Shown here piece after piece: positions 1 through 64,000 of a DNA stretch of 64,000 nt. The first letter of the stretch is position 1. The number at the start of each line of letters is the position of its first letter. This DNA is from Dickeya fangzhongdai. GTDB taxonomy: Bacteria; Pseudomonadota; Gammaproteobacteria; Enterobacterales; Enterobacteriaceae. The notes below the pieces were generated by a model. It saw only the letters and a program-made list of their open reading frames with translations, did no database searches and was not told where the DNA came from. The position numbers and the translations under genes were made by a program. The stretch is from positions 4,402,001 to 4,466,000 of the forward strand of contig NZ_CP025003.1 in NCBI RefSeq assembly GCF_002812485.1, given 5' to 3'.

Positions 1-503
1 CCCAGCGTATCGGCGAAACGCAGCCGCTCCGCACCTGCGGCCTGCGCCGTCTGCGCCAGCTGGCGCAACACATCGTCGCCGGCACGCGAGGCGTCTTCAC
101 ACCCGATGCTCACCCGCAGCCCGCACTGACGCGCCAGCGCAATCAACGCCGCCAGCCGGGGCAACAGCACGGACAGCGGCTGGCGCAGTTTCTGCTGCCG
201 CAGCCGATCGGACGACGGCACCGAAATATCCACCCAGTCCATGCCCAGATCGGCGCTCTGACGGATTTCGTCCTCGTTCATCCGGCACCAGGCCATCATC
301 ACGATGCCCGGCAGCCGCCGTCTGACCAGCGCCATACGTGAGCGCTCTTCCAGCCCCATCGCCGGCGTACCGACCTCCAGCGCCGGCACGCCCGCCTCCG
401 CCAGCGCTTCGGCAATCGCCAGCTTTTCGCTGGCGCGAAATGCCACACCGGGGCTCTGCTCGCCGTCGCGCAGCGTGGTGTCGTTGATGATCACCTGCTC
501 CAT
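1..503 (-). CDS. nifV: Homocitrate synthase NifV, N-terminal part (cut by window edge)
   Basis: The first 167 codons of NifV are visible and the rest lies outside the window. NifV condenses acetyl-CoA with 2-oxoglutarate to make homocitrate, the organic ligand of the FeMo cofactor. The N terminus carries the [12 protein letters not shown] signature of the isopropylmalate/homocitrate synthase family, whose Asp binds the catalytic metal, followed by a TIM-barrel pattern ([20 protein letters not shown]). The ATG lies 12 bases after the nifS stop, with GGAGC just upstream, so nifU-nifS-nifV read as one operon. Identification is firm from the motif and the gene order. Confidence 0.95.
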
Positions 504-515
504 CGTCGGCGCTCC

Positions 516-1760
516 TTAACCGTAGGTCGGCGCGAACGCCGTCCCGGCCAGCGCCGCCGGTTTGTCCTGCTGCCAGTAAGGCGACAGCGTTCTCAGCCGG
601 GCAATAATCGGCGGCAGTTGTTCAATCACATAGTCGATCTCTTTTTCGCGGGTATAGCGCGACAGCGAGAAACGAATGCTGCCGTGGGCGGCGGTATAGG
701 GAATGTCCATCGCCCGCATCACATGCGACGGCTCCAGCGAGCCGGAGGTGCAGGCGCTGCCGCTGGACGCAGCGATGCCGACATGGTTCATCAGCAACAG
801 GATCGCTTCCCCTTCGATGAATTCGAACGCCATATTGAGGGTATTGGGGGTGCGCGGCTGCCCGTCGCCCATCACCATCACGCTGGGAATGCGGCGAGCC
901 AGTTCGTGCTGCAAGGTGTCGCGCAGCGGCGCCACGGCCGCCGTCATCATCGGCAAATGCACCTCCGCCAGTTCGCAGGCGCTGCCCATGCCGACAATAC
1001 CGGCGATATTTTCCGTACCGGCGCGACGGCCGCGTTCCTGATGCCCGCCGCGCAGCAGCGGACGAAAGCGGGTGTTGCGACGCAGATACAGACAACCAAC
1101 CCCTTTCGGGCCGTGGATCTTGTGCGCCGAGCACGAGAGCATGTCGATATCGGTGGCGGAGAGCACGATCGGAATCTTGCCCACCGCCTGCACCGCGTCG
1201 CAGTGGAACAATACGCCGTGCTCATGCGCCAGCGCCGCCATCTCCGGCACCGGGAACAGCACCCCGGTTTCATTGTTGGCCCACATCACGCTGACCAGCG
1301 CGACGCGATCGCTCAGCAAGCGGCGGTATGCCGCCAGATCCAGCTCGCCCTGCGGCGACACCGCCAGCCGATGGATGGTATAGCCCTGCCGCGCCAGGTG
1401 CTCGCACACCTCCAGCGTGGCCGGATGCTCCACCGCGGTGGTGATGATTTCGCGCCGTTCCGGCGCCAGATTCACCGCGGAATGAATCGCGGTGGAGGTG
1501 GCTTCGGTGGCGCAGGAGGTAAACAGGATCTCGCTGTCATAGCGCGCCCCCAGCAGGCTGGCGACCTGCTGGCGCGCCCGTTCCAGCGCGCCGCGGCACG
1601 GCGTGCCGAAATCGTGAATCGACGACGGGTTGCCGTAGTGTTCAGTCAGAAACGGCAGCATCGCTTCCAGCACCATCGGGTCAAGCCGGGTGGTGGCGTT
1701 GTTGTCCAGATAGATTTTTTTGTCTGGAGCGCTTTTTTTGTCCGGATAAACGTTGTTCAT
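516..1760 (-). CDS. nifS: Cysteine desulfurase NifS
   Basis: A PLP-dependent cysteine desulfurase that supplies sulfur to NifU for nitrogenase Fe-S cluster assembly. It is 414 residues with this start, the usual NifS length. The N terminus YLDNNATTR, the PLP-lysine region SAHKIHGPKG and the catalytic-Cys loop ASSGSACTSGS are all visible. An upstream in-frame extension overlaps nifU and is unlikely. I chose the ATG at 1760 because GAGGAA stands at the right distance before it. It lies between nifU and nifV in the same orientation. Confidence 0.96.
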   Translation of the reverse strand: MNNVYPDKKSAPDKKIYLDNNATTRLDPMVLEAMLPFLTEHYGNPSSIHDFGTPCRGALERARQQVASLLGARYDSEILFTSCATEATSTAIHSAVNLAPERREIITTAVEHPATLEVCEHLARQGYTIHRLAVSPQGELDLAAYRRLLSDRVALVSVMWANNETGVLFPVPEMAALAHEHGVLFHCDAVQAVGKIPIVLSATDIDMLSCSAHKIHGPKGVGCLYLRRNTRFRPLLRGGHQERGRRAGTENIAGIVGMGSACELAEVHLPMMTAAVAPLRDTLQHELARRIPSVMVMGDGQPRTPNTLNMAFEFIEGEAILLLMNHVGIAASSGSACTSGSLEPSHVMRAMDIPYTAAHGSIRFSLSRYTREKEIDYVIEQLPPIIARLRTLSPYWQQDKPAALAGTAFAPTYG

Positions 1761-1792
1761 GGTTGTTTTCCTCATGCCTGTCTGCCTGACGG

Positions 1793-2620
1793 TTATGCCG
1801 CCACCACGTCCATATACTGCCCGGTGCGTTCCACCAGCTTCTGTTGCAGCCAGGCCAGCGTCATGTCGGTCATCATGCAACCGCTGCAACTGCCGGACAG
1901 GCTGACCGTGACCTGACGCTCGCTGACATTCACCAGCGACATATCGCCGCCGTCGGCCTGAATGTGCGGCCGCAGCTCCGCCACCGCCTCCGCCACCTGT
2001 TGCCAGCGTTCATCCTTCACTACGATCGTCGCCGCCGCCGGCGTCGCCTCGTGCTCGCTCAGGATCTGCGCCAGCGCCAGTTCGATCTTTTCATGACAGG
2101 CGCTGCAACCGCCGCCCGCTTTGGTGTAGTTGATCACGTCCTGCAGCGTCGTCAGGCCGTTGGCCACCACCGCACGGCGGATCTGCCCTTCATCCACCGC
2201 AAAGCACTTACAGATCAGCGCCCCTTCCTCGTGATCGTCCTCCAGCGTTTCGCCACGGTAGTTGGCGATCGCCACCCGCAGCGCTTCCTGTCCCATCACC
2301 GAGCAATGCATTTTTTCCGGCGGCAGGCCGTCGAGATAGTCGGCGATCTGCTGGTTGGTTACCTGTTCCGCTTCCCGCAGGGTGCGGCCGATGATCAGCT
2401 CCGTCAGCGCCGAAGACGACGCAATGGCGCTGCCGCAGCCGAAAGTCTGAAAGCCGGCGTCAAGGATGGTTTCGCTGTCCGGATCGACGCGCAGCATCAG
2501 CCGCAGGGCATCGCCGCAGCTGAGCGAACCGACATCGCCCACGGCGTTGGCCTCCGCCACCACCCGTGCGTTGCGGGGATTAAAAAAATGGTCTTTCACT
2601 TTCTCGGAATAGTTCCACAT
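1793..2620 (-). CDS. nifU: Fe-S cluster scaffold NifU
   Basis: A scaffold protein that assembles Fe-S clusters for nitrogenase with NifS. At 275 residues it has the full three-domain NifU layout: an IscU-like N-terminal domain with Cys35, Cys62 and Cys106, a central ferredoxin-like domain with Cys137, Cys139, Cys172 and Cys175, and a C-terminal Nfu domain with the CxxC pair Cys245/Cys248. It is the first gene of nifUSV and sits behind its own sigma-54 promoter about 90 bases upstream. Confidence 0.97.
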
Positions 2621-2711
2621 CTGCTCTGCTCCCTACTGAATGGGTGAAAACGCCGGGCACCCAGCCGCCCGGCGCTCACCCGCGTTGCATGGTCTGAGTA
2701 AACAGAGTCAG

Positions 2712-2727
2712 AGCAAATGTGATGCCA
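2712..2727 (-). promoter_or_regulatory. Sigma-54 promoter of nifUSV
   Basis: On the minus strand the sequence reads TGGCATCACATTTGCT. This matches the -24/-12 consensus TGGCAC-N5-TTGCA with exact GG to GC spacing. It lies about 90 bases upstream of the nifU ATG and about 85 bases downstream of a TGT-N10-ACA site, as expected for NifA-activated nif promoters. Confidence 0.85.
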
Positions 2728-2777
2728 GTCACAGAAACAAATGCAGATCAACGAGATAGCGGCGATAGCCGATAACA

Positions 2778-2801
2778 AAACCGCGACCAATGTCGCGGTT
2801 T
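2778..2801. repeat. Perfect 10-bp inverted repeat upstream of nifU
   Basis: AAACCGCGAC and GTCGCGGTTT flank a CAAT loop. Neither strand has a long T-run after it, so it is not a convincing terminator. It lies between the sigma-54 promoter and the NifA-type site. A degenerate relative of this stretch occurs at about 3549-3598. Confidence 0.6.
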
Positions 2802-2811
2802 ATGTCGGTTT

Positions 2812-2827
2812 TGTCAGAGAGGTGACA
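2812..2827. promoter_or_regulatory. NifA-type upstream activator site for nifUSV
   Basis: TGT, then ten bases, then ACA: the palindromic NifA binding consensus. It sits about 85 bases upstream of the -24 element, a normal distance for activation by DNA looping. Confidence 0.75.
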
Positions 2828-3103
2828 CTAATCAAAGGCAATCCTTCCGGCACGGAAGGCTGACAGCAGGGAAATAGATTCCCTGCTAATGTATAATCGA
2901 ATTGAAAAATTATTTAACCATTTTAATCATCAGGGCTATTTTCCTTGCCATTTTGGGCCTAGGCTACACTCGAAACTCTCACGTACTTTGTGTATGCTCC
3001 GGTTTCCGCGCTCTGTCGCGTTCAAACTGGCTGTGACAATTATGCCTATTGGGATTAGAATAAGTTAACTAAATATATATCACGAAGGTATTTATATAAG
3101 ACC
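2828..3103. other. Intergenic stretch with two small hairpins
   Basis: No gene is visible. Two adjacent perfect hairpins occur: CCTTCCG/CGGAAGG at 2843-2859 and AGCAGGGAA/TTCCCTGCT at 2865-2887. Sequence after about 2900 turns AT-rich, marking the edge of the inserted segment. The part at 2950-3040 is GC-richer and looks like a dispersed intergenic repeat, which I cannot confirm from one window. Confidence 0.4.
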
Positions 3104-3499
3104 ATGAAAAAAATAATTATATCTATAATCGCAGTCATTATTTCCTTCAATGCATTTTCTAAAGAAAAAACCCTCCCATTTTTTGAAGGAAAAACATATG
3201 ATATTTATCTATCCTATGGTAATTGCTCTCAGCATGAGATCGAGTGCAGTGATATAACATATCATTCAATTAACAAAAAAAACAAAAGCGAGCTAAATAT
3301 AAAAGGAAAGACATTAAATATTGAACCATCAAAAAACTTCAGGGGATATATATTCAAAAACGGATCATATACTTATACACTCACCCCCTCACCAGAAGTA
3401 GATAATTATGATGACAGCATATGGTTTCTGGATATTTATAAAGCAGCGGATAATGGTGACAAGCCTGTCTTCAGAGAAAAAGGTAGAGTATCTGATTAG
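3104..3499 (+). CDS. Small secreted protein, unknown function
   Basis: A 131-residue protein. The N terminus (MKK, a hydrophobic IIISIIAVIISFNAF stretch, then SKEK) is a clear Sec signal peptide, so the product is probably periplasmic. Two cysteines (NCSQHEIEC) could form a disulfide. It is AT-rich, unlike the nif genes, and lies back to front relative to the neighbouring type VI effector cassette. I do not recognise the family. A periplasmic immunity or accessory protein for that cassette is a guess from location only. No strong ribosome-binding site is visible; GAAGG lies rather far upstream of the ATG. Confidence 0.6.
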   Translation: MKKIIISIIAVIISFNAFSKEKTLPFFEGKTYDIYLSYGNCSQHEIECSDITYHSINKKNKSELNIKGKTLNIEPSKNFRGYIFKNGSYTYTLTPSPEVDNYDDSIWFLDIYKAADNGDKPVFREKGRVSD

Positions 3500-3548
3500 A
3501 AATATTAGAAGAACAATAAAGGTAATCACGCTGTTATAAATAGACTGT

Positions 3549-3598
3549 CATAACAATCTGACCGCGACGAATATCACGGTTCAGTTTCTTCAAAGAGG
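3549..3598. repeat. Degenerate copy of the nifU upstream segment
   Basis: This stretch shares ATAACAA, CCGCGAC-N-AAT-N-TC-N-CGGTT and a following TCA(A/G)AGAGG block with 2771-2822 in the same order. The two copies flank the 3104-3499 gene. The match is imperfect and made by eye. Confidence 0.4.
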
Positions 3599-3720
3599 AT
3601 ATTAAACGGCAAGAATAATGACGTAACTTTGGCTGCACTGTTGATTCAGGCAACCGTACCATATTAATATTAGATGGTACGATCACCATCAGGTACCCCT
3701 GCAAAATGTAACAGGAAAAG

Positions 3721-3948
3721 CTATTTTTTCTTTTTTAAAAACATTCCAGTCAGATAGGTCACGGTAAAAGACAGAACGGATGATATCAGCACCTTGATTA
3801 TCAGCACTGAAAAATAGAAATCATCAATTGCTTCTTCGCCGTCACCGCTGATGGTCAGGTGATTCATAACAAAATCATTTAACGTATGCTCAGGAAGCAT
3901 CGACACGATTAAGAAGAATAAAATGATAAAAAAAATAAATTTTTTCAT
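3721..3948 (-). CDS. Small membrane protein, probable immunity partner of the DUF2778 effector
   Basis: 75 residues with two hydrophobic segments (about 4-18 and 46-69) joined by an acidic loop (HLTISGDGEEAIDDF), and a KKKK tail. The topology suggests a short periplasmic loop anchored in the inner membrane. Its ATG overlaps the effector stop as ATGA, so the two are translationally coupled. A tiny membrane protein directly after a cell-wall-acting type VI effector fits an immunity role, but I see no recognised immunity family. The function is inferred from context. Confidence 0.65.
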   Translation of the reverse strand: MKKFIFFIILFFLIVSMLPEHTLNDFVMNHLTISGDGEEAIDDFYFSVLIIKVLISSVLSFTVTYLTGMFLKKKK

Positions 3949-4478
3949 CTTATGTCACATTTGCTGAAATCAGGTTTGCCTATCACGTCGATCCTACCAT
4001 AGGCTTCCAAACCTTTACCACCCGGTACTGCAACCTTAATCCCCCCTAAAAGAGATCGCCGCAAGTTCTGAAAATCAGATGCATTATAAAAGGTAATACA
4101 TCCCCATGAAACGCCGGTCCCATCAGTATTACGCGGGTGTAGCCTAAAACTCCCCCTTCGAATACCATTAACATAAACATGATCACTCATGGTCTTCGAA
4201 TTATATAAACCAAACCATTCCGAATGATGATTTTTGTATAGATGAGCCATGTCAATAGCCTCAGCACGAAGCTGATTTAGTATACTTCCTTTAGGGCGAT
4301 CTACTATCCAATATGTTCCGGGTGGAATGGCTGCTTTTTCTACAAAAGAGCAATTAGGATCATTAATATAACCATCGACACCAGAAAAAACATCAAAAAC
4401 ACCGATACCATAGCATTTTAACTTGAGTGTCTTCCCATCACGAGACAGATTCTCATAATCCATCATACATATCTGCAT
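3945..4478 (-). CDS. DUF2778/Tlde1-like L,D-transpeptidase-fold type VI effector
   Basis: 177 residues. The GVFDVFSG element, the PPGTYWIVD turn and the catalytic stretch FRLHPRNTDG...SWGCITF (His114 and Cys127) match the DUF2778 family. The founding members, Tlde1 of Salmonella, are type VI effectors that cut or exchange peptides in the periplasmic murein of rival cells. No signal peptide is present, as expected for delivery by the type VI tube. It lies after hcp on the same strand and overlaps the downstream small membrane gene by ATGA, giving an hcp-effector-immunity cassette. AGGA eight bases before the ATG supports this start. No other type VI structural gene is in the window. Confidence 0.82.
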   Translation of the reverse strand: MQICMMDYENLSRDGKTLKLKCYGIGVFDVFSGVDGYINDPNCSFVEKAAIPPGTYWIVDRPKGSILNQLRAEAIDMAHLYKNHHSEWFGLYNSKTMSDHVYVNGIRRGSFRLHPRNTDGTGVSWGCITFYNASDFQNLRRSLLGGIKVAVPGGKGLEAYGRIDVIGKPDFSKCDIR

Positions 4479-4565
4479 GCCTATAATCCTTTACTAGAAC
4501 CGCTTACCTATTCCAATTAAAAGAGCGAATAATTTATTATGAACCAATAGACTCTTCACGTTTAA

Positions 4566-5045
4566 CTAAAACAAACTACTATCCCAAAGACAATATGCAC
4601 TTGTCCCCGCCTTTATATGCTCACACAACATTGTTTTATATGTAAAAGATATCATTTCATCTGGTTGACTATCATTGTGAGTAGCACTATTAGGATAATT
4701 CATTTTTATATTATTTATCTTGGCATTTTGAAGAGTTATAGAAAAATAAACCTCTAGACTGCCGTTTCCGTTCGTTCTATAAAATAAGAACTTACACTCC
4801 AAATATTCGTTATCATTTAAAGCGGTAAGTAGCAGTGGAGTAGACTTATCAATAGGCTTTCTAATTTCAACAGGATGATAATTAACATTATCTACCCTAT
4901 CCACCCAATTGTTTAACTCATAAACCAGTATTTCATCCTCATGCCCCTTCTGCCATTTATTTCCTATTGAATCATAAGAGCCACACCCAGATGAGATTAA
5001 ACCTTGACTTTTCCCTTCTATACTTAGATAAATAATATTAGCCAT
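4566..5045 (-). CDS. hcp: Hcp-family type VI tube protein (TssD)
   Basis: 159 residues, the normal size for Hcp, the ring protein that stacks into the type VI tube and carries effectors through its lumen. The N terminus MANIIYLSIEGKSQG, the following SSGCGSYDSIGNKWQKGHEDEI and the later PVEIRKPIDKSTPLL are typical of the enterobacterial Hcp family. It is an orphan copy: no tss sheath, baseplate or membrane-complex genes are nearby. The DUF2778 effector follows after about 90 bases, so this Hcp is likely its dedicated carrier. The sequence is AT-rich compared with the flanking nif genes, a sign of transfer. Confidence 0.85.
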   Translation of the reverse strand: MANIIYLSIEGKSQGLISSGCGSYDSIGNKWQKGHEDEILVYELNNWVDRVDNVNYHPVEIRKPIDKSTPLLLTALNDNEYLECKFLFYRTNGNGSLEVYFSITLQNAKINNIKMNYPNSATHNDSQPDEMISFTYKTMLCEHIKAGTSAYCLWDSSLF

Positions 5046-5106
5046 TACATAAAATCCTTTATAAAAAATTCCATTTAAATATCTAACACGATATTAAACA
5101 ATAAAT

Positions 5107-5143
5107 TAAAAAAATATTATAAGGCAGCCTATTACTGGCTGCC
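5107..5143 (-). terminator. Terminator after nifENX
   Basis: On the minus strand a GGCAGCC/GGCTGCC stem with a 7-base loop (5123-5143) is followed by a T-rich run. It lies about 100 bases beyond the nifX stop and upstream of hcp, separating the nif transcript from the inserted cassette. Confidence 0.7.
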
Positions 5144-5245
5144 AACCATTTGATAAGAAAAACTTACCAAATACAATAAAAATATTTTTCTCTACCACCC
5201 CACATTTTGAAAACGGGCATGCTTCCCCCAATCAACAGACATCAC

Positions 5246-5713
5246 TCACAACACATCATCCTCCTCGCGCCATTCCTGTTCGGCGATCAGCCGTTCGAAA
5301 CGGTTAGGATCGCGCTGGCGGCGGGTGACGCGCGGCTCGCCGTCATGCCAGCATTGCTGGATCTGCTGCAACAGTTGGGCGATCGGCGTATCGGTCGGTA
5401 CGCGCACCGCCCGGACCCCCACCTGCAACAACTGGCGGAATACAGCGTCGCCAATCGCCACGCAATACAACGTGACGCAGTCCTCCAGCGCGTCGATGCG
5501 GCAGGTGAGTTTGTCCTCCTGATGACCGTAACGCACGTTGAAGTCCACCACTTTCAGCAGCGTGACCTGATCTTCTTTCACGCCGTAGATCACCAGCCGG
5601 GGCGTGGCGCCAAAGTGTTGATCGACATGGTGATAATCAGAACTGGCGAACGCCACCTTCATTGACCAGACGCCGGCGCTGATGGCGCTGAGATGCCGGT
5701 TAACATGCTGCAT
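5246..5713 (-). CDS. nifX: Nitrogenase cofactor carrier NifX
   Basis: NifX binds and passes on FeMo-cofactor precursors (NifB-co/VK-cluster) during cofactor assembly. The core KVAFASSDYHHVDQHFG and LEDCVTLYCVAIGDAVFRQLLQ is nearly identical to enteric NifX. At 155 residues with this start it has the usual length. AGGAGG precedes the ATG, and the start codon lies inside the end of nifN, so the two genes overlap by 14 bases. It is the last gene of nifENX. Confidence 0.95.
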   Translation of the reverse strand: MQHVNRHLSAISAGVWSMKVAFASSDYHHVDQHFGATPRLVIYGVKEDQVTLLKVVDFNVRYGHQEDKLTCRIDALEDCVTLYCVAIGDAVFRQLLQVGVRAVRVPTDTPIAQLLQQIQQCWHDGEPRVTRRQRDPNRFERLIAEQEWREEDDVL

Positions 5714-7085
5714 GGTCCGCCTCCTGACGCCGCGGCGGCGCAAACTGCTGCTTGAGCGGCGAGTGGTAAACCGGCTGGTGGTGATGGCCCGCCAGCATCA
5801 GGTTCGCCAGTTCGAACAGGGTGTCGCGCATACCGGCATAGCCCTGACGCGGGCGGCGGAACTCGCCGATCTTATCGAAGATCGGAAATCCGGCGCGGAT
5901 CAACGGCATGCCGAACTGTTCCGCCAGATCGACGGCATGGGAATTGGACAGCAGCAGGTCGGCCGGGTTGTCGCACAGGAGATCCTGCAAATCCTCCAGA
6001 TCGCCGATCACCACCTGTTCCACCGGCAACGCCGCCAGACTTTGCTGGTTGACCGGCGCCACCACCGGGCCCGGCGTGATGCCCTGACTGAGAGCGAAGT
6101 CGCACCAACCCGCCAGCAGATCGCCCTCCGCCGCCAGCGCCATCCGCCGACCTTGCAGCCACATATGGCAGTCGATCATCGCGTCCTGCAACTGGCCGCG
6201 CTGACGGTCGATCCACGCCGGGACCTCGCGCCCGGCCAGCTGTTGCAGATGCCGGATAAAGCAGTCCATGTTCTCCAGCGTCATCAGATGCGGCAGGCTG
6301 AGCGATTGGCCGCGGCTGCGCATCGCCAGCAAACTGGCGGCGCGCTGGAATGACGCCCCAATGGTGATGGTGCTCAGGCTTTGCCCCATCTGCTCGATAC
6401 CGCGCAGCGGCGTGCCGCCCTGCGTCACCGCCTGAAAATCGCCGCCGGCGAGATGCCCGTCCAGCGATTGCGACAGATCCGGCAGGATCACCGGTTGCAG
6501 CCCAAACGCCTCGACGTAGCTGCGGATCAGCTCGACATCGCCGGGATTGAGCAGATGACTCAGCAGCAGGTTGACGCGCCGGTTGCGCATCCCCACCGGC
6601 GGTTTTTCCGGCACCCACTGCTGGATAATGCTCTCCACCACCGCGCTGAAGCCATTCTCCAGCGATCCGTAGAAATCCGGCGTGTTGACCGTCAGGATCG
6701 CCACCGATTTAAAGCGCGGATAGTCGTCGCGGAACTGCCGCACCGCCCGCGCCATATCGCTGCCCTGCGCCTCGGACAGCCCGGTGCTGACCAGCACGAT
6801 CGCTTTCGGCGTATTGCGCTGGCACAGCGTGGCGAGCGCGGTAAAGATGTTGTCGTCCGCTCCCATGATGGTGGTGGTCGGGTCCATCGCGGTGGATTGC
6901 AACGGAATCGGCTCGTGAAAATGCTGGATGAAAAACACCTTGGCGAACGCGCTGCACCCCTGCGCGCCATGTACCAGCGGGATACTGTGTTCGATGCCCT
7001 GAGCGGCCAGAATCGCCCCCAGCGGCTGACCGCTTTTAATCGGGCTGGTCGCCAGCGGTTTTTTACTGCGAATCACCTGTGCCAT
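5700..7085 (-). CDS. nifN: FeMo-cofactor assembly scaffold NifN
   Basis: 461 residues. With NifE it forms the NifEN scaffold on which the FeMo-cofactor precursor matures. It is homologous to NifK. The N-terminal QPLGAILAAQGIEHSIPLVHGAQGCSAF stretch carries the cluster-ligand Cys of this family. It starts nine bases after nifE and overlaps nifX at its end. Confidence 0.96.
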   Translation of the reverse strand: MAQVIRSKKPLATSPIKSGQPLGAILAAQGIEHSIPLVHGAQGCSAFAKVFFIQHFHEPIPLQSTAMDPTTTIMGADDNIFTALATLCQRNTPKAIVLVSTGLSEAQGSDMARAVRQFRDDYPRFKSVAILTVNTPDFYGSLENGFSAVVESIIQQWVPEKPPVGMRNRRVNLLLSHLLNPGDVELIRSYVEAFGLQPVILPDLSQSLDGHLAGGDFQAVTQGGTPLRGIEQMGQSLSTITIGASFQRAASLLAMRSRGQSLSLPHLMTLENMDCFIRHLQQLAGREVPAWIDRQRGQLQDAMIDCHMWLQGRRMALAAEGDLLAGWCDFALSQGITPGPVVAPVNQQSLAALPVEQVVIGDLEDLQDLLCDNPADLLLSNSHAVDLAEQFGMPLIRAGFPIFDKIGEFRRPRQGYAGMRDTLFELANLMLAGHHHQPVYHSPLKQQFAPPRRQEADHAAC

Positions 7086-7094
7086 CGCTGCTCC

Positions 7095-8468
7095 TTAGTG
7101 CCACGGGGCCCGTTGATGAGTTTGCCGCCAGATGGGGCTATCGAGCGTCAGGCACAGCTGCTGCGCCAGCGCCACCAGCCCGCGATACCCGGCGAAAGCG
7201 TGCTCACGCTCCTGGTTGATATCCAGAAACGGCAGCCGCGCCTTGTACGCGGTATACATGTTGCGCCCGCCGGCGATCATCATGTCCGCGCCGTAACGGT
7301 AAACCACATCCAGCAGCGTGCGGGCGTTGCCTTCTTCCAGCATCAGCGCGTCGTCGCCCATCAGCTCGCGGATGCGCTGCTTGTCCTCCTCGGTGGATTT
7401 ACGGGTGCCGGTGGCGACTACGGTGATGCCCAGATCCTGCAACGCCGACACCACCGACCAGGATTTGACGCCGCCGGTGTACAGCAGGACTTTGCGCCCC
7501 TGCAGACGTTCGCGGTACGGCGCCAGCGCCCGCGTCACGGCGGCCTCTTCGCGGGCTATCAGCGCGTCGGTGCGGGTTATCAGGTCCGCATCGCCGGTCA
7601 TCGCCGCCAGTTGCCGCAGCGCGTCGGACATCGCCCGCACGCCGTAGAAGCTGCCTTCAAACCACGGAATGCCGTAGCGCTGCTCCAACTGCCGGGCGAC
7701 ATTGATCAGCGCCCGCGAGCACACCAGCATGTTCGCTTCGGCCCGGTGCATCGTCTGGATTTCAGCGAAGCGGGCATCGCCGGACAGGCTGCCCAGCACC
7801 CGGATACCCAGTTCGTCCAGCAGCGGCAGCACGTTCCAGAACTCGCCGGCGATGTTGAACTCGCCAATCAGGCCGATATCGTGCCGGTGTTCGGGAGCGA
7901 ATGGGGTGTCCTGCGGCCAGGGCGCCGGTTCCCGCTGACCCATCACCTTTTTCACCATCACCTCGCCCGCCAGCCGGTTGCCGAAATTCTTGCTGCCGTA
8001 AAAACCGGCGGCGTCGATGGCGATCACCGGCACGCCCACCGCCTCCGATGCCGCCAGACATACCGCTTCAATGTCGTCGCCCTCCATCGCCGGTACGCAG
8101 GTGTTGTAGATAAACACCGCCGCCGGGCGGTAGCGGTTGACGATATGCCGCACCGCATGGAACAGCCGCCGTTCGCCGCGCCCCATGATCACGTCCTGCT
8201 CGCTGAGATCGGTGGTGAAACCAAGCCGGTTGAGCGTCGGGCCGGAGCTTTGGCTGCCGCGGTTATCCCAGGAACTGCCGGTGCAGCCAATCGGCCCGTG
8301 CACCAGATGGGCGACGTCCGCCAGCGGCAGCAACGTGATCTGCGCGCCGTCAAACGCGCAGCCGCCTGCGGTGGCGCCGGGTTTGGGCGCGCTGCACCCC
8401 GACTTTTGCTTGTGGTTATGTTCACAGGCTGGCTCGTCGAACAACGCCAGAATCTCACTTCCCTTCAT
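7095..8468 (-). CDS. nifE: FeMo-cofactor assembly scaffold NifE
   Basis: 457 residues. It is the NifD-like subunit of the NifEN scaffold. The N terminus [16 protein letters not shown] and the [11 protein letters not shown] loop are diagnostic. The start at 8468 aligns with Klebsiella NifE (MKG.EILAL) and has GAGGGTGAG before it. Its own sigma-54 promoter lies about 40 bases upstream, so it is transcribed independently of nifHDKTY despite sharing the strand. Confidence 0.97.
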
Positions 8469-8505
8469 CTCACCCTCGCCGCGTTTGTTGATATCCCTCA
8501 TGCGG

Positions 8506-8521
8506 TGCAAAACGCAGGCCA
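8506..8521 (-). promoter_or_regulatory. Sigma-54 promoter of nifENX
   Basis: Minus strand TGGCCTGCGTTTTGCA fits TGGCAC-N5-TTGCA with exact spacing and a perfect -12 half. It ends about 37 bases before the nifE ATG. The remaining intergenic sequence up to the chemoreceptor gene at 8814 shows no gene. Confidence 0.85.
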
Positions 8522-8554
8522 GCGCTGATAAATTGATTTATAAGGAAAAAGTGA

Positions 8555-8570
8555 TGTGAGGTTTACGACA
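8555..8570. promoter_or_regulatory. NifA-type upstream activator site for nifENX
   Basis: TGT-gaggtttacg-ACA fits TGT-N10-ACA. It stands only about 35 bases upstream of the -24 element, closer than the 80-150 bases usual for such sites. I found no second copy further upstream. Confidence 0.65.
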
Positions 8571-8813
8571 AAGCAGACAATTGGCGGAGATTACCAGCAC
8601 AGGGGGCGCGAATCATTGCGGGGCACAGCCTGACCTACATCAACAACCATTCGTTATAAAACTATTAGGCTGTCCCCCCTATCGGGCCGGCACGCCACGT
8701 CTGATGAAAAACACAGCTTAATAGTCGCCTTACCGATATTGACTTCATGTCAGCAAGACATAAGAAACCATAGCGGCAGGCAGGGAAAACCCGTCGTTTA
8801 AAGGAGATAGGGA

Positions 8814-10406
8814 ATGTTAGAAAAAATCAAAATAAAAAATGGGCTTTACTGCGTTATCGCCGTATTTGTGCTGCTATTACTTTCTGTTTGCACGTTCAGT
8901 CTGTATTCCTCCATGCAAAGCAACCTGTCTATCCGCAAGGTCAGCAGCATCGAGGGAGAACAGCTTATCCCGCTTTATTCCGCCTATTCGGAAATGCTGA
9001 ATGCCCGGCTGGCCGGCATTAACGTCGCGTTGGCCATTGAGAGCAAAAAGGATGACGCCACCATTCAGGCCGGTCTTGAACGGCTGAACGGCTACATCAC
9101 TTCCGCCAACAGCACCATGTCGGAACTGCGCGGTATTCCGGCGCTGACGTCGCAAGGCCGGGCGCTGCGCGGTGAAATCGACGACGCCTTCAATGACTAC
9201 ATGAACAACGCCGTCGCTCCTATGCTCACGGCGCTGCGCGACCGAAACGTTGATCGGTTCTACACGACGCTGGTGCCCGATGCGCTGGAAAAAGGCGCGA
9301 CCTTCCGCCAGAAGCTGACGCAGTTTGTCACCTTCGCCAAAGGTATCGGGCATGAAGAGATCGCGCATGCGGACGGCTTCTATCAGCAGACATTAACTAT
9401 CCTGATTTCCACGCTGATAGTGGTGCTGTTCATCAGTCTGTTCACTCTGAAATTCATTCGCACCGTGGTGCTGACGCCGATGCAGAAAGTCAGAACCTAT
9501 TTCGGCATGATGGAACGAGGCGTGCTGACGCTGGATATTCCTCCTCAGCACAATACCGAGATGGGTGGGCTGATGGTTTCGCTGAAAGACATGCAGCAGG
9601 CATTCCGCAAAATCGTGCTGGATGTCAGAGACTCGGCCGGTTCCGTGGCGGCCGGCGCGGAACAAATCTCCGCCGCCAACCGGGATTTCGCCGCCCGTAC
9701 CGAAGCGCAGGCGTCATCCGTCGAACAAACCGCCGCCAGCATGGAGCAGATCACCGCGTCGGTGCAGGAAAACACCGCCAACACCGGCAAAGCCATGACA
9801 CTGACCAACTCCGTGGCGGCGCTGGCGGAAAAAAATGCCAGCAACTTTAGCCAGATGATCGAACGCATCCAGCACATCGCCGACAGCTCCAACAAGATCA
9901 ACGATATCATCAGCATCATGGACGGCATCGCCTTCCAGACCAACATTCTGGCGCTTAACGCGGCGGTGGAAGCCGCCCGCGCGGGCGAAGCCGGTAAAGG
10001 CTTTGCGGTCGTGGCGTCTGAAGTGCGCAGTCTGGCGCAGCGCAGCGCCGGGTCGGCACGCGAAATCAAAGAGTTGATCGAAAAAACGGCCAATGAAATC
10101 GCCCAGGGCGAAAAAGTCGCGTCGCTCTCCACCCAGGATATGGCGCGGCTGATGGACGAGATCAAACGCGTGAATGAATTCATGGCGGATATCTCGATGG
10201 CCTCATCAGAGCAAGCCAAAGGCATCGAACAGGTTAACACCGCCATCACCCTGCTTGAGCAATCCTCCCAGCAAAACGCGGCACTGGTCGAAGAGTCCGC
10301 CTCCGCCAGCTCCTCGCTGCACGAACAGGCGAAAAATCTGGACGACACCATGACGTTTTTCAATCTGAACGACAGTAACCCGCTGGCTATCGCCGCGCCG
10401 CGTTGA
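8814..10406 (+). CDS. Methyl-accepting chemotaxis protein
   Basis: 530 residues. Membrane helices lie at about 11-32 and 189-212, around a periplasmic four-helix Tar-like sensing domain. They are followed by a HAMP region and a long cytoplasmic signalling coiled coil. The hairpin tip is present: [20 protein letters not shown] and then [13 protein letters not shown], which binds CheA/CheW. The C terminus (NPLAIAAPR) lacks the NWETF-type tether for CheR/CheB, so adaptation probably relies on other receptors. AAGGAG precedes the ATG. The ligand cannot be read from sequence. It is divergent from nifE and lies between nifENX and nifHDKTY, where classical nif clusters have nothing. Confidence 0.95.
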
Positions 10407-10436
10407 TGCTTTCCGGCAGCAACCGCCGCCCCTTGG

Positions 10437-10467
10437 TCAGCCCGCCATCAACGGCGGGCTGATTTTT
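10437..10467 (+). terminator. Rho-independent terminator of the chemoreceptor gene
   Basis: TCAGCCCGCC/GGCGGGCTGA with a 6-base loop is followed by TTTTTCT, about 30 bases after the stop codon. Confidence 0.9.
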
Positions 10468-10643
10468 CTCAATATTGCGCAGGCAGAAACAGCCGCTCAC
10501 ACCAATCAGCGCGCTTGTTACACCCGGCACGCGATCTTTTACATCCAGCGACGATAATAGACGGTGTCCCGCCATAAGGCGTGACACCGCCCAACGTTGA
10601 AGAAGGCTACCTCTTACCCGCAACGGCTTTATCAGGAGGCATC

Positions 10644-11042
10644 ATGGCGCTCAAGCCTGTCCGAACCGGCATTATCCCTATGAGATCGTTGTTATCCGGG
10701 ACATTTTTGTTATGCGGTACGTTGCTGTTGTCCGGCTGCCCCCGCACGTCGGAATGGCCTGATAGCGGCGCCGGTACGCCGCCGGCCAACCAGCCGGTGC
10801 CCTACGGCCAATGCGACAAAGTCGGCACCTACGACATCCGTTTCGATCGCTTCGACGAAACCGCCCAGCAGATCGCCCACGCCACCGGCTGCGGCATCAT
10901 CACCGACACCAGCAAAACCGGCGCGGTGCGCCCTCACCCGGTTATCGGCACGATGACCATCCGTCAGGCGGTGCAAACGGCGATCGCCGGCACCCGATTG
11001 CGGATCACGCATCAGGACGGAGAGAGCATAACGGTGGAGTGA
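10644..11042 (+). CDS. STN-domain lipoprotein
   Basis: 132 residues starting at an ATG preceded by AGGAGG. A signal sequence ends in LLLSGC, a lipobox, so the mature protein is probably an outer- or inner-membrane lipoprotein. The C-terminal 70 residues (YDIRFDRFDETAQQIAHATG...GTMTIRQAVQTAIAGTRLRI) fit the STN (secretin/TonB short N-terminal) domain. That domain normally fronts secretins and TonB-dependent transducers, but here it stands alone with no secretin following. Its role is unknown. It is convergent with hipA, leaving only 11 bases between the genes. Confidence 0.75.
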   Translation: MALKPVRTGIIPMRSLLSGTFLLCGTLLLSGCPRTSEWPDSGAGTPPANQPVPYGQCDKVGTYDIRFDRFDETAQQIAHATGCGIITDTSKTGAVRPHPVIGTMTIRQAVQTAIAGTRLRITHQDGESITVE

Positions 11043-11053
11043 TAACACGGAAC

Positions 11054-12265
11054 TTAATTGAATTTTTTCTTTTTATCATGACGATACGGCTTCACGCTGT
11101 AAGTCGGCGTCATGACTGTCGATACCGCGTGTTTAATTGACGTTTTTAATCCTTTAAACACGCTGACTTCATTTGAAATATCCAGATAATCACTGATCCC
11201 CTGAGCCAGGGACTCAATAATAGTTTGGGCGTCACGAATACGGAAAGTAGGCGACTCCGCCAGTTTCAGCAGGCAGGCTTTATCCGGAAACACCTTACTG
11301 TTTGCCATCTTGAGCGCCATCTTATTATCAATAGCGTCATAAATCAGGGTGTGGGTGATATCAAACGGTGGAGAAACAAATATCCGTTTCATGTCGGGCG
11401 TATATTGCAAAGCAAAATTTTTCAGATGCGCATCGCCATTACCGATCAGACAATTAAACACAATGTACCGATACATTCTGGATACTTCATCATAACTACC
11501 GGTGTAAAGATGCGTTGCTTTCAACAATGTCTCATAGCTGCCGCTATATTTCGCATCAGGATTGTTGGGTTTCTTCAACAATGTGGTGAAATCTTCATAC
11601 CCCAATCGCTGCCCTTCTGGTTTGTCGAAACGCGCGACGATGAAGGTTTCGAGATTCTCCGACAACCAGGTTTCAGGCGGTTCCAGACCGCAATACCTCG
11701 CCGCGCCCATACATACAAACTCATTAACCGTCAGTAATGGAAATAGCTCGTCAAACGATTTAACGATAAGCGCTTTCTGTTCCACCGTCCTGCCTGCTTC
11801 AGGCAAGCTGACCTTGGGCTGCACGCCAGCCAGCGTATTACGTAAATAATATTTTTCCAGCAATTGGGGAAACAACGGCTCCGATCCCTGATAATGCAAA
11901 ATCTCGGATAACGAGATATTTTCAGTTTCAGGAAAATGCAAATCGCTTTGGTAATCCAGCATGCCGATACCATGTTCTCCCTGCAATGCAAGCAGATACA
12001 TATCATTAACCCGCGCATAACGGGCCAGTTTTTCCGCGATGTAGCGTCGGTTAAATCCCTCAGGCAAGTTTTGCGCGAAAACAGGATGCAGGGCGCCGGA
12101 TACATAGCCATCCAGCGTAGAGTTGGTCATGGTTAACGATACATGGCGCTGAACCTGAGTGGGCTGGTAATGATGAACCGAGCCATGCGTTAGCACGCCC
12201 AATGGCTGACCTGACGAGCACACGGTAATCTTATCGATTTTTCTGGGTAGTTGCTCCAGCACCAT
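11054..12265 (-). CDS. hipA: HipA-family serine/threonine kinase toxin
   Basis: 403 residues. HipA toxins phosphorylate targets such as glutamyl-tRNA synthetase and stop growth. Visible family features are the N-terminal subdomain, the phosphate-binding loop AGVQPKVSL, the catalytic stretch IGNGDAHLKNFAL and the metal-binding PPFDITHTL. HipB precedes it with a one-base TAATG overlap, giving a toxin-antitoxin operon. The true target is unknown. Confidence 0.88.
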   Translation of the reverse strand: MVLEQLPRKIDKITVCSSGQPLGVLTHGSVHHYQPTQVQRHVSLTMTNSTLDGYVSGALHPVFAQNLPEGFNRRYIAEKLARYARVNDMYLLALQGEHGIGMLDYQSDLHFPETENISLSEILHYQGSEPLFPQLLEKYYLRNTLAGVQPKVSLPEAGRTVEQKALIVKSFDELFPLLTVNEFVCMGAARYCGLEPPETWLSENLETFIVARFDKPEGQRLGYEDFTTLLKKPNNPDAKYSGSYETLLKATHLYTGSYDEVSRMYRYIVFNCLIGNGDAHLKNFALQYTPDMKRIFVSPPFDITHTLIYDAIDNKMALKMANSKVFPDKACLLKLAESPTFRIRDAQTIIESLAQGISDYLDISNEVSVFKGLKTSIKHAVSTVMTPTYSVKPYRHDKKKKFN

Positions 12266-12522
12266 TACTCATCCTCCGCAAAGAGCTTGTCGACCTCATC
12301 CCAGCCTGGCAGCCGATGCTGCTTCATCACCAACTCAAGCTGTAAACCGACCGCATCCAGATACCGTTCAAAAATATCCAGCGAGCCAGTAAACCGGCCG
12401 TTCTCAATCTCGGATAGCGTGGTTTTGTTAATCCCCGTTTGCTCCGCCAATTGTCTTTGTGTTAGCCCGCGCGCCTTACGGGTACTGGCTATCGTTTTCC
12501 CCATACTCTCTCTGCTTGCCAT
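12265..12522 (-). CDS. hipB: HipB-type antitoxin and repressor
   Basis: A small helix-turn-helix protein, about 85 residues with this start. It has an XRE-type motif (RKARGLTQRQLAEQTGINKTTLSEIENG). It should neutralise HipA and repress the operon. In-frame codons continue upstream to 12678, but they run through the two operator palindromes and give a non-protein-like sequence, so a later start is preferred. The ATG at 12504 is an alternative. It overlaps hipA by one base. Confidence 0.85.
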   Translation of the reverse strand: MASRESMGKTIASTRKARGLTQRQLAEQTGINKTTLSEIENGRFTGSLDIFERYLDAVGLQLELVMKQHRLPGWDEVDKLFAEDE

Positions 12523-12576
12523 GCTCGCCGCCGTCAACGTGATGCCATCGCCTATCAAAAGAATACCACCGAAAAA

Positions 12577-12594
12577 GTTAGCCATATAGCTAAC
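12577..12594. promoter_or_regulatory. Operator palindrome 1 of hipBA
   Basis: GTTAGC-CATATA-GCTAAC is a perfect 6-bp inverted repeat upstream of hipB. A second copy lies 39 bases away. Paired palindromes before a hipB gene are the expected autoregulatory operators. Confidence 0.8.
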
Positions 12595-12615
12595 AAGTGA
12601 AATAAAATACAAAAA

Positions 12616-12633
12616 GTTAGCCATACGGCTAAC
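12616..12633. promoter_or_regulatory. Operator palindrome 2 of hipBA
   Basis: GTTAGC-CATACG-GCTAAC has the same half-sites as the copy at 12577-12594. The 39-base centre-to-centre spacing is close to four helical turns and would allow cooperative binding of two dimers on one face. Confidence 0.8.
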
Positions 12634-12723
12634 CTTTATCAAAAAATAGACGTCAACCATCAACGATGATGGCACCAATCAACGGCGACACGATGCAGAA
12701 CAACGGACGCCAGCCATCAGGGA

Positions 12724-12749
12724 AAGCATACCAACGCACTGGTATGCTT
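12724..12749 (-). terminator. Terminator after nifHDKTY
   Basis: AAGCATACCA/TGGTATGCTT with a 6-base loop starts 8 bases beyond the nifY stop. The T-run is short on the minus strand, and TTTT follows on the plus strand, so it may work in both directions. Confidence 0.65.
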
Positions 12750-12757
12750 TTAGGATA

Positions 12758-13420
12758 TCAAAACACCCTATCCTCCAGCGGGTTGCCCTTTTCCAGCCGC
12801 TTGGCGAGCCACGGCGGCAGCGTGCCGGCCAGCAGGGTTTGCAGCGCGTCGCGCTGGGGTTGAATCCGGGTGCCGGGCGCGACCTTGACCGGGTGGATGT
12901 TGTGGCGAATGATGCGCGCCGCCGCCGGGCCGCCAATCGCCTCGCAGAACAGCAAGTGGCAGTCGTTCAGCAGCGCCGAACGCACTTCATTGCCTTCCTG
13001 CTCGCCGCCGGCAGGCTGATAGCGGCGCAGGTCGTGCAGCCAGGAACCGTCCTGATCGAACGCGTAGATAAAAAACAGCCGACACTGACCGAAATGGCCG
13101 TTAATGGTCAGCCCATCCTGCGAGGCGAACGCCGCCAGCAGTTCCGGCCTGCGTCGGGAAGGCGCCGCGACAGCCAGGTGCGGCGGCAGCGCGCCGCGCA
13201 GGCAGTCCATCACCGAGCGCCAACGCGCCGGGGTCATGGCGTCGGCATCAATCGGGAAACGCGCCGCCAGTTCCGCCTGCGTCAGCGACGCCAGCCGGTC
13301 CGCATCCAGCGACGCTTCATCGCCGTCGCCAAGCCAGCCCAGCAGCCGTGGCGGCGGCAGCTCCGGCAGGCACTGGATCAGCGCGAACAGGCGCCAGAAC
13401 AACACATCATCATCAGACAT
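12758..13420 (-). CDS. nifY: Nitrogenase accessory protein NifY
   Basis: 220 residues. NifY binds apo-dinitrogenase and FeMo-cofactor before insertion of the cofactor. The stretches LLAAFASQDGLTINGHFGQC and GGPAAARIIRHNIHP are the dinitrogenase-iron-molybdenum-cofactor binding domain shared with NifX. The N terminus and the C terminus (PPWLAKRLEKGNPLEDRVF) match enteric NifY. It is the last gene of the nifHDKTY unit. Confidence 0.94.
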   Translation of the reverse strand: MSDDDVLFWRLFALIQCLPELPPPRLLGWLGDGDEASLDADRLASLTQAELAARFPIDADAMTPARWRSVMDCLRGALPPHLAVAAPSRRRPELLAAFASQDGLTINGHFGQCRLFFIYAFDQDGSWLHDLRRYQPAGGEQEGNEVRSALLNDCHLLFCEAIGGPAAARIIRHNIHPVKVAPGTRIQPQRDALQTLLAGTLPPWLAKRLEKGNPLEDRVF

Positions 13421-13432
13421 GCTCCTTTCTCC

Positions 13433-13651
13433 TTATCCGAGCTCAGCACGGCTGGCCCGCAGGCTGACCGGGAACACGGGTTTCGCGTCCTGAGGATTGA
13501 CGTAATAACACTTGCCGCCTTCCAGCTCGACGCGTCCGCCCCAGTAATCGTGCCGATCAAACTCCATGCCCGTTACTTTGGCTTCCAGGTCCAGCTTGGC
13601 GACGTAGCAGTACAGTTGTGCGTTGCGTTCACGAAAAATCACCACCGGCAT
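13433..13651 (-). CDS. nifT: NifT/FixU family protein
   Basis: 72 residues, starting MPVVIFRER, followed by the WGGRVELEGGKCYYVNP core typical of NifT. AAGGAG precedes the ATG. Its biochemical role is not established; it is conserved next to nifK in many diazotrophs. Confidence 0.92.
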   Translation of the reverse strand: MPVVIFRERNAQLYCYVAKLDLEAKVTGMEFDRHDYWGGRVELEGGKCYYVNPQDAKPVFPVSLRASRAELG

Positions 13652-13751
13652 CGGTTTCTCCTTAACGGAACAGGACAGCCCGGACAACGCCGGGCGCCTG
13701 ATAGTGGAAGAAGGTTGCAGCCCTCCCTGTTCACAGGGAAACGCCGCCACC

Positions 13752-15320
13752 TCAGCGGATCAGATCGAAGTTGTAATCGGTCTTGCCGAGCGTCATGGTG
13801 TCGTGATCCAGTTTCTCCAGCACCGCATTCACCAGCGTGGTGAGGATCGACATCGCTCCCTCGTAACCCCAGGTGGTCTGGCGATGCAGGTGGTGACGGT
13901 CGAACAGCGGGAAGCCGAGCCGGATCAACGGCACTTCAAACTGTTCGCCCTTCGCCAGCGTGTCGCGCTGAATGAACTTGCCGTAGGAGTTGCCGATCAT
14001 GAAATCCGGTTTGTTGGTAAACATCAGCGAGCGGAAGTGCCACAGGTCGCAGTTGATGTACACCTCGCTGTCCTGACCATAGGGCGACGCTTCCAGTAGT
14101 TTCTTCATCGCCTTTTGCCAGCGTTTGTTGCCGTTGTGGCACAGGATCACCGTCGGTTCGCAGCCCAGCTCCAGCAAAAACTGGGTTAACCCCATGACAA
14201 AATCCGGATCGCCGTACAGGCCGAAGCGCTTGCCGTGCAGCCAGGTGTGGGAGTCGAGCATCATGTCCACCAGCCGGCCGCGCTCCAGCGTTAGCGCCTC
14301 ACCAATCGGTTTACCGGTCAGTTCGCTGACCGTCATCAGTAGTTTGTCGGTGGCGGCCAGGCCGATCGGCACCGGCACCTCGGTGGCGGGCTGGCCCCAT
14401 TCGTCGTGCACCATTTTTTTGGTCTTCACCAGATGCCACGGCTGCAGCAGCAGCGTATCGATGGCGTTCGGCGCGTCGCGCATCTCCTGCTGGCTGGTGC
14501 CGCCGGCGTACATACGGTAGTGACCGTCGGCCGGGGTATCCAGCACCTCGGACGGATCCGACAACAGGCTGCACGGCACTTCCATCTGCGCCATCATCCG
14601 TTTTATCACCCGGTAGTTGCCGAGGTAGGTTTCAAACCCGGTAACCAGATTCAGCCGCGCCAGCGAGCCGGGCTGATGGTTTTTCCCTTCGCCGGTGGTG
14701 AAAGTGCGGGCGAAACCTTCGAACATGTTGTCCCAGCCGGTGATGTGGCTGCCGATAAAACTCGGGGTGTGGGCGTATGGAATCGGCATGTCCGCGGCGA
14801 CAAATCCATCTTTCTTGGCGTTGGCGATAAAGGCCTGTAAGTCATCGCCGATCACCTCCGCCATGCAGGTGGTGGAGACGGCGATCATTTCCGGCTGGTA
14901 CAACGCGCTGGCGTTCTGCAAGCCGCTGTTCATATTGTTATTGCCGCCGAATACCGCGGCATCTTCGGTCATCGAGTCGGAAACGCAGGCGATCGGCTCT
15001 TTAAAGTGACGATTAAAGTAGGTACGAAAATAGGCCACGCACCCCTGCGAACCGTGTACGTAAGGCAGGGTGTTGGCAAACCCGAGCGCGCACAGCACCG
15101 CGCCCAGCGGCTGGCAGGCTTTCGCCGGGTCGATGGTCAGCGCTTCACGCTGGAAATTCAGTTCCTGGTACTCTTGAGTGGTGGTCCACTCGAAGACGTC
15201 GCGCACGCGCTGTTCGTCGTGGGCTTCCTCCATACCGCGCTTGTTGCGAAACAGCGTCTGGTATTCCTCCTGCTCGAACAACGGGTAGCAGGGCTGGGTT
15301 TTTTCAGCAGTTTGACTCAT
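13752..15320 (-). CDS. nifK: Nitrogenase MoFe protein beta subunit NifK
   Basis: 522 residues. With NifD it makes the alpha2beta2 dinitrogenase. The P-cluster ligands Cys69, Cys94 and Cys152 are in their expected contexts (KACQPLGA, GSQGCVAYFR, STTCMAEVIGDD). The ATG at 15320 has GGAGGAGA upstream and matches the usual enteric N terminus (MSQTAEK). It follows nifD after an 87-base gap. Confidence 0.98.
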   Translation of the reverse strand: MSQTAEKTQPCYPLFEQEEYQTLFRNKRGMEEAHDEQRVRDVFEWTTTQEYQELNFQREALTIDPAKACQPLGAVLCALGFANTLPYVHGSQGCVAYFRTYFNRHFKEPIACVSDSMTEDAAVFGGNNNMNSGLQNASALYQPEMIAVSTTCMAEVIGDDLQAFIANAKKDGFVAADMPIPYAHTPSFIGSHITGWDNMFEGFARTFTTGEGKNHQPGSLARLNLVTGFETYLGNYRVIKRMMAQMEVPCSLLSDPSEVLDTPADGHYRMYAGGTSQQEMRDAPNAIDTLLLQPWHLVKTKKMVHDEWGQPATEVPVPIGLAATDKLLMTVSELTGKPIGEALTLERGRLVDMMLDSHTWLHGKRFGLYGDPDFVMGLTQFLLELGCEPTVILCHNGNKRWQKAMKKLLEASPYGQDSEVYINCDLWHFRSLMFTNKPDFMIGNSYGKFIQRDTLAKGEQFEVPLIRLGFPLFDRHHLHRQTTWGYEGAMSILTTLVNAVLEKLDHDTMTLGKTDYNFDLIR

Positions 15321-15407
15321 GGTTTTCTCCTCCCGCGCCACTAATCGGTGAACTGACGGGATATCAGGCTGGTTTTATAAACAATCATCGTTGATAAATC
15401 ATCATCA

Positions 15408-16856
15408 TCAGGCGGACTTCAGCCACGGGGCGGTTAATTCGCTCCAACTGGGGTTATTGAGCGTCATGTCCATATCGCGGGCGAAGATGGCGAAGCCGTC
15501 ATAGCCGTGGTACGGACCGGAGTAATCCCAGGAGTGCATCTGACGGAACGGCACCCCCATTTTCTGGAAGATGTACTTTTCCTTGATGCCGGAGCCGATC
15601 AGGTCCGGTTTCAGCGCCTTAACGAAGGCTTCCAGCTCGTAGCTGCTGGCGTCGTCGAACATCAGCGTGCCTTCCTTCAGCTCCGGCAAGGTGCGGTCGT
15701 AATCGTCGTTATGACCGAATTCATAACCGGTGCCGATGATCTCCATGCCGAGGTCTTCATACGCGCCGATGATGTGGCGCGGCCGCAGCCCGCCGAGGTA
15801 CAGCAGCACCTTGCGCCCTTCCAGCCGCGGGCGGTATTTGGCGATTACCGCGTCGGTTTGGGCCTGATAGCGGGCAATCACCGCCTCGGCGTTGTTCTGG
15901 ATGGTTTCATCGAACTGCGCGGCGATTTTGCGCAGCGACTCGGCGATTTTGGTGGGACCGAAGAAGTTGTATTCCATCCACGGAATGCCGTGTTTTTCCT
16001 CCATGTGACGCGAGATGTAGTTCATCGACCGGTAGCAATGCACCAGATTCAGCTTCACATGCGGGGTGTTTTCCATCTCCACCAGCGTGCCGTCGCCGGA
16101 CCACTGCGCCACCACCCGCAGCCCCATCTCTTCCAGCAGAATGCGCGAGGCCCAGGCGTCGCCGCCGATGTTGTAGTCGCCGATGATCGCCACGTCGTAC
16201 GGCGTGGATTCGAACGGTTTGCCGTCGCGGTTATCCAGCACCCAGTCGCGGATCACGTCGTTGGCGATGTGGTGCCCGAGCGATTGCGACACGCCGCGAA
16301 ACCCTTCACAGCGTACCGGCACCACCGGTTTGCCGATGGCTTTGCGGCTGGCGTTGGCGACCGCTTCGATGTCGTCGCCAATCAGCCCCACCGGGCACTC
16401 CGACTGAATGGAAATGCCCTTGGTCAGCGGGAACAGCTGTTCCAGTTCCTCAATCAGTTTGGTGAGTTTTTTATCGCCGCCGAACACGATGTCTTTTTCC
16501 TGAAAATCAGAGGTGAAATTCAGGGTGCCGAAACTGTTCACGCCGCTGACGCCGGTGTAGTAATTGCGGCGTCCGGCGCGGGAATACTGCCCGCAGCCGA
16601 TCGGCCCGTGGGAAATATGGGCCATGTCCTTGATCGGGCCGAACACTACGCCTTTGGAACCGGCGTAGGCGCAGCCGCGAACGGTCATCACCCCCGGCTG
16701 GGATTTGCGGTTGGACACGATGCATTTGCCCACGCTGTCCATCGCCGGGTCGGTCACCATCATGTGTTTTTTGCGCTCTTTGCGCGCTTTTTCAGGGAAG
16801 ACCTCCAGCACTTCCTGGATGATCGCCTGATTGCGTTCACTCGTTGCGTTTGTCAT
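15408..16856 (-). CDS. nifD: Nitrogenase MoFe protein alpha subunit NifD
   Basis: 482 residues, full length. It holds the FeMo cofactor where N2 is reduced. P-cluster ligands Cys62, Cys88 and Cys154, cofactor ligands Cys274 and His441, and the functionally important His195 (SLGHHIAND) are all present. The enzyme therefore looks like an active molybdenum nitrogenase. Confidence 0.98.
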
Positions 16857-16916
16857 TCCGGCTTTCCTTTATTCATCGCCAGACGCCCGCCCCCGCGGCC
16901 GCCGGCACAGGGTTCA

Positions 16917-17879
<963 letters not shown>

Positions 17880-17959
17880 TCAATTCATTGATTTACTTTG
17901 ATTTTTATAAAACGTCAGCCGCCACGGCGGCACAGAGACAAGACAATCGGCAGACCAAT

Positions 17960-17975
17960 TGTTGGAAAAGGGACA
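17960..17975. promoter_or_regulatory. NifA-type upstream activator site for nifH
   Basis: TGT-tggaaaaggg-ACA lies about 95 bases upstream of the -24 element. The rest of the 17,976-18,205 stretch has only the terminator of the next gene. Confidence 0.8.
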
Positions 17976-18100
17976 ATCAGGATAGCGTCTGAATGCGGTA
18001 TGCGGCCGGCAGCGCCGCCAATCGGCATGCAATCGGAATACGGTACGTTTTCTTAAACGCCGCCATAGTCGATGCGATAAAGAAGATGAATGAAAAGAAA

Positions 18101-18135
18101 AATAAAAAAACCACGTATGTTATCCAAACGTGGTT
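18101..18135 (-). terminator. Terminator of the 248-residue unknown gene
   Basis: AACCACGT/ACGTGGTT with an 11-base loop is followed on the minus strand by a long T-rich run. Confidence 0.8.
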
Positions 18136-18205
18136 ATTATTGAAGAATACATTTATACATATTTTATCTATGATTCTGAATTATATCTTCAGAAAAAAAC
18201 CATCG

Positions 18206-18952
18206 TTATGAAATTTTCTGTATAGAGATGGAGCCATCCTGGGTGGTATTAGCCGCGGATATCGGTGAATAAACCAGTTGGCTCGAAACACCGTAAAAAT
18301 TCTTGGTATAAGAATTCCCCGGATTCACCAGAATATCAAAATCCGCGCTGGCAATACCGCTACCGGAGGTGGCAATCACTTTGGTTCTTAATACCTCCTT
18401 GATTTCATTTGGCGTATTAACCGCAATAACATCAATACGATTGCCGGAGAAATACAGCCCCACCTGCCCGGTATTACCGGATTGAACGGTCAGTGCATAC
18501 CAGGCCAGCGGCGGGGTGGCGTACGAGCGGGAATAACCGTTAAAGTGTACGGCACGCCCATCCAGCGGAATTTCCTGATTCTGGATTTTACCCAGCGGAA
18601 AATAGAGACTGACCGCGTAGACATCAATGGACGATCCCTGCTGTTCCGTTTTCGGTACGGAAACCGTGATCTCGCTGGCATGGGTCACGCCGGGATTGAT
18701 GAGATAAGCCAGCCCGAGAGAAAAACCCTGGGACTGTACGGAATCAATCTGATAACTGGTCGGCGCCTGATTGTTATATACCACATTAAAACTGGTTGTA
18801 TTCCCGGTATTGTTATACGCCACAATGGCAACCGGCTGATTGGGTAAATTCGTGAATGTCACTGCATCCCCCGTACCTAATGTGGTACGGCTGCCGTCAT
18901 CAATACTTTTTTTCAACTGCACCGCATTCAGAGTTTCAACTGCAATAGCCAT
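18206..18952 (-). CDS. Unrecognised 248-residue protein between nifH and nifJ
   Basis: I do not recognise this family. It has no signal peptide, no cysteine and only one tryptophan. It is rich in Asn, Ser, Thr, Val and Tyr and reads as all-beta (TFTNLPNQPVAIVAYNN, EITVSVPKTEQQ, YALTVQSGNTGQVGLYFSG). Such composition suits an extracellular or lectin/toxin-like beta protein released without a Sec signal, but that is inference. It has its own terminator and an AT-rich upstream region, so it is a separate unit inserted between two divergent nif promoters. Nothing links it to nitrogen fixation except position. Confidence 0.75.
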   Translation of the reverse strand: MAIAVETLNAVQLKKSIDDGSRTTLGTGDAVTFTNLPNQPVAIVAYNNTGNTTSFNVVYNNQAPTSYQIDSVQSQGFSLGLAYLINPGVTHASEITVSVPKTEQQGSSIDVYAVSLYFPLGKIQNQEIPLDGRAVHFNGYSRSYATPPLAWYALTVQSGNTGQVGLYFSGNRIDVIAVNTPNEIKEVLRTKVIATSGSGIASADFDILVNPGNSYTKNFYGVSSQLVYSPISAANTTQDGSISIQKIS

Positions 18953-19303
18953 ATTCCGTTCCTCTTAATGAATAATATATTGGAGTGAAAGCGGTAATAT
19001 CACCGCCGTCTGATAACTGTAGGCAGTGAATATTTTCCTCTCAAGAAAATAGAATATGATATTTTCGTCAATACTAATCCATTAATGCCAATTGAATTAA
19101 TTAATTCATCGCATGCTCCATCCCCATTGATATATAGAGATATTTTTAAAACATCCACGCATATTATTTATAATAAAATAATTCAAAAGCGTATTTCTTA
19201 TTATCAGGCCACAAAATTTGATGGCGGCGACTCTATTATGCGCGCCGCCCTCGTCTGACGCCCGGCAACAGTAGCCACAAGTGCGGGACGCGGCACAACA
19301 CTT
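18953..19303. other. AT-rich intergenic region
   Basis: No gene is visible. The half next to 18952 is strongly AT-rich and should hold the promoter of the unknown gene. GC rises after about 19,200, where the nifJ control region begins. Confidence 0.5.
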
Positions 19304-19319
19304 TGTTGGCAGGCCGACA
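19304..19319. promoter_or_regulatory. NifA-type upstream activator site for nifJ
   Basis: TGT-tggcaggccg-ACA lies about 118 bases upstream of the nifJ -24 element. Confidence 0.72.
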
Positions 19320-19436
19320 GGATGTCGCAGTCCGTGTCTTGTTCCGCTCAATCACACCGGCGCCACATTGCCACAGCCGCGGCAGCAGCCATCGTAACCC
19401 TTTCAATCTCCTGCTTTTCCTTTATCAGGCGCTAAC

Positions 19437-19452
19437 TGGCATAAGCCGTGCT
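19437..19452 (+). promoter_or_regulatory. Sigma-54 promoter of nifJ
   Basis: TGGCATAAGCCGTGCT keeps the -24 GG and -12 GC at exact spacing, about 75 bases before the nifJ ATG. Confidence 0.8.
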
Positions 19453-19527
19453 AGGTCAGCCCATGACGGTGCGCCAGCCGGCAAAGCGTAGCTGGCGGCC
19501 TTCGACACCACAGAGAGGAACCCGTAC

Positions 19528-22500
19528 ATGGCAAGAAAGATGAAAACAATGGATGGCAACACCGCGGCGGCGTATATCTCGTACGCCTTTACCGAGGTGG
19601 CGGCAATCTATCCCATCACCCCCTCCACGCCGATGGCTGAAAACGTGGATGAATGGGCGGCGCAGGGCAAAAAGAATCTGTTCGGCCAGCCGGTCAGAAT
19701 GGTGGAAATGCAGTCGGAAGCCGGGGCGGCGGCGGCGGTGCACGGTTCGTTGCAGGCCGGCGCGCTCACCACCACCTATACCGCGTCGCAGGGGTTGTTG
19801 CTGATGATCCCCAACCTCTACAAAATCGCCGGCGAGCTATTACCGGCGGTGTTCCACGTCAGCGCCCGCGCGCTGGCCACCAGCTCGCTCAATATTTTCG
19901 GCGACCACCAGGACGTGATGGCGGTACGGCAAACCGGCTGCGCCATGCTGGCGGAAAGCAGCGTACAACAGGTGATGGACCTGTCCGCCGTGGCGCATCT
20001 GGCGGCGATCAAAGGCCGGGTGCCGTTCATCAACTTCTTCGACGGTTTTCGCACCTCCCACGAGATCCAGAAGATTGAACTGCTGGAATACGACGAACTG
20101 GATACGCTGCTGGACCGGCAGGCGGTGGACCGCTTTCGCCGCGGCGCCCTGCACCCCGACCATCCGGTGGCGCGCGGCACCGCGCAAAACCCGGACATCT
20201 ACTTTCAGGAGCGGGAATCGGTTAACCGTTTCTATCAGGCGCTGCCGGAACTGGTGGAAGAGACGATGGCGCACATCAGCCGGCTCACCGGCCGCGAATA
20301 CCACCTGTTCAACTATTACGGCGCGCCGGACGCCGAACGCCTGATTATCGCGATGGGTTCGGTGTGCGAAACCATTCAGGAAACCGTCGATTACCTCAAC
20401 CAACGCGGCGAACAGGTCGGGCTGCTGACCGTGCACCTGTACCGCCCGTTCTCGCTGACGCATTTTTTTGCCGCCATCCCGCCCACGGTGCAGCGCATCG
20501 CGGTGCTGGACCGCACCAAAGAACCGGGCGCACAGGCCGAGCCGCTGTACCTGGACGTAAAAAACGCCTTCTACAATCACGATACCCGGCCGCTGATCGT
20601 CGGCGGCCGCTATGCGCTGGGCGGCAAAGATATCGCACCGGCGCACATCGCCGCGGTTTTCAATAACCTGCTGCAGCCCATGCCGCAGGATGGTTTTACC
20701 GTCGGCATCGTGGACGATGTCACCCACAGCTCGCTGCCGCTGCCGGTCGATGACATCGATACCGCGCCTGCGGGCACCACCGCCTGCAAGTTCTGGGGAC
20801 TCGGTTCCGACGGCACGGTCGGCGCCAATAAAAGCGCCATCAAGATCATCGGCGATCAGACGCCGATGTACGCGCAGGCCTATTTCTCCTATGACTCGAA
20901 AAAATCCGGCGGGATTACCGTGTCGCACCTGCGTTTCGGCTCCCAGCCGATTACCTCGCCGTACCTGATCCGCAACGCCGACTTTATCGCCTGCTCGCAG
21001 CAATCCTACGTCGATAAATACGACCTGCTGGCGGGGCTGAAACCCGGCGGCATTTTCCTGCTCAATTGCACCTGGAACCCGACGGAGCTGGAAGCGGCGT
21101 TGCCGGCGGCGATGAAACGCTATCTGGCGCGCAACCAGATTCGCTTCTATGTGGTCAACGCGGTGGACATCGCCCGACAGCTCGGGCTGGGCGGCCGCTT
21201 CAACATGATCATGCAGGCGGCATTCTTCAAACTGACCGGGATTATTCCCGCCGATACCGCCGCCGATTACCTGAAAAGCGCGGTCGCCCTGTCCTACGGC
21301 AAGAAGGGCCAGAGCGTGGTGGAGATGAATCAGTCCGCCATCGATCAGGGCATGCAGGCGCCGGTTCAGGTGCGCATCCCGACCGAGTGGGCCGACCTGC
21401 CGGAACCTGTTGCGACCCTCGACGACACCCAGCCCGATTTTATCCAGCGTATTCTGACGCCGATGAACCGGCAGGAGGGCGATAACTTGCCGGTCAGCGC
21501 CTTTACCGGCATGGAAGACGGCACCTTTCCGCTCGGTACCGCGGCGTTTGAGAAACGCGGCATCGCCATCAGCGTGCCCGCCTGGCAACCGGAAGGCTGC
21601 ACCCAGTGCAACCAGTGCGCGTTTATCTGCCCGCACGCCGCCATCCGCCCGGCGCTGCTGACCGAAGAAGAGCGGGCGCTGGCGCCCGACACCCTGCTCA
21701 GTAAACCGGCCACCGGCGCTAAAACGCTGCATTACCATCTGGCGGTGTCGCCGCTGGACTGCTCCGGCTGCGGCAACTGCGTGGATATCTGCCCGTCGCG
21801 CGGTAAATCGTTGACCATGCAGCCGTTGACGTCGCAGCAGCCCAAAATCGCGCTGTGGGAACAGGTGCTCGGCCTGCCGCCCAAAGCCAACCCGTTCAGC
21901 AAAACCACCGTCAAGGGCAGCCAGTTCGAGACGCCGCTGCTGGAGTTCTCCGGCGCCTGCGCCGGGTGCGGCGAAACCCCGTACGCCCGCTTGATTACCC
22001 AGCTGTTTGGCGACCGTATGCTGATCGCCAACGCCACCGGTTGCTCCTCCATCTGGGGCGCCAGCGCGCCGTCCATCCCTTACGCCGCCAACCACCGCGG
22101 ACACGGCCCCGCCTGGGCCAATTCACTGTTTGAGGACAACGCCGAATTCGGATTGGGGATGCTGCTGGGCGGCAACGCCATCCGCGAACAGCTGGCCGGC
22201 GACGCCGCGACGGCGTTGATGCAACCGCTCAGCCCGGCGCTGGCCGACGCGCTCAACCTGTGGCTGGAACTGAAAGACCGCGGCGACGACACCCGCGAAC
22301 GGGCCGATCGATTAATCACCCTGCTGGAGCATGAAAAAGGCGACGATCCGGTGCTCAACCGTCTCTATCAGAACCGGGATTACCTCGCCAAACGTTCGCA
22401 ATGGATTTTCGGCGGCGACGGCTGGGCCTATGACATCGGCTTCGGTGGGCTGGACCACGTGCTGGCCTCCGGCGAAGACATCAACGTGCTGGTGTTCGAC

Positions 22501-23040
22501 ACCGAGGTGTATTCCAACACCGGCGGCCAGTCGTCCAAATCCACCCCGGCGGCGGCGATGGCGAAATTCGCCGCCGAAGGCAAACGCACCCGCAAGAAAG
22601 ACCTCGGTCTGATGGCGATGAGTTACGGCTACGTGTACGTGGCGCAGGTAGCGATGGGCGCGGACAAGGCGCAAACGCTGCGCGCCATCGCCGAAGCGGA
22701 AGCCCACCCCGGCCCGTCGCTGGTCATCGCCTACGCCGCCTGTATCAATCACGGCCTGAAAGCCGGCATGGGATGCAGCCAGCGTGAAACCAAGAAGGCG
22801 GTGGAAGCAGGATACTGGAATCTGTATCGCTTTAACCCGCAGTTGCAGGCGGCGGGTAAAAACCCGTTCACGCTGGACTCCGACGAACCGGAAGCCGATT
22901 TCCAGGACTTTTTGATGGGAGAAGTGCGCTATAGCGCGTTACGGCGCCAGTACCCGGAGCAGGCGAGCCAGTTGTTCGCCAAAACCGAACAGGACGCCAG
23001 AGAGCGTTTCGAGCGGTACAAACGTCTGGCGGAGGGGTAA
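19528..23040 (+). CDS. nifJ: Pyruvate:flavodoxin oxidoreductase NifJ
   Basis: 1170 residues, full length. NifJ oxidises pyruvate to acetyl-CoA and CO2 and reduces flavodoxin, the electron donor to NifH. The order of parts is as expected: the N-terminal pyruvate-binding domain (YPITPSTPMAE), a two-cluster ferredoxin domain (CTQCNQCAFICP near residue 691 and CSGCGNCVDICP near 746), the extra-cluster region GACAGCGETPYARL, and the thiamine-diphosphate motif (GDGWAYDIGFGGLDH near 962, with VYSNTGGQ after it). It is divergent from nifH under its own sigma-54 promoter and ends at a hairpin terminator. Confidence 0.97.
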   Translation: MARKMKTMDGNTAAAYISYAFTEVAAIYPITPSTPMAENVDEWAAQGKKNLFGQPVRMVEMQSEAGAAAAVHGSLQAGALTTTYTASQGLLLMIPNLYKIAGELLPAVFHVSARALATSSLNIFGDHQDVMAVRQTGCAMLAESSVQQVMDLSAVAHLAAIKGRVPFINFFDGFRTSHEIQKIELLEYDELDTLLDRQAVDRFRRGALHPDHPVARGTAQNPDIYFQERESVNRFYQALPELVEETMAHISRLTGREYHLFNYYGAPDAERLIIAMGSVCETIQETVDYLNQRGEQVGLLTVHLYRPFSLTHFFAAIPPTVQRIAVLDRTKEPGAQAEPLYLDVKNAFYNHDTRPLIVGGRYALGGKDIAPAHIAAVFNNLLQPMPQDGFTVGIVDDVTHSSLPLPVDDIDTAPAGTTACKFWGLGSDGTVGANKSAIKIIGDQTPMYAQAYFSYDSKKSGGITVSHLRFGSQPITSPYLIRNADFIACSQQSYVDKYDLLAGLKPGGIFLLNCTWNPTELEAALPAAMKRYLARNQIRFYVVNAVDIARQLGLGGRFNMIMQAAFFKLTGIIPADTAADYLKSAVALSYGKKGQSVVEMNQSAIDQGMQAPVQVRIPTEWADLPEPVATLDDTQPDFIQRILTPMNRQEGDNLPVSAFTGMEDGTFPLGTAAFEKRGIAISVPAWQPEGCTQCNQCAFICPHAAIRPALLTEEERALAPDTLLSKPATGAKTLHYHLAVSPLDCSGCGNCVDICPSRGKSLTMQPLTSQQPKIALWEQVLGLPPKANPFSKTTVKGSQFETPLLEFSGACAGCGETPYARLITQLFGDRMLIANATGCSSIWGASAPSIPYAANHRGHGPAWANSLFEDNAEFGLGMLLGGNAIREQLAGDAATALMQPLSPALADALNLWLELKDRGDDTRERADRLITLLEHEKGDDPVLNRLYQNRDYLAKRSQWIFGGDGWAYDIGFGGLDHVLASGEDINVLVFDTEVYSNTGGQSSKSTPAAAMAKFAAEGKRTRKKDLGLMAMSYGYVYVAQVAMGADKAQTLRAIAEAEAHPGPSLVIAYAACINHGLKAGMGCSQRETKKAVEAGYWNLYRFNPQLQAAGKNPFTLDSDEPEADFQDFLMGEVRYSALRRQYPEQASQLFAKTEQDARERFERYKRLAEG

Positions 23041-23084
23041 TGCTGCCAGCGCCTATGATTGTCAGGCAAGGATAGCCGTTGCTC

Positions 23085-23107
23085 TGGCGCCTGCGTTGCA
23101 GGCGCCA
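23085..23107 (+). terminator. Hairpin terminator between nifJ and the TolC-like gene
   Basis: TGGCGCCTGC/GCAGGCGCCA with a 3-base loop lies about 45 bases after nifJ and just beyond the stop of the convergent TolC-like gene. The T-run is short; it may serve both. Confidence 0.65.
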
Positions 23108-23124
23108 TCTTAATCACCGGGGAA

Positions 23125-24633
23125 TCAGAATGACTGCAACGCGCCGATCTTCCCTTGCTGCCAGTTGGTTTCAGACTGGCGCAGCGCCTGACTGATATCC
23201 GCCAGCCGGTCGGAAGGCAGCGTTTTCGGCAGCAAATCCAACCCAACGGTCGAGAGAATTTGGCCGTAGGTATTGCGCAATTCCGCGTAGGCCAGATCCT
23301 GACGCAGATTAGCATTCAGGGCGTTCAGTTCGCCTTGAATCAATTGCAGTTCGCCGATGCTGTTGGCCTTATAGCGATTGCGCAGTTGTTCGGCAATCTG
23401 GCCGTCGAGATCGCGCAGTTCCACACTGGTTTTATACTGGCGCACCGCTTCGTTGAAGTTGGCGCGGGCGATATACAACTGTGCCATAACGGCCAGCGAC
23501 ATTGCCTGACGCTGCACTTCCGACACCTTTTCATTGGCCTGAGCGGTCTTATACGCCGCCGGTCCGGACAGCAGATTAAACAGGTTCCAGGTCACCTTCA
23601 CGCCGACGTCGGCCCAGCTCTGGTTAACCATGAACGAGTTGCTGTCGTAGTGGCCGCCCGCGCTGACCTCCAGCCCCGGCAACATGCGCAGCAGAGATTT
23701 ACGGGTTTCAGCTGCGTGAACGCGCACCTGATAATCCTGCTCCTTCAGTTCCGGACGGCTAAGCAGCGCGGTCTGTTCCAGGGTATTGAAGTCGACGTTT
23801 AATTGCGGCACCGGCATGTCGTTACTGTTCGGCAACGCCAGCGTATACGGGGTATCCAGCGGCAGATTCATCAACGTCGCCAGTTCGGTCTTCGCCAGCG
23901 ACAATGCCCGGCGTTGTTCTTCCAACTGGCGCACCGCGTCAATCAGCGCACGGCGATAACTGAGCGCTTCAACCGGATCGCCGACCTGCTGCGTACTCAT
24001 GTGCTCACTGGCTTCGCGCGCCTGATTCACTCGATCGATCAGGCTATCAATCCGCCCCAGCAGGCGCTCTGCCGCTACCGCCCGCCAGTACGCCGAGCGC
24101 ACGTCCTGAATAATGGTATGGACGACCTTGCGCTTACGCTCGTCGGCGATCCAGCGCTGATCGGCCTTTTGTTTGGCGCTGACATAACTGACGCCGAAAT
24201 CCAGCACGTTCCACACCATCGTCAGGTCGGCAACGTCGCGGTCGCGTTCCAGCGAGGTGGAAGGCTCCAGCGATTGCCGCCCGGTTTCGATGCTGCGGCT
24301 ACTGGACGCGCTGGTGTTGCTGCGCCCGACATAGCCCGCCGACATCGCCATCTGGGGCAGCATGTCATAGCGCGCCAGCTCCAGTTGCTGTTGCGACAAC
24401 GCCTGCTCCATCACCTTAAGCCGGGCTTCCAGGTTGTATTTAAGCGCCCTCGCCATCGCATCGTACAAGGTAATGGGCGCCGTTACCGGCTCCTGTTTGC
24501 TGAACATGGCGACCTTATCCAGCTGGATACGTTGCTCGCTTTGTTCTTTCGAAATAGGCTGACTGGTGACGGCACAACCGCTCATCGTCATGACGATGAG
24601 GCTGAGACTGAAAAGTTTCCGACCCTTTGACAC
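23125..24633 (-). CDS. TolC-like outer-membrane efflux lipoprotein
   Basis: About 502 residues. The preferred start is the GTG at 24633, preceded by AGGAG at good spacing. It puts a compact lipoprotein signal (KLFSLSLIVMTMSGC) at the N terminus. An ATG at 24714 would add a long polar tail in front. The rest is two homologous halves of long coiled-coil helices (for example ALSQQQLELARYDMLPQMAMSAGY and QVRVHAAETRKSLLRMLPGLEVSAG), the outer-membrane factor fold. It follows the giant repeat protein on the same strand and should be the outer-membrane channel of that secretion locus. Confidence 0.9.
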   Translation of the reverse strand: MSKGRKLFSLSLIVMTMSGCAVTSQPISKEQSEQRIQLDKVAMFSKQEPVTAPITLYDAMARALKYNLEARLKVMEQALSQQQLELARYDMLPQMAMSAGYVGRSNTSASSSRSIETGRQSLEPSTSLERDRDVADLTMVWNVLDFGVSYVSAKQKADQRWIADERKRKVVHTIIQDVRSAYWRAVAAERLLGRIDSLIDRVNQAREASEHMSTQQVGDPVEALSYRRALIDAVRQLEEQRRALSLAKTELATLMNLPLDTPYTLALPNSNDMPVPQLNVDFNTLEQTALLSRPELKEQDYQVRVHAAETRKSLLRMLPGLEVSAGGHYDSNSFMVNQSWADVGVKVTWNLFNLLSGPAAYKTAQANEKVSEVQRQAMSLAVMAQLYIARANFNEAVRQYKTSVELRDLDGQIAEQLRNRYKANSIGELQLIQGELNALNANLRQDLAYAELRNTYGQILSTVGLDLLPKTLPSDRLADISQALRQSETNWQQGKIGALQSF

Positions 24634-24722
24634 GATTTCACTCCTGACCTTTGTTGTTATTTTTCGGCTGCTATTGTCATCACTACTGCTATTGCCACGA
24701 ATGCCTTGTCCCAAGACCGCGT

Positions 24723-27700
24723 TTATCCTTGCTGTCTATCGTTACTGCTCTGACCGCGATCGGTCTGAGCGCTATTGAACTGCCCCATATCGAGCAACGC
24801 CTGTTCAATGGCGGCCAAACGTTGCGATTCCATGTCCCCAATGTGCCGCAACTGACGCTCCAGGCCGGGGGCGAACTCCATCGCCATGCCGCCGGATGGC
24901 GTCGTAAGCCGCGCCTCATTTCCGGTGTTGCCTGCGTTGACGCTGATGTCACGCCAGCTACCGCCGGAGAACACCGCCATCGGCGACAAGGAAGGCAGGT
25001 TGATCCCTGAAAACACGCCTGCCAGCGAAGAGCTTCCGCCCAGCGCGCCGCCGGTATTGAAACTGGGGAATGACCCCAGCGAACTTTCAAACCGGTTGGC
25101 GCCGCCGGAAACAGCGCCCTGCCCGAAGGCACCGGCGATCTGACTGACCGGCGCGCTACCGGTTTGCTGCGTATTCTGGGACGCCTGAAAGATCGTTGAC
25201 GTTGCCGTCGTGTTGTCTGTCGTTACGCCGGTATTCAGTGAGCCGAGCGGCGTCGGGGCAAATAATGCGCCTAACGTGATCGGCGCATTGGGCGCCACCG
25301 TAATCATCGGCACCGGCGCAGCGTTAGTCGGCATCGACCCCGTGCCGTTGACCCTGAATTCCGGGTCGCCGTTATCCACACTATTGCTGTTATCCACATT
25401 ATTGCTGTTATCCACACTGCTGCCGGTGACGACAAGCCCAAAGGTGGTGCTGACCGAGGCATTACCGCTGTCGGTCGCCGTTACCCGAATGGTCAGGTTA
25501 CCCACATCGCCGTTGCCCGGCGTGCCTGAGAAGGTGCGCGTCGGCGGATTGAAAGCCAGCCAGCCCGGCAGCGCCGAACCATCCGCCTGCGTCGCGCTCA
25601 ACGTCAGCGTATCGCCGGTATCGGGATCGGTGAAAATACCGGCCGGTACGGTAAAGCTGAAGCCACCGTTTTGTGTCGCCGTTTGAGCATTCAGCGAGCC
25701 GGACACCACGGGCGCATCGTTGACGTTGGTGACGGCCAGCCCGAAGGTGGTGCTGACCGAGGCATTGCCGCTGTCGGTCGCCGTCACCCGAATGGTCAGG
25801 TTGCCCACATCGCCGTTACCCGGCGTGCCCGAGAAGGTGCGCGTCGACGGGTTGAAAGCCAGCCAGCCCGGCAGCGCCGAACCATCCGCCTGCGTCGCTC
25901 TTAACGTCAGCGTGTCGCCGACATCGGGATCGGTAAAAGTGCCGGCCGGTACGGTAAAGCTGAAGCTGCCGTTTTGCGCGATGGTCTGGTCGGCCACGGG
26001 TAGGGAAACGACCGGCGGAAGATTACTGTTGTTAACCGTCAACCCGAAGGTGGTGCTGACCGAGGCATTGCTGCTGTCGGTCGCGGTTATCCGGATGGTC
26101 AGGTTGCCCACATCGCTGTTGCCCGGCGTGCCCGAGAAGGTGCGCGTCGACGGGTTGAAAGCCAGCCAGACCGGCAGCGGCGAACCATCCGCCTGCGTCG
26201 CGCTCAACGTCAGCGTGTCGCTGCTGTCGACGTCAATAAACGTACCGGCTGGCACCGTGAAACTGAACACCGTATCTTTCGTCGCGCTTTGACCACTGAC
26301 AGTGCTGCCGACGGTCGGCGCATCATTCACGCTGGTCACCGCCAGCGACGCCTGCGCACTATTGGTAGAGAACGCGCTGCTGCCGCCGGAGGTCGAGGTA
26401 TCCGCCAGGCCCTTGCTGGCACCCGCCGTCGCCGTGCCGCTGGTTTGATCCCACGCTCTGAAACCCAACGTTGCGGTTTCGCCGTTGGCGCGGTCCGGCA
26501 TATAGCGAATCTGCGCCGTCGATCCAAGCAGCAGGGCCGATGACCCCGATACCGTACCGACATTAAACCAGTTGGCTCCGCTGTCGGTGGAGTATTGCCA
26601 GCCGCCATTCCCCACCGTCGAGGTAATGGCGATACCGCTGGAGGCTCCGCTGTCTACGTCGCCATAGCCGGCATTGCCGAGCAACGACGACACAGTGGTC
26701 GCGGCAGATGTCACGTCTTCGGTCGTCGGCGTCAGTGCAACGGTCACGCCGCTGGATAAGGTCGGCGCATCGTTGACGTTGCTCACGGCCAGTGACGCCT
26801 GCGCGCTGTTGGCGGAGAACGCGCTGCTGCCGCCGGTGGTCGAGGTATTCGCCAGCCCCTTGCTCGCGCCCGCCGTCGCCGTGCCGCTGGTTTGATCCCA
26901 GGCTCTGAAACTGAAGGTGGCGGTTTCGCCATTGGCGCTGTCCGGCATATAGCGGATCTGCGCCGTCGAACTGAGCAGCAGCGCCGACGAGCTGGATACC
27001 GTGCCGACGCTGAACCAGTTGCTCCCGCTGTCCGTCGAATATTGCCACGCCCCGTTGCCGGTCAGCGCCGTCAGCGCGATACCGCTGACGGCGCCGCTGT
27101 CCACATCCGCGTAACCTGCAGAGCTCAGCAGCGACGATACCGTCGTGGACGACGAAGCGGCGTCTTCCGTCGTGGTGGTCAGCGTAACCGTGGCGCCGCT
27201 GGATAAAGTCGGCGCATCGTTGACGTTGCTCACGGCCAGTGACGCCTGCGCGCTGTTGCTAGAGAACGCGCTGCTGCCGCCGGTAGTCGAGGTATCCGCC
27301 AGCCCCTTGCTGGCACCTACTGTCGCCGTACCGCTGGTTTGATCCCAGGCTCTGAAACTGAAGGTGGCGGTTTCGCCATTGGCGCTGTCCGGCACATAGC
27401 GGATCTGCGCCGTCGAACTGAGCAGCAGCGCCGACGAGCTGGATACCGTGCCGACGCTGAACCAGTTGCTCCCGCTGTCCGTCGAGTATTGCCACGTCCC
27501 GTTGCCGGTCAGCGCCGTCAGCGCGATACCGCTGACGGCGCCGCTGTCCACATCCGCGTAACCTGTAGCACTCAACAACGACGACACCGCCGTGGACGAC
27601 GAGGTGACGTCTTCCGTCGTGGTGGTCAGCGTAACCGTGGCGCCGCTGGATAAAGTCGGCGCATCGTTGACCGGCGTAATAGTGAGCACCGCCTGATTGC

Positions 27701-30602
27701 TACCGGCGCTGTTTAGCGAACCGTCATTGAAGGTCCAGTTCAGGGTTACGCTGGTCGGCGGATTGTCGGAACTGTTGGCATAGGTCAGGGATTGCAGCAC
27801 GGCATCGACGATGACCGAGGTCGCGTTGATGTTGAACGTCAGCGCCAGCGTACCGTTCGAATTGGTGGTGACGCTGCCCACCGTCGTGCCGTTGTACGTG
27901 AAGTTTTGTCCTTGCGTCAGCACCCCCAGCAAGCCGCTGTTGCCGAAGATATCATTACTGCTGGCTCCGCCGTTGCGGGCGATGGTAATCGACGCGCCGT
28001 TATAGTTGCCAAGTCCGGTGTTAAGCGCATCCAGCTCGGTGTCAGCGACCGTAACATCGCTGTCTATCACCACCGCGCTGCCATTTTCGGTATAGGTGGC
28101 TCCGCCGTTCAGGTTGCTGAATACCGGCGCGGTATTGGAGGTCGAGGTTATCGACGAGCTGTTGCTCGCCGTCAGGCCGCCCGAGGTAGCCCGCAGCGCC
28201 AGCGTATTGGTGCTGCCGCTGTTGGTGTACTGGATAATGAGGCCGGTGTAGGTGGCAATACCACCGGAGGGCGTCAGCGTCACCGTCGTGCCGCTGGCGT
28301 CCTGATCGCCGGAGGTGACCGACAGGCTGTTGACGGTGCCGTCAACGGTGCCGTCGTTAGGATCGGTCACCGAGAGCACGATATTGGTGGTGTAATCCTG
28401 ATCCACCATGCCATTGGCATCTACCGCCTGCACGACCGGCACCGTGCTGAAACTGGTGCTTTGCCCATTCTGAATGGTGACGGGCACCGGCTGGGTGGAA
28501 AAAACCAGCCTTGTTGCGACCACATCCGGATCAATTGACGCCGAGGCGGCGCTGACCAGGCTGCCAGATGCGGCGGTAAGCACAAAGTTGGCGTCGGCGT
28601 CGCTGGCCGAGGTGTATTTCACGCCGCTGAAGGTAGCGATACCGCTTGATGCCGCCACCGACGTGGTGCCGGTCAGCGAGCCGCTGCCATTTTCGCTCAG
28701 CGTGACGGTGCCGCTGAAATCAGTATCGATATTGCCGCGATCGTCAACGGCGATCACGACAGGCTGGGTGGTAAAGTTAATGCCGCTGACCACCGCGGTG
28801 GACGGCGACTGGCTGTAAATCAGTTTGGTTGCCGCCACATCAATGCTGGCGCCGCTGCCGTTGGTCACATTGGCCTGGCTGCTGGCAAAGGTGGAACTGC
28901 CTGACCCGGTAGTGAAGCTGCTGGCATTCACCGACAGCACCACCGTGTGGTGATCCGTAATGTCGTTACTGCCGGTGTTGTCGTTGTAATACGCCTTGAT
29001 GGTGTAAGTTTCGCTGCTGCTATTGGCAATCGACAGGCTGAGCCCGGAAAACGTGATTCTGCCGGTGCTGCTGTCGTACGTACCAACTACGTTGGTGGCA
29101 TCCGGGCCGCTGAGCAGAAACCGCATCTGGCTCAGCTCCGATGACGTCGCCGTCCCGCTGACATTGGCGTAAAAAGCGCTGACGGTAGTGGCCGAACCAT
29201 CCGACGTACCGGGGTCGGTAATGGTGAAGTCCAGCAGCGAGGCGGCGCTGGCCGCAGAGGTGGCGGTGGTGGAGAATGTCGTCGCTTCGCTGGCCGGCCC
29301 GGCAGTCACGGTCGATGTCGCATCTACCGAAGACGCGGCCCGAATATTGTTTAACACCAGGTTATCCAGGTAGTACTCGTTGGTACCCGAGGTAGTAATG
29401 GTAATTGAGGACACGCCGACAAAATTGCTGTTAAAGCCGCTGACCGTGGTATAAGACACCGCCCCGGGAAATGTCAGCACCCCGCTCTTATTGTCCCCAC
29501 TGGTCGATTTACTGGATGAAACCGTGTAGTTCATGTTCCCGACGCCATCGGCATTCAACATATCCAGTGAAGACAAGTCAAAAATATAGCCGGGAATGCT
29601 GATGGTGAAAGTCAGCGAATTTGACGAGCTGGAACCATCCGTTTGCACGTCGTATATCATGGTATTGCCATCGCTGTTTAACCCAGCCAGCACGTTACCG
29701 ACAAAATCGAAATGCAGGGTGTGCGTCCCTTCCTGCCAGGTCTGGTTATTACCGCTACCGCCGCTGGAACCGGCTTCAAAAGTAAAGGTATCCAGCACGC
29801 GGGTATATTCGCTCTGCGTAGCCGCCGTTAGCGCGATGTCGGTGTTTATCTCGCCTACTTGCGCTTCCAACACCCAGTCGCCGTTCAACGTCGCCGACCC
29901 GGTCAGATCGGTAGACGCCGCCACATCGGCCCCGGTTAGTGCGGCCAGATCGCTGATGAAAGCCTGCCCATTGGTTCCTTCCGCCACATTACAGCCATAA
30001 AGCAGAATATCGCCGGAGTCGCTCAACGCCTGGCCGATGGTCGTCAGGTCGGCGCGTCTGCTGGCAAGCATACTGTCGGTCAACGTGACGCTCCCCAGCG
30101 TCAGGCTGCCTTCGCCACCATTGCTGATGATATGGATGGCTTCATAACCGGTATGCGTTTGCGCCCATTGCGCTATCTGGCTTAATCCATCCTTGCCGGC
30201 ATCCAGCAGCACCACCTCAACCCCGTCTTTCACACCGCTGGCTAACTGCTGGTAATCCGCCACCGAGGTGTCAATAAACACCACTTCTTTATGCGTGGCG
30301 CTGCCAGCAACCGCAACGCTGCTGTCTGCCGAAGTCGTCGAATCCTGGGTATCGGTATTGTGGCTGGTCGCCTCAGTCGCTTTTTGGTCAGATTGACTGC
30401 TGTCGGCATGCGACGCGGTATCGGTTGTCGCGGTTTGCGTAGCCGTATTTTGAGTGGCGGCAGTCTGTTCAACAGTGGCAGCCACCGCGCCATCAAACAG
30501 CATTCGCGCTTCCAGCATGACCCCCAGAGGCGATTCCGCGTTGAACTCAGCGCCCTGTGAAACCTGACGACTTTTTTTACCCAGCCAATGACGCCACAAC
30601 AT
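24723..30602 (-). CDS. Giant DUF4347 repeat protein, probable secreted adhesin
   Basis: 1959 residues. The N terminus has a short basic leader and the LEARMLFDGA motif that heads many DUF4347 proteins. A Thr/Ser/Gln-rich linker follows, then a DUF4347 domain (about 105-260, with VVFIDTSVADYQQL and ILLYGCNVAEG). Next come calcium/cadherin-like and Ig-like beta repeats, including three 149-residue units and three of about 101 residues (NPSTRTFSGTPGNGDVGNLTI type). The C-terminal 230 residues are Gly/Ser/Asn-rich and end in a charged helix (LERQLRHIGDMESQRLAAIEQAL). No Sec signal and no RTX nonapeptide arrays are obvious. It is likely the main substrate of the flanking adaptor/TolC genes and acts at the cell surface in adhesion or biofilm; this is inferred from architecture. 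Confidence 0.88.
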   Translation of the reverse strand: MLWRHWLGKKSRQVSQGAEFNAESPLGVMLEARMLFDGAVAATVEQTAATQNTATQTATTDTASHADSSQSDQKATEATSHNTDTQDSTTSADSSVAVAGSATHKEVVFIDTSVADYQQLASGVKDGVEVVLLDAGKDGLSQIAQWAQTHTGYEAIHIISNGGEGSLTLGSVTLTDSMLASRRADLTTIGQALSDSGDILLYGCNVAEGTNGQAFISDLAALTGADVAASTDLTGSATLNGDWVLEAQVGEINTDIALTAATQSEYTRVLDTFTFEAGSSGGSGNNQTWQEGTHTLHFDFVGNVLAGLNSDGNTMIYDVQTDGSSSSNSLTFTISIPGYIFDLSSLDMLNADGVGNMNYTVSSSKSTSGDNKSGVLTFPGAVSYTTVSGFNSNFVGVSSITITTSGTNEYYLDNLVLNNIRAASSVDATSTVTAGPASEATTFSTTATSAASAASLLDFTITDPGTSDGSATTVSAFYANVSGTATSSELSQMRFLLSGPDATNVVGTYDSSTGRITFSGLSLSIANSSSETYTIKAYYNDNTGSNDITDHHTVVLSVNASSFTTGSGSSTFASSQANVTNGSGASIDVAATKLIYSQSPSTAVVSGINFTTQPVVIAVDDRGNIDTDFSGTVTLSENGSGSLTGTTSVAASSGIATFSGVKYTSASDADANFVLTAASGSLVSAASASIDPDVVATRLVFSTQPVPVTIQNGQSTSFSTVPVVQAVDANGMVDQDYTTNIVLSVTDPNDGTVDGTVNSLSVTSGDQDASGTTVTLTPSGGIATYTGLIIQYTNSGSTNTLALRATSGGLTASNSSSITSTSNTAPVFSNLNGGATYTENGSAVVIDSDVTVADTELDALNTGLGNYNGASITIARNGGASSNDIFGNSGLLGVLTQGQNFTYNGTTVGSVTTNSNGTLALTFNINATSVIVDAVLQSLTYANSSDNPPTSVTLNWTFNDGSLNSAGSNQAVLTITPVNDAPTLSSGATVTLTTTTEDVTSSSTAVSSLLSATGYADVDSGAVSGIALTALTGNGTWQYSTDSGSNWFSVGTVSSSSALLLSSTAQIRYVPDSANGETATFSFRAWDQTSGTATVGASKGLADTSTTGGSSAFSSNSAQASLAVSNVNDAPTLSSGATVTLTTTTEDAASSSTTVSSLLSSAGYADVDSGAVSGIALTALTGNGAWQYSTDSGSNWFSVGTVSSSSALLLSSTAQIRYMPDSANGETATFSFRAWDQTSGTATAGASKGLANTSTTGGSSAFSANSAQASLAVSNVNDAPTLSSGVTVALTPTTEDVTSAATTVSSLLGNAGYGDVDSGASSGIAITSTVGNGGWQYSTDSGANWFNVGTVSGSSALLLGSTAQIRYMPDRANGETATLGFRAWDQTSGTATAGASKGLADTSTSGGSSAFSTNSAQASLAVTSVNDAPTVGSTVSGQSATKDTVFSFTVPAGTFIDVDSSDTLTLSATQADGSPLPVWLAFNPSTRTFSGTPGNSDVGNLTIRITATDSSNASVSTTFGLTVNNSNLPPVVSLPVADQTIAQNGSFSFTVPAGTFTDPDVGDTLTLRATQADGSALPGWLAFNPSTRTFSGTPGNGDVGNLTIRVTATDSGNASVSTTFGLAVTNVNDAPVVSGSLNAQTATQNGGFSFTVPAGIFTDPDTGDTLTLSATQADGSALPGWLAFNPPTRTFSGTPGNGDVGNLTIRVTATDSGNASVSTTFGLVVTGSSVDNSNNVDNSNSVDNGDPEFRVNGTGSMPTNAAPVPMITVAPNAPITLGALFAPTPLGSLNTGVTTDNTTATSTIFQASQNTQQTGSAPVSQIAGAFGQGAVSGGANRFESSLGSFPSFNTGGALGGSSSLAGVFSGINLPSLSPMAVFSGGSWRDISVNAGNTGNEARLTTPSGGMAMEFAPGLERQLRHIGDMESQRLAAIEQALLDMGQFNSAQTDRGQSSNDRQQG
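25441..26313. repeat. Tandem 303-bp repeats inside the giant gene
   Basis: Units begin at 25441, 25744 and 26047, so the period is exactly 303 bp (101 codons). The last unit is partial. Each encodes an Ig-like module with TFSGTPGN. The high DNA identity suggests recent duplication or exchange between units. Confidence 0.85.
26314..27654. repeat. Three tandem 447-bp repeats inside the giant gene
   Basis: Units begin at 26314, 26761 and 27208 with a period of exactly 447 bp (149 codons). The units at 26761 and 27208 are nearly identical over their length. Each encodes NDAPTLSSG...WQYSTDSG.NW...RAWDQTSGTAT. Confidence 0.88.
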
Positions 30603-30709
30603 AAGGATACCTTTCAGGATGTGATTTATTTACAACACAGACCAGCCCGCGTTATGCCGAACTGGTCTGTTTTTTCAGATAATTGCCCCGCGAACCATCC
30701 TGTTAGTCA

Positions 30710-31597
30710 TCAATCAGGACGCGGTGGATACAGTCCATTGGCCATAATGCAAACAGTCAGCCCTTGCGAAGGCGACTGGGTCGCCACGTTAACCACCGGC
30801 TGCGCTACCCCTGTCACGCTTACCGCCACTGTTCCGCCAGTGACTGTCGGTATCGTTATCGGGAACGACGGAATCGTTGGCGTACCCGTTACCGTACCGC
30901 CGCTAATAGACGAGGTAATGGTGCCGCTCACCGGGCCGGTAAGCGTCTGGCTAGGCCCGATAGTAGTATCGGCAGCCGCCGTAGGATTATAAATATTAGG
31001 TGCCCCCAACGCGGGTTTGGCCAGTATCGCGCCATTGGTGGGTAGCGGCGCGCTACCGGCGACAGTCGCCCCCCCGGCAATCTTCAGCAGGCCGGAAGTC
31101 GCTGCCGTCAGGCTGTGCGTATTGGTGATGGTCTGGCCGCTTACCGTTAGCCCGGTACCGGTTTTTTCCGGCACCGTTACCGTGGTCGTAGAGGTGGTTG
31201 CGGTAAAGGCCGCGATGTGGTTATGCGCGGGTAAAGGCACGGTAACATTCACCGCCGGATTACCGATTTTCTGCCCGAGGGTGACGGTCTGTAACCCGAG
31301 CCCGGTACCCGTTCCGACTGCCGAGCGTCCACGCAAATCAGGTATCCCGAAGGTGGTTGAGCCGTTGCCGCCGAACTGGAATCCCAGCAGGGAGTACAAC
31401 GCCTGATAGCTATTGATAGGGACAGTCTGACCGTTGGCCGGAAGCCAGCCGCGCGGGCAAAAAGACATGGCAAAAGAACACACGGTGCCGGTGTAGGCTT
31501 CGTCATTACAAGCTGCCGCACTTTGGGGCAGAAAAGCGCTCACGGCAATAGCAGTAGTGATGGCTGATTTTACAAATAAACGCTGAATATGCCTCAT
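30710..31597 (-). CDS. Secreted phage-tail-collar domain protein
   Basis: 295 residues with a clear Sec signal peptide (FVKSAITTAIAVSAFLPQSAAA). The mature N terminus CNDEAYTGTVCSFAMSFCP and GWLPANGQTVPINSYQALYSLLG...GIPDLRGR match the tail-collar domain of phage fibres and of microcystin-dependent proteins (MdpB). A Thr/Val/Pro-rich repetitive region follows. The start at 31597 has AGGAGG eight bases upstream. It lies directly before the giant DUF4347 gene and after the adaptor genes on the same strand. No other phage gene is near, so it belongs to the secretion locus, probably as a cell-surface fibre or adhesin part. Confidence 0.85.
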   Translation of the reverse strand: MRHIQRLFVKSAITTAIAVSAFLPQSAAACNDEAYTGTVCSFAMSFCPRGWLPANGQTVPINSYQALYSLLGFQFGGNGSTTFGIPDLRGRSAVGTGTGLGLQTVTLGQKIGNPAVNVTVPLPAHNHIAAFTATTSTTTVTVPEKTGTGLTVSGQTITNTHSLTAATSGLLKIAGGATVAGSAPLPTNGAILAKPALGAPNIYNPTAAADTTIGPSQTLTGPVSGTITSSISGGTVTGTPTIPSFPITIPTVTGGTVAVSVTGVAQPVVNVATQSPSQGLTVCIMANGLYPPRPD

Positions 31598-31959
31598 ACA
31601 CATCCCTCCTGGAGGAATAGTTGGTTTAATAAATTAACGTTATTAATAGCCAGCATTATAATTTGGATTGAAAATCAAATAACAAGACTACGGTGACGCT
31701 GTAAAATCTGTATGACTACTCTGGAATATAGCTCAGCCAGAGAAAAATTCCCTACAAAAAAACAACACTACTTTACATTTTTCATTCAAATGAAATAAAT
31801 AGAAAAAACAATTTTTTTTGTTTTAATTAGAATAAGATAGTGTGGCCGCACCCGTTCGGAGCCATATCACAGCGAATCCTCACCTTACAACGATGACAAA
31901 CGCCTTACGGCCACAGCCAATATGACGAACATCCCCTGAAGCCTCCCGGCGTATTCGCA
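31598..31959. other. AT-rich spacer within the secretion locus
   Basis: About 360 bases without a gene between the M50-HlyD gene and the tail-collar gene. It is strongly AT-rich with long A-runs and probably carries a separate promoter for the two surface proteins. I could not pick a single promoter with confidence. Confidence 0.4.
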
Positions 31960-34068
31960 TCAGAAACCGCTTTCCCGGATCCCCAGCGCCGCCACCCGAC
32001 GCCATACCGCACCGAGGATGGATTCTTTTTCTCCTTCAAGAATGACGCTGCCCCGTAGCGGCTGTTGCGGCGGCGAAAACCGCCCGTCCTGCACCGTAAA
32101 ACGGACGCCATACTGCGCCTGCACCGGTTGGGGGTTATGGTCCCGATCCCGGCGCACGGCGATAGGGCCGTGGCGATCGGACGCCAGCATCTCTTGCTGT
32201 AGCCAGGCCACGCCGGTTGGCGCTATGTCTTTCAACTGCACCGCAATGCGGGGATAAGCCGGGTCATCCGCGATAAAATCACCGGTCATGCCCACCTGAG
32301 CCCGTTTCAGCGTGTCTTCGGGCAAATACCCTTGTACTTTTCCGCTCCCTTGCTCGACGACGCGTAACAAAGGCATGTCGGTGGTCAGCCAGCGGCCTGC
32401 GGTCATATCCCGCGCCACATCTCTGATTTGCCCTGCCTGCGGCGCCGTGATCGACAACCGCTGACGCTGCGCATCCAGTCCCCGATAACGAGCCAACGAT
32501 TCGGCCAGTTGCCTGTCAAGCACCTGGGTTTCGCTGGCGGTTTCCTGACGCCCGGCGCCCCGCTGCCGTTTTTGCTGCAACACCGCAATCTGTTGGCGTT
32601 CAATGTTGATGCGATAATCCAGATCGGACGACGTCAGTTCCAGCAACACCTCGCCGGCTTTCACCTGCTGGCCGTCCGTTACATGCAAGGCTTTAACCTG
32701 TGCGGCAATGGGCGCGTAAAGCACGCTGACGCTTTCAGCCTCCAATACCGCCGGAATACGGACGCTGCCGCGCCAGGGAAACAGCAGAAACAGCAGCACA
32801 GCCGCCAAAATCAACCCCGAACGCCACAGGCTGACAGGATGAGCAGTTTTACGCATGGACCACCAGATATGCGCTTCCTTAACCACTGGAAGCGCGATAA
32901 ACCAACCAATTTCCACCAGCATCAGGACGATGCCGACCACCTTGATAAAAAAGTGATACACCACCAGCGCAATGCCGAAAAACAGAAAGAAACGCCATAT
33001 CCACGAGGCGTATCCCCAGATCAGCAGTTTGCGTTGCATCGCGGGCGACCAGGTTTGCGGCGCCGGGCGGCCGTAGCCAAACAGCGCTTCGCGCAGCCGC
33101 CAGCGACACAGGGCATACGCGCGCTCCTGCAGGTTTTCCACCCGCCAAAAGTCGCTCAGCAGAAAGTACCCGTCAAAACGCATCAACGGGTTGAGGTTAA
33201 CCGCCAGCGTGGTTATCCAGGTTACGCTGGAAAGCATGAAAGCAGCGGTGCGTATCGGTCCGTCAGGCAGCAGCGACCACGCCAGCAGGGCGACGCATGC
33301 CAGCATCAGCTCCGCCAGAATACCGCCCGCGCTGATCAGTAGCCGGGCGTGGCGGTCCCGGAGCTTCCAGGCGTCGCTGACATCGGTATAAAACAGCGGG
33401 AACAGCACGATAAAAGCCACCCCCATGTTTTGCACCCGGCAACCGGCGCGTTTGGCCATAAAAGCATGCCCCAGTTCATGGATGAATTTGGCGCCGACCA
33501 GCGCCACACCGAAGGCGGCCGCCCCTTGCAGGCTGAACAGATGGGGAAAAGAGTGGATATAACGGACCCAGTCCCGGCTGACTAAAAATCCCCCCAGCAG
33601 CAGTATTAGCGGTAACGCGATCCGCAGAAACGGCCGGCCGTAACGTTGCAGCCAGGGCCAGCAACGGCTGAGCACCGGGTCCGGACGCCATAATGGAATC
33701 CGGAAAAACAGATACTGATGCAGCAGGGTTTTCCACAGACTGATCCGCAATGCCGCAGCCTTGATGGCATAGCCTTGCCGTTGCAGCGGGTCGCTGGCGG
33801 CAATCAGATCGTGGTTACGCAGAAACCGCAGCAGTTGTTCCAGTTCTTTATCCTGCAAGGGCAAACCGGGCTCGCGGTTGGCGGCGTCCAGCACCCATTT
33901 GGGATGGCGCAGCGACCAGTGCCGCAACAGACGGATCGCCGACGGCGCCAGTTTAAAGTAGCGCCCGGTGACCGGGTCGGCCAGCACCCACTGCGGCGCG
34001 CCGTCCAGACCGGTGGCGGACTCCACCAGTTGCAGGTCGGTTCTCAGTTCGGGCAGAAAACCACTCAT
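31960..34068 (-). CDS. M50 (site-2-type) metalloprotease fused to a HlyD-like adaptor
   Basis: 702 residues. About residues 20-90 look like a PqqD-type winged-helix domain (VLADPVTGRYFKLAPSAIRLL). Hydrophobic segments then surround the zinc site HELGH (197-201) and the second metal motif NLNPLMRFDG (291-300), as in M50 intramembrane proteases. After several more membrane helices comes a periplasmic adaptor arm: a biotinyl-lipoyl hairpin (YAPIAAQVKALHVTDGQQVKAGEVL), a coiled coil and a beta barrel. It overlaps the upstream adaptor gene by ATGA. Such fusions occur with DUF4347 and tail-collar genes elsewhere, but I know of no settled mechanism. It may process or energise secretion of the neighbouring substrates. 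Confidence 0.88.
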   Translation of the reverse strand: MSGFLPELRTDLQLVESATGLDGAPQWVLADPVTGRYFKLAPSAIRLLRHWSLRHPKWVLDAANREPGLPLQDKELEQLLRFLRNHDLIAASDPLQRQGYAIKAAALRISLWKTLLHQYLFFRIPLWRPDPVLSRCWPWLQRYGRPFLRIALPLILLLGGFLVSRDWVRYIHSFPHLFSLQGAAAFGVALVGAKFIHELGHAFMAKRAGCRVQNMGVAFIVLFPLFYTDVSDAWKLRDRHARLLISAGGILAELMLACVALLAWSLLPDGPIRTAAFMLSSVTWITTLAVNLNPLMRFDGYFLLSDFWRVENLQERAYALCRWRLREALFGYGRPAPQTWSPAMQRKLLIWGYASWIWRFFLFFGIALVVYHFFIKVVGIVLMLVEIGWFIALPVVKEAHIWWSMRKTAHPVSLWRSGLILAAVLLFLLFPWRGSVRIPAVLEAESVSVLYAPIAAQVKALHVTDGQQVKAGEVLLELTSSDLDYRINIERQQIAVLQQKRQRGAGRQETASETQVLDRQLAESLARYRGLDAQRQRLSITAPQAGQIRDVARDMTAGRWLTTDMPLLRVVEQGSGKVQGYLPEDTLKRAQVGMTGDFIADDPAYPRIAVQLKDIAPTGVAWLQQEMLASDRHGPIAVRRDRDHNPQPVQAQYGVRFTVQDGRFSPPQQPLRGSVILEGEKESILGAVWRRVAALGIRESGF

Positions 34069-35384
34069 AGACCGACCGATTGACGCAACACGGCGAGCGG
34101 CCGCCGGAACAGATACACCGCCAGCGGCACATATTCGCCGGAAACTTTAGCGGTACCGCGTAGCCCGATGCGCGGCGGCTCGCCGGTGAAACGCGCATCC
34201 AGCCGGTAAGCCAGGTTGCCCGCCGGGGTCTGTTCCGACTCGTAAGCGACGCGATCCAGCAGGGCGCCATGCGGCGTCACCGGATCGCTATCGAGAAACA
34301 GGGTGATCGGCGCATCCGGCTCCAGTCGAATGGCATCGCCGACATCCAGTTCGATGCGCAGCGATACCGATGCCGGATCGGCTAATTCCATCAATCGTTC
34401 ACCGGTACGGACCGGTTTACCGGTCCAGCGTTCGGCCTCGGCAAACACCGCGATGCCGTCGCGTTCTGCTCGAATTTCAGCGCGACTCAACAAGGCATTG
34501 GCGTAATCACGCTCGGCGCGCTTTTGCGCCACCTGTGCGGCCAGAAAATCCAGCTTCGCCTTGGAATCGGCGTCCTGAAAAGCGCGTTGCGAATTGGCGC
34601 GGTACTCCGCTTCCGCCACATTCAACGCCCGTTCGGCAACATCCGCCTGCGCTTTCAGGGTGGTATCGTCAAAGCGCACCAGCAAGTCGCCTTTGCGCAC
34701 GCTCTGGTTTGGTTGAACGGCAAACGCCTGAATCACGCCATCCAGCGGCGCGGCGACTACTCGCCCGTTGAACGGAATCACCTCTGCCGGAGCAAGCACT
34801 GACTGACGCACCGGGATGAACAGGCACCCGACGAGCAGCAGGCAGGGAATAGCCAGTTTCCACCGCCAGCGGGTGCGCCGCCAGACCGGTTGCGGCTCCA
34901 GCGCCAGCCAGGCATGACTAAACGCATGAGCCAGTTGTTCCGCCAGCAATTGCTCGGCGCTCTGCCAGGGCTGCTCGCGGGCATACCAGATGCCGCCAAA
35001 TGTGCGTCCCTGACGGTCTTGCAGCGGCGCCCACAGCACTTCGGGCGCCGACAACGCCAGCCAGTCATTACGGCTTTGTTGATCCAGCGACGCTGCGGTT
35101 ACCACCGCACACTGCTCATGCTGCTGAGCGTTCTGCAACTGCGCGCCGGCTCGCTCGATAAACGCGACAAAGGGCGCATGCGGCGCCGGCTGAGTCACGC
35201 CAGTCACCGCCCGCACCGTGCCGTTGATCACCAGCGCGGCGTGGCGAAACCCAAACAGCGTCTGGCTGTCGTTAACGATGCAATAAGCCAGCGCTTCGGT
35301 CGTGTTCGCCGAGCGCGCCTGACGTTCGATGTCCAGAAAGCGGGCGAAGATACGTTCGCCGGAAACAGGGGGCGTATTGCTCAC
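34065..35384 (-). CDS. HlyD-like adaptor with N-terminal GAF-like domain
   Basis: 439 residues. Residues 1-165 form a soluble domain with GAF-like character (LFGFRHAALVINGTVRAV...VLWAPLQDRQGRTFGGIWYAR). A single membrane helix (about 176-196) is followed by a HlyD-type adaptor: a lipoyl half-motif (VAAPLDGVIQAFAVQPNQSVRKGDLL), a coiled coil and a beta barrel. The soluble domain would face the cytoplasm, which is unusual for this family and suggests signal or substrate sensing. ATGA overlaps join it to the genes on both sides. Confidence 0.85.
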   Translation of the reverse strand: MSNTPPVSGERIFARFLDIERQARSANTTEALAYCIVNDSQTLFGFRHAALVINGTVRAVTGVTQPAPHAPFVAFIERAGAQLQNAQQHEQCAVVTAASLDQQSRNDWLALSAPEVLWAPLQDRQGRTFGGIWYAREQPWQSAEQLLAEQLAHAFSHAWLALEPQPVWRRTRWRWKLAIPCLLLVGCLFIPVRQSVLAPAEVIPFNGRVVAAPLDGVIQAFAVQPNQSVRKGDLLVRFDDTTLKAQADVAERALNVAEAEYRANSQRAFQDADSKAKLDFLAAQVAQKRAERDYANALLSRAEIRAERDGIAVFAEAERWTGKPVRTGERLMELADPASVSLRIELDVGDAIRLEPDAPITLFLDSDPVTPHGALLDRVAYESEQTPAGNLAYRLDARFTGEPPRIGLRGTAKVSGEYVPLAVYLFRRPLAVLRQSVGL

Positions 35385-36187
35385 GGTTTCTCCGGAAAAT
35401 GTGCTGTGCCACTCATTCCTGCCATCAACGCAGTGTCTTTGGTTTCGATGACGCCGGTCAGGCTGAGAGTCTGGCTGCTTTCATCAATACGCGCCCCCAG
35501 TCTGGATACGCTGGCCTGCAGCGGCGTGCCGGTTTCATCGGGCGTAAACGTAAAGGTCAGCCCGGGTTTCAACATCGACAGCCAGCGGGACGGCACCAGC
35601 AGATTAATCTCCAGATGGCGGTTGTTGACGATATCCAGCACCGGCGCGCCCGGCGCGACGCTTTCATAAGCCTGAGCGCGCCGCTTAACCACCTGACCGT
35701 CGAACGGCGCCAGAATACGGCAACGATTAACCTGAATCTGGTAAACCTGGCTTTCCGCCTGCGATTGCGCCAGACGCGCGGCGGACAAGGATACCGCGTG
35801 CTTTCCCACCGACTTCAGTTGCGCCAGTTGCTGGTTCTGGCTCAGTTCCGCTTCCGCCGCGCGCATCGCCGCCTGAGACGCCGCCAACTGCGCCTGATAG
35901 ATGGCACAGTCAAAACGCGCCAGCAGGTCGCCTTTTTTGAATGACTCCCCTTCCCTGAACGGCATTTCCACAATGCGCCCGGCCAGATCGCTGGAAATCG
36001 TCGCCTGATCCACCGCCACCAGCATCCCACGCGCCTGATTGTCTGCCGTCGCAAGCGGCTGACCCGCGCTAGTGGGAAGCGGGGAAAGTTCGGGAGCGCT
36101 GGCCTGGCTCGCTCCACTGAATCCCGCAGTACAGAAAACCAACACCTTCAACGCATCACAAAACATGAATTTGCTGAAATTATTCAC
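35381..36187 (-). CDS. Periplasmic adaptor subunit (HlyD/RND type)
   Basis: 268 residues with an N-terminal signal sequence (ALKVLVFCTAGFSGASQASA). It then has a lipoyl-like half (ISSDLAGRIVEMPFREGESFKKGDLLARFD), a helical hairpin (AELSQNQQLAQLKSVGKHAVS) and a second lipoyl half (ILAPFDGQVVKRRAQAYESV). This is a minimal membrane-fusion protein without a transmembrane anchor. It is the first gene of the adaptor operon. Confidence 0.85.
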   Translation of the reverse strand: MNNFSKFMFCDALKVLVFCTAGFSGASQASAPELSPLPTSAGQPLATADNQARGMLVAVDQATISSDLAGRIVEMPFREGESFKKGDLLARFDCAIYQAQLAASQAAMRAAEAELSQNQQLAQLKSVGKHAVSLSAARLAQSQAESQVYQIQVNRCRILAPFDGQVVKRRAQAYESVAPGAPVLDIVNNRHLEINLLVPSRWLSMLKPGLTFTFTPDETGTPLQASVSRLGARIDESSQTLSLTGVIETKDTALMAGMSGTAHFPEKP

Positions 36188-36410
36188 ACCAGCCTGCCTT
36201 AATCTCGTTGTAGCATAAATTTAATTATTAACAGGTTATCGGCTCTGAATCGCTGAGCCACAGAAATATATCCGCCGTCCGTCCATCAGACGCGAATCAA
36301 ATCAGTCATCAGGGCAAACAAAACGACCGAGGGCACATTGAACGCCATCGGTCGCGGTTCTGTCGATTATTTCCGTCACACGTTTATGACGCGGGTATCA
36401 CGGCATATAT

Positions 36411-36500
36411 CCATCATACTTCAAGTTACCGCTGCGTTGGCTGCCCTCGCTCACCCCAGTCACCGACTAATGAAGGTATCGCTCCACGGCGCTCACACAC
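36411..36500. repeat. ERIC (IRU) repeat, variant or truncated
   Basis: CATACTTCAAGTTACCGCTG, then CGTTGGCTG and CGCTCACCCCAGTCAC, match the conserved left and core parts of the enterobacterial ERIC element, followed by a diverged centre. Its right end fades near 36500. Confidence 0.8.
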
Positions 36501-36552
36501 GTTAGCGTGTAAAAAAAATTAGTGATAAAGCAATCAGGCCGCCTCCTCTTTT

Positions 36553-36583
36553 ATGCGGTCCTCTCAGCAATGAGAGGCCGCAT
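36553..36583 (-). terminator. Possible terminator after the thioredoxin-like fragment
   Basis: ATGCGG-t-CCTCTCA/TGAGAGG-CCGCAT is a long stem with a 4-base loop, about 35 bases after the stop at 36617. The T-run on the minus strand is poor. Confidence 0.45.
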
Positions 36584-36616
36584 TCCCCAAGAGTAAAACG
36601 CGTGAGATGAGAAAAA

Positions 36617-37690
36617 TCAGTCGAGATCTTCAGGCGGCAAAAAACGCGGCGACTGGCGTAACAGCGTCAACAAGTGTGCTTGCAGCGGTTGTTCCAGCAC
36701 GGCAAGCCGGGCATCAACCGTTTGATAAAACGCCTCCTCTTTGGCGGCGAAATCAGCGTTTTCCTCCTGCCATTTCGTCTGCCATGCGTTGAACTTCTCG
36801 TTAGTCGGCGCCTGATCAGACATCAAGTCTTCCTGCGCTTTGAACCAGAGGTCGCGTTTTGCCGGCATGGCCCGTTCCGCCGGCGTCCAGCCCGCGTCAA
36901 TTTGCGCGATTTGCCACAAAATGACATTGATGGGATCCCGTAGCGTTTGCCATGTTTCCGAAGCCGCGACAGGGGCAGGCGACAACGCGGCGAGGATATC
37001 GACCAGCGCATTCTCAAGCTCTTGCGTCGCGTCCTGTTCGGCTTTCCAGGCGGAGGTATATTGCCGGAAAGGCTCCCAGTCGCGTTCCGACACCGCCTGT
37101 CCCGATAAATAGCGGTCGGTCAGCGCCAGCCACTGTTTACGCAAGGCATCCAACTGCGGCGCCCGCAGCCAGTCAGACCAGGGCTGGCAGGCATCGCTCA
37201 ACAAAAAGCGCACCCATTGCAGCGGCACCGCCCAGATGTCCTTGTCCGGCGTCAACACCTCAAACAGTGCCTCGGCCTGTTCCGGCGTCAGGAACGGCGC
37301 CGACTCCAGAATCACGGCGAAAGCGGTCGGCAGTCCGGTCACACGCTCAAACACCGTCATGGATTCATGGTGCGCCAGCGTGGCGGAAATCGTCCCGCGC
37401 TCGTCCGCCCAATACGGTGTGGAAGCGCGCACCACCGCCCCTGAGGCGGCATGCTGTCTCAGTCGCTGCGCCAGAAAGGCGTGTAATGGCGGGTCACCGT
37501 AAAACGCAGGCCAGGGCGCGTCGGTTCGAAGCGATGCGGCCGGCAGGTTTTCCAGGGCGATGCCCTCAGACTGTAGCCATTGCTTAAGCTCCGATAGCGT
37601 CAGGGCGCCCATTTGCCGCGAGGCCAGCTTCCCATGCTTAAACAGCAGCAACGTGGGAATAAACCGGGGCCGGGGGCCTCGCACGAATTC
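36617..37690 (-). pseudogene. 5'-truncated thioredoxin-like gene
   Basis: The open frame runs to the stop at 36617. The first recognisable part, RFIPTLLLFKHGKLASRQMGALTLSELKQWLQ (37666 downward), is the C-terminal half of a thioredoxin fold, including the cis-Pro loop. The WCxxC half is missing: upstream codons in the same frame do not resemble thioredoxin. The remaining ~300 residues are helical, Trp-rich and unrecognised. The break lies at about 37,670-37,690, exactly where a second gene fragment begins on the other strand, so a deletion or rearrangement probably fused two broken genes. An ATG at 37759 could still drive a chimeric product. Confidence 0.5.
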
Positions 37691-37918
37691 ATCGTGGAAA
37701 TAGAGGAAAATACCGGTACACAAAGAATTCTGGTTAAAGACACGCTGGGTCAGACCCATATGACCGCCATCAGTGCCGTCAATCAGGTCGAGCGTGTTTT
37801 GGGCTTGAATCACCGCTTGCCGCCCGCTATCGGCATCACGTATCCGGAACAGTCCGCTGATTTGCAGGCCGATATTACCGCTATGGCCGCCATGGGGTTG
37901 TCGGTGCTGCCTTGTTGA
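37685..37918 (+). pseudogene. C-terminal remnant of a saccharopine-dehydrogenase-like gene
   Basis: This frame encodes HMTAISAVNQVERVLGL, then PPAIGITYPEQSADL and a few residues to a TGA. The pattern (ATG-free, PGI.(F/Y)PEQ-like, final Leu-rich helix) resembles the C terminus of saccharopine-dehydrogenase-family oxidoreductases. No start or Rossmann domain is present upstream; the sequence there belongs to the minus-strand thioredoxin-like gene. The family assignment is tentative. Confidence 0.35.
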
Positions 37919-38017
37919 TTAACGCTTTTGTTAAACCCGATGAGAGGCAAAGACCCGATTATGAATTTGTCGTGGCGATCGACAACAGCGCAATAATGGG
38001 CTGCTGCGATCCTTGCA

Positions 38018-38626
38018 CTAAAACATCGTTGACGCCGATTTATAAAACATCGATGCAGCGAAAAGAGAGATGACGAGCGAAGCGCCGCGATAAAACAGCG
38101 TTGGCTTTAGCCTGCGCTGACTTGAAGCGTCGTTGAGACTAATCAGCGTGCCGGCGTAGGTCCATATAAAAGAAATGGGAAGCAATGCCAACAGCAGAGC
38201 GAACATCGCTTGAATATAACTGTCTTGATATATGAAAGCCGACGGAGGAATGATGGAATCGGCGAATAAAAAGGCCTTGGGGTTGAGTAAGGTCGTGATA
38301 AAGACCGTGCCGAAAGTGATATTGCCGCTAATTTGATGAAGCGAAAACCGCCACACTTTGATCGCCAAATAAACGACATAACAGGCCGAGAACAATTTAA
38401 TGACGCTCAGCACCAGATTTCCATGTTGTGCCAGATAAGTAAACAACAGCCCCCATGCAGAGACTGCCAATAGATATCCGAGCCATTCTGATAAAATCAG
38501 CTTTATGCTTTTAATAAAACCTTGGGTATAACCAGAACAAAGAAGCAAAGTGTTGGTCGGCCCCGGAATGCTCAGAAATAATGCGATATAGAATATAACT
38601 TTTATGTATTCATTTTCATGAATCAT
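38018..38626 (-). CDS. LysE/RhtB-family amino-acid exporter
   Basis: 202 residues with six hydrophobic helices. The N-terminal PGPTNTLLL motif and the internal LLNPKAFLFADS identify the LysE/RhtB family, whose members export lysine, threonine, homoserine and analogues. It is divergent from an XRE-cupin regulator and lies beside the chlorinated-amino-acid operon. An exporter able to handle threonine-like compounds would fit there. It is AT-richer than the backbone genes. Confidence 0.85.
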   Translation of the reverse strand: MIHENEYIKVIFYIALFLSIPGPTNTLLLCSGYTQGFIKSIKLILSEWLGYLLAVSAWGLLFTYLAQHGNLVLSVIKLFSACYVVYLAIKVWRFSLHQISGNITFGTVFITTLLNPKAFLFADSIIPPSAFIYQDSYIQAMFALLLALLPISFIWTYAGTLISLNDASSQRRLKPTLFYRGASLVISLFAASMFYKSASTMF

Positions 38627-38779
38627 GTTGATATTACCTCAATTAAGCCAACAGTGTTTGATCTGGGTATCGTTCCGGGTTCGGTATACCGATATAGTCC
38701 GCTCCTAAACAAAACAATCACCTTTCTATCTGGATCTGCTAGACTGGGCGCCTTGTCTGATAACTCATTTGGTTTGTTG

Positions 38780-39352
38780 ATGAACACGTCCCAACATCAC
38801 GATAAAGCAGAAACAACATCCATTAATATTGGAAACAAAATCAAACAATTAAGAATGACCAGAAATATTTCTCTTAATGATCTTTCCAGGTTATCAGGCG
38901 TGTCAAAAGCCGCGTTGTCCAAGCTAGAGTCTGGTCACTCGAACCCACGAGTCGATACGTTGGATGCGATTGCCAGCGCCCTGCGAGTTCCTCTAAGCGA
39001 TCTGCTTGCCGTTAATACCAGCGCTTATCCTTACATGGAAAAAGGTATTCCAATGCAAGGGGAATACGCCCAAAAGATGAAATTCCGTATTGGGCTGGGC
39101 AATATCGCTGAAATATGGCATTTGCAAATGAACCCCGGCGTCATTATCAATAGCCCGCCACATGCATCTGGAACACACGAGCATATTCTGGTGCATTCAG
39201 GCTCATTAATGCTCAAGCTTGCCGATGACGAAAGCATCGTGCTTAAAGCGGGCGATTTTTACTGTTTTTCCGGAAACATCACTCACTCTTATATATGCAC
39301 AGATAGTGCGGTCAGTGCGACCGTGGTCATGTCTAACGCTATTCAGGTTTAG
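38780..39352 (+). CDS. XRE-family regulator with C-terminal cupin
   Basis: About 190 residues from the ATG at 38780. It has a helix-turn-helix (KIKQLRMTRNISLNDLSRLSGVSKAALSKLESG) followed by a cupin barrel (HASGTHEHILVHSGSLMLKL...LKAGDFYCF). Such proteins usually sense a small metabolite, often an amino acid or derivative, and regulate adjacent export or metabolism genes. The open frame continues upstream to 38618, but those residues are not protein-like. It is divergent from lysE and convergent with the thioesterase gene, 39 bases apart. A role in regulating the exporter is likely; control of the chlorination operon is possible. Confidence 0.82.
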   Translation: MNTSQHHDKAETTSINIGNKIKQLRMTRNISLNDLSRLSGVSKAALSKLESGHSNPRVDTLDAIASALRVPLSDLLAVNTSAYPYMEKGIPMQGEYAQKMKFRIGLGNIAEIWHLQMNPGVIINSPPHASGTHEHILVHSGSLMLKLADDESIVLKAGDFYCFSGNITHSYICTDSAVSATVVMSNAIQV

Positions 39353-39391
39353 TCAAACGGGGCGCCGCCGCCCCCAATTGACATATATTCT

Positions 39392-40120
39392 TCAGCTATC
39401 CTTTCCTTTCGTATCGACGTCTGCAATAAAGCGAAGAATGATGTCGTAAATATCTTGCTCCTGCTCCGATTGAATAAAATGCCCTCCCGGCACACTCTCC
39501 ATACGATAAATACCGCTGGTACATTCACACCAGCGAGAAGGAGCAAAGGGAAGATACGGGTCGTCCTCTCCGTAGATCACTAACAACGGCACATCCTCCA
39601 GCGGACAAGTGCTTTCGGGCTGAATGGAATTGGCAACGTCCAAATCGGCAGCCAGCACCTGAATAAACTGCTGACGTAACACGTCGTCTTGCGTCAACCA
39701 GTCAGGAAGTTCCCCGAGTTGGGTCGCAAAATGCCATATCGCTTGCTGCGACTCCGGGTTAAGCTCCTGCCACGGAAAGCGCCTGCGGCAATGGATAGGG
39801 TCGTTAGACATCGCCACCAGTACGATATCCCGATCCGGCGTTCTGCTCCGGCAGTAGCCGGCCAGCAAATAGGCCATATAGGCGCCCAGGCTGTGTCCAA
39901 CCAGGATGAGCCGGCCCTGAGGGGGAATGCGCGAGGCAAAGTCATCCACGATACGCCCGGCGTCACGCATCAGTTCTTCCTGACGGCGCCGGCCGCGCCC
40001 CGGCATTTCCATCAGCATGGTGTCGAACTGTGGCGAAAAACGCCGGGCAATCGCGTTCATAGCCGAGGCGTTACCGCCGGCATGATGAAACAGAACCATG
40101 TGATGCTGGGGCTCATTCAT
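39392..40120 (-). CDS. Type II thioesterase (alpha/beta hydrolase)
   Basis: 242 residues from the ATG at 40120. It has GHSLGA with nucleophile Ser77, Asp near 186 (YGEDDPYLP) and His214 (VPGGHF), so the catalytic triad is complete. The N-terminal FHHAGGNASA is typical of stand-alone thioesterases in non-ribosomal peptide clusters, which remove acyl groups from carrier proteins. With one adenylation enzyme and one carrier protein but no condensation domain here, its likely job is to release the chlorinated aminoacyl group as a free amino acid. It is last in the operon and overlaps the EamA gene. Confidence 0.88.
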   Translation of the reverse strand: MNEPQHHMVLFHHAGGNASAMNAIARRFSPQFDTMLMEMPGRGRRRQEELMRDAGRIVDDFASRIPPQGRLILVGHSLGAYMAYLLAGYCRSRTPDRDIVLVAMSNDPIHCRRRFPWQELNPESQQAIWHFATQLGELPDWLTQDDVLRQQFIQVLAADLDVANSIQPESTCPLEDVPLLVIYGEDDPYLPFAPSRWCECTSGIYRMESVPGGHFIQSEQEQDIYDIILRFIADVDTKGKDS

Positions 40121-41033
40121 AGCGTTTACCCTCAAGCACACGCCCTACCAACGCAGCAAAAACGATGACTGCTCCACCGATGCCCTGCCAGACCCCAATC
40201 ACCTCGCCCATAATGGAGACAGCAAAAAATGCGGCAAAAGCGGGCTCCAGCGACAAAATGAGCCCAACCCGAGTCGGACTGGTGAGCTTCGCCGCATAGA
40301 GTTGCATCAGGAATGCAAATGCCGTCGCCAGCAGGCTCAGAAAGAGAATATAGCCCCAGATATCAAGGGAAATGCTGGGGATAGTACGCATAGACTCCGG
40401 ATCGGAAACATAGACAAACGACAAGCCAAGCACGGCGACGGTCAGCAGTTCGACCAGCGTGATATTGATCAGCGAATAGGGTTTGCCGGCCGTCTGCCTG
40501 CCAAACATGAATATCTGGAATCCGCGAATTAATGCCGCCAGCAACACAAGCCAGTCACCGAGGTTAAAGCCGACTTGCCCACCATTGGAAAAGCTTATCA
40601 ACCCGCCGCCAGCCAATGACAGGAAACAGGTAAAATAGATGAGCTTGCTCTGTCTGCGCTTGCCCAGCACCCGTTCATAAAAGGGAACCAGAACCACCGA
40701 CAGTGCAATCAGAAAACCCGCATTGGCAGCGGTAGTATGCTTCACGCCAAGCGTTTCGAGCGTCAAAATGGCGTAGAGCAAGGCACCGAAAATCACACCA
40801 TTAACCACTTCGCCGCGTGTAAAATCGCGCAAGCGGATGCGAGTGCCAATGAACATAAAAGGAACAGCCAGGGCAAAGCGCAGCATCAGGAACAAAGGAA
40901 CAGCCACCCCCGCATGAATGATCATCTGCATCAATGAGTAACTTGCGCCCCATGACAGGGCGACCGCCAGTAATCCCAAATCCACCAGATACAGTCGTGA
41001 GCGTGAAAGTTGCAGGGTCGTCTCATTAGACAT
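40113..41033 (-). CDS. EamA-family (DMT) exporter
   Basis: 306 residues with about ten membrane helices in two EamA repeats (LGLLAVALSWGASYSLMQ..., LGDWLVLLAALIRGFQIFMFG..., LSLEPAFAAFFAVSIMGE). EamA proteins often export amino acids and analogues. The ATG at 41033 lies within the end of the AlaX gene and has GAGGA at proper spacing. Its place inside the operon suggests it exports the product and protects the producer. Confidence 0.88.
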   Translation of the reverse strand: MSNETTLQLSRSRLYLVDLGLLAVALSWGASYSLMQMIIHAGVAVPLFLMLRFALAVPFMFIGTRIRLRDFTRGEVVNGVIFGALLYAILTLETLGVKHTTAANAGFLIALSVVLVPFYERVLGKRRQSKLIYFTCFLSLAGGGLISFSNGGQVGFNLGDWLVLLAALIRGFQIFMFGRQTAGKPYSLINITLVELLTVAVLGLSFVYVSDPESMRTIPSISLDIWGYILFLSLLATAFAFLMQLYAAKLTSPTRVGLILSLEPAFAAFFAVSIMGEVIGVWQGIGGAVIVFAALVGRVLEGKRYE

Positions 41034-41706
41034 TGTCATTCCTCGGGGCGGTATGGCTGGCGTCATAACTGATACGCAGCTGGTTTTTCTTGAATTTGGC
41101 CGATTTGATCGAGAAATCGGCGATCTTACTGAGGTTATCCACGTGCGTTCCGCCACAAGGCATCGCTTCGGTATCGTGAATCAGAGAGTAGCGGGTATCC
41201 CCCTCCAGCCATATCTTGACCTCGCCGCCATCCCTCAGACGTGAGCTGATGCCGGCTTCGATATCCTCAAGCGGCAAGCGATCAACCAGTACCGCGCTGG
41301 AACCCATAGGGGAAAAAACGACGCGAGACTCCCCGGGGAAATGGTGCCCGGCAGTCGCCATCCATCCATACCGACGCATTTCCCAGTTCAGCAAATGCCC
41401 GGCGGTATGCAACGCAGCATTTCGCATACGTTCGGACGCGGATAACCTGGACTCCAACAGGTCCGACTCAGCGGACTTGAGTGGAGATTGCGGATAAACG
41501 ACCACCAGACCGGACGCATCTTTGCGGACGCTAACGGGGATGTCATTGACCCACCCCGTATCTGCGGGCTGCCCCCCGCCCTGCGGGTGAAAAATGTTCT
41601 CCTTCAGGGCTAGCCATGTTCCAAACTCATCAGTGCCGGCGGCAATGACCTCGCTTGTTGCAGAAAAGCAGTAGGTATCATCCAGATAGCGTTGAATTTG
41701 AATCAT
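41026..41706 (-). CDS. AlaX-type trans-editing aminoacyl-tRNA deacylase
   Basis: 226 residues. The zinc site of the AlaRS/ThrRS editing domain is complete: HTAGH (His100, His104) and CGGTH (Cys183, His187). FHPQGGGQPADTG is the usual N-terminal AlaX signature. AlaX proteins hydrolyse mischarged tRNAs, classically Ser-tRNA(Ala). There is no AlaRS synthetase part. Lying between the halogenase and the exporter, and overlapping the latter, it is most simply a self-protection enzyme that clears tRNA charged with the chlorinated analogue. That role is inferred; the editing chemistry is well established for the family. Confidence 0.9.
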   Translation of the reverse strand: MIQIQRYLDDTYCFSATSEVIAAGTDEFGTWLALKENIFHPQGGGQPADTGWVNDIPVSVRKDASGLVVVYPQSPLKSAESDLLESRLSASERMRNAALHTAGHLLNWEMRRYGWMATAGHHFPGESRVVFSPMGSSAVLVDRLPLEDIEAGISSRLRDGGEVKIWLEGDTRYSLIHDTEAMPCGGTHVDNLSKIADFSIKSAKFKKNQLRISYDASHTAPRNDNV

Positions 41707-41720
41707 TTGGGGGCTCCTTT

Positions 41721-42668
41721 TTATAGGGTTTCAGTCAGGGGAGTGAAGGGTTGCCCGAGCAGGTTATTTGAAGCGATACGGTTTCTTCCGTTGAGGCTCC
41801 GGCCTGAAACAATAACGCACCCAAACTTATCGAGCGGAATACTGCCGCCGTACTCCTGCACGACGTCGGTATCGGGATAGATATCGACAACGCTTGGCGC
41901 ATAGCGCGTGGCAAACCCCATACGGAAGTCTTTTTTGGACGAGTTGGGATAGGAAGCGTGCATCAGCGTGGACCAGAAGATAACGCATTGGCCCGCCTTC
42001 ATTACCAATGGAACCGCTTTGCTTTCGTCTGGTTTCCAGTCCGGCTCGATTTGCAGTTCGCGGTAGTCATAGCCAAAGAACCCCCGGCTTTTACCCTCTT
42101 TCGCGCGGTTATTGATAATATCTGTCTGATATGCCATCGACTTGGTTTCGTCGTAATTCATCTTGTGGTGCGTGCCGGGCATGATTTCAAGACAGCCATT
42201 TTCAATCGTGGCGTCGGTAAAGGCCGTCCAGACGGTAAGCGTTCCCTTGCCGAAGCGATCTTCCGTTTCGCCGGGCCATAGAATCTGCGGCTTGCCGCTG
42301 GCGTTGGCGAAGGTGTCGGCCTGATGCCAGTCAGTCCCCTCATCCCCCGGATATTTTGGGAAAAACTCGGTCCGCCAGCACAGCACATCCTTGCCCAGAA
42401 TATCGGAAACAGGGGCGACGATACGTGGATTGGTAATATGCCGGCTAAGGAGTTCAACATCCAGATGACGATCATAATTGGAGATGTTTGTAGCCGCGCT
42501 GTAGGAGTCGGATGGATAGGCGGCGTTACTCCGGTCAGGTAATTGGCGACGCACTTTATTCCAGATTTCATTCATTTCATCCGGAGTATAAATAGTTAAC
42601 GGGCCGATATAACCGTTGCGATGAAAGCCATCCAATTGTTCTTCTGTCAGGTGTAATGTCTTACTCAT
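41721..42668 (-). CDS. SyrB2-like non-haem Fe(II)/2-oxoglutarate halogenase
   Basis: 315 residues, very close to SyrB2, the threonine chlorinase of syringomycin synthesis, along its whole length (for example [20 protein letters not shown] and MHASYP). The iron site reads His115-Gln-Ala117 ... His237. The carboxylate of ordinary hydroxylases is replaced by Ala, which opens a site for chloride; this is the hallmark of the aliphatic halogenases. Arg255 is placed to bind 2-oxoglutarate. These enzymes act only on an aminoacyl group held on a carrier protein, and the carrier gene lies immediately upstream. The expected reaction is chlorination of the methyl group of threonyl-S-carrier. Confidence 0.93.
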
Positions 42669-42691
42669 TTTACATATCCTCTGTTAGGGAA

Positions 42692-42958
42692 CTATTTGGC
42701 TGCAAAGAAAACGTCTTTTAATGTCGTGTTATATAAACGCTCCATTGATAGCGTAAGTCCGAATTCTTTTTTAACCCTTTCATTTAACGAAATAGCAATC
42801 ATCGAGTGACCGCCTGCGTCGAGAAAGTTATCGCCGGGTTTAACCGACTGCTCCAGGATATCGCTCAGCCACAGTAAATATTGCTCTAGTGCTTTTTCCT
42901 TCTGGGCTGTTTTATTCTGGATATGGTCTTGGGAATTTAAAGCATCAGTGACAGTCAT
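42692..42958 (-). CDS. Free-standing peptidyl (aminoacyl) carrier protein
   Basis: 88 residues. The thiolation motif DNFLDAGGHSMIAISL holds the phosphopantetheine attachment site Ser52. It is a single carrier domain with no fused partner, unlike SyrB1, where adenylation and carrier domains are joined. It sits three bases after the adenylation gene and before the halogenase. A phosphopantetheinyl transferase must come from elsewhere in the genome. Confidence 0.92.
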   Translation of the reverse strand: MTVTDALNSQDHIQNKTAQKEKALEQYLLWLSDILEQSVKPGDNFLDAGGHSMIAISLNERVKKEFGLTLSMERLYNTTLKDVFFAAK

Positions 42959-42961
42959 GAT

Positions 42962-44518
42962 TTACTCCATTGAATGCAAAATTAATTTTTTATCAACCTT
43001 TCCGTTTACCGTTTTTGGCATCACGTCGACTCGCCTGTAACGCATCGGACGCATATATACAGGCAAAGCGAGTCGGGCCAGAGACTTCAACTTCTCCTTT
43101 ACATCACCTTCTGCAATCTTCGATGAAGTGGTAAAGAAACAGATCAAGTGATGACCATGCATTTCGGTCTTTGCCGCCAGCACTGAAATGTCGTCAATGT
43201 CGTCTATCTGTGCCAGGACAGATTCGATTTCGCCAGTTTCAATCCTGAATCCATTAATTTTCACCTGGTCGTCGCATCGACCAAGATAGAGCAGTTCACC
43301 GTCATGGTTATGCTTTACCACATCACCGGAACAATAATATCTTCGCGATACACCCTCTGTTTCCAGCCAGATAAATTTTCGGCTTTCGTCGTTGTTTATA
43401 TTCAGGTATCCATGAGTAACCTGTGGACCGGATAACAGAAGCTCACCACCTTCCTCTGCGGAAGGCTCGTTTCCGATAGGTCTAATAATGTAATGAAAAT
43501 CTGGCAGCACTCGCCCAATATTGGAGTTGGGGTTGATTAAATCGGCGTCGCTGACAATGTGCCAACTGGTATGCACCGTCGTTTCGGTGATGCCGTACAT
43601 ATTCACCAGCATGGGGGAATGTAATCCAAAATGATTATGCCAACGTTTCAGCGTTTGGAAATTCAATCGTTCCCCACCAAAAATAATGCAACGTAGCGAG
43701 AGTTCGTCTGGTTTAAATTGGCAGAGTTTATCGGCATTCACAGAAAATGCGGTGGGTGTTTGATTTAATAACGTAATATTTTCTTCTTTAATTAGTCTGG
43801 CCAGAGCATCCGGAACAATTCTGGTTTCATCGTCAGGTATAACCAACTTTCCGCCATAACCCAGAACCGACCATATTTCCCATACTGAAAAGTCAAATGC
43901 ATAGGAGTGATACAACAGCGTTGCGTCTTGTTGGTTGAAATTATAAATAGCGGCGGTAGCGGAAAATAATGCTTCAAGATTGCCGTGGGTAATCGGCACA
44001 CCTTTGGGTTTTCCTGTGGTACCTGAGGTGTAGATGATATAAGCCGTGTTTTCGAGCCGTGACTGATCGTATATGTCGGATGAAGCAGAAGCAGACGTCA
44101 AAGCCTGTATGTGCACATTTTTGACATCCCGATGAGGAGTCATGTCGCTATCGGAAATAATCAAAGCGGGCCTGGCGTCATTCACGATCAGTTGGTTTCT
44201 TTCCAGCGGCGCCTTCTTATCCAGAGGAACATAAGCAGCCCCGACATATTGCACGGCGAGCAATGCCGCGATCAGCTCTTTGGAAGGGGTAAGTTCGACG
44301 GCGACGCGGTTACCCGGCACCACCTGCAATTCACGCAACGCGCTGGCGATATTGAGGATCAAGCCCTTCATGGCCTGGTAGGTGAGACGTGTTTCGCGAT
44401 CTTTGACGGCGATGCGGTCGGGATACTTTTCCGCCGCTGCCAGAAAGCACCCCAAGAGTGTCCTTCTCGGCTGCGTGGATGAGGGCTTAGCGTTCACACC
44501 ATCCTCCTTTTCGTTCAC
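42962..44518 (-). CDS. Free-standing adenylation enzyme, predicted L-threonine specific
   Basis: 518 residues with all core motifs (YIIYTSGTTGKPKG, YHSYAFDFSVWEIW, NMYGITETT, YYCSGD, GRCDDQVKINGFRIE, NGKVDKK). The ten specificity residues read by alignment to GrsA are Asp209, Phe210, Trp213, Asn252, Ile279, Gly281, Met307, Val315, His316 and the C-terminal Lys. This gives DFWNIGMVHK, the known threonine code. There is no condensation, carrier or thioesterase domain. It is first in the operon and loads the small carrier protein encoded next. Confidence 0.93.
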   Translation of the reverse strand: MNEKEDGVNAKPSSTQPRRTLLGCFLAAAEKYPDRIAVKDRETRLTYQAMKGLILNIASALRELQVVPGNRVAVELTPSKELIAALLAVQYVGAAYVPLDKKAPLERNQLIVNDARPALIISDSDMTPHRDVKNVHIQALTSASASSDIYDQSRLENTAYIIYTSGTTGKPKGVPITHGNLEALFSATAAIYNFNQQDATLLYHSYAFDFSVWEIWSVLGYGGKLVIPDDETRIVPDALARLIKEENITLLNQTPTAFSVNADKLCQFKPDELSLRCIIFGGERLNFQTLKRWHNHFGLHSPMLVNMYGITETTVHTSWHIVSDADLINPNSNIGRVLPDFHYIIRPIGNEPSAEEGGELLLSGPQVTHGYLNINNDESRKFIWLETEGVSRRYYCSGDVVKHNHDGELLYLGRCDDQVKINGFRIETGEIESVLAQIDDIDDISVLAAKTEMHGHHLICFFTTSSKIAEGDVKEKLKSLARLALPVYMRPMRYRRVDVMPKTVNGKVDKKLILHSME

Positions 44519-44875
44519 ATTGGCATCACATTTGTTTTTTTAAAGACTATACAATACCACTAAAACGAACAAGCGTTTTTTATATGCTGATTTTTTTATT
44601 AAGAAGTCATTTTTATACGTTGTTAATCGAACCGCCCGACGTCAGGCATGCCACACCGCACCTTGTCAGTTCGCAATGGTTTTCTTATCGAAGCGGTGTA
44701 AAGCGGATAAGGGGAAGAACGCGGATGTCGGGGTTTCCCCGTCAGGCACGCTGCTGACACGCCGATTGCAGGAAGGGCGAGGACAGGAATCAGGGAAGAC
44801 CCGCTCGTGGGAAAAAGCGGTGGGAAAATCGTGTTGGTAAGAATCAGTCGGCGGGTTTGCTATAACGAACGGCAG
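44519..44875. other. Promoter region of the chlorination operon and flank
   Basis: No gene is visible. Next to 44518 the sequence is AT-rich; on the minus strand TATAGT (44546-44551) with TTGTTC 15 bases upstream is a weak promoter candidate. The 44,660-44,850 part is GC-richer and shows nothing I recognise. No integrase gene is present. Confidence 0.4.
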
Positions 44876-44904
44876 AAACAAAAAAACCACCTTTCGGTGG
44901 TTTT
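44876..44904 (-). terminator. Terminator downstream of tRNA-Gly
   Basis: AAAACCACC/GGTGGTTTT with a TTTC loop on the plus strand. On the minus strand it is followed by a long T-run, about 35 bases beyond the tRNA 3' end. Confidence 0.88.
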
Positions 44905-44940
44905 CTGCATCATGCAGACATTCATCTGCACAACTGAATT

Positions 44941-45016
<76 letters not shown>

Positions 45017-45195
45017 AGGGTGTGGCGTAACGTCGCACTACTTTCTGTCGTTACGGGGAGCGCATTATACGAGAAACGTTTTTTCCCGCAACCCCCCTGA
45101 CGAAAAATGTCGTTCAAGTGCCGACAAAATCATCAATACGCTGAAAATGCCCGCAGAACCGGGCGATTTTCCTGGTTTCCTCGTGGAGGATGCCA

Positions 45196-45738
45196 TTACA
45201 GCTGGATAAAGTGCTCACGGTAGTAAGCCAGTTCCGCTACCGATTCGCGGATATCGTCCAGCGCCTGATGGGTGTTGCGCTTTTTGAATCCGGCCAGCAT
45301 CTCCGGCTTCCAGCGGCGCGCCAGTTCTTTGAGCGTGCTGACGTCCAGATAACGATAGTGGAAGTAGGCTTCCAGTTCCGGCATGTAACGGAACAGAAAG
45401 CGGCGATCCTGCCCGATGCTGTTGCCGCAAATCGGCGATTTGCCCGCCGGCACCCACTGCTGCAGGAATGCGATGGTTTCCCGTTCCGCGGCGCTTTCGT
45501 CAAAGGCGCTGGCTTTGACCCGATCCACCAGCCCGCTGGCGGTGTGGGTGCGCACGTTCCAGTCATCCATCAGCGCCAGTTGGCTGTCCGGCTGATGCAC
45601 CGCCAGCGTCGGGCCTTCCGCCAGTACGTTCAGGTTGGCATCGGTCACCAGTGTTGCGATCTCGATGATCCGGTCCCGCTCGGGATCCAGCCCCGTCATT
45701 TCCAAATCGATCCAGATCAGGTTGTTTTCATTTACCAT
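45196..45738 (-). CDS. orn: Oligoribonuclease
   Basis: 180 residues. Orn is the DEDDh 3'-5' exonuclease that finishes RNA decay by degrading di- and short oligonucleotides. The acidic motifs are visible: [11 protein letters not shown], the central [11 protein letters not shown] and the C-terminal [10 protein letters not shown]. It is divergent from rsgA, its conserved neighbour in Enterobacterales. Confidence 0.97.
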
Positions 45739-45885
45739 CGTCGCCTTTCCCGTGTCGCCGTTGCTGAAAATTTCGCCGGCGGCAGGCTGACAGGCCCGCT
45801 GGCGGCGGTTAATTAAAATAAAATAGCGTGTATTATAGTCGCTTCCATCGCCACCGGCGATAAGCGCCGAACCAAGAGAGACCGC

Positions 45886-46935
45886 GTGAGTAAAAAGAAA
45901 CTGTCAAAAGGTCAGCAACGGCGGGTCAGCGCCAACCATCAGCGCCGCCTGAAACATGCCGACAGCAAGGTCGAGTGGGATGACAGCCAACTGAGCGAAC
46001 CGCAGGAAGGCGTCATCATCAGTCGTTTCGGCATGCACGCCGATGTGGAAGCGCCGAACGGCGAGCTGCACCGCTGCAACATTCGCCGAACCATCCACTC
46101 GCTGGTCACCGGCGATCGGGTGGTCTGGCGCGCCGGCAACGAAACGCTGGCCGGCATCAGCGGCATCGTCGAGGCGGTGCATCCGCGTCAGTCGGTGTTG
46201 ACCCGCCCGGACTACTATGACGGTCTCAAACCCATTGCCGCCAACATCGATCAGATTGTGATTGTCTCCGCCATTCTGCCGGAGCTGTCGCTCAATATTA
46301 TCGATCGTTATCTGGTGGCCTGCGAAACGCTGGAAATCGAGCCGCTGATCGTGCTCAACAAAACCGATCTGCTGGATGACGAAGGCCGGGCGTTTGTGGA
46401 AGAGGTGATGGATATCTATCGCGCGCTGCACTACCGGGTGTTGATGATGTCCAGCCACACCCAGCAGGGCGTCGCCGAGCTGGAAGCCGCGCTAACCGGC
46501 CGCGTCAGCATCTTTGCCGGGCAGTCCGGCGTCGGTAAATCGAGCCTGCTCAACGCACTGCTCTACCTTGACGACGCCCAAATTCTGGTCAACGACGTAT
46601 CCGACGCTTCCGGACTGGGCCAGCACACCACCACCGCCGCTCGTCTGTACCATTTCCCGCACGGCGGCGATGTCATCGACTCGCCGGGCGTGCGCGAATT
46701 CGGGCTGTGGCATCTGGATCCGGAACAGGTGACGCGCGGTTTTATCGAGTTCCGCGAATACCTGGGCAGTTGCAAATTCCGCGACTGCAAACACGACACC
46801 GACCCCGGCTGCGCCATTCGCGCCGCGCTGGAACGCGGGGAGATAGCACCAGAGCGTTTCGACAATTATCACCGTATCCTTGAGAGCATGGCGCAGGTAA
46901 AAACGCGTAAATCCTTTTCTGCTCCGGATAACTGA
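45886..46935 (+). CDS. rsgA: Ribosome small-subunit GTPase RsgA
   Basis: 349 residues from a GTG start ([14 protein letters not shown]). RsgA helps mature the 30S subunit. It has an OB-fold N terminus and a circularly permuted GTPase with NKTD (LNKTDLLDD), the P-loop GQSGVGKSS and DSPG, followed by a C-terminal zinc finger (Cys-His-Cys in [14 protein letters not shown]). It is divergent from orn. Confidence 0.97.
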
Positions 46936-47006
46936 CATTTATCGTATCCACCGCTACAATGCGCCCCTTTTTACGGCGTACCCTTAAAAAAACGACGAGG
47001 CTCACT

Positions 47007-47918
47007 GTGCTGGACAGAATCAAGATTGCTCTACAACATCTGCTCCCGAAGGTCTGGCTGACGCAACTGGCTGGCTGGGGAGCCGACCGTCAGGCCGGCA
47101 TGCTCACCAAACTGGTGATTGACCTGTTTGCCCGCATCTACAAAGTCAACATGCAGGAAGCGCAGCAACCGGATACCGCATCCTACCGCTCGTTCAACGA
47201 CTTCTTTGTGCGCCCGCTGAAACCCGGCATCCGCCCGGTAGACCCGCTGCCGAACCGGCTGGTGTTGCCCGCCGACGGCACCATCTCCCAGTTGGGCACC
47301 ATTGACGACGACCGGATCCTGCAGGCCAAACAGCACGACTACACGCTGGAAGCGCTGCTGGCCGGCAACTACATTATCGCCGACCTGTTCCGTGACGGTC
47401 TGTTTGTCACCACCTATCTCTCCCCGCGCGATTACCACCGCGTCCACATGCCGTGCGACGGCATTTTGCGCGATATGATTTACGTGCCGGGCGACCTGTT
47501 TTCGGTCAATCCACTGACCGCCGCCAACGTACCGAACCTGTTTGCCCGCAACGAACGCGTGATCTGCCTGTTCGATACGCCGTTCGGTCCGATGGTGCAG
47601 ATTCTGGTCGGCGCCACCATCGTCGGCAGCATCGAAACCGTCTGGGCGGGGGTGGTAACCCCTCCGCGCGAAGGCATCATCAAACGCTGGGCCTATCCGA
47701 TGGAAGGCGAAGGCGCGGTAATTCTGGAGAAAGGCGACGAGATGGGCCGCTTCAAACTCGGCTCCACGGTGATTAACCTGTTTGCGAAAGACCGGGTGCA
47801 ATTGATGCCCGGACTGGCCAGCCAAAGCGCCACTCGCATGGGTGAAGCCATGGCCGAAGCGCTGGATGAGGACGTTTTGGCGCGCATGAATGCCGCCAAC
47901 GACAGCGATACCCCCTGA
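47007..47918 (+). CDS. psd: Phosphatidylserine decarboxylase
   Basis: 303 residues from a GTG start with GAGG upstream; this start aligns with the E. coli N terminus ([14 protein letters not shown]). Psd makes phosphatidylethanolamine at the inner membrane. The proenzyme self-cleavage site LGST ([11 protein letters not shown]), where the Ser becomes the pyruvoyl group, is present, as is [11 protein letters not shown]. It is shorter at the C terminus than E. coli Psd. Confidence 0.96.
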
Positions 47919-47947
47919 CCCCATCAACCCGCCTGAGGAGGCCAGCC

Positions 47948-51271
<3,324 letters not shown>

Positions 51272-51286
51272 CCCCTCTGCAAAAAG

Positions 51287-51319
51287 AAAACCACGGCAAG
51301 CGATGGCTTCCGTGGTTTT
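51287..51319. terminator. Bidirectional terminator between mscM and epmA
   Basis: AAAACCACGG/CCGTGGTTTT with a 13-base loop lies between two convergent genes. Confidence 0.85.
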
Positions 51320-51351
51320 CAGTCAGACTGAATAATAAAGGAAAAGCGGCG

Positions 51352-52329
51352 TCAGGCGCGATCCACCGTAAACGCCATCACCTCGCCGATAGACTCGGCA
51401 TTCAGCGCCATCATCACCAGACGATCAACGCCCAGCGCCACGCCGGAACACGGCGGGATACCGGCTTCCAGCGCCGCCAGCAGGTTTTCGTCGATCGGCT
51501 GCATCGGCAGGCCGCGCGCCGCGCGTTTGCGGTTATCCTGCTCGAAACGCTGACGTTGCTCTTTGCTGTCGGTCAGTTCGCAAAAACCGTTAGCCAGTTC
51601 GATGCCTTTGTAATAGACCTCGAAACGCTCCGCCACCCGGTGATCCTCGGTGCTGATTTCCGCCAGCGCCGCCTGCGTTGCCGGGAAATGGTAGACAAAC
51701 GCCGGTTTGTCGCGGCCGATTTGCGGCTCCACGCCAAACGCGAACAGCAGTTGCAGCAGGGTGTCGCGATCCTCTTCCCGGTTGGCGACATCCCCCACGC
51801 CGATTTTCTCCGCCGCTTCACGCAGCTGCGCCTTGTCCGCCGACAGCGGATCCACCTCCAGATGACGCTGGAACGCCTGCTGATAGGAAAGCATCTCCGC
51901 GCTGTCGCACTCCAGCACCTGTTGCAGCAGGTCATCCATTTCGTTCATCAGCCGGTACATGTCATAGTGCGGGCGATACCACTCCAGCATGGTGAACTCA
52001 GGGTTGTGATAACGGCCGGATTCTTCGTTGCGGAAACTGCGGCACAGTTGGTAAATCGGCCCGCTGCCCGCCGCCAGCAGGCGTTTCATGTGGTATTCCG
52101 GGCTGGTCATCAGATACAGCGCCATGCCATCGGCGGCGCCGGGGCCGACAAAGTGGGTCTGGAACGGGAACAGATGCACATCCGTCACCGTCGCCTGGCT
52201 CATGGCCGGCGTTTCCACTTCCAGCACGCCGCGGTCTGAGAAGAAACGCCGGATTTCTTTCATTATCGACGCCCGCTTCAACAGATTGGCGACAGGGGCG
52301 CTGGGCTGCCAACTTGCCGTTTCGCTCAT
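51352..52329 (-). CDS. epmA: EF-P beta-lysine ligase EpmA
   Basis: 325 residues, the length of E. coli EpmA (PoxA/GenX). It is a class II lysyl-tRNA-synthetase-like enzyme that attaches (R)-beta-lysine to Lys34 of EF-P. It lacks the anticodon-binding domain and has the class II motifs ([32 protein letters not shown]). The ATG at 52329 is preceded by GGAGTGGA; an upstream GTG is possible but less likely. Confidence 0.96.
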
Positions 52330-52588
52330 GATTTCCACTCCACACTAAAACTGGAGGTGCAGTCTACCCGCATCACCACAGCCAGACAAATTTATCCCGC
52401 GAAGGGTTTTCCTCTATTTGGCTTACCTATATTCATAATTACCAGGCGCCGCCTAATCCAGACTCCCGGAGATTCACCCGGCGGCCCTCTTGCTGCAACT
52501 CAAATTATTTGGGGTATGAAAGTGCTATTTGCGGATAAATCACATTTTCCGGAATATGTCCGTATAGATATTAAAAAACAGCAAAATG
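52330..52588. other. Intergenic region epmA-frdA, distal part
   Basis: No gene is visible. Most of it is an ERIC-type repeat (about 52422-52516). The frd control region follows. Confidence 0.6.
52422..52516. repeat. ERIC (IRU) repeat, partial
   Basis: GGAGATTCACCCGGCGGCCC followed by TGCTGCAACTCAAATTATTT and GGGTATG matches the conserved right half of the ERIC consensus. The left half is diverged. Confidence 0.75.
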
Positions 52589-52630
52589 CTGGATCACATC
52601 AAATTTCAGTCATCTACAAATCGCTATAAT
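52589..52630 (+). promoter_or_regulatory. Anaerobic promoter of frdABCD with FNR-like site
   Basis: CTGGATCACATCAA (52589-52602) keeps a perfect ATCAA half of the FNR box and resembles the FNR site of E. coli frd, including the following ATTTCAG. A perfect TATAAT is at 52625-52630, placing the box about 41 bases upstream of the expected start point, the class II position. The leader to frdA is about 160 bases and AT-rich. Confidence 0.75.
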
Positions 52631-52798
52631 CATTTCCATACAAAAAAAGGGTGATTTAATCTCTCAGTACTGTTTGACCGGATATTTTTTCACTCGATTT
52701 AATGTCTTGGAAATTAAAACGGAAAATAAGTGGCTAAACTTAATTTCATATTATTTTCTTAATTTAATTTATTTAACTTAAGTAACTGGAGGCATGCA

Positions 52799-54595
52799 GT
52801 GCAAACCTTTAATGCCGATTTGGCCATTATCGGGGCCGGGGGAGCAGGTTTACGGGCGGCGATCGCCGCAGCAGAAGCAAATCCCCAACTCAAGATTGCG
52901 CTGATTTCCAAAGTCTACCCGATGCGCAGCCACACCGTGGCTGCCGAAGGGGGATCGGCGGCAGTCACACAGGATCACGATAGCTTCGACTTCCACTTCC
53001 ACGATACCGTGGCCGGGGGAGACTGGTTGTGTGAACAGGACGTGGTGGATCACTTCGTGCAGCATTGCCCGCGTGAAATGACCCAGCTTGAACAGTGGGG
53101 CTGCCCGTGGAGCCGCAAACCGGACGGTTCGGTCAACGTGCGCCGCTTCGGCGGGATGAAGATCGAACGCACCTGGTTCGCCGCGGATAAAACCGGCTTC
53201 CACATGCTGCACACCCTGTTCCAGACTTCGCTGAAATACCCGCAGATTCAGCGCTTCGACGAGCACTTCGTGCTGGATATCCTGGTGGATGACGGGCAGG
53301 CCCGTGGGGTCGTCGCCATCAACATGATGGAAGGGTCGCTGATTCAGATTCGCGCCAACGCCATCGTGATGGCTACCGGCGGCGCCGGCCGCGTCTATCG
53401 CTACAACACCAACGGCGGCATCGTTACCGGCGACGGTATGGGCATGGCCTTCCGTCACGGCGTACCGCTGCGCGACATGGAATTCGTACAGTACCACCCC
53501 ACCGGCCTGCCGGGCTCCGGTATCCTGATGACCGAAGGCTGCCGCGGCGAAGGCGGCATCATGGTCAACAAAGACGGCTACCGCTACCTGCAGGACTACG
53601 GCCTCGGGCCGGAAACGCCGCTGGGCGAGCCGAAAAACAAATACATGGAGCTGGGTCCGCGCGACAAAGTTTCGCAGGCCTTCTGGCACGAATGGCGCGC
53701 CGGACGCACCGTGTCCACCCCGCTGGGCGACGTGGTCTACCTCGACCTGCGTCATCTGGGCGAGAAGAAACTGAAAGAACGCCTGCCGTTCATTTGCGAA
53801 CTGGCAAAAGCCTACGTCGGCGTCGACCCGGTGAAAGAGCCGATTCCGATTCGCCCCACCGCGCACTACACCATGGGCGGCATCGAAACCGACCAGCAGT
53901 GTGAAACCCGTATTCAGGGCCTGTTCGCCGTCGGCGAATGTTCGTCCGTCGGTCTGCACGGCGCCAACCGTCTCGGTTCCAACTCACTGGCGGAACTGGT
54001 GGTCTTCGGCCGCGTCGCCGGTGAAAAAGCGGTGGAACGCTCGCAGGCGGCAGCGCCGGCCAACGCCAGCGCGCTGGATGCGCAGGCCAAAGACGTGGAA
54101 CAGCGCCTGCACGCGTTGATGAAGCAGGAAGGCACCGAAAGCTGGGCCAAAATCCGCGACGAAATGGGGCTGTCGATGGAAGAAGGCTGCGGCATCTACC
54201 GCACCACCGACCTGATGCAGAAAACCGTCGACAAACTGGCGGAACTGAAAGAACGCTTCAAGCGCGTGAAGATCACCGACCATTCCAGCGTGTTCAACAC
54301 CGATCTGCTCTACACCATCGAACTGGGCCACAGCCTGGACGTTGCCGAGTGTATGGCGCATTCCGCCATCAACCGCAAAGAGTCCCGCGGCGCGCACCAG
54401 CGTTTGGATGAAGGCTGCACCGAACGCGACGACGTCAATTTCCTGAAGCACACGCTGGCGTTTTATAACCCGGAAGGCGCGCCCCGCCTGGAATACAGCG
54501 ATGTGAAGATCACCAAGCTGCCGCCGGCGAAACGCGTTTACGGCGCCGAAGCGGAAGCTCAGGAGAAAAACAAGAAGGAGCAAGCGAATGGCTGA
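52799..54595 (+). CDS. frdA: Fumarate reductase flavoprotein subunit
   Basis: 598 residues from a GTG start preceded by GGAGG. FrdA reduces fumarate with electrons from menaquinol during anaerobic respiration. It has the FAD motif [16 protein letters not shown], the covalent-flavin His in [11 protein letters not shown], and active-site stretches [11 protein letters not shown] and [10 protein letters not shown]. It is first in frdABCD and overlaps frdB. Confidence 0.98.
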
Positions 54596-55322
54596 TATGC
54601 AAACCCTGAAAATGGAAGTCATGCGCTATAACCCGGAGCAGGACAACGCCCCGCACTTCGAAACTTACGAGGTGCCGTATACCCGCGAAACCTCGCTGCT
54701 GGACGCGCTGGGCTACATCAAGGACAACCTGGCGCCGGACCTGTCCTACCGCTGGTCCTGCCGCATGGCGATTTGCGGCTCCTGCGGCATGATGGTCAAC
54801 AACGTGCCGAAGCTGGCCTGTAAAACCTTCCTGCGTGAGTACACCGGCGGCATGAAGGTCGAAGCGCTGGGCAACTTCCCGATCGAACGCGATCTGGTGG
54901 TGGACATGACCCACTTCATCGAAAGTCTGGAAGCGATTAAGCCGTACATCATCGGCAACAACCGCACGCCGGACCAGGGACCGAACAAGCAGACGCCGGC
55001 CCAGATGGCGAAATACCACCAGTTCTCCGGTTGCATCAACTGCGGGCTGTGCTACGCCGCCTGTCCGCAGTTCGGCCTGAATCCGGAGTTCATCGGTCCC
55101 GCTGCCATCACGCTGGCGCACCGTTACAACCTGGACAACCGCGACCACGGCAAGAAAGAGCGTATGGCGCAACTGAACAGCGACAACGGCGTCTGGTCCT
55201 GTACTTTCGTGGGTTACTGCTCCGAAGTGTGTCCGAAGCACGTCGATCCGGCGGCGGCTATCCAGCAGGGTAAGGTGGAAAGCGCCAAAGACTTCATGAT
55301 CGCCATGCTGAGACCACAATAA
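54588..55322 (+). CDS. frdB: Fumarate reductase iron-sulfur subunit
   Basis: 244 residues with three cluster sites: a [2Fe-2S] site in [12 protein letters not shown], a [4Fe-4S] site in [12 protein letters not shown] and a [3Fe-4S] site using [11 protein letters not shown]. It starts inside the last codons of frdA. Confidence 0.98.
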
Positions 55323-55334
55323 GGGAGGCAACAA

Positions 55335-55730
55335 ATGATCACCAAACGTAAAGCGTATGTCCGTGGCATGACGCCCACCTGGTGGCAGAAGCTCGGTTTC
55401 TACCGTTTCTATATGCTGCGCGAAGGCACCGCGGTACCCGCCGTCTGGTTCAGCATCGTGCTGCTGCATGGCGTGTTTTCGCTCAAAGCCGGTCCGGAAG
55501 GCTGGAGCCAGTTTGTCAGCTTCCTGCAAAACCCGCTGGTACTGTTGCTCAACATCATCGCCTTGCTGGCGGCGGTGTTGCACACCAAGACCTGGTTCGA
55601 TCTGGCGCCGAAGGCGAGCATTATCATCGTAAAAGATGAAAAAATGGGGCCGGAGCCGGTGGTTAAAGGACTGTGGGCGGTCACCGTCGTTGTCACGCTG
55701 GCGGTGCTGGCCATCGCCTTGCTGTTCTGA
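55335..55730 (+). CDS. frdC: Fumarate reductase membrane anchor FrdC
   Basis: 131 residues with three membrane helices. The N terminus [31 protein letters not shown] is characteristic. It binds menaquinol with FrdD. GGAGG precedes the ATG. Confidence 0.97.
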
Positions 55731-55744
55731 ACAGGAGGAATCTC

Positions 55745-56101
55745 GTGATTAATCAACAACCCAAACGTTCCGACGAACCGCCGTTCTGGGGCCTGTTCGG
55801 CGCCGGCGGCATGTGGAGCGCCATTTTCGCGCCGGTTATCATCCTGCTGGTCGGGGTTCTGCTGCCGCTTGGTCTGTTCCCGCAGGCGCTGACCTACGAT
55901 CGCATCGCCGCGTTCAGCCACAGCCTGATTGGCCGCGCGTTCCTGCTGCTGATGATCGTGCTGCCGCTGTGGTGCGGCCTGCACCGTATCCATCACGCCA
56001 TGCATGACCTGAAAATCCATGTGCCGGCCGGCAAATGGGTGTTCTACGGTCTGGCGGCGATCCTGTCGGTCGTCACTATCATTGGTGTGGTTACGCTGTA
56101 A
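55745..56101 (+). CDS. frdD: Fumarate reductase membrane anchor FrdD
   Basis: 118 residues from a GTG start preceded by AGGAGG. It has three membrane helices and the conserved [19 protein letters not shown] and [13 protein letters not shown]. An in-frame extension upstream overlaps frdC and is not used. Confidence 0.97.
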
Positions 56102-56124
56102 AACCGCCGCCTCGCCATGTCTCA

Positions 56125-56151
56125 CGGCTCGCACTCTGCGGGCCGTTTTTT
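56125..56151 (+). terminator. Terminator of frdABCD
   Basis: CGGCTCGCA/TGCGGGCCG with a 3-base loop is followed by TTTTTT. Confidence 0.88.
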
Positions 56152-56219
56152 ATTGCATCTTCACTTCCCGCTTCCTACTGTTAAACCATGTTCAAACCAA
56201 AAGGCACAGGAAGCCGCGC

Positions 56220-56768
56220 ATGAAGCACTGGCGCTTATTGCTGACATCGTTTATCGCACTGTTTACGACCGCATGCAGTACCACAACGCCACAGGGCGTT
56301 CAGATCGTGGACAACTTCGAGCCTTCCCGCTATATGGGAACCTGGTATGAAATCGCCCGACTGGACCACCGTTTCGAGCGTGGTCTGGAGCAGGTCACCG
56401 CCACTTACAGCCCACGCGAGGACGGCGGCATCACCGTGGTTAACCGCGGTTTCGACCCGGTTAAGCGGGTCTGGCGCGAAAGTATCGGTAAGGGCTACTT
56501 CACCGGCTCGCCGCAACGCGCCGCGCTGAAAGTGTCGTTCTTCGGCCCGTTTTACGGCGGCTACAACGTGATTGCGCTGGACAGCGACTATCGCTACGCG
56601 TTGGTATGCGGCCCAAACCGCGATTATTTGTGGATTCTGTCCCGCACGCCTGAAATCCCTCCGCTCGTCAGGCAGGCGCTGCTGGCGACCGCTCAACGCA
56701 ATGGATTCCAGACGGACAGCTTAATCTGGGTTAAACCATTCTCTGGGTTAAACCATTCTCTGGGTTAA
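56220..56768 (+). CDS. blc: Outer-membrane lipoprotein lipocalin Blc
   Basis: 182 residues. A lipoprotein signal ends in LFTTAC. The lipocalin signature YMGTWYEIARLDHRFERGL and the second motif YRYALVCGPNRDYLWILSR are clear. Blc binds lysophospholipids and supports envelope maintenance. AGGAAG precedes the ATG. The last codons come from a 17-bp tandem duplication, so the C terminus differs from relatives. Confidence 0.95.
   Translation: MKHWRLLLTSFIALFTTACSTTTPQGVQIVDNFEPSRYMGTWYEIARLDHRFERGLEQVTATYSPREDGGITVVNRGFDPVKRVWRESIGKGYFTGSPQRAALKVSFFGPFYGGYNVIALDSDYRYALVCGPNRDYLWILSRTPEIPPLVRQALLATAQRNGFQTDSLIWVKPFSGLNHSLG
56726..56767. repeat. 17-bp tandem repeat at the end of blc
   Basis: CTGGGTTAAACCATTCT occurs at 56726-56742 and 56743-56759, with a third partial copy to 56767. 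Because 17 is not a multiple of three, the duplication shifts the frame and creates the final NHSLG residues. Confidence 0.85.
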
Positions 56769-56936
56769 TCCACTCGCCGGTTCAGGGAAATAATCAGGCT
56801 GACCGAAACAACACAGGAAATAAATAAAACAGCGTTTTGATATTGTTATTTCCTGCAATAACAGGCCAATTCGTCCGGCTTATTTTCAGCCGGCGATCGC
56901 GCCGACTGTTTTTACGAAATATCGTTACGCGATGGG

Positions 56937-57290
56937 TCAACCCATAATTTTATCGCGGAACATAAAGAATACCGCGCCCAGCAGACACAGCCCGGCCCAA
57001 ATATAGTCGGTACGGAATGGCTCTTTGAGAATAATTATCGAAAAGGGAATAAAGACTGACAGGCTGATCACTTCCTGCAGAATTTTCAGTTGCCCGGCAG
57101 ACGCCACCTGATAACCGATACGGTTGGCCGGCACCTGCAACAGGTATTCAAACAGTGCGATCCCCCAACTGACCAACGCCGCCACCATCCAGGTACGGCC
57201 GCTGAAATAGCGAAGGTGCCCATACCAGGCAAAGGTCATGAATACATTACTGAGGGTCAGCATGAAAACCGTGATAATTAGTGGGGACAT
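56937..57290 (-). CDS. DUF486/DMT-family small membrane protein
   Basis: 117 residues with four hydrophobic helices. VFMTFAWYGHLRY, WGIALFEYLLQVPANRIGY and AGQLKILQEVI are typical of the DUF486 branch of drug/metabolite transporter proteins. Substrate unknown. AAGGAGAG precedes the ATG. Confidence 0.88.
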   Translation of the reverse strand: MSPLIITVFMLTLSNVFMTFAWYGHLRYFSGRTWMVAALVSWGIALFEYLLQVPANRIGYQVASAGQLKILQEVISLSVFIPFSIIILKEPFRTDYIWAGLCLLGAVFFMFRDKIMG

Positions 57291-57405
57291 AGCACTCTCC
57301 TTAACCAAGACGCGGCATTATTACGTCAGGCGGCGCAAAATACCATCAGGCAACGCTCGGCGTGTGTGAGAGAATTTTTCAGGCGGGATATCAAAGGCAA
57401 AGCAA

Positions 57406-57436
57406 CGCGTAAACCGCCCGACGGGCAGTTTACGCG
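57406..57436 (-). terminator. Possible terminator after efp
   Basis: CGCGTAAAC/GTTTACGCG with an inner CGCCC/GGGCA pairing starts about 10 bases after the efp stop. The T-run is weak. Confidence 0.55.
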
Positions 57437-57445
57437 CCGGGAAGA

Positions 57446-58012
57446 TTACTTCACGCGGGAGACGTATTCGCCGGAGCGGGTGTCAACCTTGATCACTTCG
57501 CCGATCTGCACGAACAACGGCACTTTTACCACGGCGCCGGTGGACAGGGTAGCCGGCTTGCCGCCAGTACCGGCGGTATCGCCTTTCAGGCCTGGATCGG
57601 TTTCGGTGATTTCAGCTTCGATAAAGTTCGGCGGCTGAACGGCGATCGGCCGACCGTCCCACAGGGTAACGATACATTCGGCGTTATCCTGCAACCACTT
57701 AGCAGAATCACCCACGGTTTTCGCTTCAACCTGATGCTGTTCAAAGGTTTCAGGATGCATGAAATGGAAGAACTCACCGTCGTTATACAGGTAGTTCATG
57801 TTGGTATCCATCACGTCAGCGCCTTCAGCCGAGTCGGTAGACTTGAAGGTTTTCTCAACGCGGGACCCCGTCAACAGACGACGCATTTTGACGCGAGCAA
57901 AAGCCTGGCCTTTACCCGGTTTCACAAATTCACTGGATTCGATGGCATACGGCTCGCCTTCGAACATGATTTTAAGACCGGAGCGGAAATCGTTGCTAAA
58001 ATAAGTCGCCAT
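57446..58012 (-). CDS. efp: Elongation factor P
   Basis: 188 residues. EF-P relieves ribosome stalling at polyproline. Lys34 in [10 protein letters not shown] is the residue modified with beta-lysine by EpmA and EpmB, both encoded in this window. The three beta-barrel domains are intact. It is divergent from epmB with 39 bases between the starts. Confidence 0.98.
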
Positions 58013-58051
58013 AATGGCCCTCTACATTAATACTGGTACTTAGCCAAAAAA

Positions 58052-59095
58052 ATGGCACACATTGTAACCCTAAATATACCTTCCCGAGAAGATTGGTTGC
58101 AGCAACTCACCGACGTTATTACCGATCCTGATGAATTGCTGCGACTTCTGGCGCTGGATAACCATCCGCAACTGACCGCCGGGCGCGATGCCCGCAAACT
58201 TTTCCCACTGCGGGTGCCGCGCGCGTTTGCCGCGCGCATGCGGCCCGGCGATGCGCGCGATCCGCTGTTGTTGCAGGTGCTGACCGCGCAGGACGAGTTC
58301 ATCACCACCCCCGGCTTCAGCCACGACCCGCTGGACGAACAGCACAGCGTGGTGCCCGGACTGCTGCACAAATACCGCAATCGCGCGCTGCTGCTGGTGA
58401 AAGGCGGGTGTGCGGTCAACTGCCGTTACTGCTTCCGCCGCCATTTTCCCTACCAGGATAATCAGGGCAACAAAGCCAACTGGCGCCAGGCGCTGGAGTA
58501 TATCCGCCGGCACCCGCAACTGGACGAAATCATCTTTTCCGGCGGCGACCCGCTGATGGCCAAGGATCACGAACTGGACTGGCTGCTGACCGAACTGGAA
58601 CAGATTCCCCACCTGAAACGGTTACGCATCCACACCCGCCTGCCGGTGGTGATTCCGGCGCGCATCACCCACGAACTCTGCCAGCGGCTGGCGCGCTCGT
58701 CGCTGCGCGTGGTGCTGGTGACCCACATCAACCACGCCAACGAAATCGACGCGGAATTCACCGACAGTATGGCACGTTTGCGCCGGGCGGGCGTGACGCT
58801 GCTCAATCAAAGCGTACTGCTGCGCAGCGTCAACGATAACGCCGACACGCTGGCGGCACTCAGCAACGCGTTGTTCGACGCCGGTATTCTGCCCTATTAC
58901 CTGCATGTGCTGGATAAAGTACAGGGCGCGGCGCACTTTTTGGTGCCGGACGACGAAGCGCGAACCTTGATCAGGGAATTGATGACGCGGGTATCAGGCT
59001 ATCTGGTGCCGAGCCTGACGCGGGAAATCGGCGGCGAAGCCAGCAAGACGCTGCTGGATATCGGTATGCCGCAACAACAGGAAAATCAGAACTGA
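58052..59095 (+). CDS. epmB: Lysine 2,3-aminomutase EpmB
   Basis: 347 residues. A radical-SAM, PLP-dependent enzyme that converts L-lysine to (R)-beta-lysine for EF-P. The radical-SAM motif CAVNCRYCFRRHF (CxxxCxxC) and the SGGDPLMAKD stretch are present. It lacks the C-terminal part of clostridial lysine aminomutases, as EpmB does. Confidence 0.97.
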   Translation: MAHIVTLNIPSREDWLQQLTDVITDPDELLRLLALDNHPQLTAGRDARKLFPLRVPRAFAARMRPGDARDPLLLQVLTAQDEFITTPGFSHDPLDEQHSVVPGLLHKYRNRALLLVKGGCAVNCRYCFRRHFPYQDNQGNKANWRQALEYIRRHPQLDEIIFSGGDPLMAKDHELDWLLTELEQIPHLKRLRIHTRLPVVIPARITHELCQRLARSSLRVVLVTHINHANEIDAEFTDSMARLRRAGVTLLNQSVLLRSVNDNADTLAALSNALFDAGILPYYLHVLDKVQGAAHFLVPDDEARTLIRELMTRVSGYLVPSLTREIGGEASKTLLDIGMPQQQENQN

Positions 59096-59099
59096 GGCA

Positions 59100-59125
59100 C
59101 CGCCAGCGTCACGCGACGCTGGCGG
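59100..59125. terminator. Bidirectional hairpin between epmB and yjeI
   Basis: CCGCCAGCGTC/GACGCTGGCGG with a 4-base loop lies between convergent genes, just after the epmB stop. Confidence 0.75.
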
Positions 59126-59134
59126 CCTTCGACA

Positions 59135-59479
59135 TCAGGGGCACTTATAAACCTGACCCTGCATCTTGCTGTCCAGCGGCGCGAAGCTGGACAGGAACGT
59201 CTGGCTCGGCGTAGTCGCGCCGTAAATCACGTTGCCGCCCATCTCCGCCGCCCTGTTGCGCAGGTCATTCGCCGCGCCGCGCATTGAGCTGCCTTCATCA
59301 CCGCCGCCCGACAACCAGTTGGATTGCGTGCCAGTAATATTGCCCAACAGCTGGCATTGCGCCGCTGGTTTACTGTCGGTAAAACGCACCGCCTGACCGG
59401 CAGCACTGAGTTCGTTGGTGGTGCTGCATCCCGCCAGCAAGGCGACAGCAGCCAATCCCATCAGAATACGAGTCCGCAT
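59135..59479 (-). CDS. yjeI: DUF4156 lipoprotein YjeI
   Basis: 114 residues. A lipoprotein signal (ILMGLAAVALLAGC) precedes a small domain (GQAVRFTDSKPAAQCQLLGNITG...LRNRAAEMGGNVI) typical of DUF4156. E. coli yjeI also lies beside epmB and efp. Function unknown. The 59,480-59,728 stretch upstream shows no other gene. Confidence 0.9.
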   Translation of the reverse strand: MRTRILMGLAAVALLAGCSTTNELSAAGQAVRFTDSKPAAQCQLLGNITGTQSNWLSGGGDEGSSMRGAANDLRNRAAEMGGNVIYGATTPSQTFLSSFAPLDSKMQGQVYKCP

Positions 59480-59728
59480 GCTTCTCTCCGTGATAGTCGA
59501 TACACTGGTCGAAGCCGGGCTACCCCGACCCGACAATCGAAAACTTATGCCAAAACAGGCTCATGTTACCACCATCGGGGTGGCAATTACCGGATAAACG
59601 ACAACAATTTCTGTTGCCATGACTGTGATCACGCCCGGCTTCACATCGGCGGGAACAGCATTGTCGCGCTCTGCCTCGGGGCATTCGTTGCAACCGAGGC
59701 TTTTCCCTTCACCAACAGGATATATCGC

Positions 59729-59863
59729 ATGAAAAGGACGTATCAGCTATTTCGCCAGATATCACTTGCCGCCTGTCTGATGACCGCCACAATCAGCCAG
59801 GTCGGCGCCCATACCGTGTCACCAGTCACTCCCAACGCGATGGCGACGACCCGCGCCATCTAC
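59729..59863 (+). pseudogene. GH26 mannanase gene, 5' fragment (signal peptide)
   Basis: The first 45 codons: a signal peptide (QISLAACLMTATISQVGAHT) and the start of the mature region, ending ATTRAIY at the insertion point of an IS element. Joining 59863 to 61171 restores one open frame of 378 codons, so the gene was intact before insertion. A short hybrid reading frame runs into the IS and stops at 59896. Confidence 0.88.
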
Positions 59864-61170
59864 ATCTATGGACTACCTCCGTTTTGCAAGCACTGATTCT
59901 GGTTTTGGGTTGTTGCTTACATCTATCCGGCATCAGGAAAACCTGTGCCCAAATGGGTAATCCGCACACGATCGCCTCAACAACTGGACGGCCTCTGAGG
60001 CCAGTATAAAAATCAGGTTCCGATTGTGCAGGTGCAACCTGTCACCATTTCTCAGTACACTGCAACTTTTCTGGCTGGGAATTAACTTCCGGCTGCCTGA
60101 TATTCTGTATCATTTCTCAGCATCGACCAGATTATTCTCGCGTTCTTGTTAGCTACCGCCACGGTCGTTTTATTAAACCCTCGCCGTTCCCTCAACTGAT
60201 TAACCCACTGATGCAGACAGCTATCATTCTTATTCGTGGCAACCCTGACGACAGCGCGGGCACCATGAATAAAAAGAGTCCGCAGATGCTTGTCGCCTTT
60301 TTTCGTCATATTCATGAGAACTTGCCTGTCACCACTTGAGTGTTGCCGGGGAACCAGACCAAGCCACGCGGCGAAGTGACGACCATTTTTAAATTCAGTT
60401 CCTTTGCCAATAGCGGCAACAACAGCCGTTGCCGTTTTAGGACCAATACCTTTAACTTTGGCAATGCGCTGGCAGGCTTCAGATTGCCTGAACACAGCCT
60501 CTATTTCTTTATCAAAAAAGTTTATGCGACGACCAAGATCGTTAAAGAGATCATAGAGTTCTGCAATCGTCCTGCGCATTCTGGTACTGAGACCATTTTC
60601 TGCATCTTCAAGGATCAGCGGAACTGCATGACGAACTCTTGAGACCGCTGCACCGATTGTTATTCCCCGGTCAAGCAGCAGTCCTCTGATTTGACAGACG
60701 GTTGCAGTACGATGATTGACAATACGTTGTCTTGCACGGTGCAGAGCCTGAATATCCTGCTGTTCGGGACTTTTAGGCGGAACAAACTGCATCGTGGGTT
60801 GCATAAGGGCCACAGCTATCGCCTGTGCATCATTACCGTCATTTTTTTGCCCGCGAACAAAAGGTTTTACATACTGTGGGCTGATGACTTTTACTTTATG
60901 TCCCAGTTTTTCAAACTCGCGTTGCCAGTAAAATGCCCCTGTTGACGCTTCGATACCAATCAGACAGGCAGGAATATTTGCCACCGTCTGGAGTAATTCT
61001 TTTCGGCCGGTACGTTTTGTATAAACCGGTTTGCCAGCCTGGTTTAATCCGCAAAGCTGGAAAACATTTTTAGCCAGATCAATACCCAGAAATACGATAT
61101 TCATGGTGACTCTCCTGTTGAGCATATTTCGTACAGTTAACCGCAGGGGGAGGAGGTAGTCCATCCCATT
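59864..61170 (-). mobile_element. IS110-family (IS1111-like) insertion sequence
   Basis: A 1307-bp element inserted in the mannanase gene. Inverted repeats of 13 bp (ATGGACTACCTCC) lie slightly inside the ends, at 59868-59880 and 61152-61164, a feature of the IS1111 group. No target-site duplication is seen, as is usual for this family. The outer edges are fixed by restoration of the mannanase reading frame. One transposase gene fills most of it. A 218-base non-coding stretch lies after the transposase stop. Confidence 0.88.
60082..61104 (-). CDS. IS110-family transposase
   Basis: 340 residues from the ATG at 61104. It has a DEDD-type catalytic N-terminal domain (FLGIDLAKNVFQL, IGIEASTGAFYW, KNDGNDAQAIAVA) and a C-terminal helix-hairpin-helix/serine domain (VKGIGPKTATAVVAAIG, AWLGLVPRQHSSGD), both typical of IS110 recombinases. 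It appears intact. Confidence 0.95.
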   Translation of the reverse strand: MNIVFLGIDLAKNVFQLCGLNQAGKPVYTKRTGRKELLQTVANIPACLIGIEASTGAFYWQREFEKLGHKVKVISPQYVKPFVRGQKNDGNDAQAIAVALMQPTMQFVPPKSPEQQDIQALHRARQRIVNHRTATVCQIRGLLLDRGITIGAAVSRVRHAVPLILEDAENGLSTRMRRTIAELYDLFNDLGRRINFFDKEIEAVFRQSEACQRIAKVKGIGPKTATAVVAAIGKGTEFKNGRHFAAWLGLVPRQHSSGDRQVLMNMTKKGDKHLRTLFIHGARAVVRVATNKNDSCLHQWVNQLRERRGFNKTTVAVANKNARIIWSMLRNDTEYQAAGS

Positions 61171-62172
61171 AACTGGATGGCGCACCTGCCGAATCGCAGC
61201 GATTCCCGCCTGCTCTCCGGCGCGTTTGGCGGCTACGCCAATATCGGCGGCGATGACGCCTTCTCGCTAGCCGAAGCGGAGAACATCGCCGCCCGTACCG
61301 GTCAGTATCCGGCCATCTACGCCTGCGACTACGCGCGCGGCTGGGACCGAACCTCCGCGGGTAACGAGGCGGATCTGGTGGATTACAGCTGCAACAGCAC
61401 ACTGATCGATTACTGGAAAAAAGGCGGTCTGGTGCAAATCAGCCATCATCTGCCCAACCCGGTATTTGCCGGCAACGATCCCGGCACCGGCGAAGGCGGG
61501 CTGAAAAAAGCAGTCAGCAACGAGCAACTGGCTGCCGTGCTGCAATCAGGAACGCCGGAGCGCACCCGTTGGTTGGCTATTCTGGACAAGGTGGCGGCCG
61601 GGCTCATGCAGTTGCAACAGCAAGGCGTGGTAGTGCTGTACCGCCCGCTGCATGAAATGAACGGCGAGTGGTTCTGGTGGGGCGCCACCGGCTACAACAC
61701 CCATGACACCACGCGAATGAACCTGTATATCCGTCTGTACCGCGACATCTACACCTATTTCACCCAGACCAAAGGGCTGAACAACCTGCTGTGGGTGTAC
61801 GCGCCGGACGCCAACCGCCAGGACAAGACCGGGTTCTACCCCGGCGACGCTTACGTGGATATCGCCGGGCTGGATATGTATCTGGACAACCCGGCCAATC
61901 TCAGCGGTTACGACGAGATGTTGCGGTTGAACAAGCCGTTCGCCTTAACCGAGGTCGGCCCGTCCACCACCAACCAGCAGTTTGATTACGCCCGTCTGGT
62001 CAGCATCATCAAAAGCCATTTCCCCAAAACCGTCTACTTCCTGCCCTGGAATAACGTCTGGAGTCCGGTGAAAAATCTGAATGCCTCCGCCGCCTACAAC
62101 GACAGTAGCGTCGTCAACCGGGGCGGCATCTGGAACGGCAGCCAGTTGACGCCGATCGTCGAAGCCAACTGA
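61171..62172 (+). pseudogene. GH26 beta-mannanase gene, 3' fragment (catalytic domain)
   Basis: 333 codons of a glycoside hydrolase family 26 domain. The acid/base Glu is in RPLHEMNGEWFWWG and the nucleophile Glu in FALTEVGPST. It would cut beta-1,4-mannans of plant cell walls and be secreted, since the separated 5' fragment encodes a signal peptide. The IS element removes both start and signal, so the gene is inactive unless the element leaves. An internal ATG at 61177 could give an unsecreted protein. Confidence 0.9.
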
Positions 62173-62200
62173 TGCTATAAAAAACCAATGCCATAAAAAA

Positions 62201-62224
62201 ACAGGCCCCGAAATCGGGGCCTGT
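62201..62224. terminator. Bidirectional terminator between mannanase gene and pgi
   Basis: ACAGGCCCCG/CGGGGCCTGT with an AAAT loop. A-run upstream and T-rich downstream serve both convergent genes. Confidence 0.92.
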
Positions 62225-62248
62225 TGTTATTGAGCGCCTGCGCCGTCA

Positions 62249-63898
62249 TTACGCACGCCACTGTTTGAAGCGGTTGATCAGCCCGTTGGTAGAACTGTCG
62301 TGGCTGCTGACGGCGCTGTCATCCTGCAGTTCCGGCAGGATACGGTTAGCCAGCTGTTTGCCCAGCTCCACGCCCCACTGGTCGAAAGTGAAGATGTTCA
62401 GGATCGCGCCCTGGGTGAAGATCTTGTGCTCGTAAAGCGCGATCAGCGCCCCCAGGCTGTACGGAGTGATTTCCCGCAGCAGGATGGAGTTGGTCGGACG
62501 GTTGCCTTCAAACACTTTGAACGGCGCCACGTGCTCGACGTCTTTGGCGGATTTGCCGGCCGCTGCAAACTCCGCTTCCACTACCTCGCGGGATTTGCCG
62601 AACGCCAGCGCCTCGGTCTGAGCGAAGAAGTTCGACAGCAGCTTGTTGTGGTGGTCGCTCAGTGCGTTATGGGTGAGCGCCGGCGCGATGAAGTCGCACG
62701 GCACCAGCTTGGTGCCCTGATGGATCAACTGGTAAAACGCGTGCTGACCGTTGGTGCCCGGTTCGCCCCAGATGATCGGTCCGGTCTGGTAATCCACCGG
62801 GTTGCCGTTGCGATCGACGTACTTACCGTTGGACTCCATGTTGCCCTGCTGGAAGTAGGCCGCAAAGCGATGCATGTACTGATCGTACGGCAGAATCGCT
62901 TCAGTTTCCGCGCCAAAAAAGTTGTTGTACCAGATGCCGATCAGCGCCAACAGCACCGGCAGGTTTTTCTCGGCCGGGGTGGTGGCGAAATGCTGGTCCA
63001 TAGCGTGCGCGCCGCTCAGCAGCTGCTCGAAGTTGTCGAAGCCGATGGACAGCACGATCGACAGGCCGATGGCGGACCACAGCGAATAACGGCCGCCGAC
63101 CCAGTCCCAGAATTCGAACATGTTGTCGGTGTCGATACCGAATTCGCCGACGGCTTTGGCGTTGGTGGACAGCGCCGCGAAGTGTTTGGCGACATGTTTT
63201 TCATCGCCGGCCGCCTTCAGGAACCAGTCGCGCGCGCTGTGGGCGTTGGTCATGGTTTCCTGCGTGGTGAACGTCTTGGAGGCCACCAGGAACAGCGTGG
63301 TTTCCGGGTTGACGCGTTTGAGGGTTTCGGCGATGTGGGTGCCGTCGACGTTGGAAACGAAGTGCATATTAAGGTGATTTTTATACGGGCGCAGCGCCTC
63401 GGTCACCATGAACGGCCCCAGGTCGGACCCGCCGATACCAATGTTCACCACGTCGGTGATCGCCTTGCCGGTATAGCCTTTCCACTCGCCGCCGATCACG
63501 CGTTCGCTGAACTGCTTCATCTTTTGCAGCACGGCGTTCACTTCCGGCATCACATCCTTGCCGTCGACCACGATCGGCGTGTTGCTACGGTTGCGCAACG
63601 CGACATGCAGTACGGCGCGCGCTTCGGTGCGGTTGATCTTCTCGCCGGAAAACATCGACTTGATGGCAGCGGACAGATCGGTTTCACGCGCCAGCGCCTG
63701 CAGTTTTTCCAGCGTGTCGGCGGTGATGCGATTCTTGGAATAATCCACCAGCATCAGGTCGCCGAACGTGGCGGAAAAGTGAGAGAAACGCTCGGGATCC
63801 TGCGCGAACAGATCGCTGATCTGCACCTCTTTCATCGCGGCAAAATGCTGCTGCAATGCCTGCCAGGCGGCAGTCTGCGTCGGGTTGATATTTTTCAT
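62249..63898 (-). CDS. pgi: Glucose-6-phosphate isomerase
   Basis: 549 residues from the ATG at 63898 ([12 protein letters not shown]), the length of E. coli Pgi. It interconverts glucose 6-phosphate and fructose 6-phosphate. [13 protein letters not shown], the catalytic base region [19 protein letters not shown] and [10 protein letters not shown] are the classical signatures. Confidence 0.98.
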
Positions 63899-63910
63899 CA
63901 CACTACTCTT

Positions 63911-63942
63911 CGGTTTGAGAACAAGTCGGTTTGAGAACAAGT
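63911..63942. repeat. 16-bp tandem repeat upstream of pgi
   Basis: CGGTTTGAGAACAAGT occurs twice head to tail, 12 bases before the pgi ATG, in the leader. No promoter is obvious in the remaining sequence to the window end. Confidence 0.85.
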
Positions 63943-64000
63943 CGGTCGCCGGGCGGGAAATCCTGCCCGCTTTTTCCCGATTGTATCCCTTAACGCCGTG

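Follow-up and report, generated by a model that had tools for sequence, protein, structure and literature searches.

A horizontally moved gene cassette of Dickeya predicted to make free 4-chloro-L-threonine

Gene content of the locus

The window analysed here, a stretch of 64,000 nucleotides of Dickeya fangzhongdai (contig NZ_CP025003.1, positions 4,402,001 to 4,466,000), contains an operon of six packed genes, next to which lie genes for a regulator and a second predicted exporter (Table 1). The initial annotation had read six tightly packed genes with named functions, and these assignments are confirmed by the open reading frames, their coordinates, their families and their motifs. The conserved motifs are intact in the halogenase (WHQADTF), the carrier protein (GGHS, with the phosphopantetheine serine lying within LDAGGHSMIA), the thioesterase (GHSLG; its structural and named relatives are PDB 6vap, RifR and YbtT) and the AlaX protein (the zinc ligands HxxxH and CxxxH). 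The adenylation enzyme probably starts at a GTG seven codons into its frame (position 44497), which has a better Shine-Dalgarno sequence. The adenylation (A) enzyme and the carrier (T) protein are encoded by separate open reading frames, unlike the A-T didomain of SyrB1, and a Pfam search of all six operon proteins found no condensation (C) domain. Promoter-like sites number 7, as against 9.6 in shuffled sequences, and terminator-like sites 14, as against 8.7 (sd 3.1); neither kind of site enters the interpretation.

Table 1. Positions in the window of the operon and neighbouring features
Feature	Position	Strand	Basis and remarks
Operon of six packed genes	39392-44518	minus	Open reading frames
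Stand-alone adenylation (A) enzyme	42962-44518	minus	GTG start; AMP-binding (Pfam) 253.7 bits
Stand-alone carrier (T) protein	42692-42958	minus	PP-binding (Pfam) 34.3 bits
SyrB2-type non-heme Fe/2-oxoglutarate halogenase	41721-42668	minus	PhyH (Pfam) 140.2 bits
AlaX-M-type trans-editing protein (predicted chloro-threonyl-tRNA deacylase)	41026-41706	minus	tRNA_SAD (Pfam) 24.2 bits
EamA/DMT exporter (predicted)	40113-41156 (open frame); likely start ~41039, overlapping AlaX	minus	EamA (Pfam) 80.2 bits; start context
Type II thioesterase (TE)	39392-40141; likely start 40120	minus	Thioesterase (Pfam) 78.0 bits; start context
XRE-cupin regulator	38618-39352; likely start ~38780	plus	HTH_3 56.1 bits, Cupin_2 32.8 bits; convergent with operon
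LysE-family amino-acid exporter (predicted)	38018-38626	minus	LysE (Pfam) 37.4 bits; divergent from regulator
tRNA-Gly(gcc)	44941-45016	minus	ARAGORN; flanks insertion

The specificity code of the A enzyme, obtained by alignment, is DFWNIGMVHK, which is of the threonine type. A threonine-type code, DFW[N/S][I/V]GMVHK, is present in 15 of 15 complete AlaX-associated A domains examined, that of the window included, and in one partial domain (locus L027); the syringomycin-type loci aligned with them carry DFWSVGMVHK. The enzyme is homologous to PDB 5n9w ("Adenylation domain", E 6e-105), which we take to be Thr1 of Streptomyces OH-5093. The halogenase scores 443.2 bits against the NCBIfam model TIGR01762 "chlorinating enzyme" (cut-off 226.3), its residues 1-308 align with SyrB2 (PDB 2fct; E 4.4e-126), and it shares 60-63% identity with the halogenases of several syringomycin-type loci in Pseudomonas. 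In the alignment of WHQADTF with SyrB2, HxA replaces HxD/E, leaving a site open for chloride; the HxG/A motif is described as a halogenase hallmark in the available text of one study (PMC12171316). The code, the Pfam and TIGR01762 matches and the 2fct alignment support the original reading of a threonine-coded A enzyme, a single carrier protein and a SyrB2-like halogenase; its exporter and thioesterase are supported as well.

The AlaX protein has a predicted AlaX/AlaRS editing fold, lies barely above the tRNA_SAD cut-off of 24.0 bits, and scores 57.5 bits, far under the cut-off of 300, against the NCBIfam AlaXM equivalog. Relatives about 45-52% identical were found in Providencia, and no record of that name figures in the top 120 of the 2,407 halogenase matches. 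A Klebsiella AlaX protein (34%) is encoded between LysR and response-regulator genes, some kb from ileS, and not in a cassette. In a larger AlaX tree (FastTree, 136 rows), the 17 rows taken from the loci are scattered among database sequences, and loci L036 and L037 appear as long rows; this tree neither shows nor excludes a single cassette-specific AlaX clade, and that idea was dropped.

Distribution and mobility of the cassette

How widely the six-gene set occurs had been raised in the initial annotation. Among the best 80 of 247 halogenase loci, AlaX is present in 13, and all six genes lie within 4.5 kb on one strand in 10; the set also recurs, together with a phosphopantetheinyl transferase (PPTase) gene, on a plasmid of Salmonella whose typing is conjugative. 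Condensation domains are found in the flanks (up to 8 kb per side) of one of the 13 loci with AlaX, versus 40 of the 67 without it, kinship between loci being ignored in these counts. None of the 67 loci without AlaX has an EamA relative on the same strand within 4.5 kb, or an XRE relative at any position. XRE relatives are present in 9 of the 13 AlaX loci and LysE relatives in three (L021, L022 and L026), and the Salmonella plasmid carries both with the six-gene set, its LysE relative being 50% identical and its XRE-cupin relative annotated at 573 bp. From these occurrences, the XRE-cupin regulator and the LysE exporter are counted as part of the cassette unit. An examination of 17 AlaX-linked loci, ORF by ORF, identified the PPTase as the sole extra gene family recurring in at least three genera; it adjoins the six-gene set in Kosakonia, Pluralibacter and Halomonas, as it does on the Salmonella plasmid, and the remaining recurrent ORFs are nearly all out-of-frame over the eight known genes. 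Several loci are incomplete in the available assemblies or by our matches: the contig of L025 ends after EamA and its TE was not seen, L037 has neither an A nor an EamA match nearby, L032 has no carrier match, and the A gene of L027 is divided between two frames (the genome of L027, G007, and G198 appear to be the identical genome, with equal match coordinates).

In the halogenase tree, the proteobacterial AlaX-linked rows form a cluster separate from the syringomycin group, with an SH-aLRT of 83 for 15 rows and of 96 for the 14 rows other than Halomonas; the actinobacterial AlaX-linked halogenases of L032 and L038 fall outside this proteobacterial group, and placement is uncertain for the long rows L036 and L037. 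In a plasmid search, 27 records had a halogenase match with an E-value of at most 1e-60, one of them more than 80% identical. No match to the halogenase pattern was found in viral contigs, and a nucleotide search of 5,426 E. coli genomes with 3.5 kb of the operon found no match.

The same tRNA-Gly is present at the site in eight of eight genus-mates compared, five of nine genomes of the genus lack the cassette there, and the halogenase is present in three of the nine. The cassette is horizontally moved and lies in inserted DNA beside tRNA-Gly. The host had been guessed from the letters to be a plant-associated enterobacterium, which fits the second contig of the genome (5,284 bases), 99.8% identical over its full length to Dickeya fangzhongdai plasmids from pear, Dickeya being a genus of plant soft-rot bacteria. 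E. coli and Salmonella carry this plasmid too, at about 99.1-99.2% identity.

Predicted product and alternative readings

We consider it probable that this horizontally moved cassette makes free 4-chloro-L-threonine, and that its host is protected by the dedicated tRNA-editing protein and the exporters. The A enzyme would activate L-Thr and load it on the holo-carrier, and the halogenase would chlorinate C4 of Thr-S-carrier with Fe(II), 2-oxoglutarate, O2 and chloride. The thioesterase would then release 4-chloro-threonine for export, presumably via EamA and LysE. Any chloro-threonine put on tRNA-Thr by ThrRS would be cleared by AlaX, and the XRE-cupin protein may adjust expression by sensing the amino acid or the state it is in.

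Within the locus, the strongest indication that free chloro-threonine enters the cytosol is the AlaX protein, which the initial annotation listed but left out of its argument. The available text of published studies indicates that free 4-halothreonine requires tRNA deacylation and export, by FthB and FthC (PMC7408626), and that ThrRS accepts 4-fluorothreonine very well as a substrate (PMC10250548). FthB is related to ProXp-ST1 and not to AlaX, according to the part of the literature available to us (PMC11295145); homology between AlaX and FthB was accordingly dropped, and the parallel in immunity is one of function instead of descent. The AlaX match on the S. cattleya plasmid (L114) also speaks for dropping it, since Pfam found no transaldolase among seven proteins of that neighbourhood, AlaX included. 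It seems to us an evenly balanced question whether AlaX is an alanyl-type editing enzyme re-targeted to chloro-threonyl-tRNA(Thr), having evolved independently as a counterpart of FthB, in a mobile, plasmid-borne and self-contained antimetabolite cassette that is shared among Gammaproteobacteria and gives its host a free chlorinated amino acid together with translational immunity.

The initial annotation had derived the free product from the local lack of a condensation domain, reasoning that no peptide could be built. This argument is too weak, since the host genome has 17 condensation-family matches and four NRPS clusters, and one synthetase ends in C-T without an A domain. This protein of 3236 aa (G000:C1:4886310-4896020) has three A, three C and four T domains, and its last 587 residues have their nearest relatives in sequences labelled Dickeya oryzae (86%) and Vibrio parahaemolyticus (57%). 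Such an ending makes a SyrE-like use in trans a real rival despite the absence of a local C domain: chlorinated threonine would be passed to the A-less terminal C-T of the distant synthetase and end a chlorinated tetrapeptide, with AlaX and the exporters handling leakage, much as SyrE receives 4-chloro-threonine from SyrB1 (according to the available text of PMC8949500). At least four condensation matches were found in 9 of 13 genomes examined, and peptide incorporation is conceivable in those genomes. We nevertheless hold this reading to be unlikely. The operon itself has no A-less acceptor module, and the only one found lies about 440 kb away, in a synthetase with an EamA protein, a thioesterase and a PPTase of its own. 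Among nine genomes of the genus, the A-less C-T end is matched in full only by the window's own genome, and the halogenase is present in genus-mates G015 and G016, neither of which has a close match to that end. The cassette also occurs in Kosakonia and Pluralibacter, where the single condensation match of either genome lies in an EntF-like protein, and in a Halomonas MAG with zero. A SyrC-like query (L070:9005-10213, named by position) had no match in the genome at E 10, in a search run without a positive control.

As a separate observation, G015 and G016 encode a polyketide protein ending in ACP-C, which is another C domain without an A domain.

An NRPS elsewhere that uses the chlorinated residue had been named beforehand as what would speak against a free product; a candidate does exist, whereas the cassette occurs without it in two genus-mates and in genomes without an evident suitable NRPS, which favours the free amino acid. 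Free 4-chloro-threonine therefore stands as the most likely product on comparative evidence, and not by the local argument first advanced for it.

It is improbable that chlorinated threonine is an intermediate only, converted while on the carrier, or by a subsequent enzyme, into an exported small molecule such as an epoxide or a dehydrated or hydroxylated amino acid; SyrB2-type enzymes can hydroxylate too, as stated in the available text of PMC6864650, whereas the PPTase is the only additional family to recur across genera in the AlaX-linked loci. Specificity codes predict imperfectly and neighbouring Streptomyces loci show different ones (e.g. DVQFVAQVVK), but a substrate other than threonine, and hence another halogenated product, is very improbable given that the code of the A enzyme is identical to, or within one or two conservative steps of, those of the aligned syringomycin-type loci, and that SyrB2 and 5n9w (taken to be Thr1) are among the structurally solved relatives.

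If the prediction of free 4-chloro-threonine is correct, free halogenated amino acids would be no actinomycete curiosity but a spreading trait, competitive or directed at the host, of Gammaproteobacteria associated with plants, insects and animals, and three small proteins and a thioesterase would suffice for the predicted chemistry. The built-in AlaX protein raises the question of whether trans-editing enzymes of unrelated fold have been repeatedly recruited for immunity to halo-amino acids.

Comparison with known systems

Streptomyces sp. OH-5093 reportedly makes free 4-chlorothreonine via Thr1, Thr2 and Thr3, and a publication on this by its title is cited in PMC8949500 and PMC11427300. That pathway, compared here by these three core genes, shares with the cassette a stand-alone A enzyme, a stand-alone carrier, a SyrB2-type halogenase and, by prediction, a free amino acid product, whereas the cassette is gammaproteobacterial, compact and mobile, and includes AlaX, EamA and an XRE-cupin regulator. 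A search of the open-access literature by title and the start of the abstract found nothing on free chlorothreonine from Gammaproteobacteria or on the cassette, either of which may nonetheless have been published. The syringomycin system (SyrB1/SyrB2/SyrC/SyrE) is similar in its activation of threonine and its carrier-bound chlorination, both predicted for the cassette, and differs in that the cassette has separate A and T proteins, no SyrE nearby and a halogenase placed elsewhere in the tree. A chlorinating enzyme of Pectobacterium, as far as the available text of its description goes, is located between NRPS/PKS genes, a setting unlike that of the cassette. The AlaX-M trans-editing proteins of Pyrococcus (2e1b, 9iuw) are 29% identical to the operon AlaX, which, unlike them, is tied to a biosynthetic cassette and has tRNA-Thr, not tRNA-Ala, as its predicted target. 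FthB and FthC of the 4-fluorothreonine producer Streptomyces cattleya offer the parallel of a tRNA deacylase and an exporter guarding against a free 4-halothreonine, as predicted for the cassette, and differ in fold, the ProXp-ST1-related FthB (in the available text of PMC11295145) being unrelated to the AlaX/AlaRS editing fold of the cassette protein. The cassette would be a variant of the already known 4-chlorothreonine pathway, with a predicted product and a predicted editing activity.

Composition of the cassette

The six-gene cassette of Dickeya fangzhongdai probably serves to make and export free 4-chloro-threonine, with a predicted translational immunity built into the same operon. Its ORFs follow one another in a single direction on the window's minus strand (44518-39392); with the EamA exporter and the thioesterase read from their likely internal starts, neighbouring genes are at most 23 bases apart or overlap slightly. 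The families recognized in the initial annotation were confirmed by Pfam and NCBIfam: an amino-acid adenylation enzyme, a carrier, a chlorinating enzyme, a tRNA_SAD/AlaX protein, an EamA exporter and a thioesterase. The halogenase aligns nearly end to end with SyrB2 (PDB 2fct, E 4.4e-126) and with CytC3, and retains an intact motif region (WHQADTF). In the alignment, the ten positions of the specificity code give DFWNIGMVHK for the adenylation enzyme, a threonine-type code; Pseudomonas loci of the syringomycin type in that alignment, which read DFWSVGMVHK, provide an internal control. This enzyme is homologous to PDB 5n9w, Thr1 of the Streptomyces 4-chlorothreonine pathway; linear gramicidin synthase entries score somewhat higher, with two domains summed there. 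Associated features are listed in the table.

Coordinates of features associated with the cassette or its relatives (plain numbers are window positions)
Feature	Position	Strand	Remarks
XRE-cupin regulator	38618-39352	convergent with operon	recurs with the set in part of the relatives
LysE exporter	38018-38626		recurs with the set in part of the relatives
tRNA-Gly(gcc)	44941-45016		one flank of the unit in the window's genus
NRPS, 3236 aa, 3 A + 3 C + 4 T	G000:C1:4886310-4896020 (L014 8310-18020)	minus	domain matches
Phosphopantetheinyl transferase beside cassette	L115 11656-12354 (Salmonella plasmid); L021 12624-13334; L036 12127-12894

Recurrence and phylogeny

The breadth of the set, for which the initial annotation had proposed a homology search, was assessed in 80 named halogenase loci, the best of 247. 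Among these 80, an AlaX relative lies within 4.5 kb of the halogenase on the same strand in 13, and the set is complete in ten: Kosakonia, Pluralibacter, Prodigiosinella, Xenorhabdus szentirmaii, X. griffiniae, Photorhabdus tasmaniensis, Pseudomonas trivialis, P. floridensis, a Halomonas MAG and Streptomyces sp. CB02923. It is partial in Vibrio ruber (where the contig ends before any thioesterase), Saccharopolyspora and Salinisphaera. In the assembly of X. griffiniae VH1 the adenylation gene is split across two frames (L027 5994-7600), so that either the gene is disrupted or the sequence contains an error. The 67 loci of the same 80 that lack AlaX have no EamA relative within 4.5 kb and no XRE relative anywhere in the locus. 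A condensation domain was found in the available flanks (up to 8 kb a side) of one of the 13 AlaX loci versus 40 of the 67 others (Fisher p 0.0006, shared ancestry ignored). Comparison of 17 AlaX-linked loci ORF by ORF yielded one further gene family in at least three genera, a phosphopantetheinyl transferase (Kosakonia, Pluralibacter, Halomonas and the Salmonella plasmid). Nine more ORF sets recur, but their coordinates place nearly all of them over known genes, on the opposite strand or in another frame. An adjoining transferase would render the cassette self-sufficient in a new host; none lies next to the window's copy.

In a halogenase tree of 87 rows, with SH-aLRT as the sole support measure, the 15 proteobacterial AlaX rows form one group (83; 96 minus Halomonas), apart from the syringomycin group. 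A larger half of the tree (83) joins them with actinobacterial loci having carrier and thioesterase relatives beside the halogenase, and the two actinobacterial AlaX rows (L032, L038) are placed elsewhere within it; L036 and L037 are long rows. Proteins 45-52% identical to the window's AlaX (P0151-P0167), several labelled Providencia, were also found, and that name is absent among the best 120 halogenase matches; they may belong to another pathway or to immunity alone. A protein labelled Dickeya chrysanthemi shares 99.6% identity with the AlaX of the genus-mate G015, and the AlaX of Prodigiosinella (L023) is 99.5% identical to P0128, labelled Brenneria uluponensis, reflecting either recent cassette exchange or a matter of naming.

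Free amino acid or peptide

The initial annotation held that no peptide can be built for want of a condensation domain. This is true of the operon, but the genome does contain peptide synthetases, with 17 condensation matches in four clusters (the family also catches epimerization domains). At G000:C1:2990246-3021905, NRPS matches adjoin a 5390-aa multi-carrier frame, a region resembling a zeamine cluster. A 3236-aa NRPS could receive the chlorinated threonine in trans: its match positions give the order A-T-C-A-T-C-A-T-C-T, the final C being followed by T with no intervening A, and its third A domain also bears the threonine code. According to PMC8949500, SyrE receives 4-Cl-Thr from SyrB1 via SyrC using such a C-T architecture. 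An EamA exporter, a thioesterase and a phosphopantetheinyl transferase of its own accompany the 3236-aa NRPS. The nearest relatives of its C-terminal part carry the labels Dickeya oryzae (86%) and Vibrio parahaemolyticus (57%). A search of the window's genome for a SyrC-like protein, run without a positive control, gave no match.

A synthetase elsewhere using the chlorinated residue had been named at the outset as evidence against a free product; this A-less C-T candidate exists, but the halogenase occurs without a close match to its C-T end in two genus-mates, G015 and G016. Among nine genus genomes, the halogenase is present in these two and the window's, and the C-T end has a full match in the window's alone (1469 bits), the next best in the genus being 253 bits (32%) in the halogenase-free G018. 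G015 has five condensation matches (three in a 2704-aa frame, one in a 343-aa frame immediately preceding, one ending a polyketide protein) and G016 four (three in a 2901-aa frame, one ending a polyketide protein); by size and layout, the 2704/2901-aa protein is taken for a putative siderophore synthetase. Thirteen named genomes with cassette relatives, of unstated completeness, were also scored. Nine are uninformative either way because each has from 4 to at least 62 condensation matches. The Halomonas MAG has none, Salinisphaera japonica a single one (E 1e-10), and Kosakonia arachidis and the Pluralibacter MAG one apiece, each in a protein for which EntF is the top-scoring model (1987 and 2145 bits against a whole-protein cut-off of 2400, both proteins being incomplete in the stretches analysed).

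Mobility and distribution

The Salmonella enterica plasmid NZ_CP030220.1, typed as conjugative and IncI1, carries A, carrier, chlorinating enzyme, AlaX relative, DMT exporter, hydrolase, XRE regulator, LysE-like ORF and phosphopantetheinyl transferase genes, which would cover all the needs of the predicted pathway. In Dickeya, the unit lies between the tRNA and a conserved block ending near 36048. Judged by translations alone, the block (window 31960-36187) encodes an M50-type peptidase/secretion-like protein and HlyD-type proteins. In five of the nine genus genomes (G014, G017, G019, G020, G021) these two flanks lie ~340-1,850 bases apart with no cassette between them. The cassette occupies this site in G015 and in G016, the latter with ~6.4 kb extra between cassette and tRNA. 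In G018 the six genes are gone and a remnant is left (L142 7713-11587), comprising LysE and a portion of the regulator region and adjoining ORFs that are transposase-like by translation. The GC content of the cassette is 0.43-0.56, versus 0.52-0.66 (mostly >0.56) in the flanks. The trait is rare and patchy: among 394 genomes sampled from the order, AlaX (E 1e-40) was found in two, both with the halogenase, and three others have no AlaX alongside their halogenase (E 1e-60, 54-55%). The host also has a small plasmid of mobilizable type (L155, G000:C2:1-5284), a 5,284-base second contig 99.8% identical over its full length to D. fangzhongdai plasmids; near-identical records, with annotated Kiwa-like anti-phage genes, come from Dickeya as well as from E. 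coli and Salmonella.

Comparison with known systems

The predicted cassette pathway would work like the Streptomyces 4-chlorothreonine pathway, adding an FthB-like safeguard. What sets the cassette apart from that pathway and FthB is its host range, its compact layout, its mobility and the fold of its editing protein.
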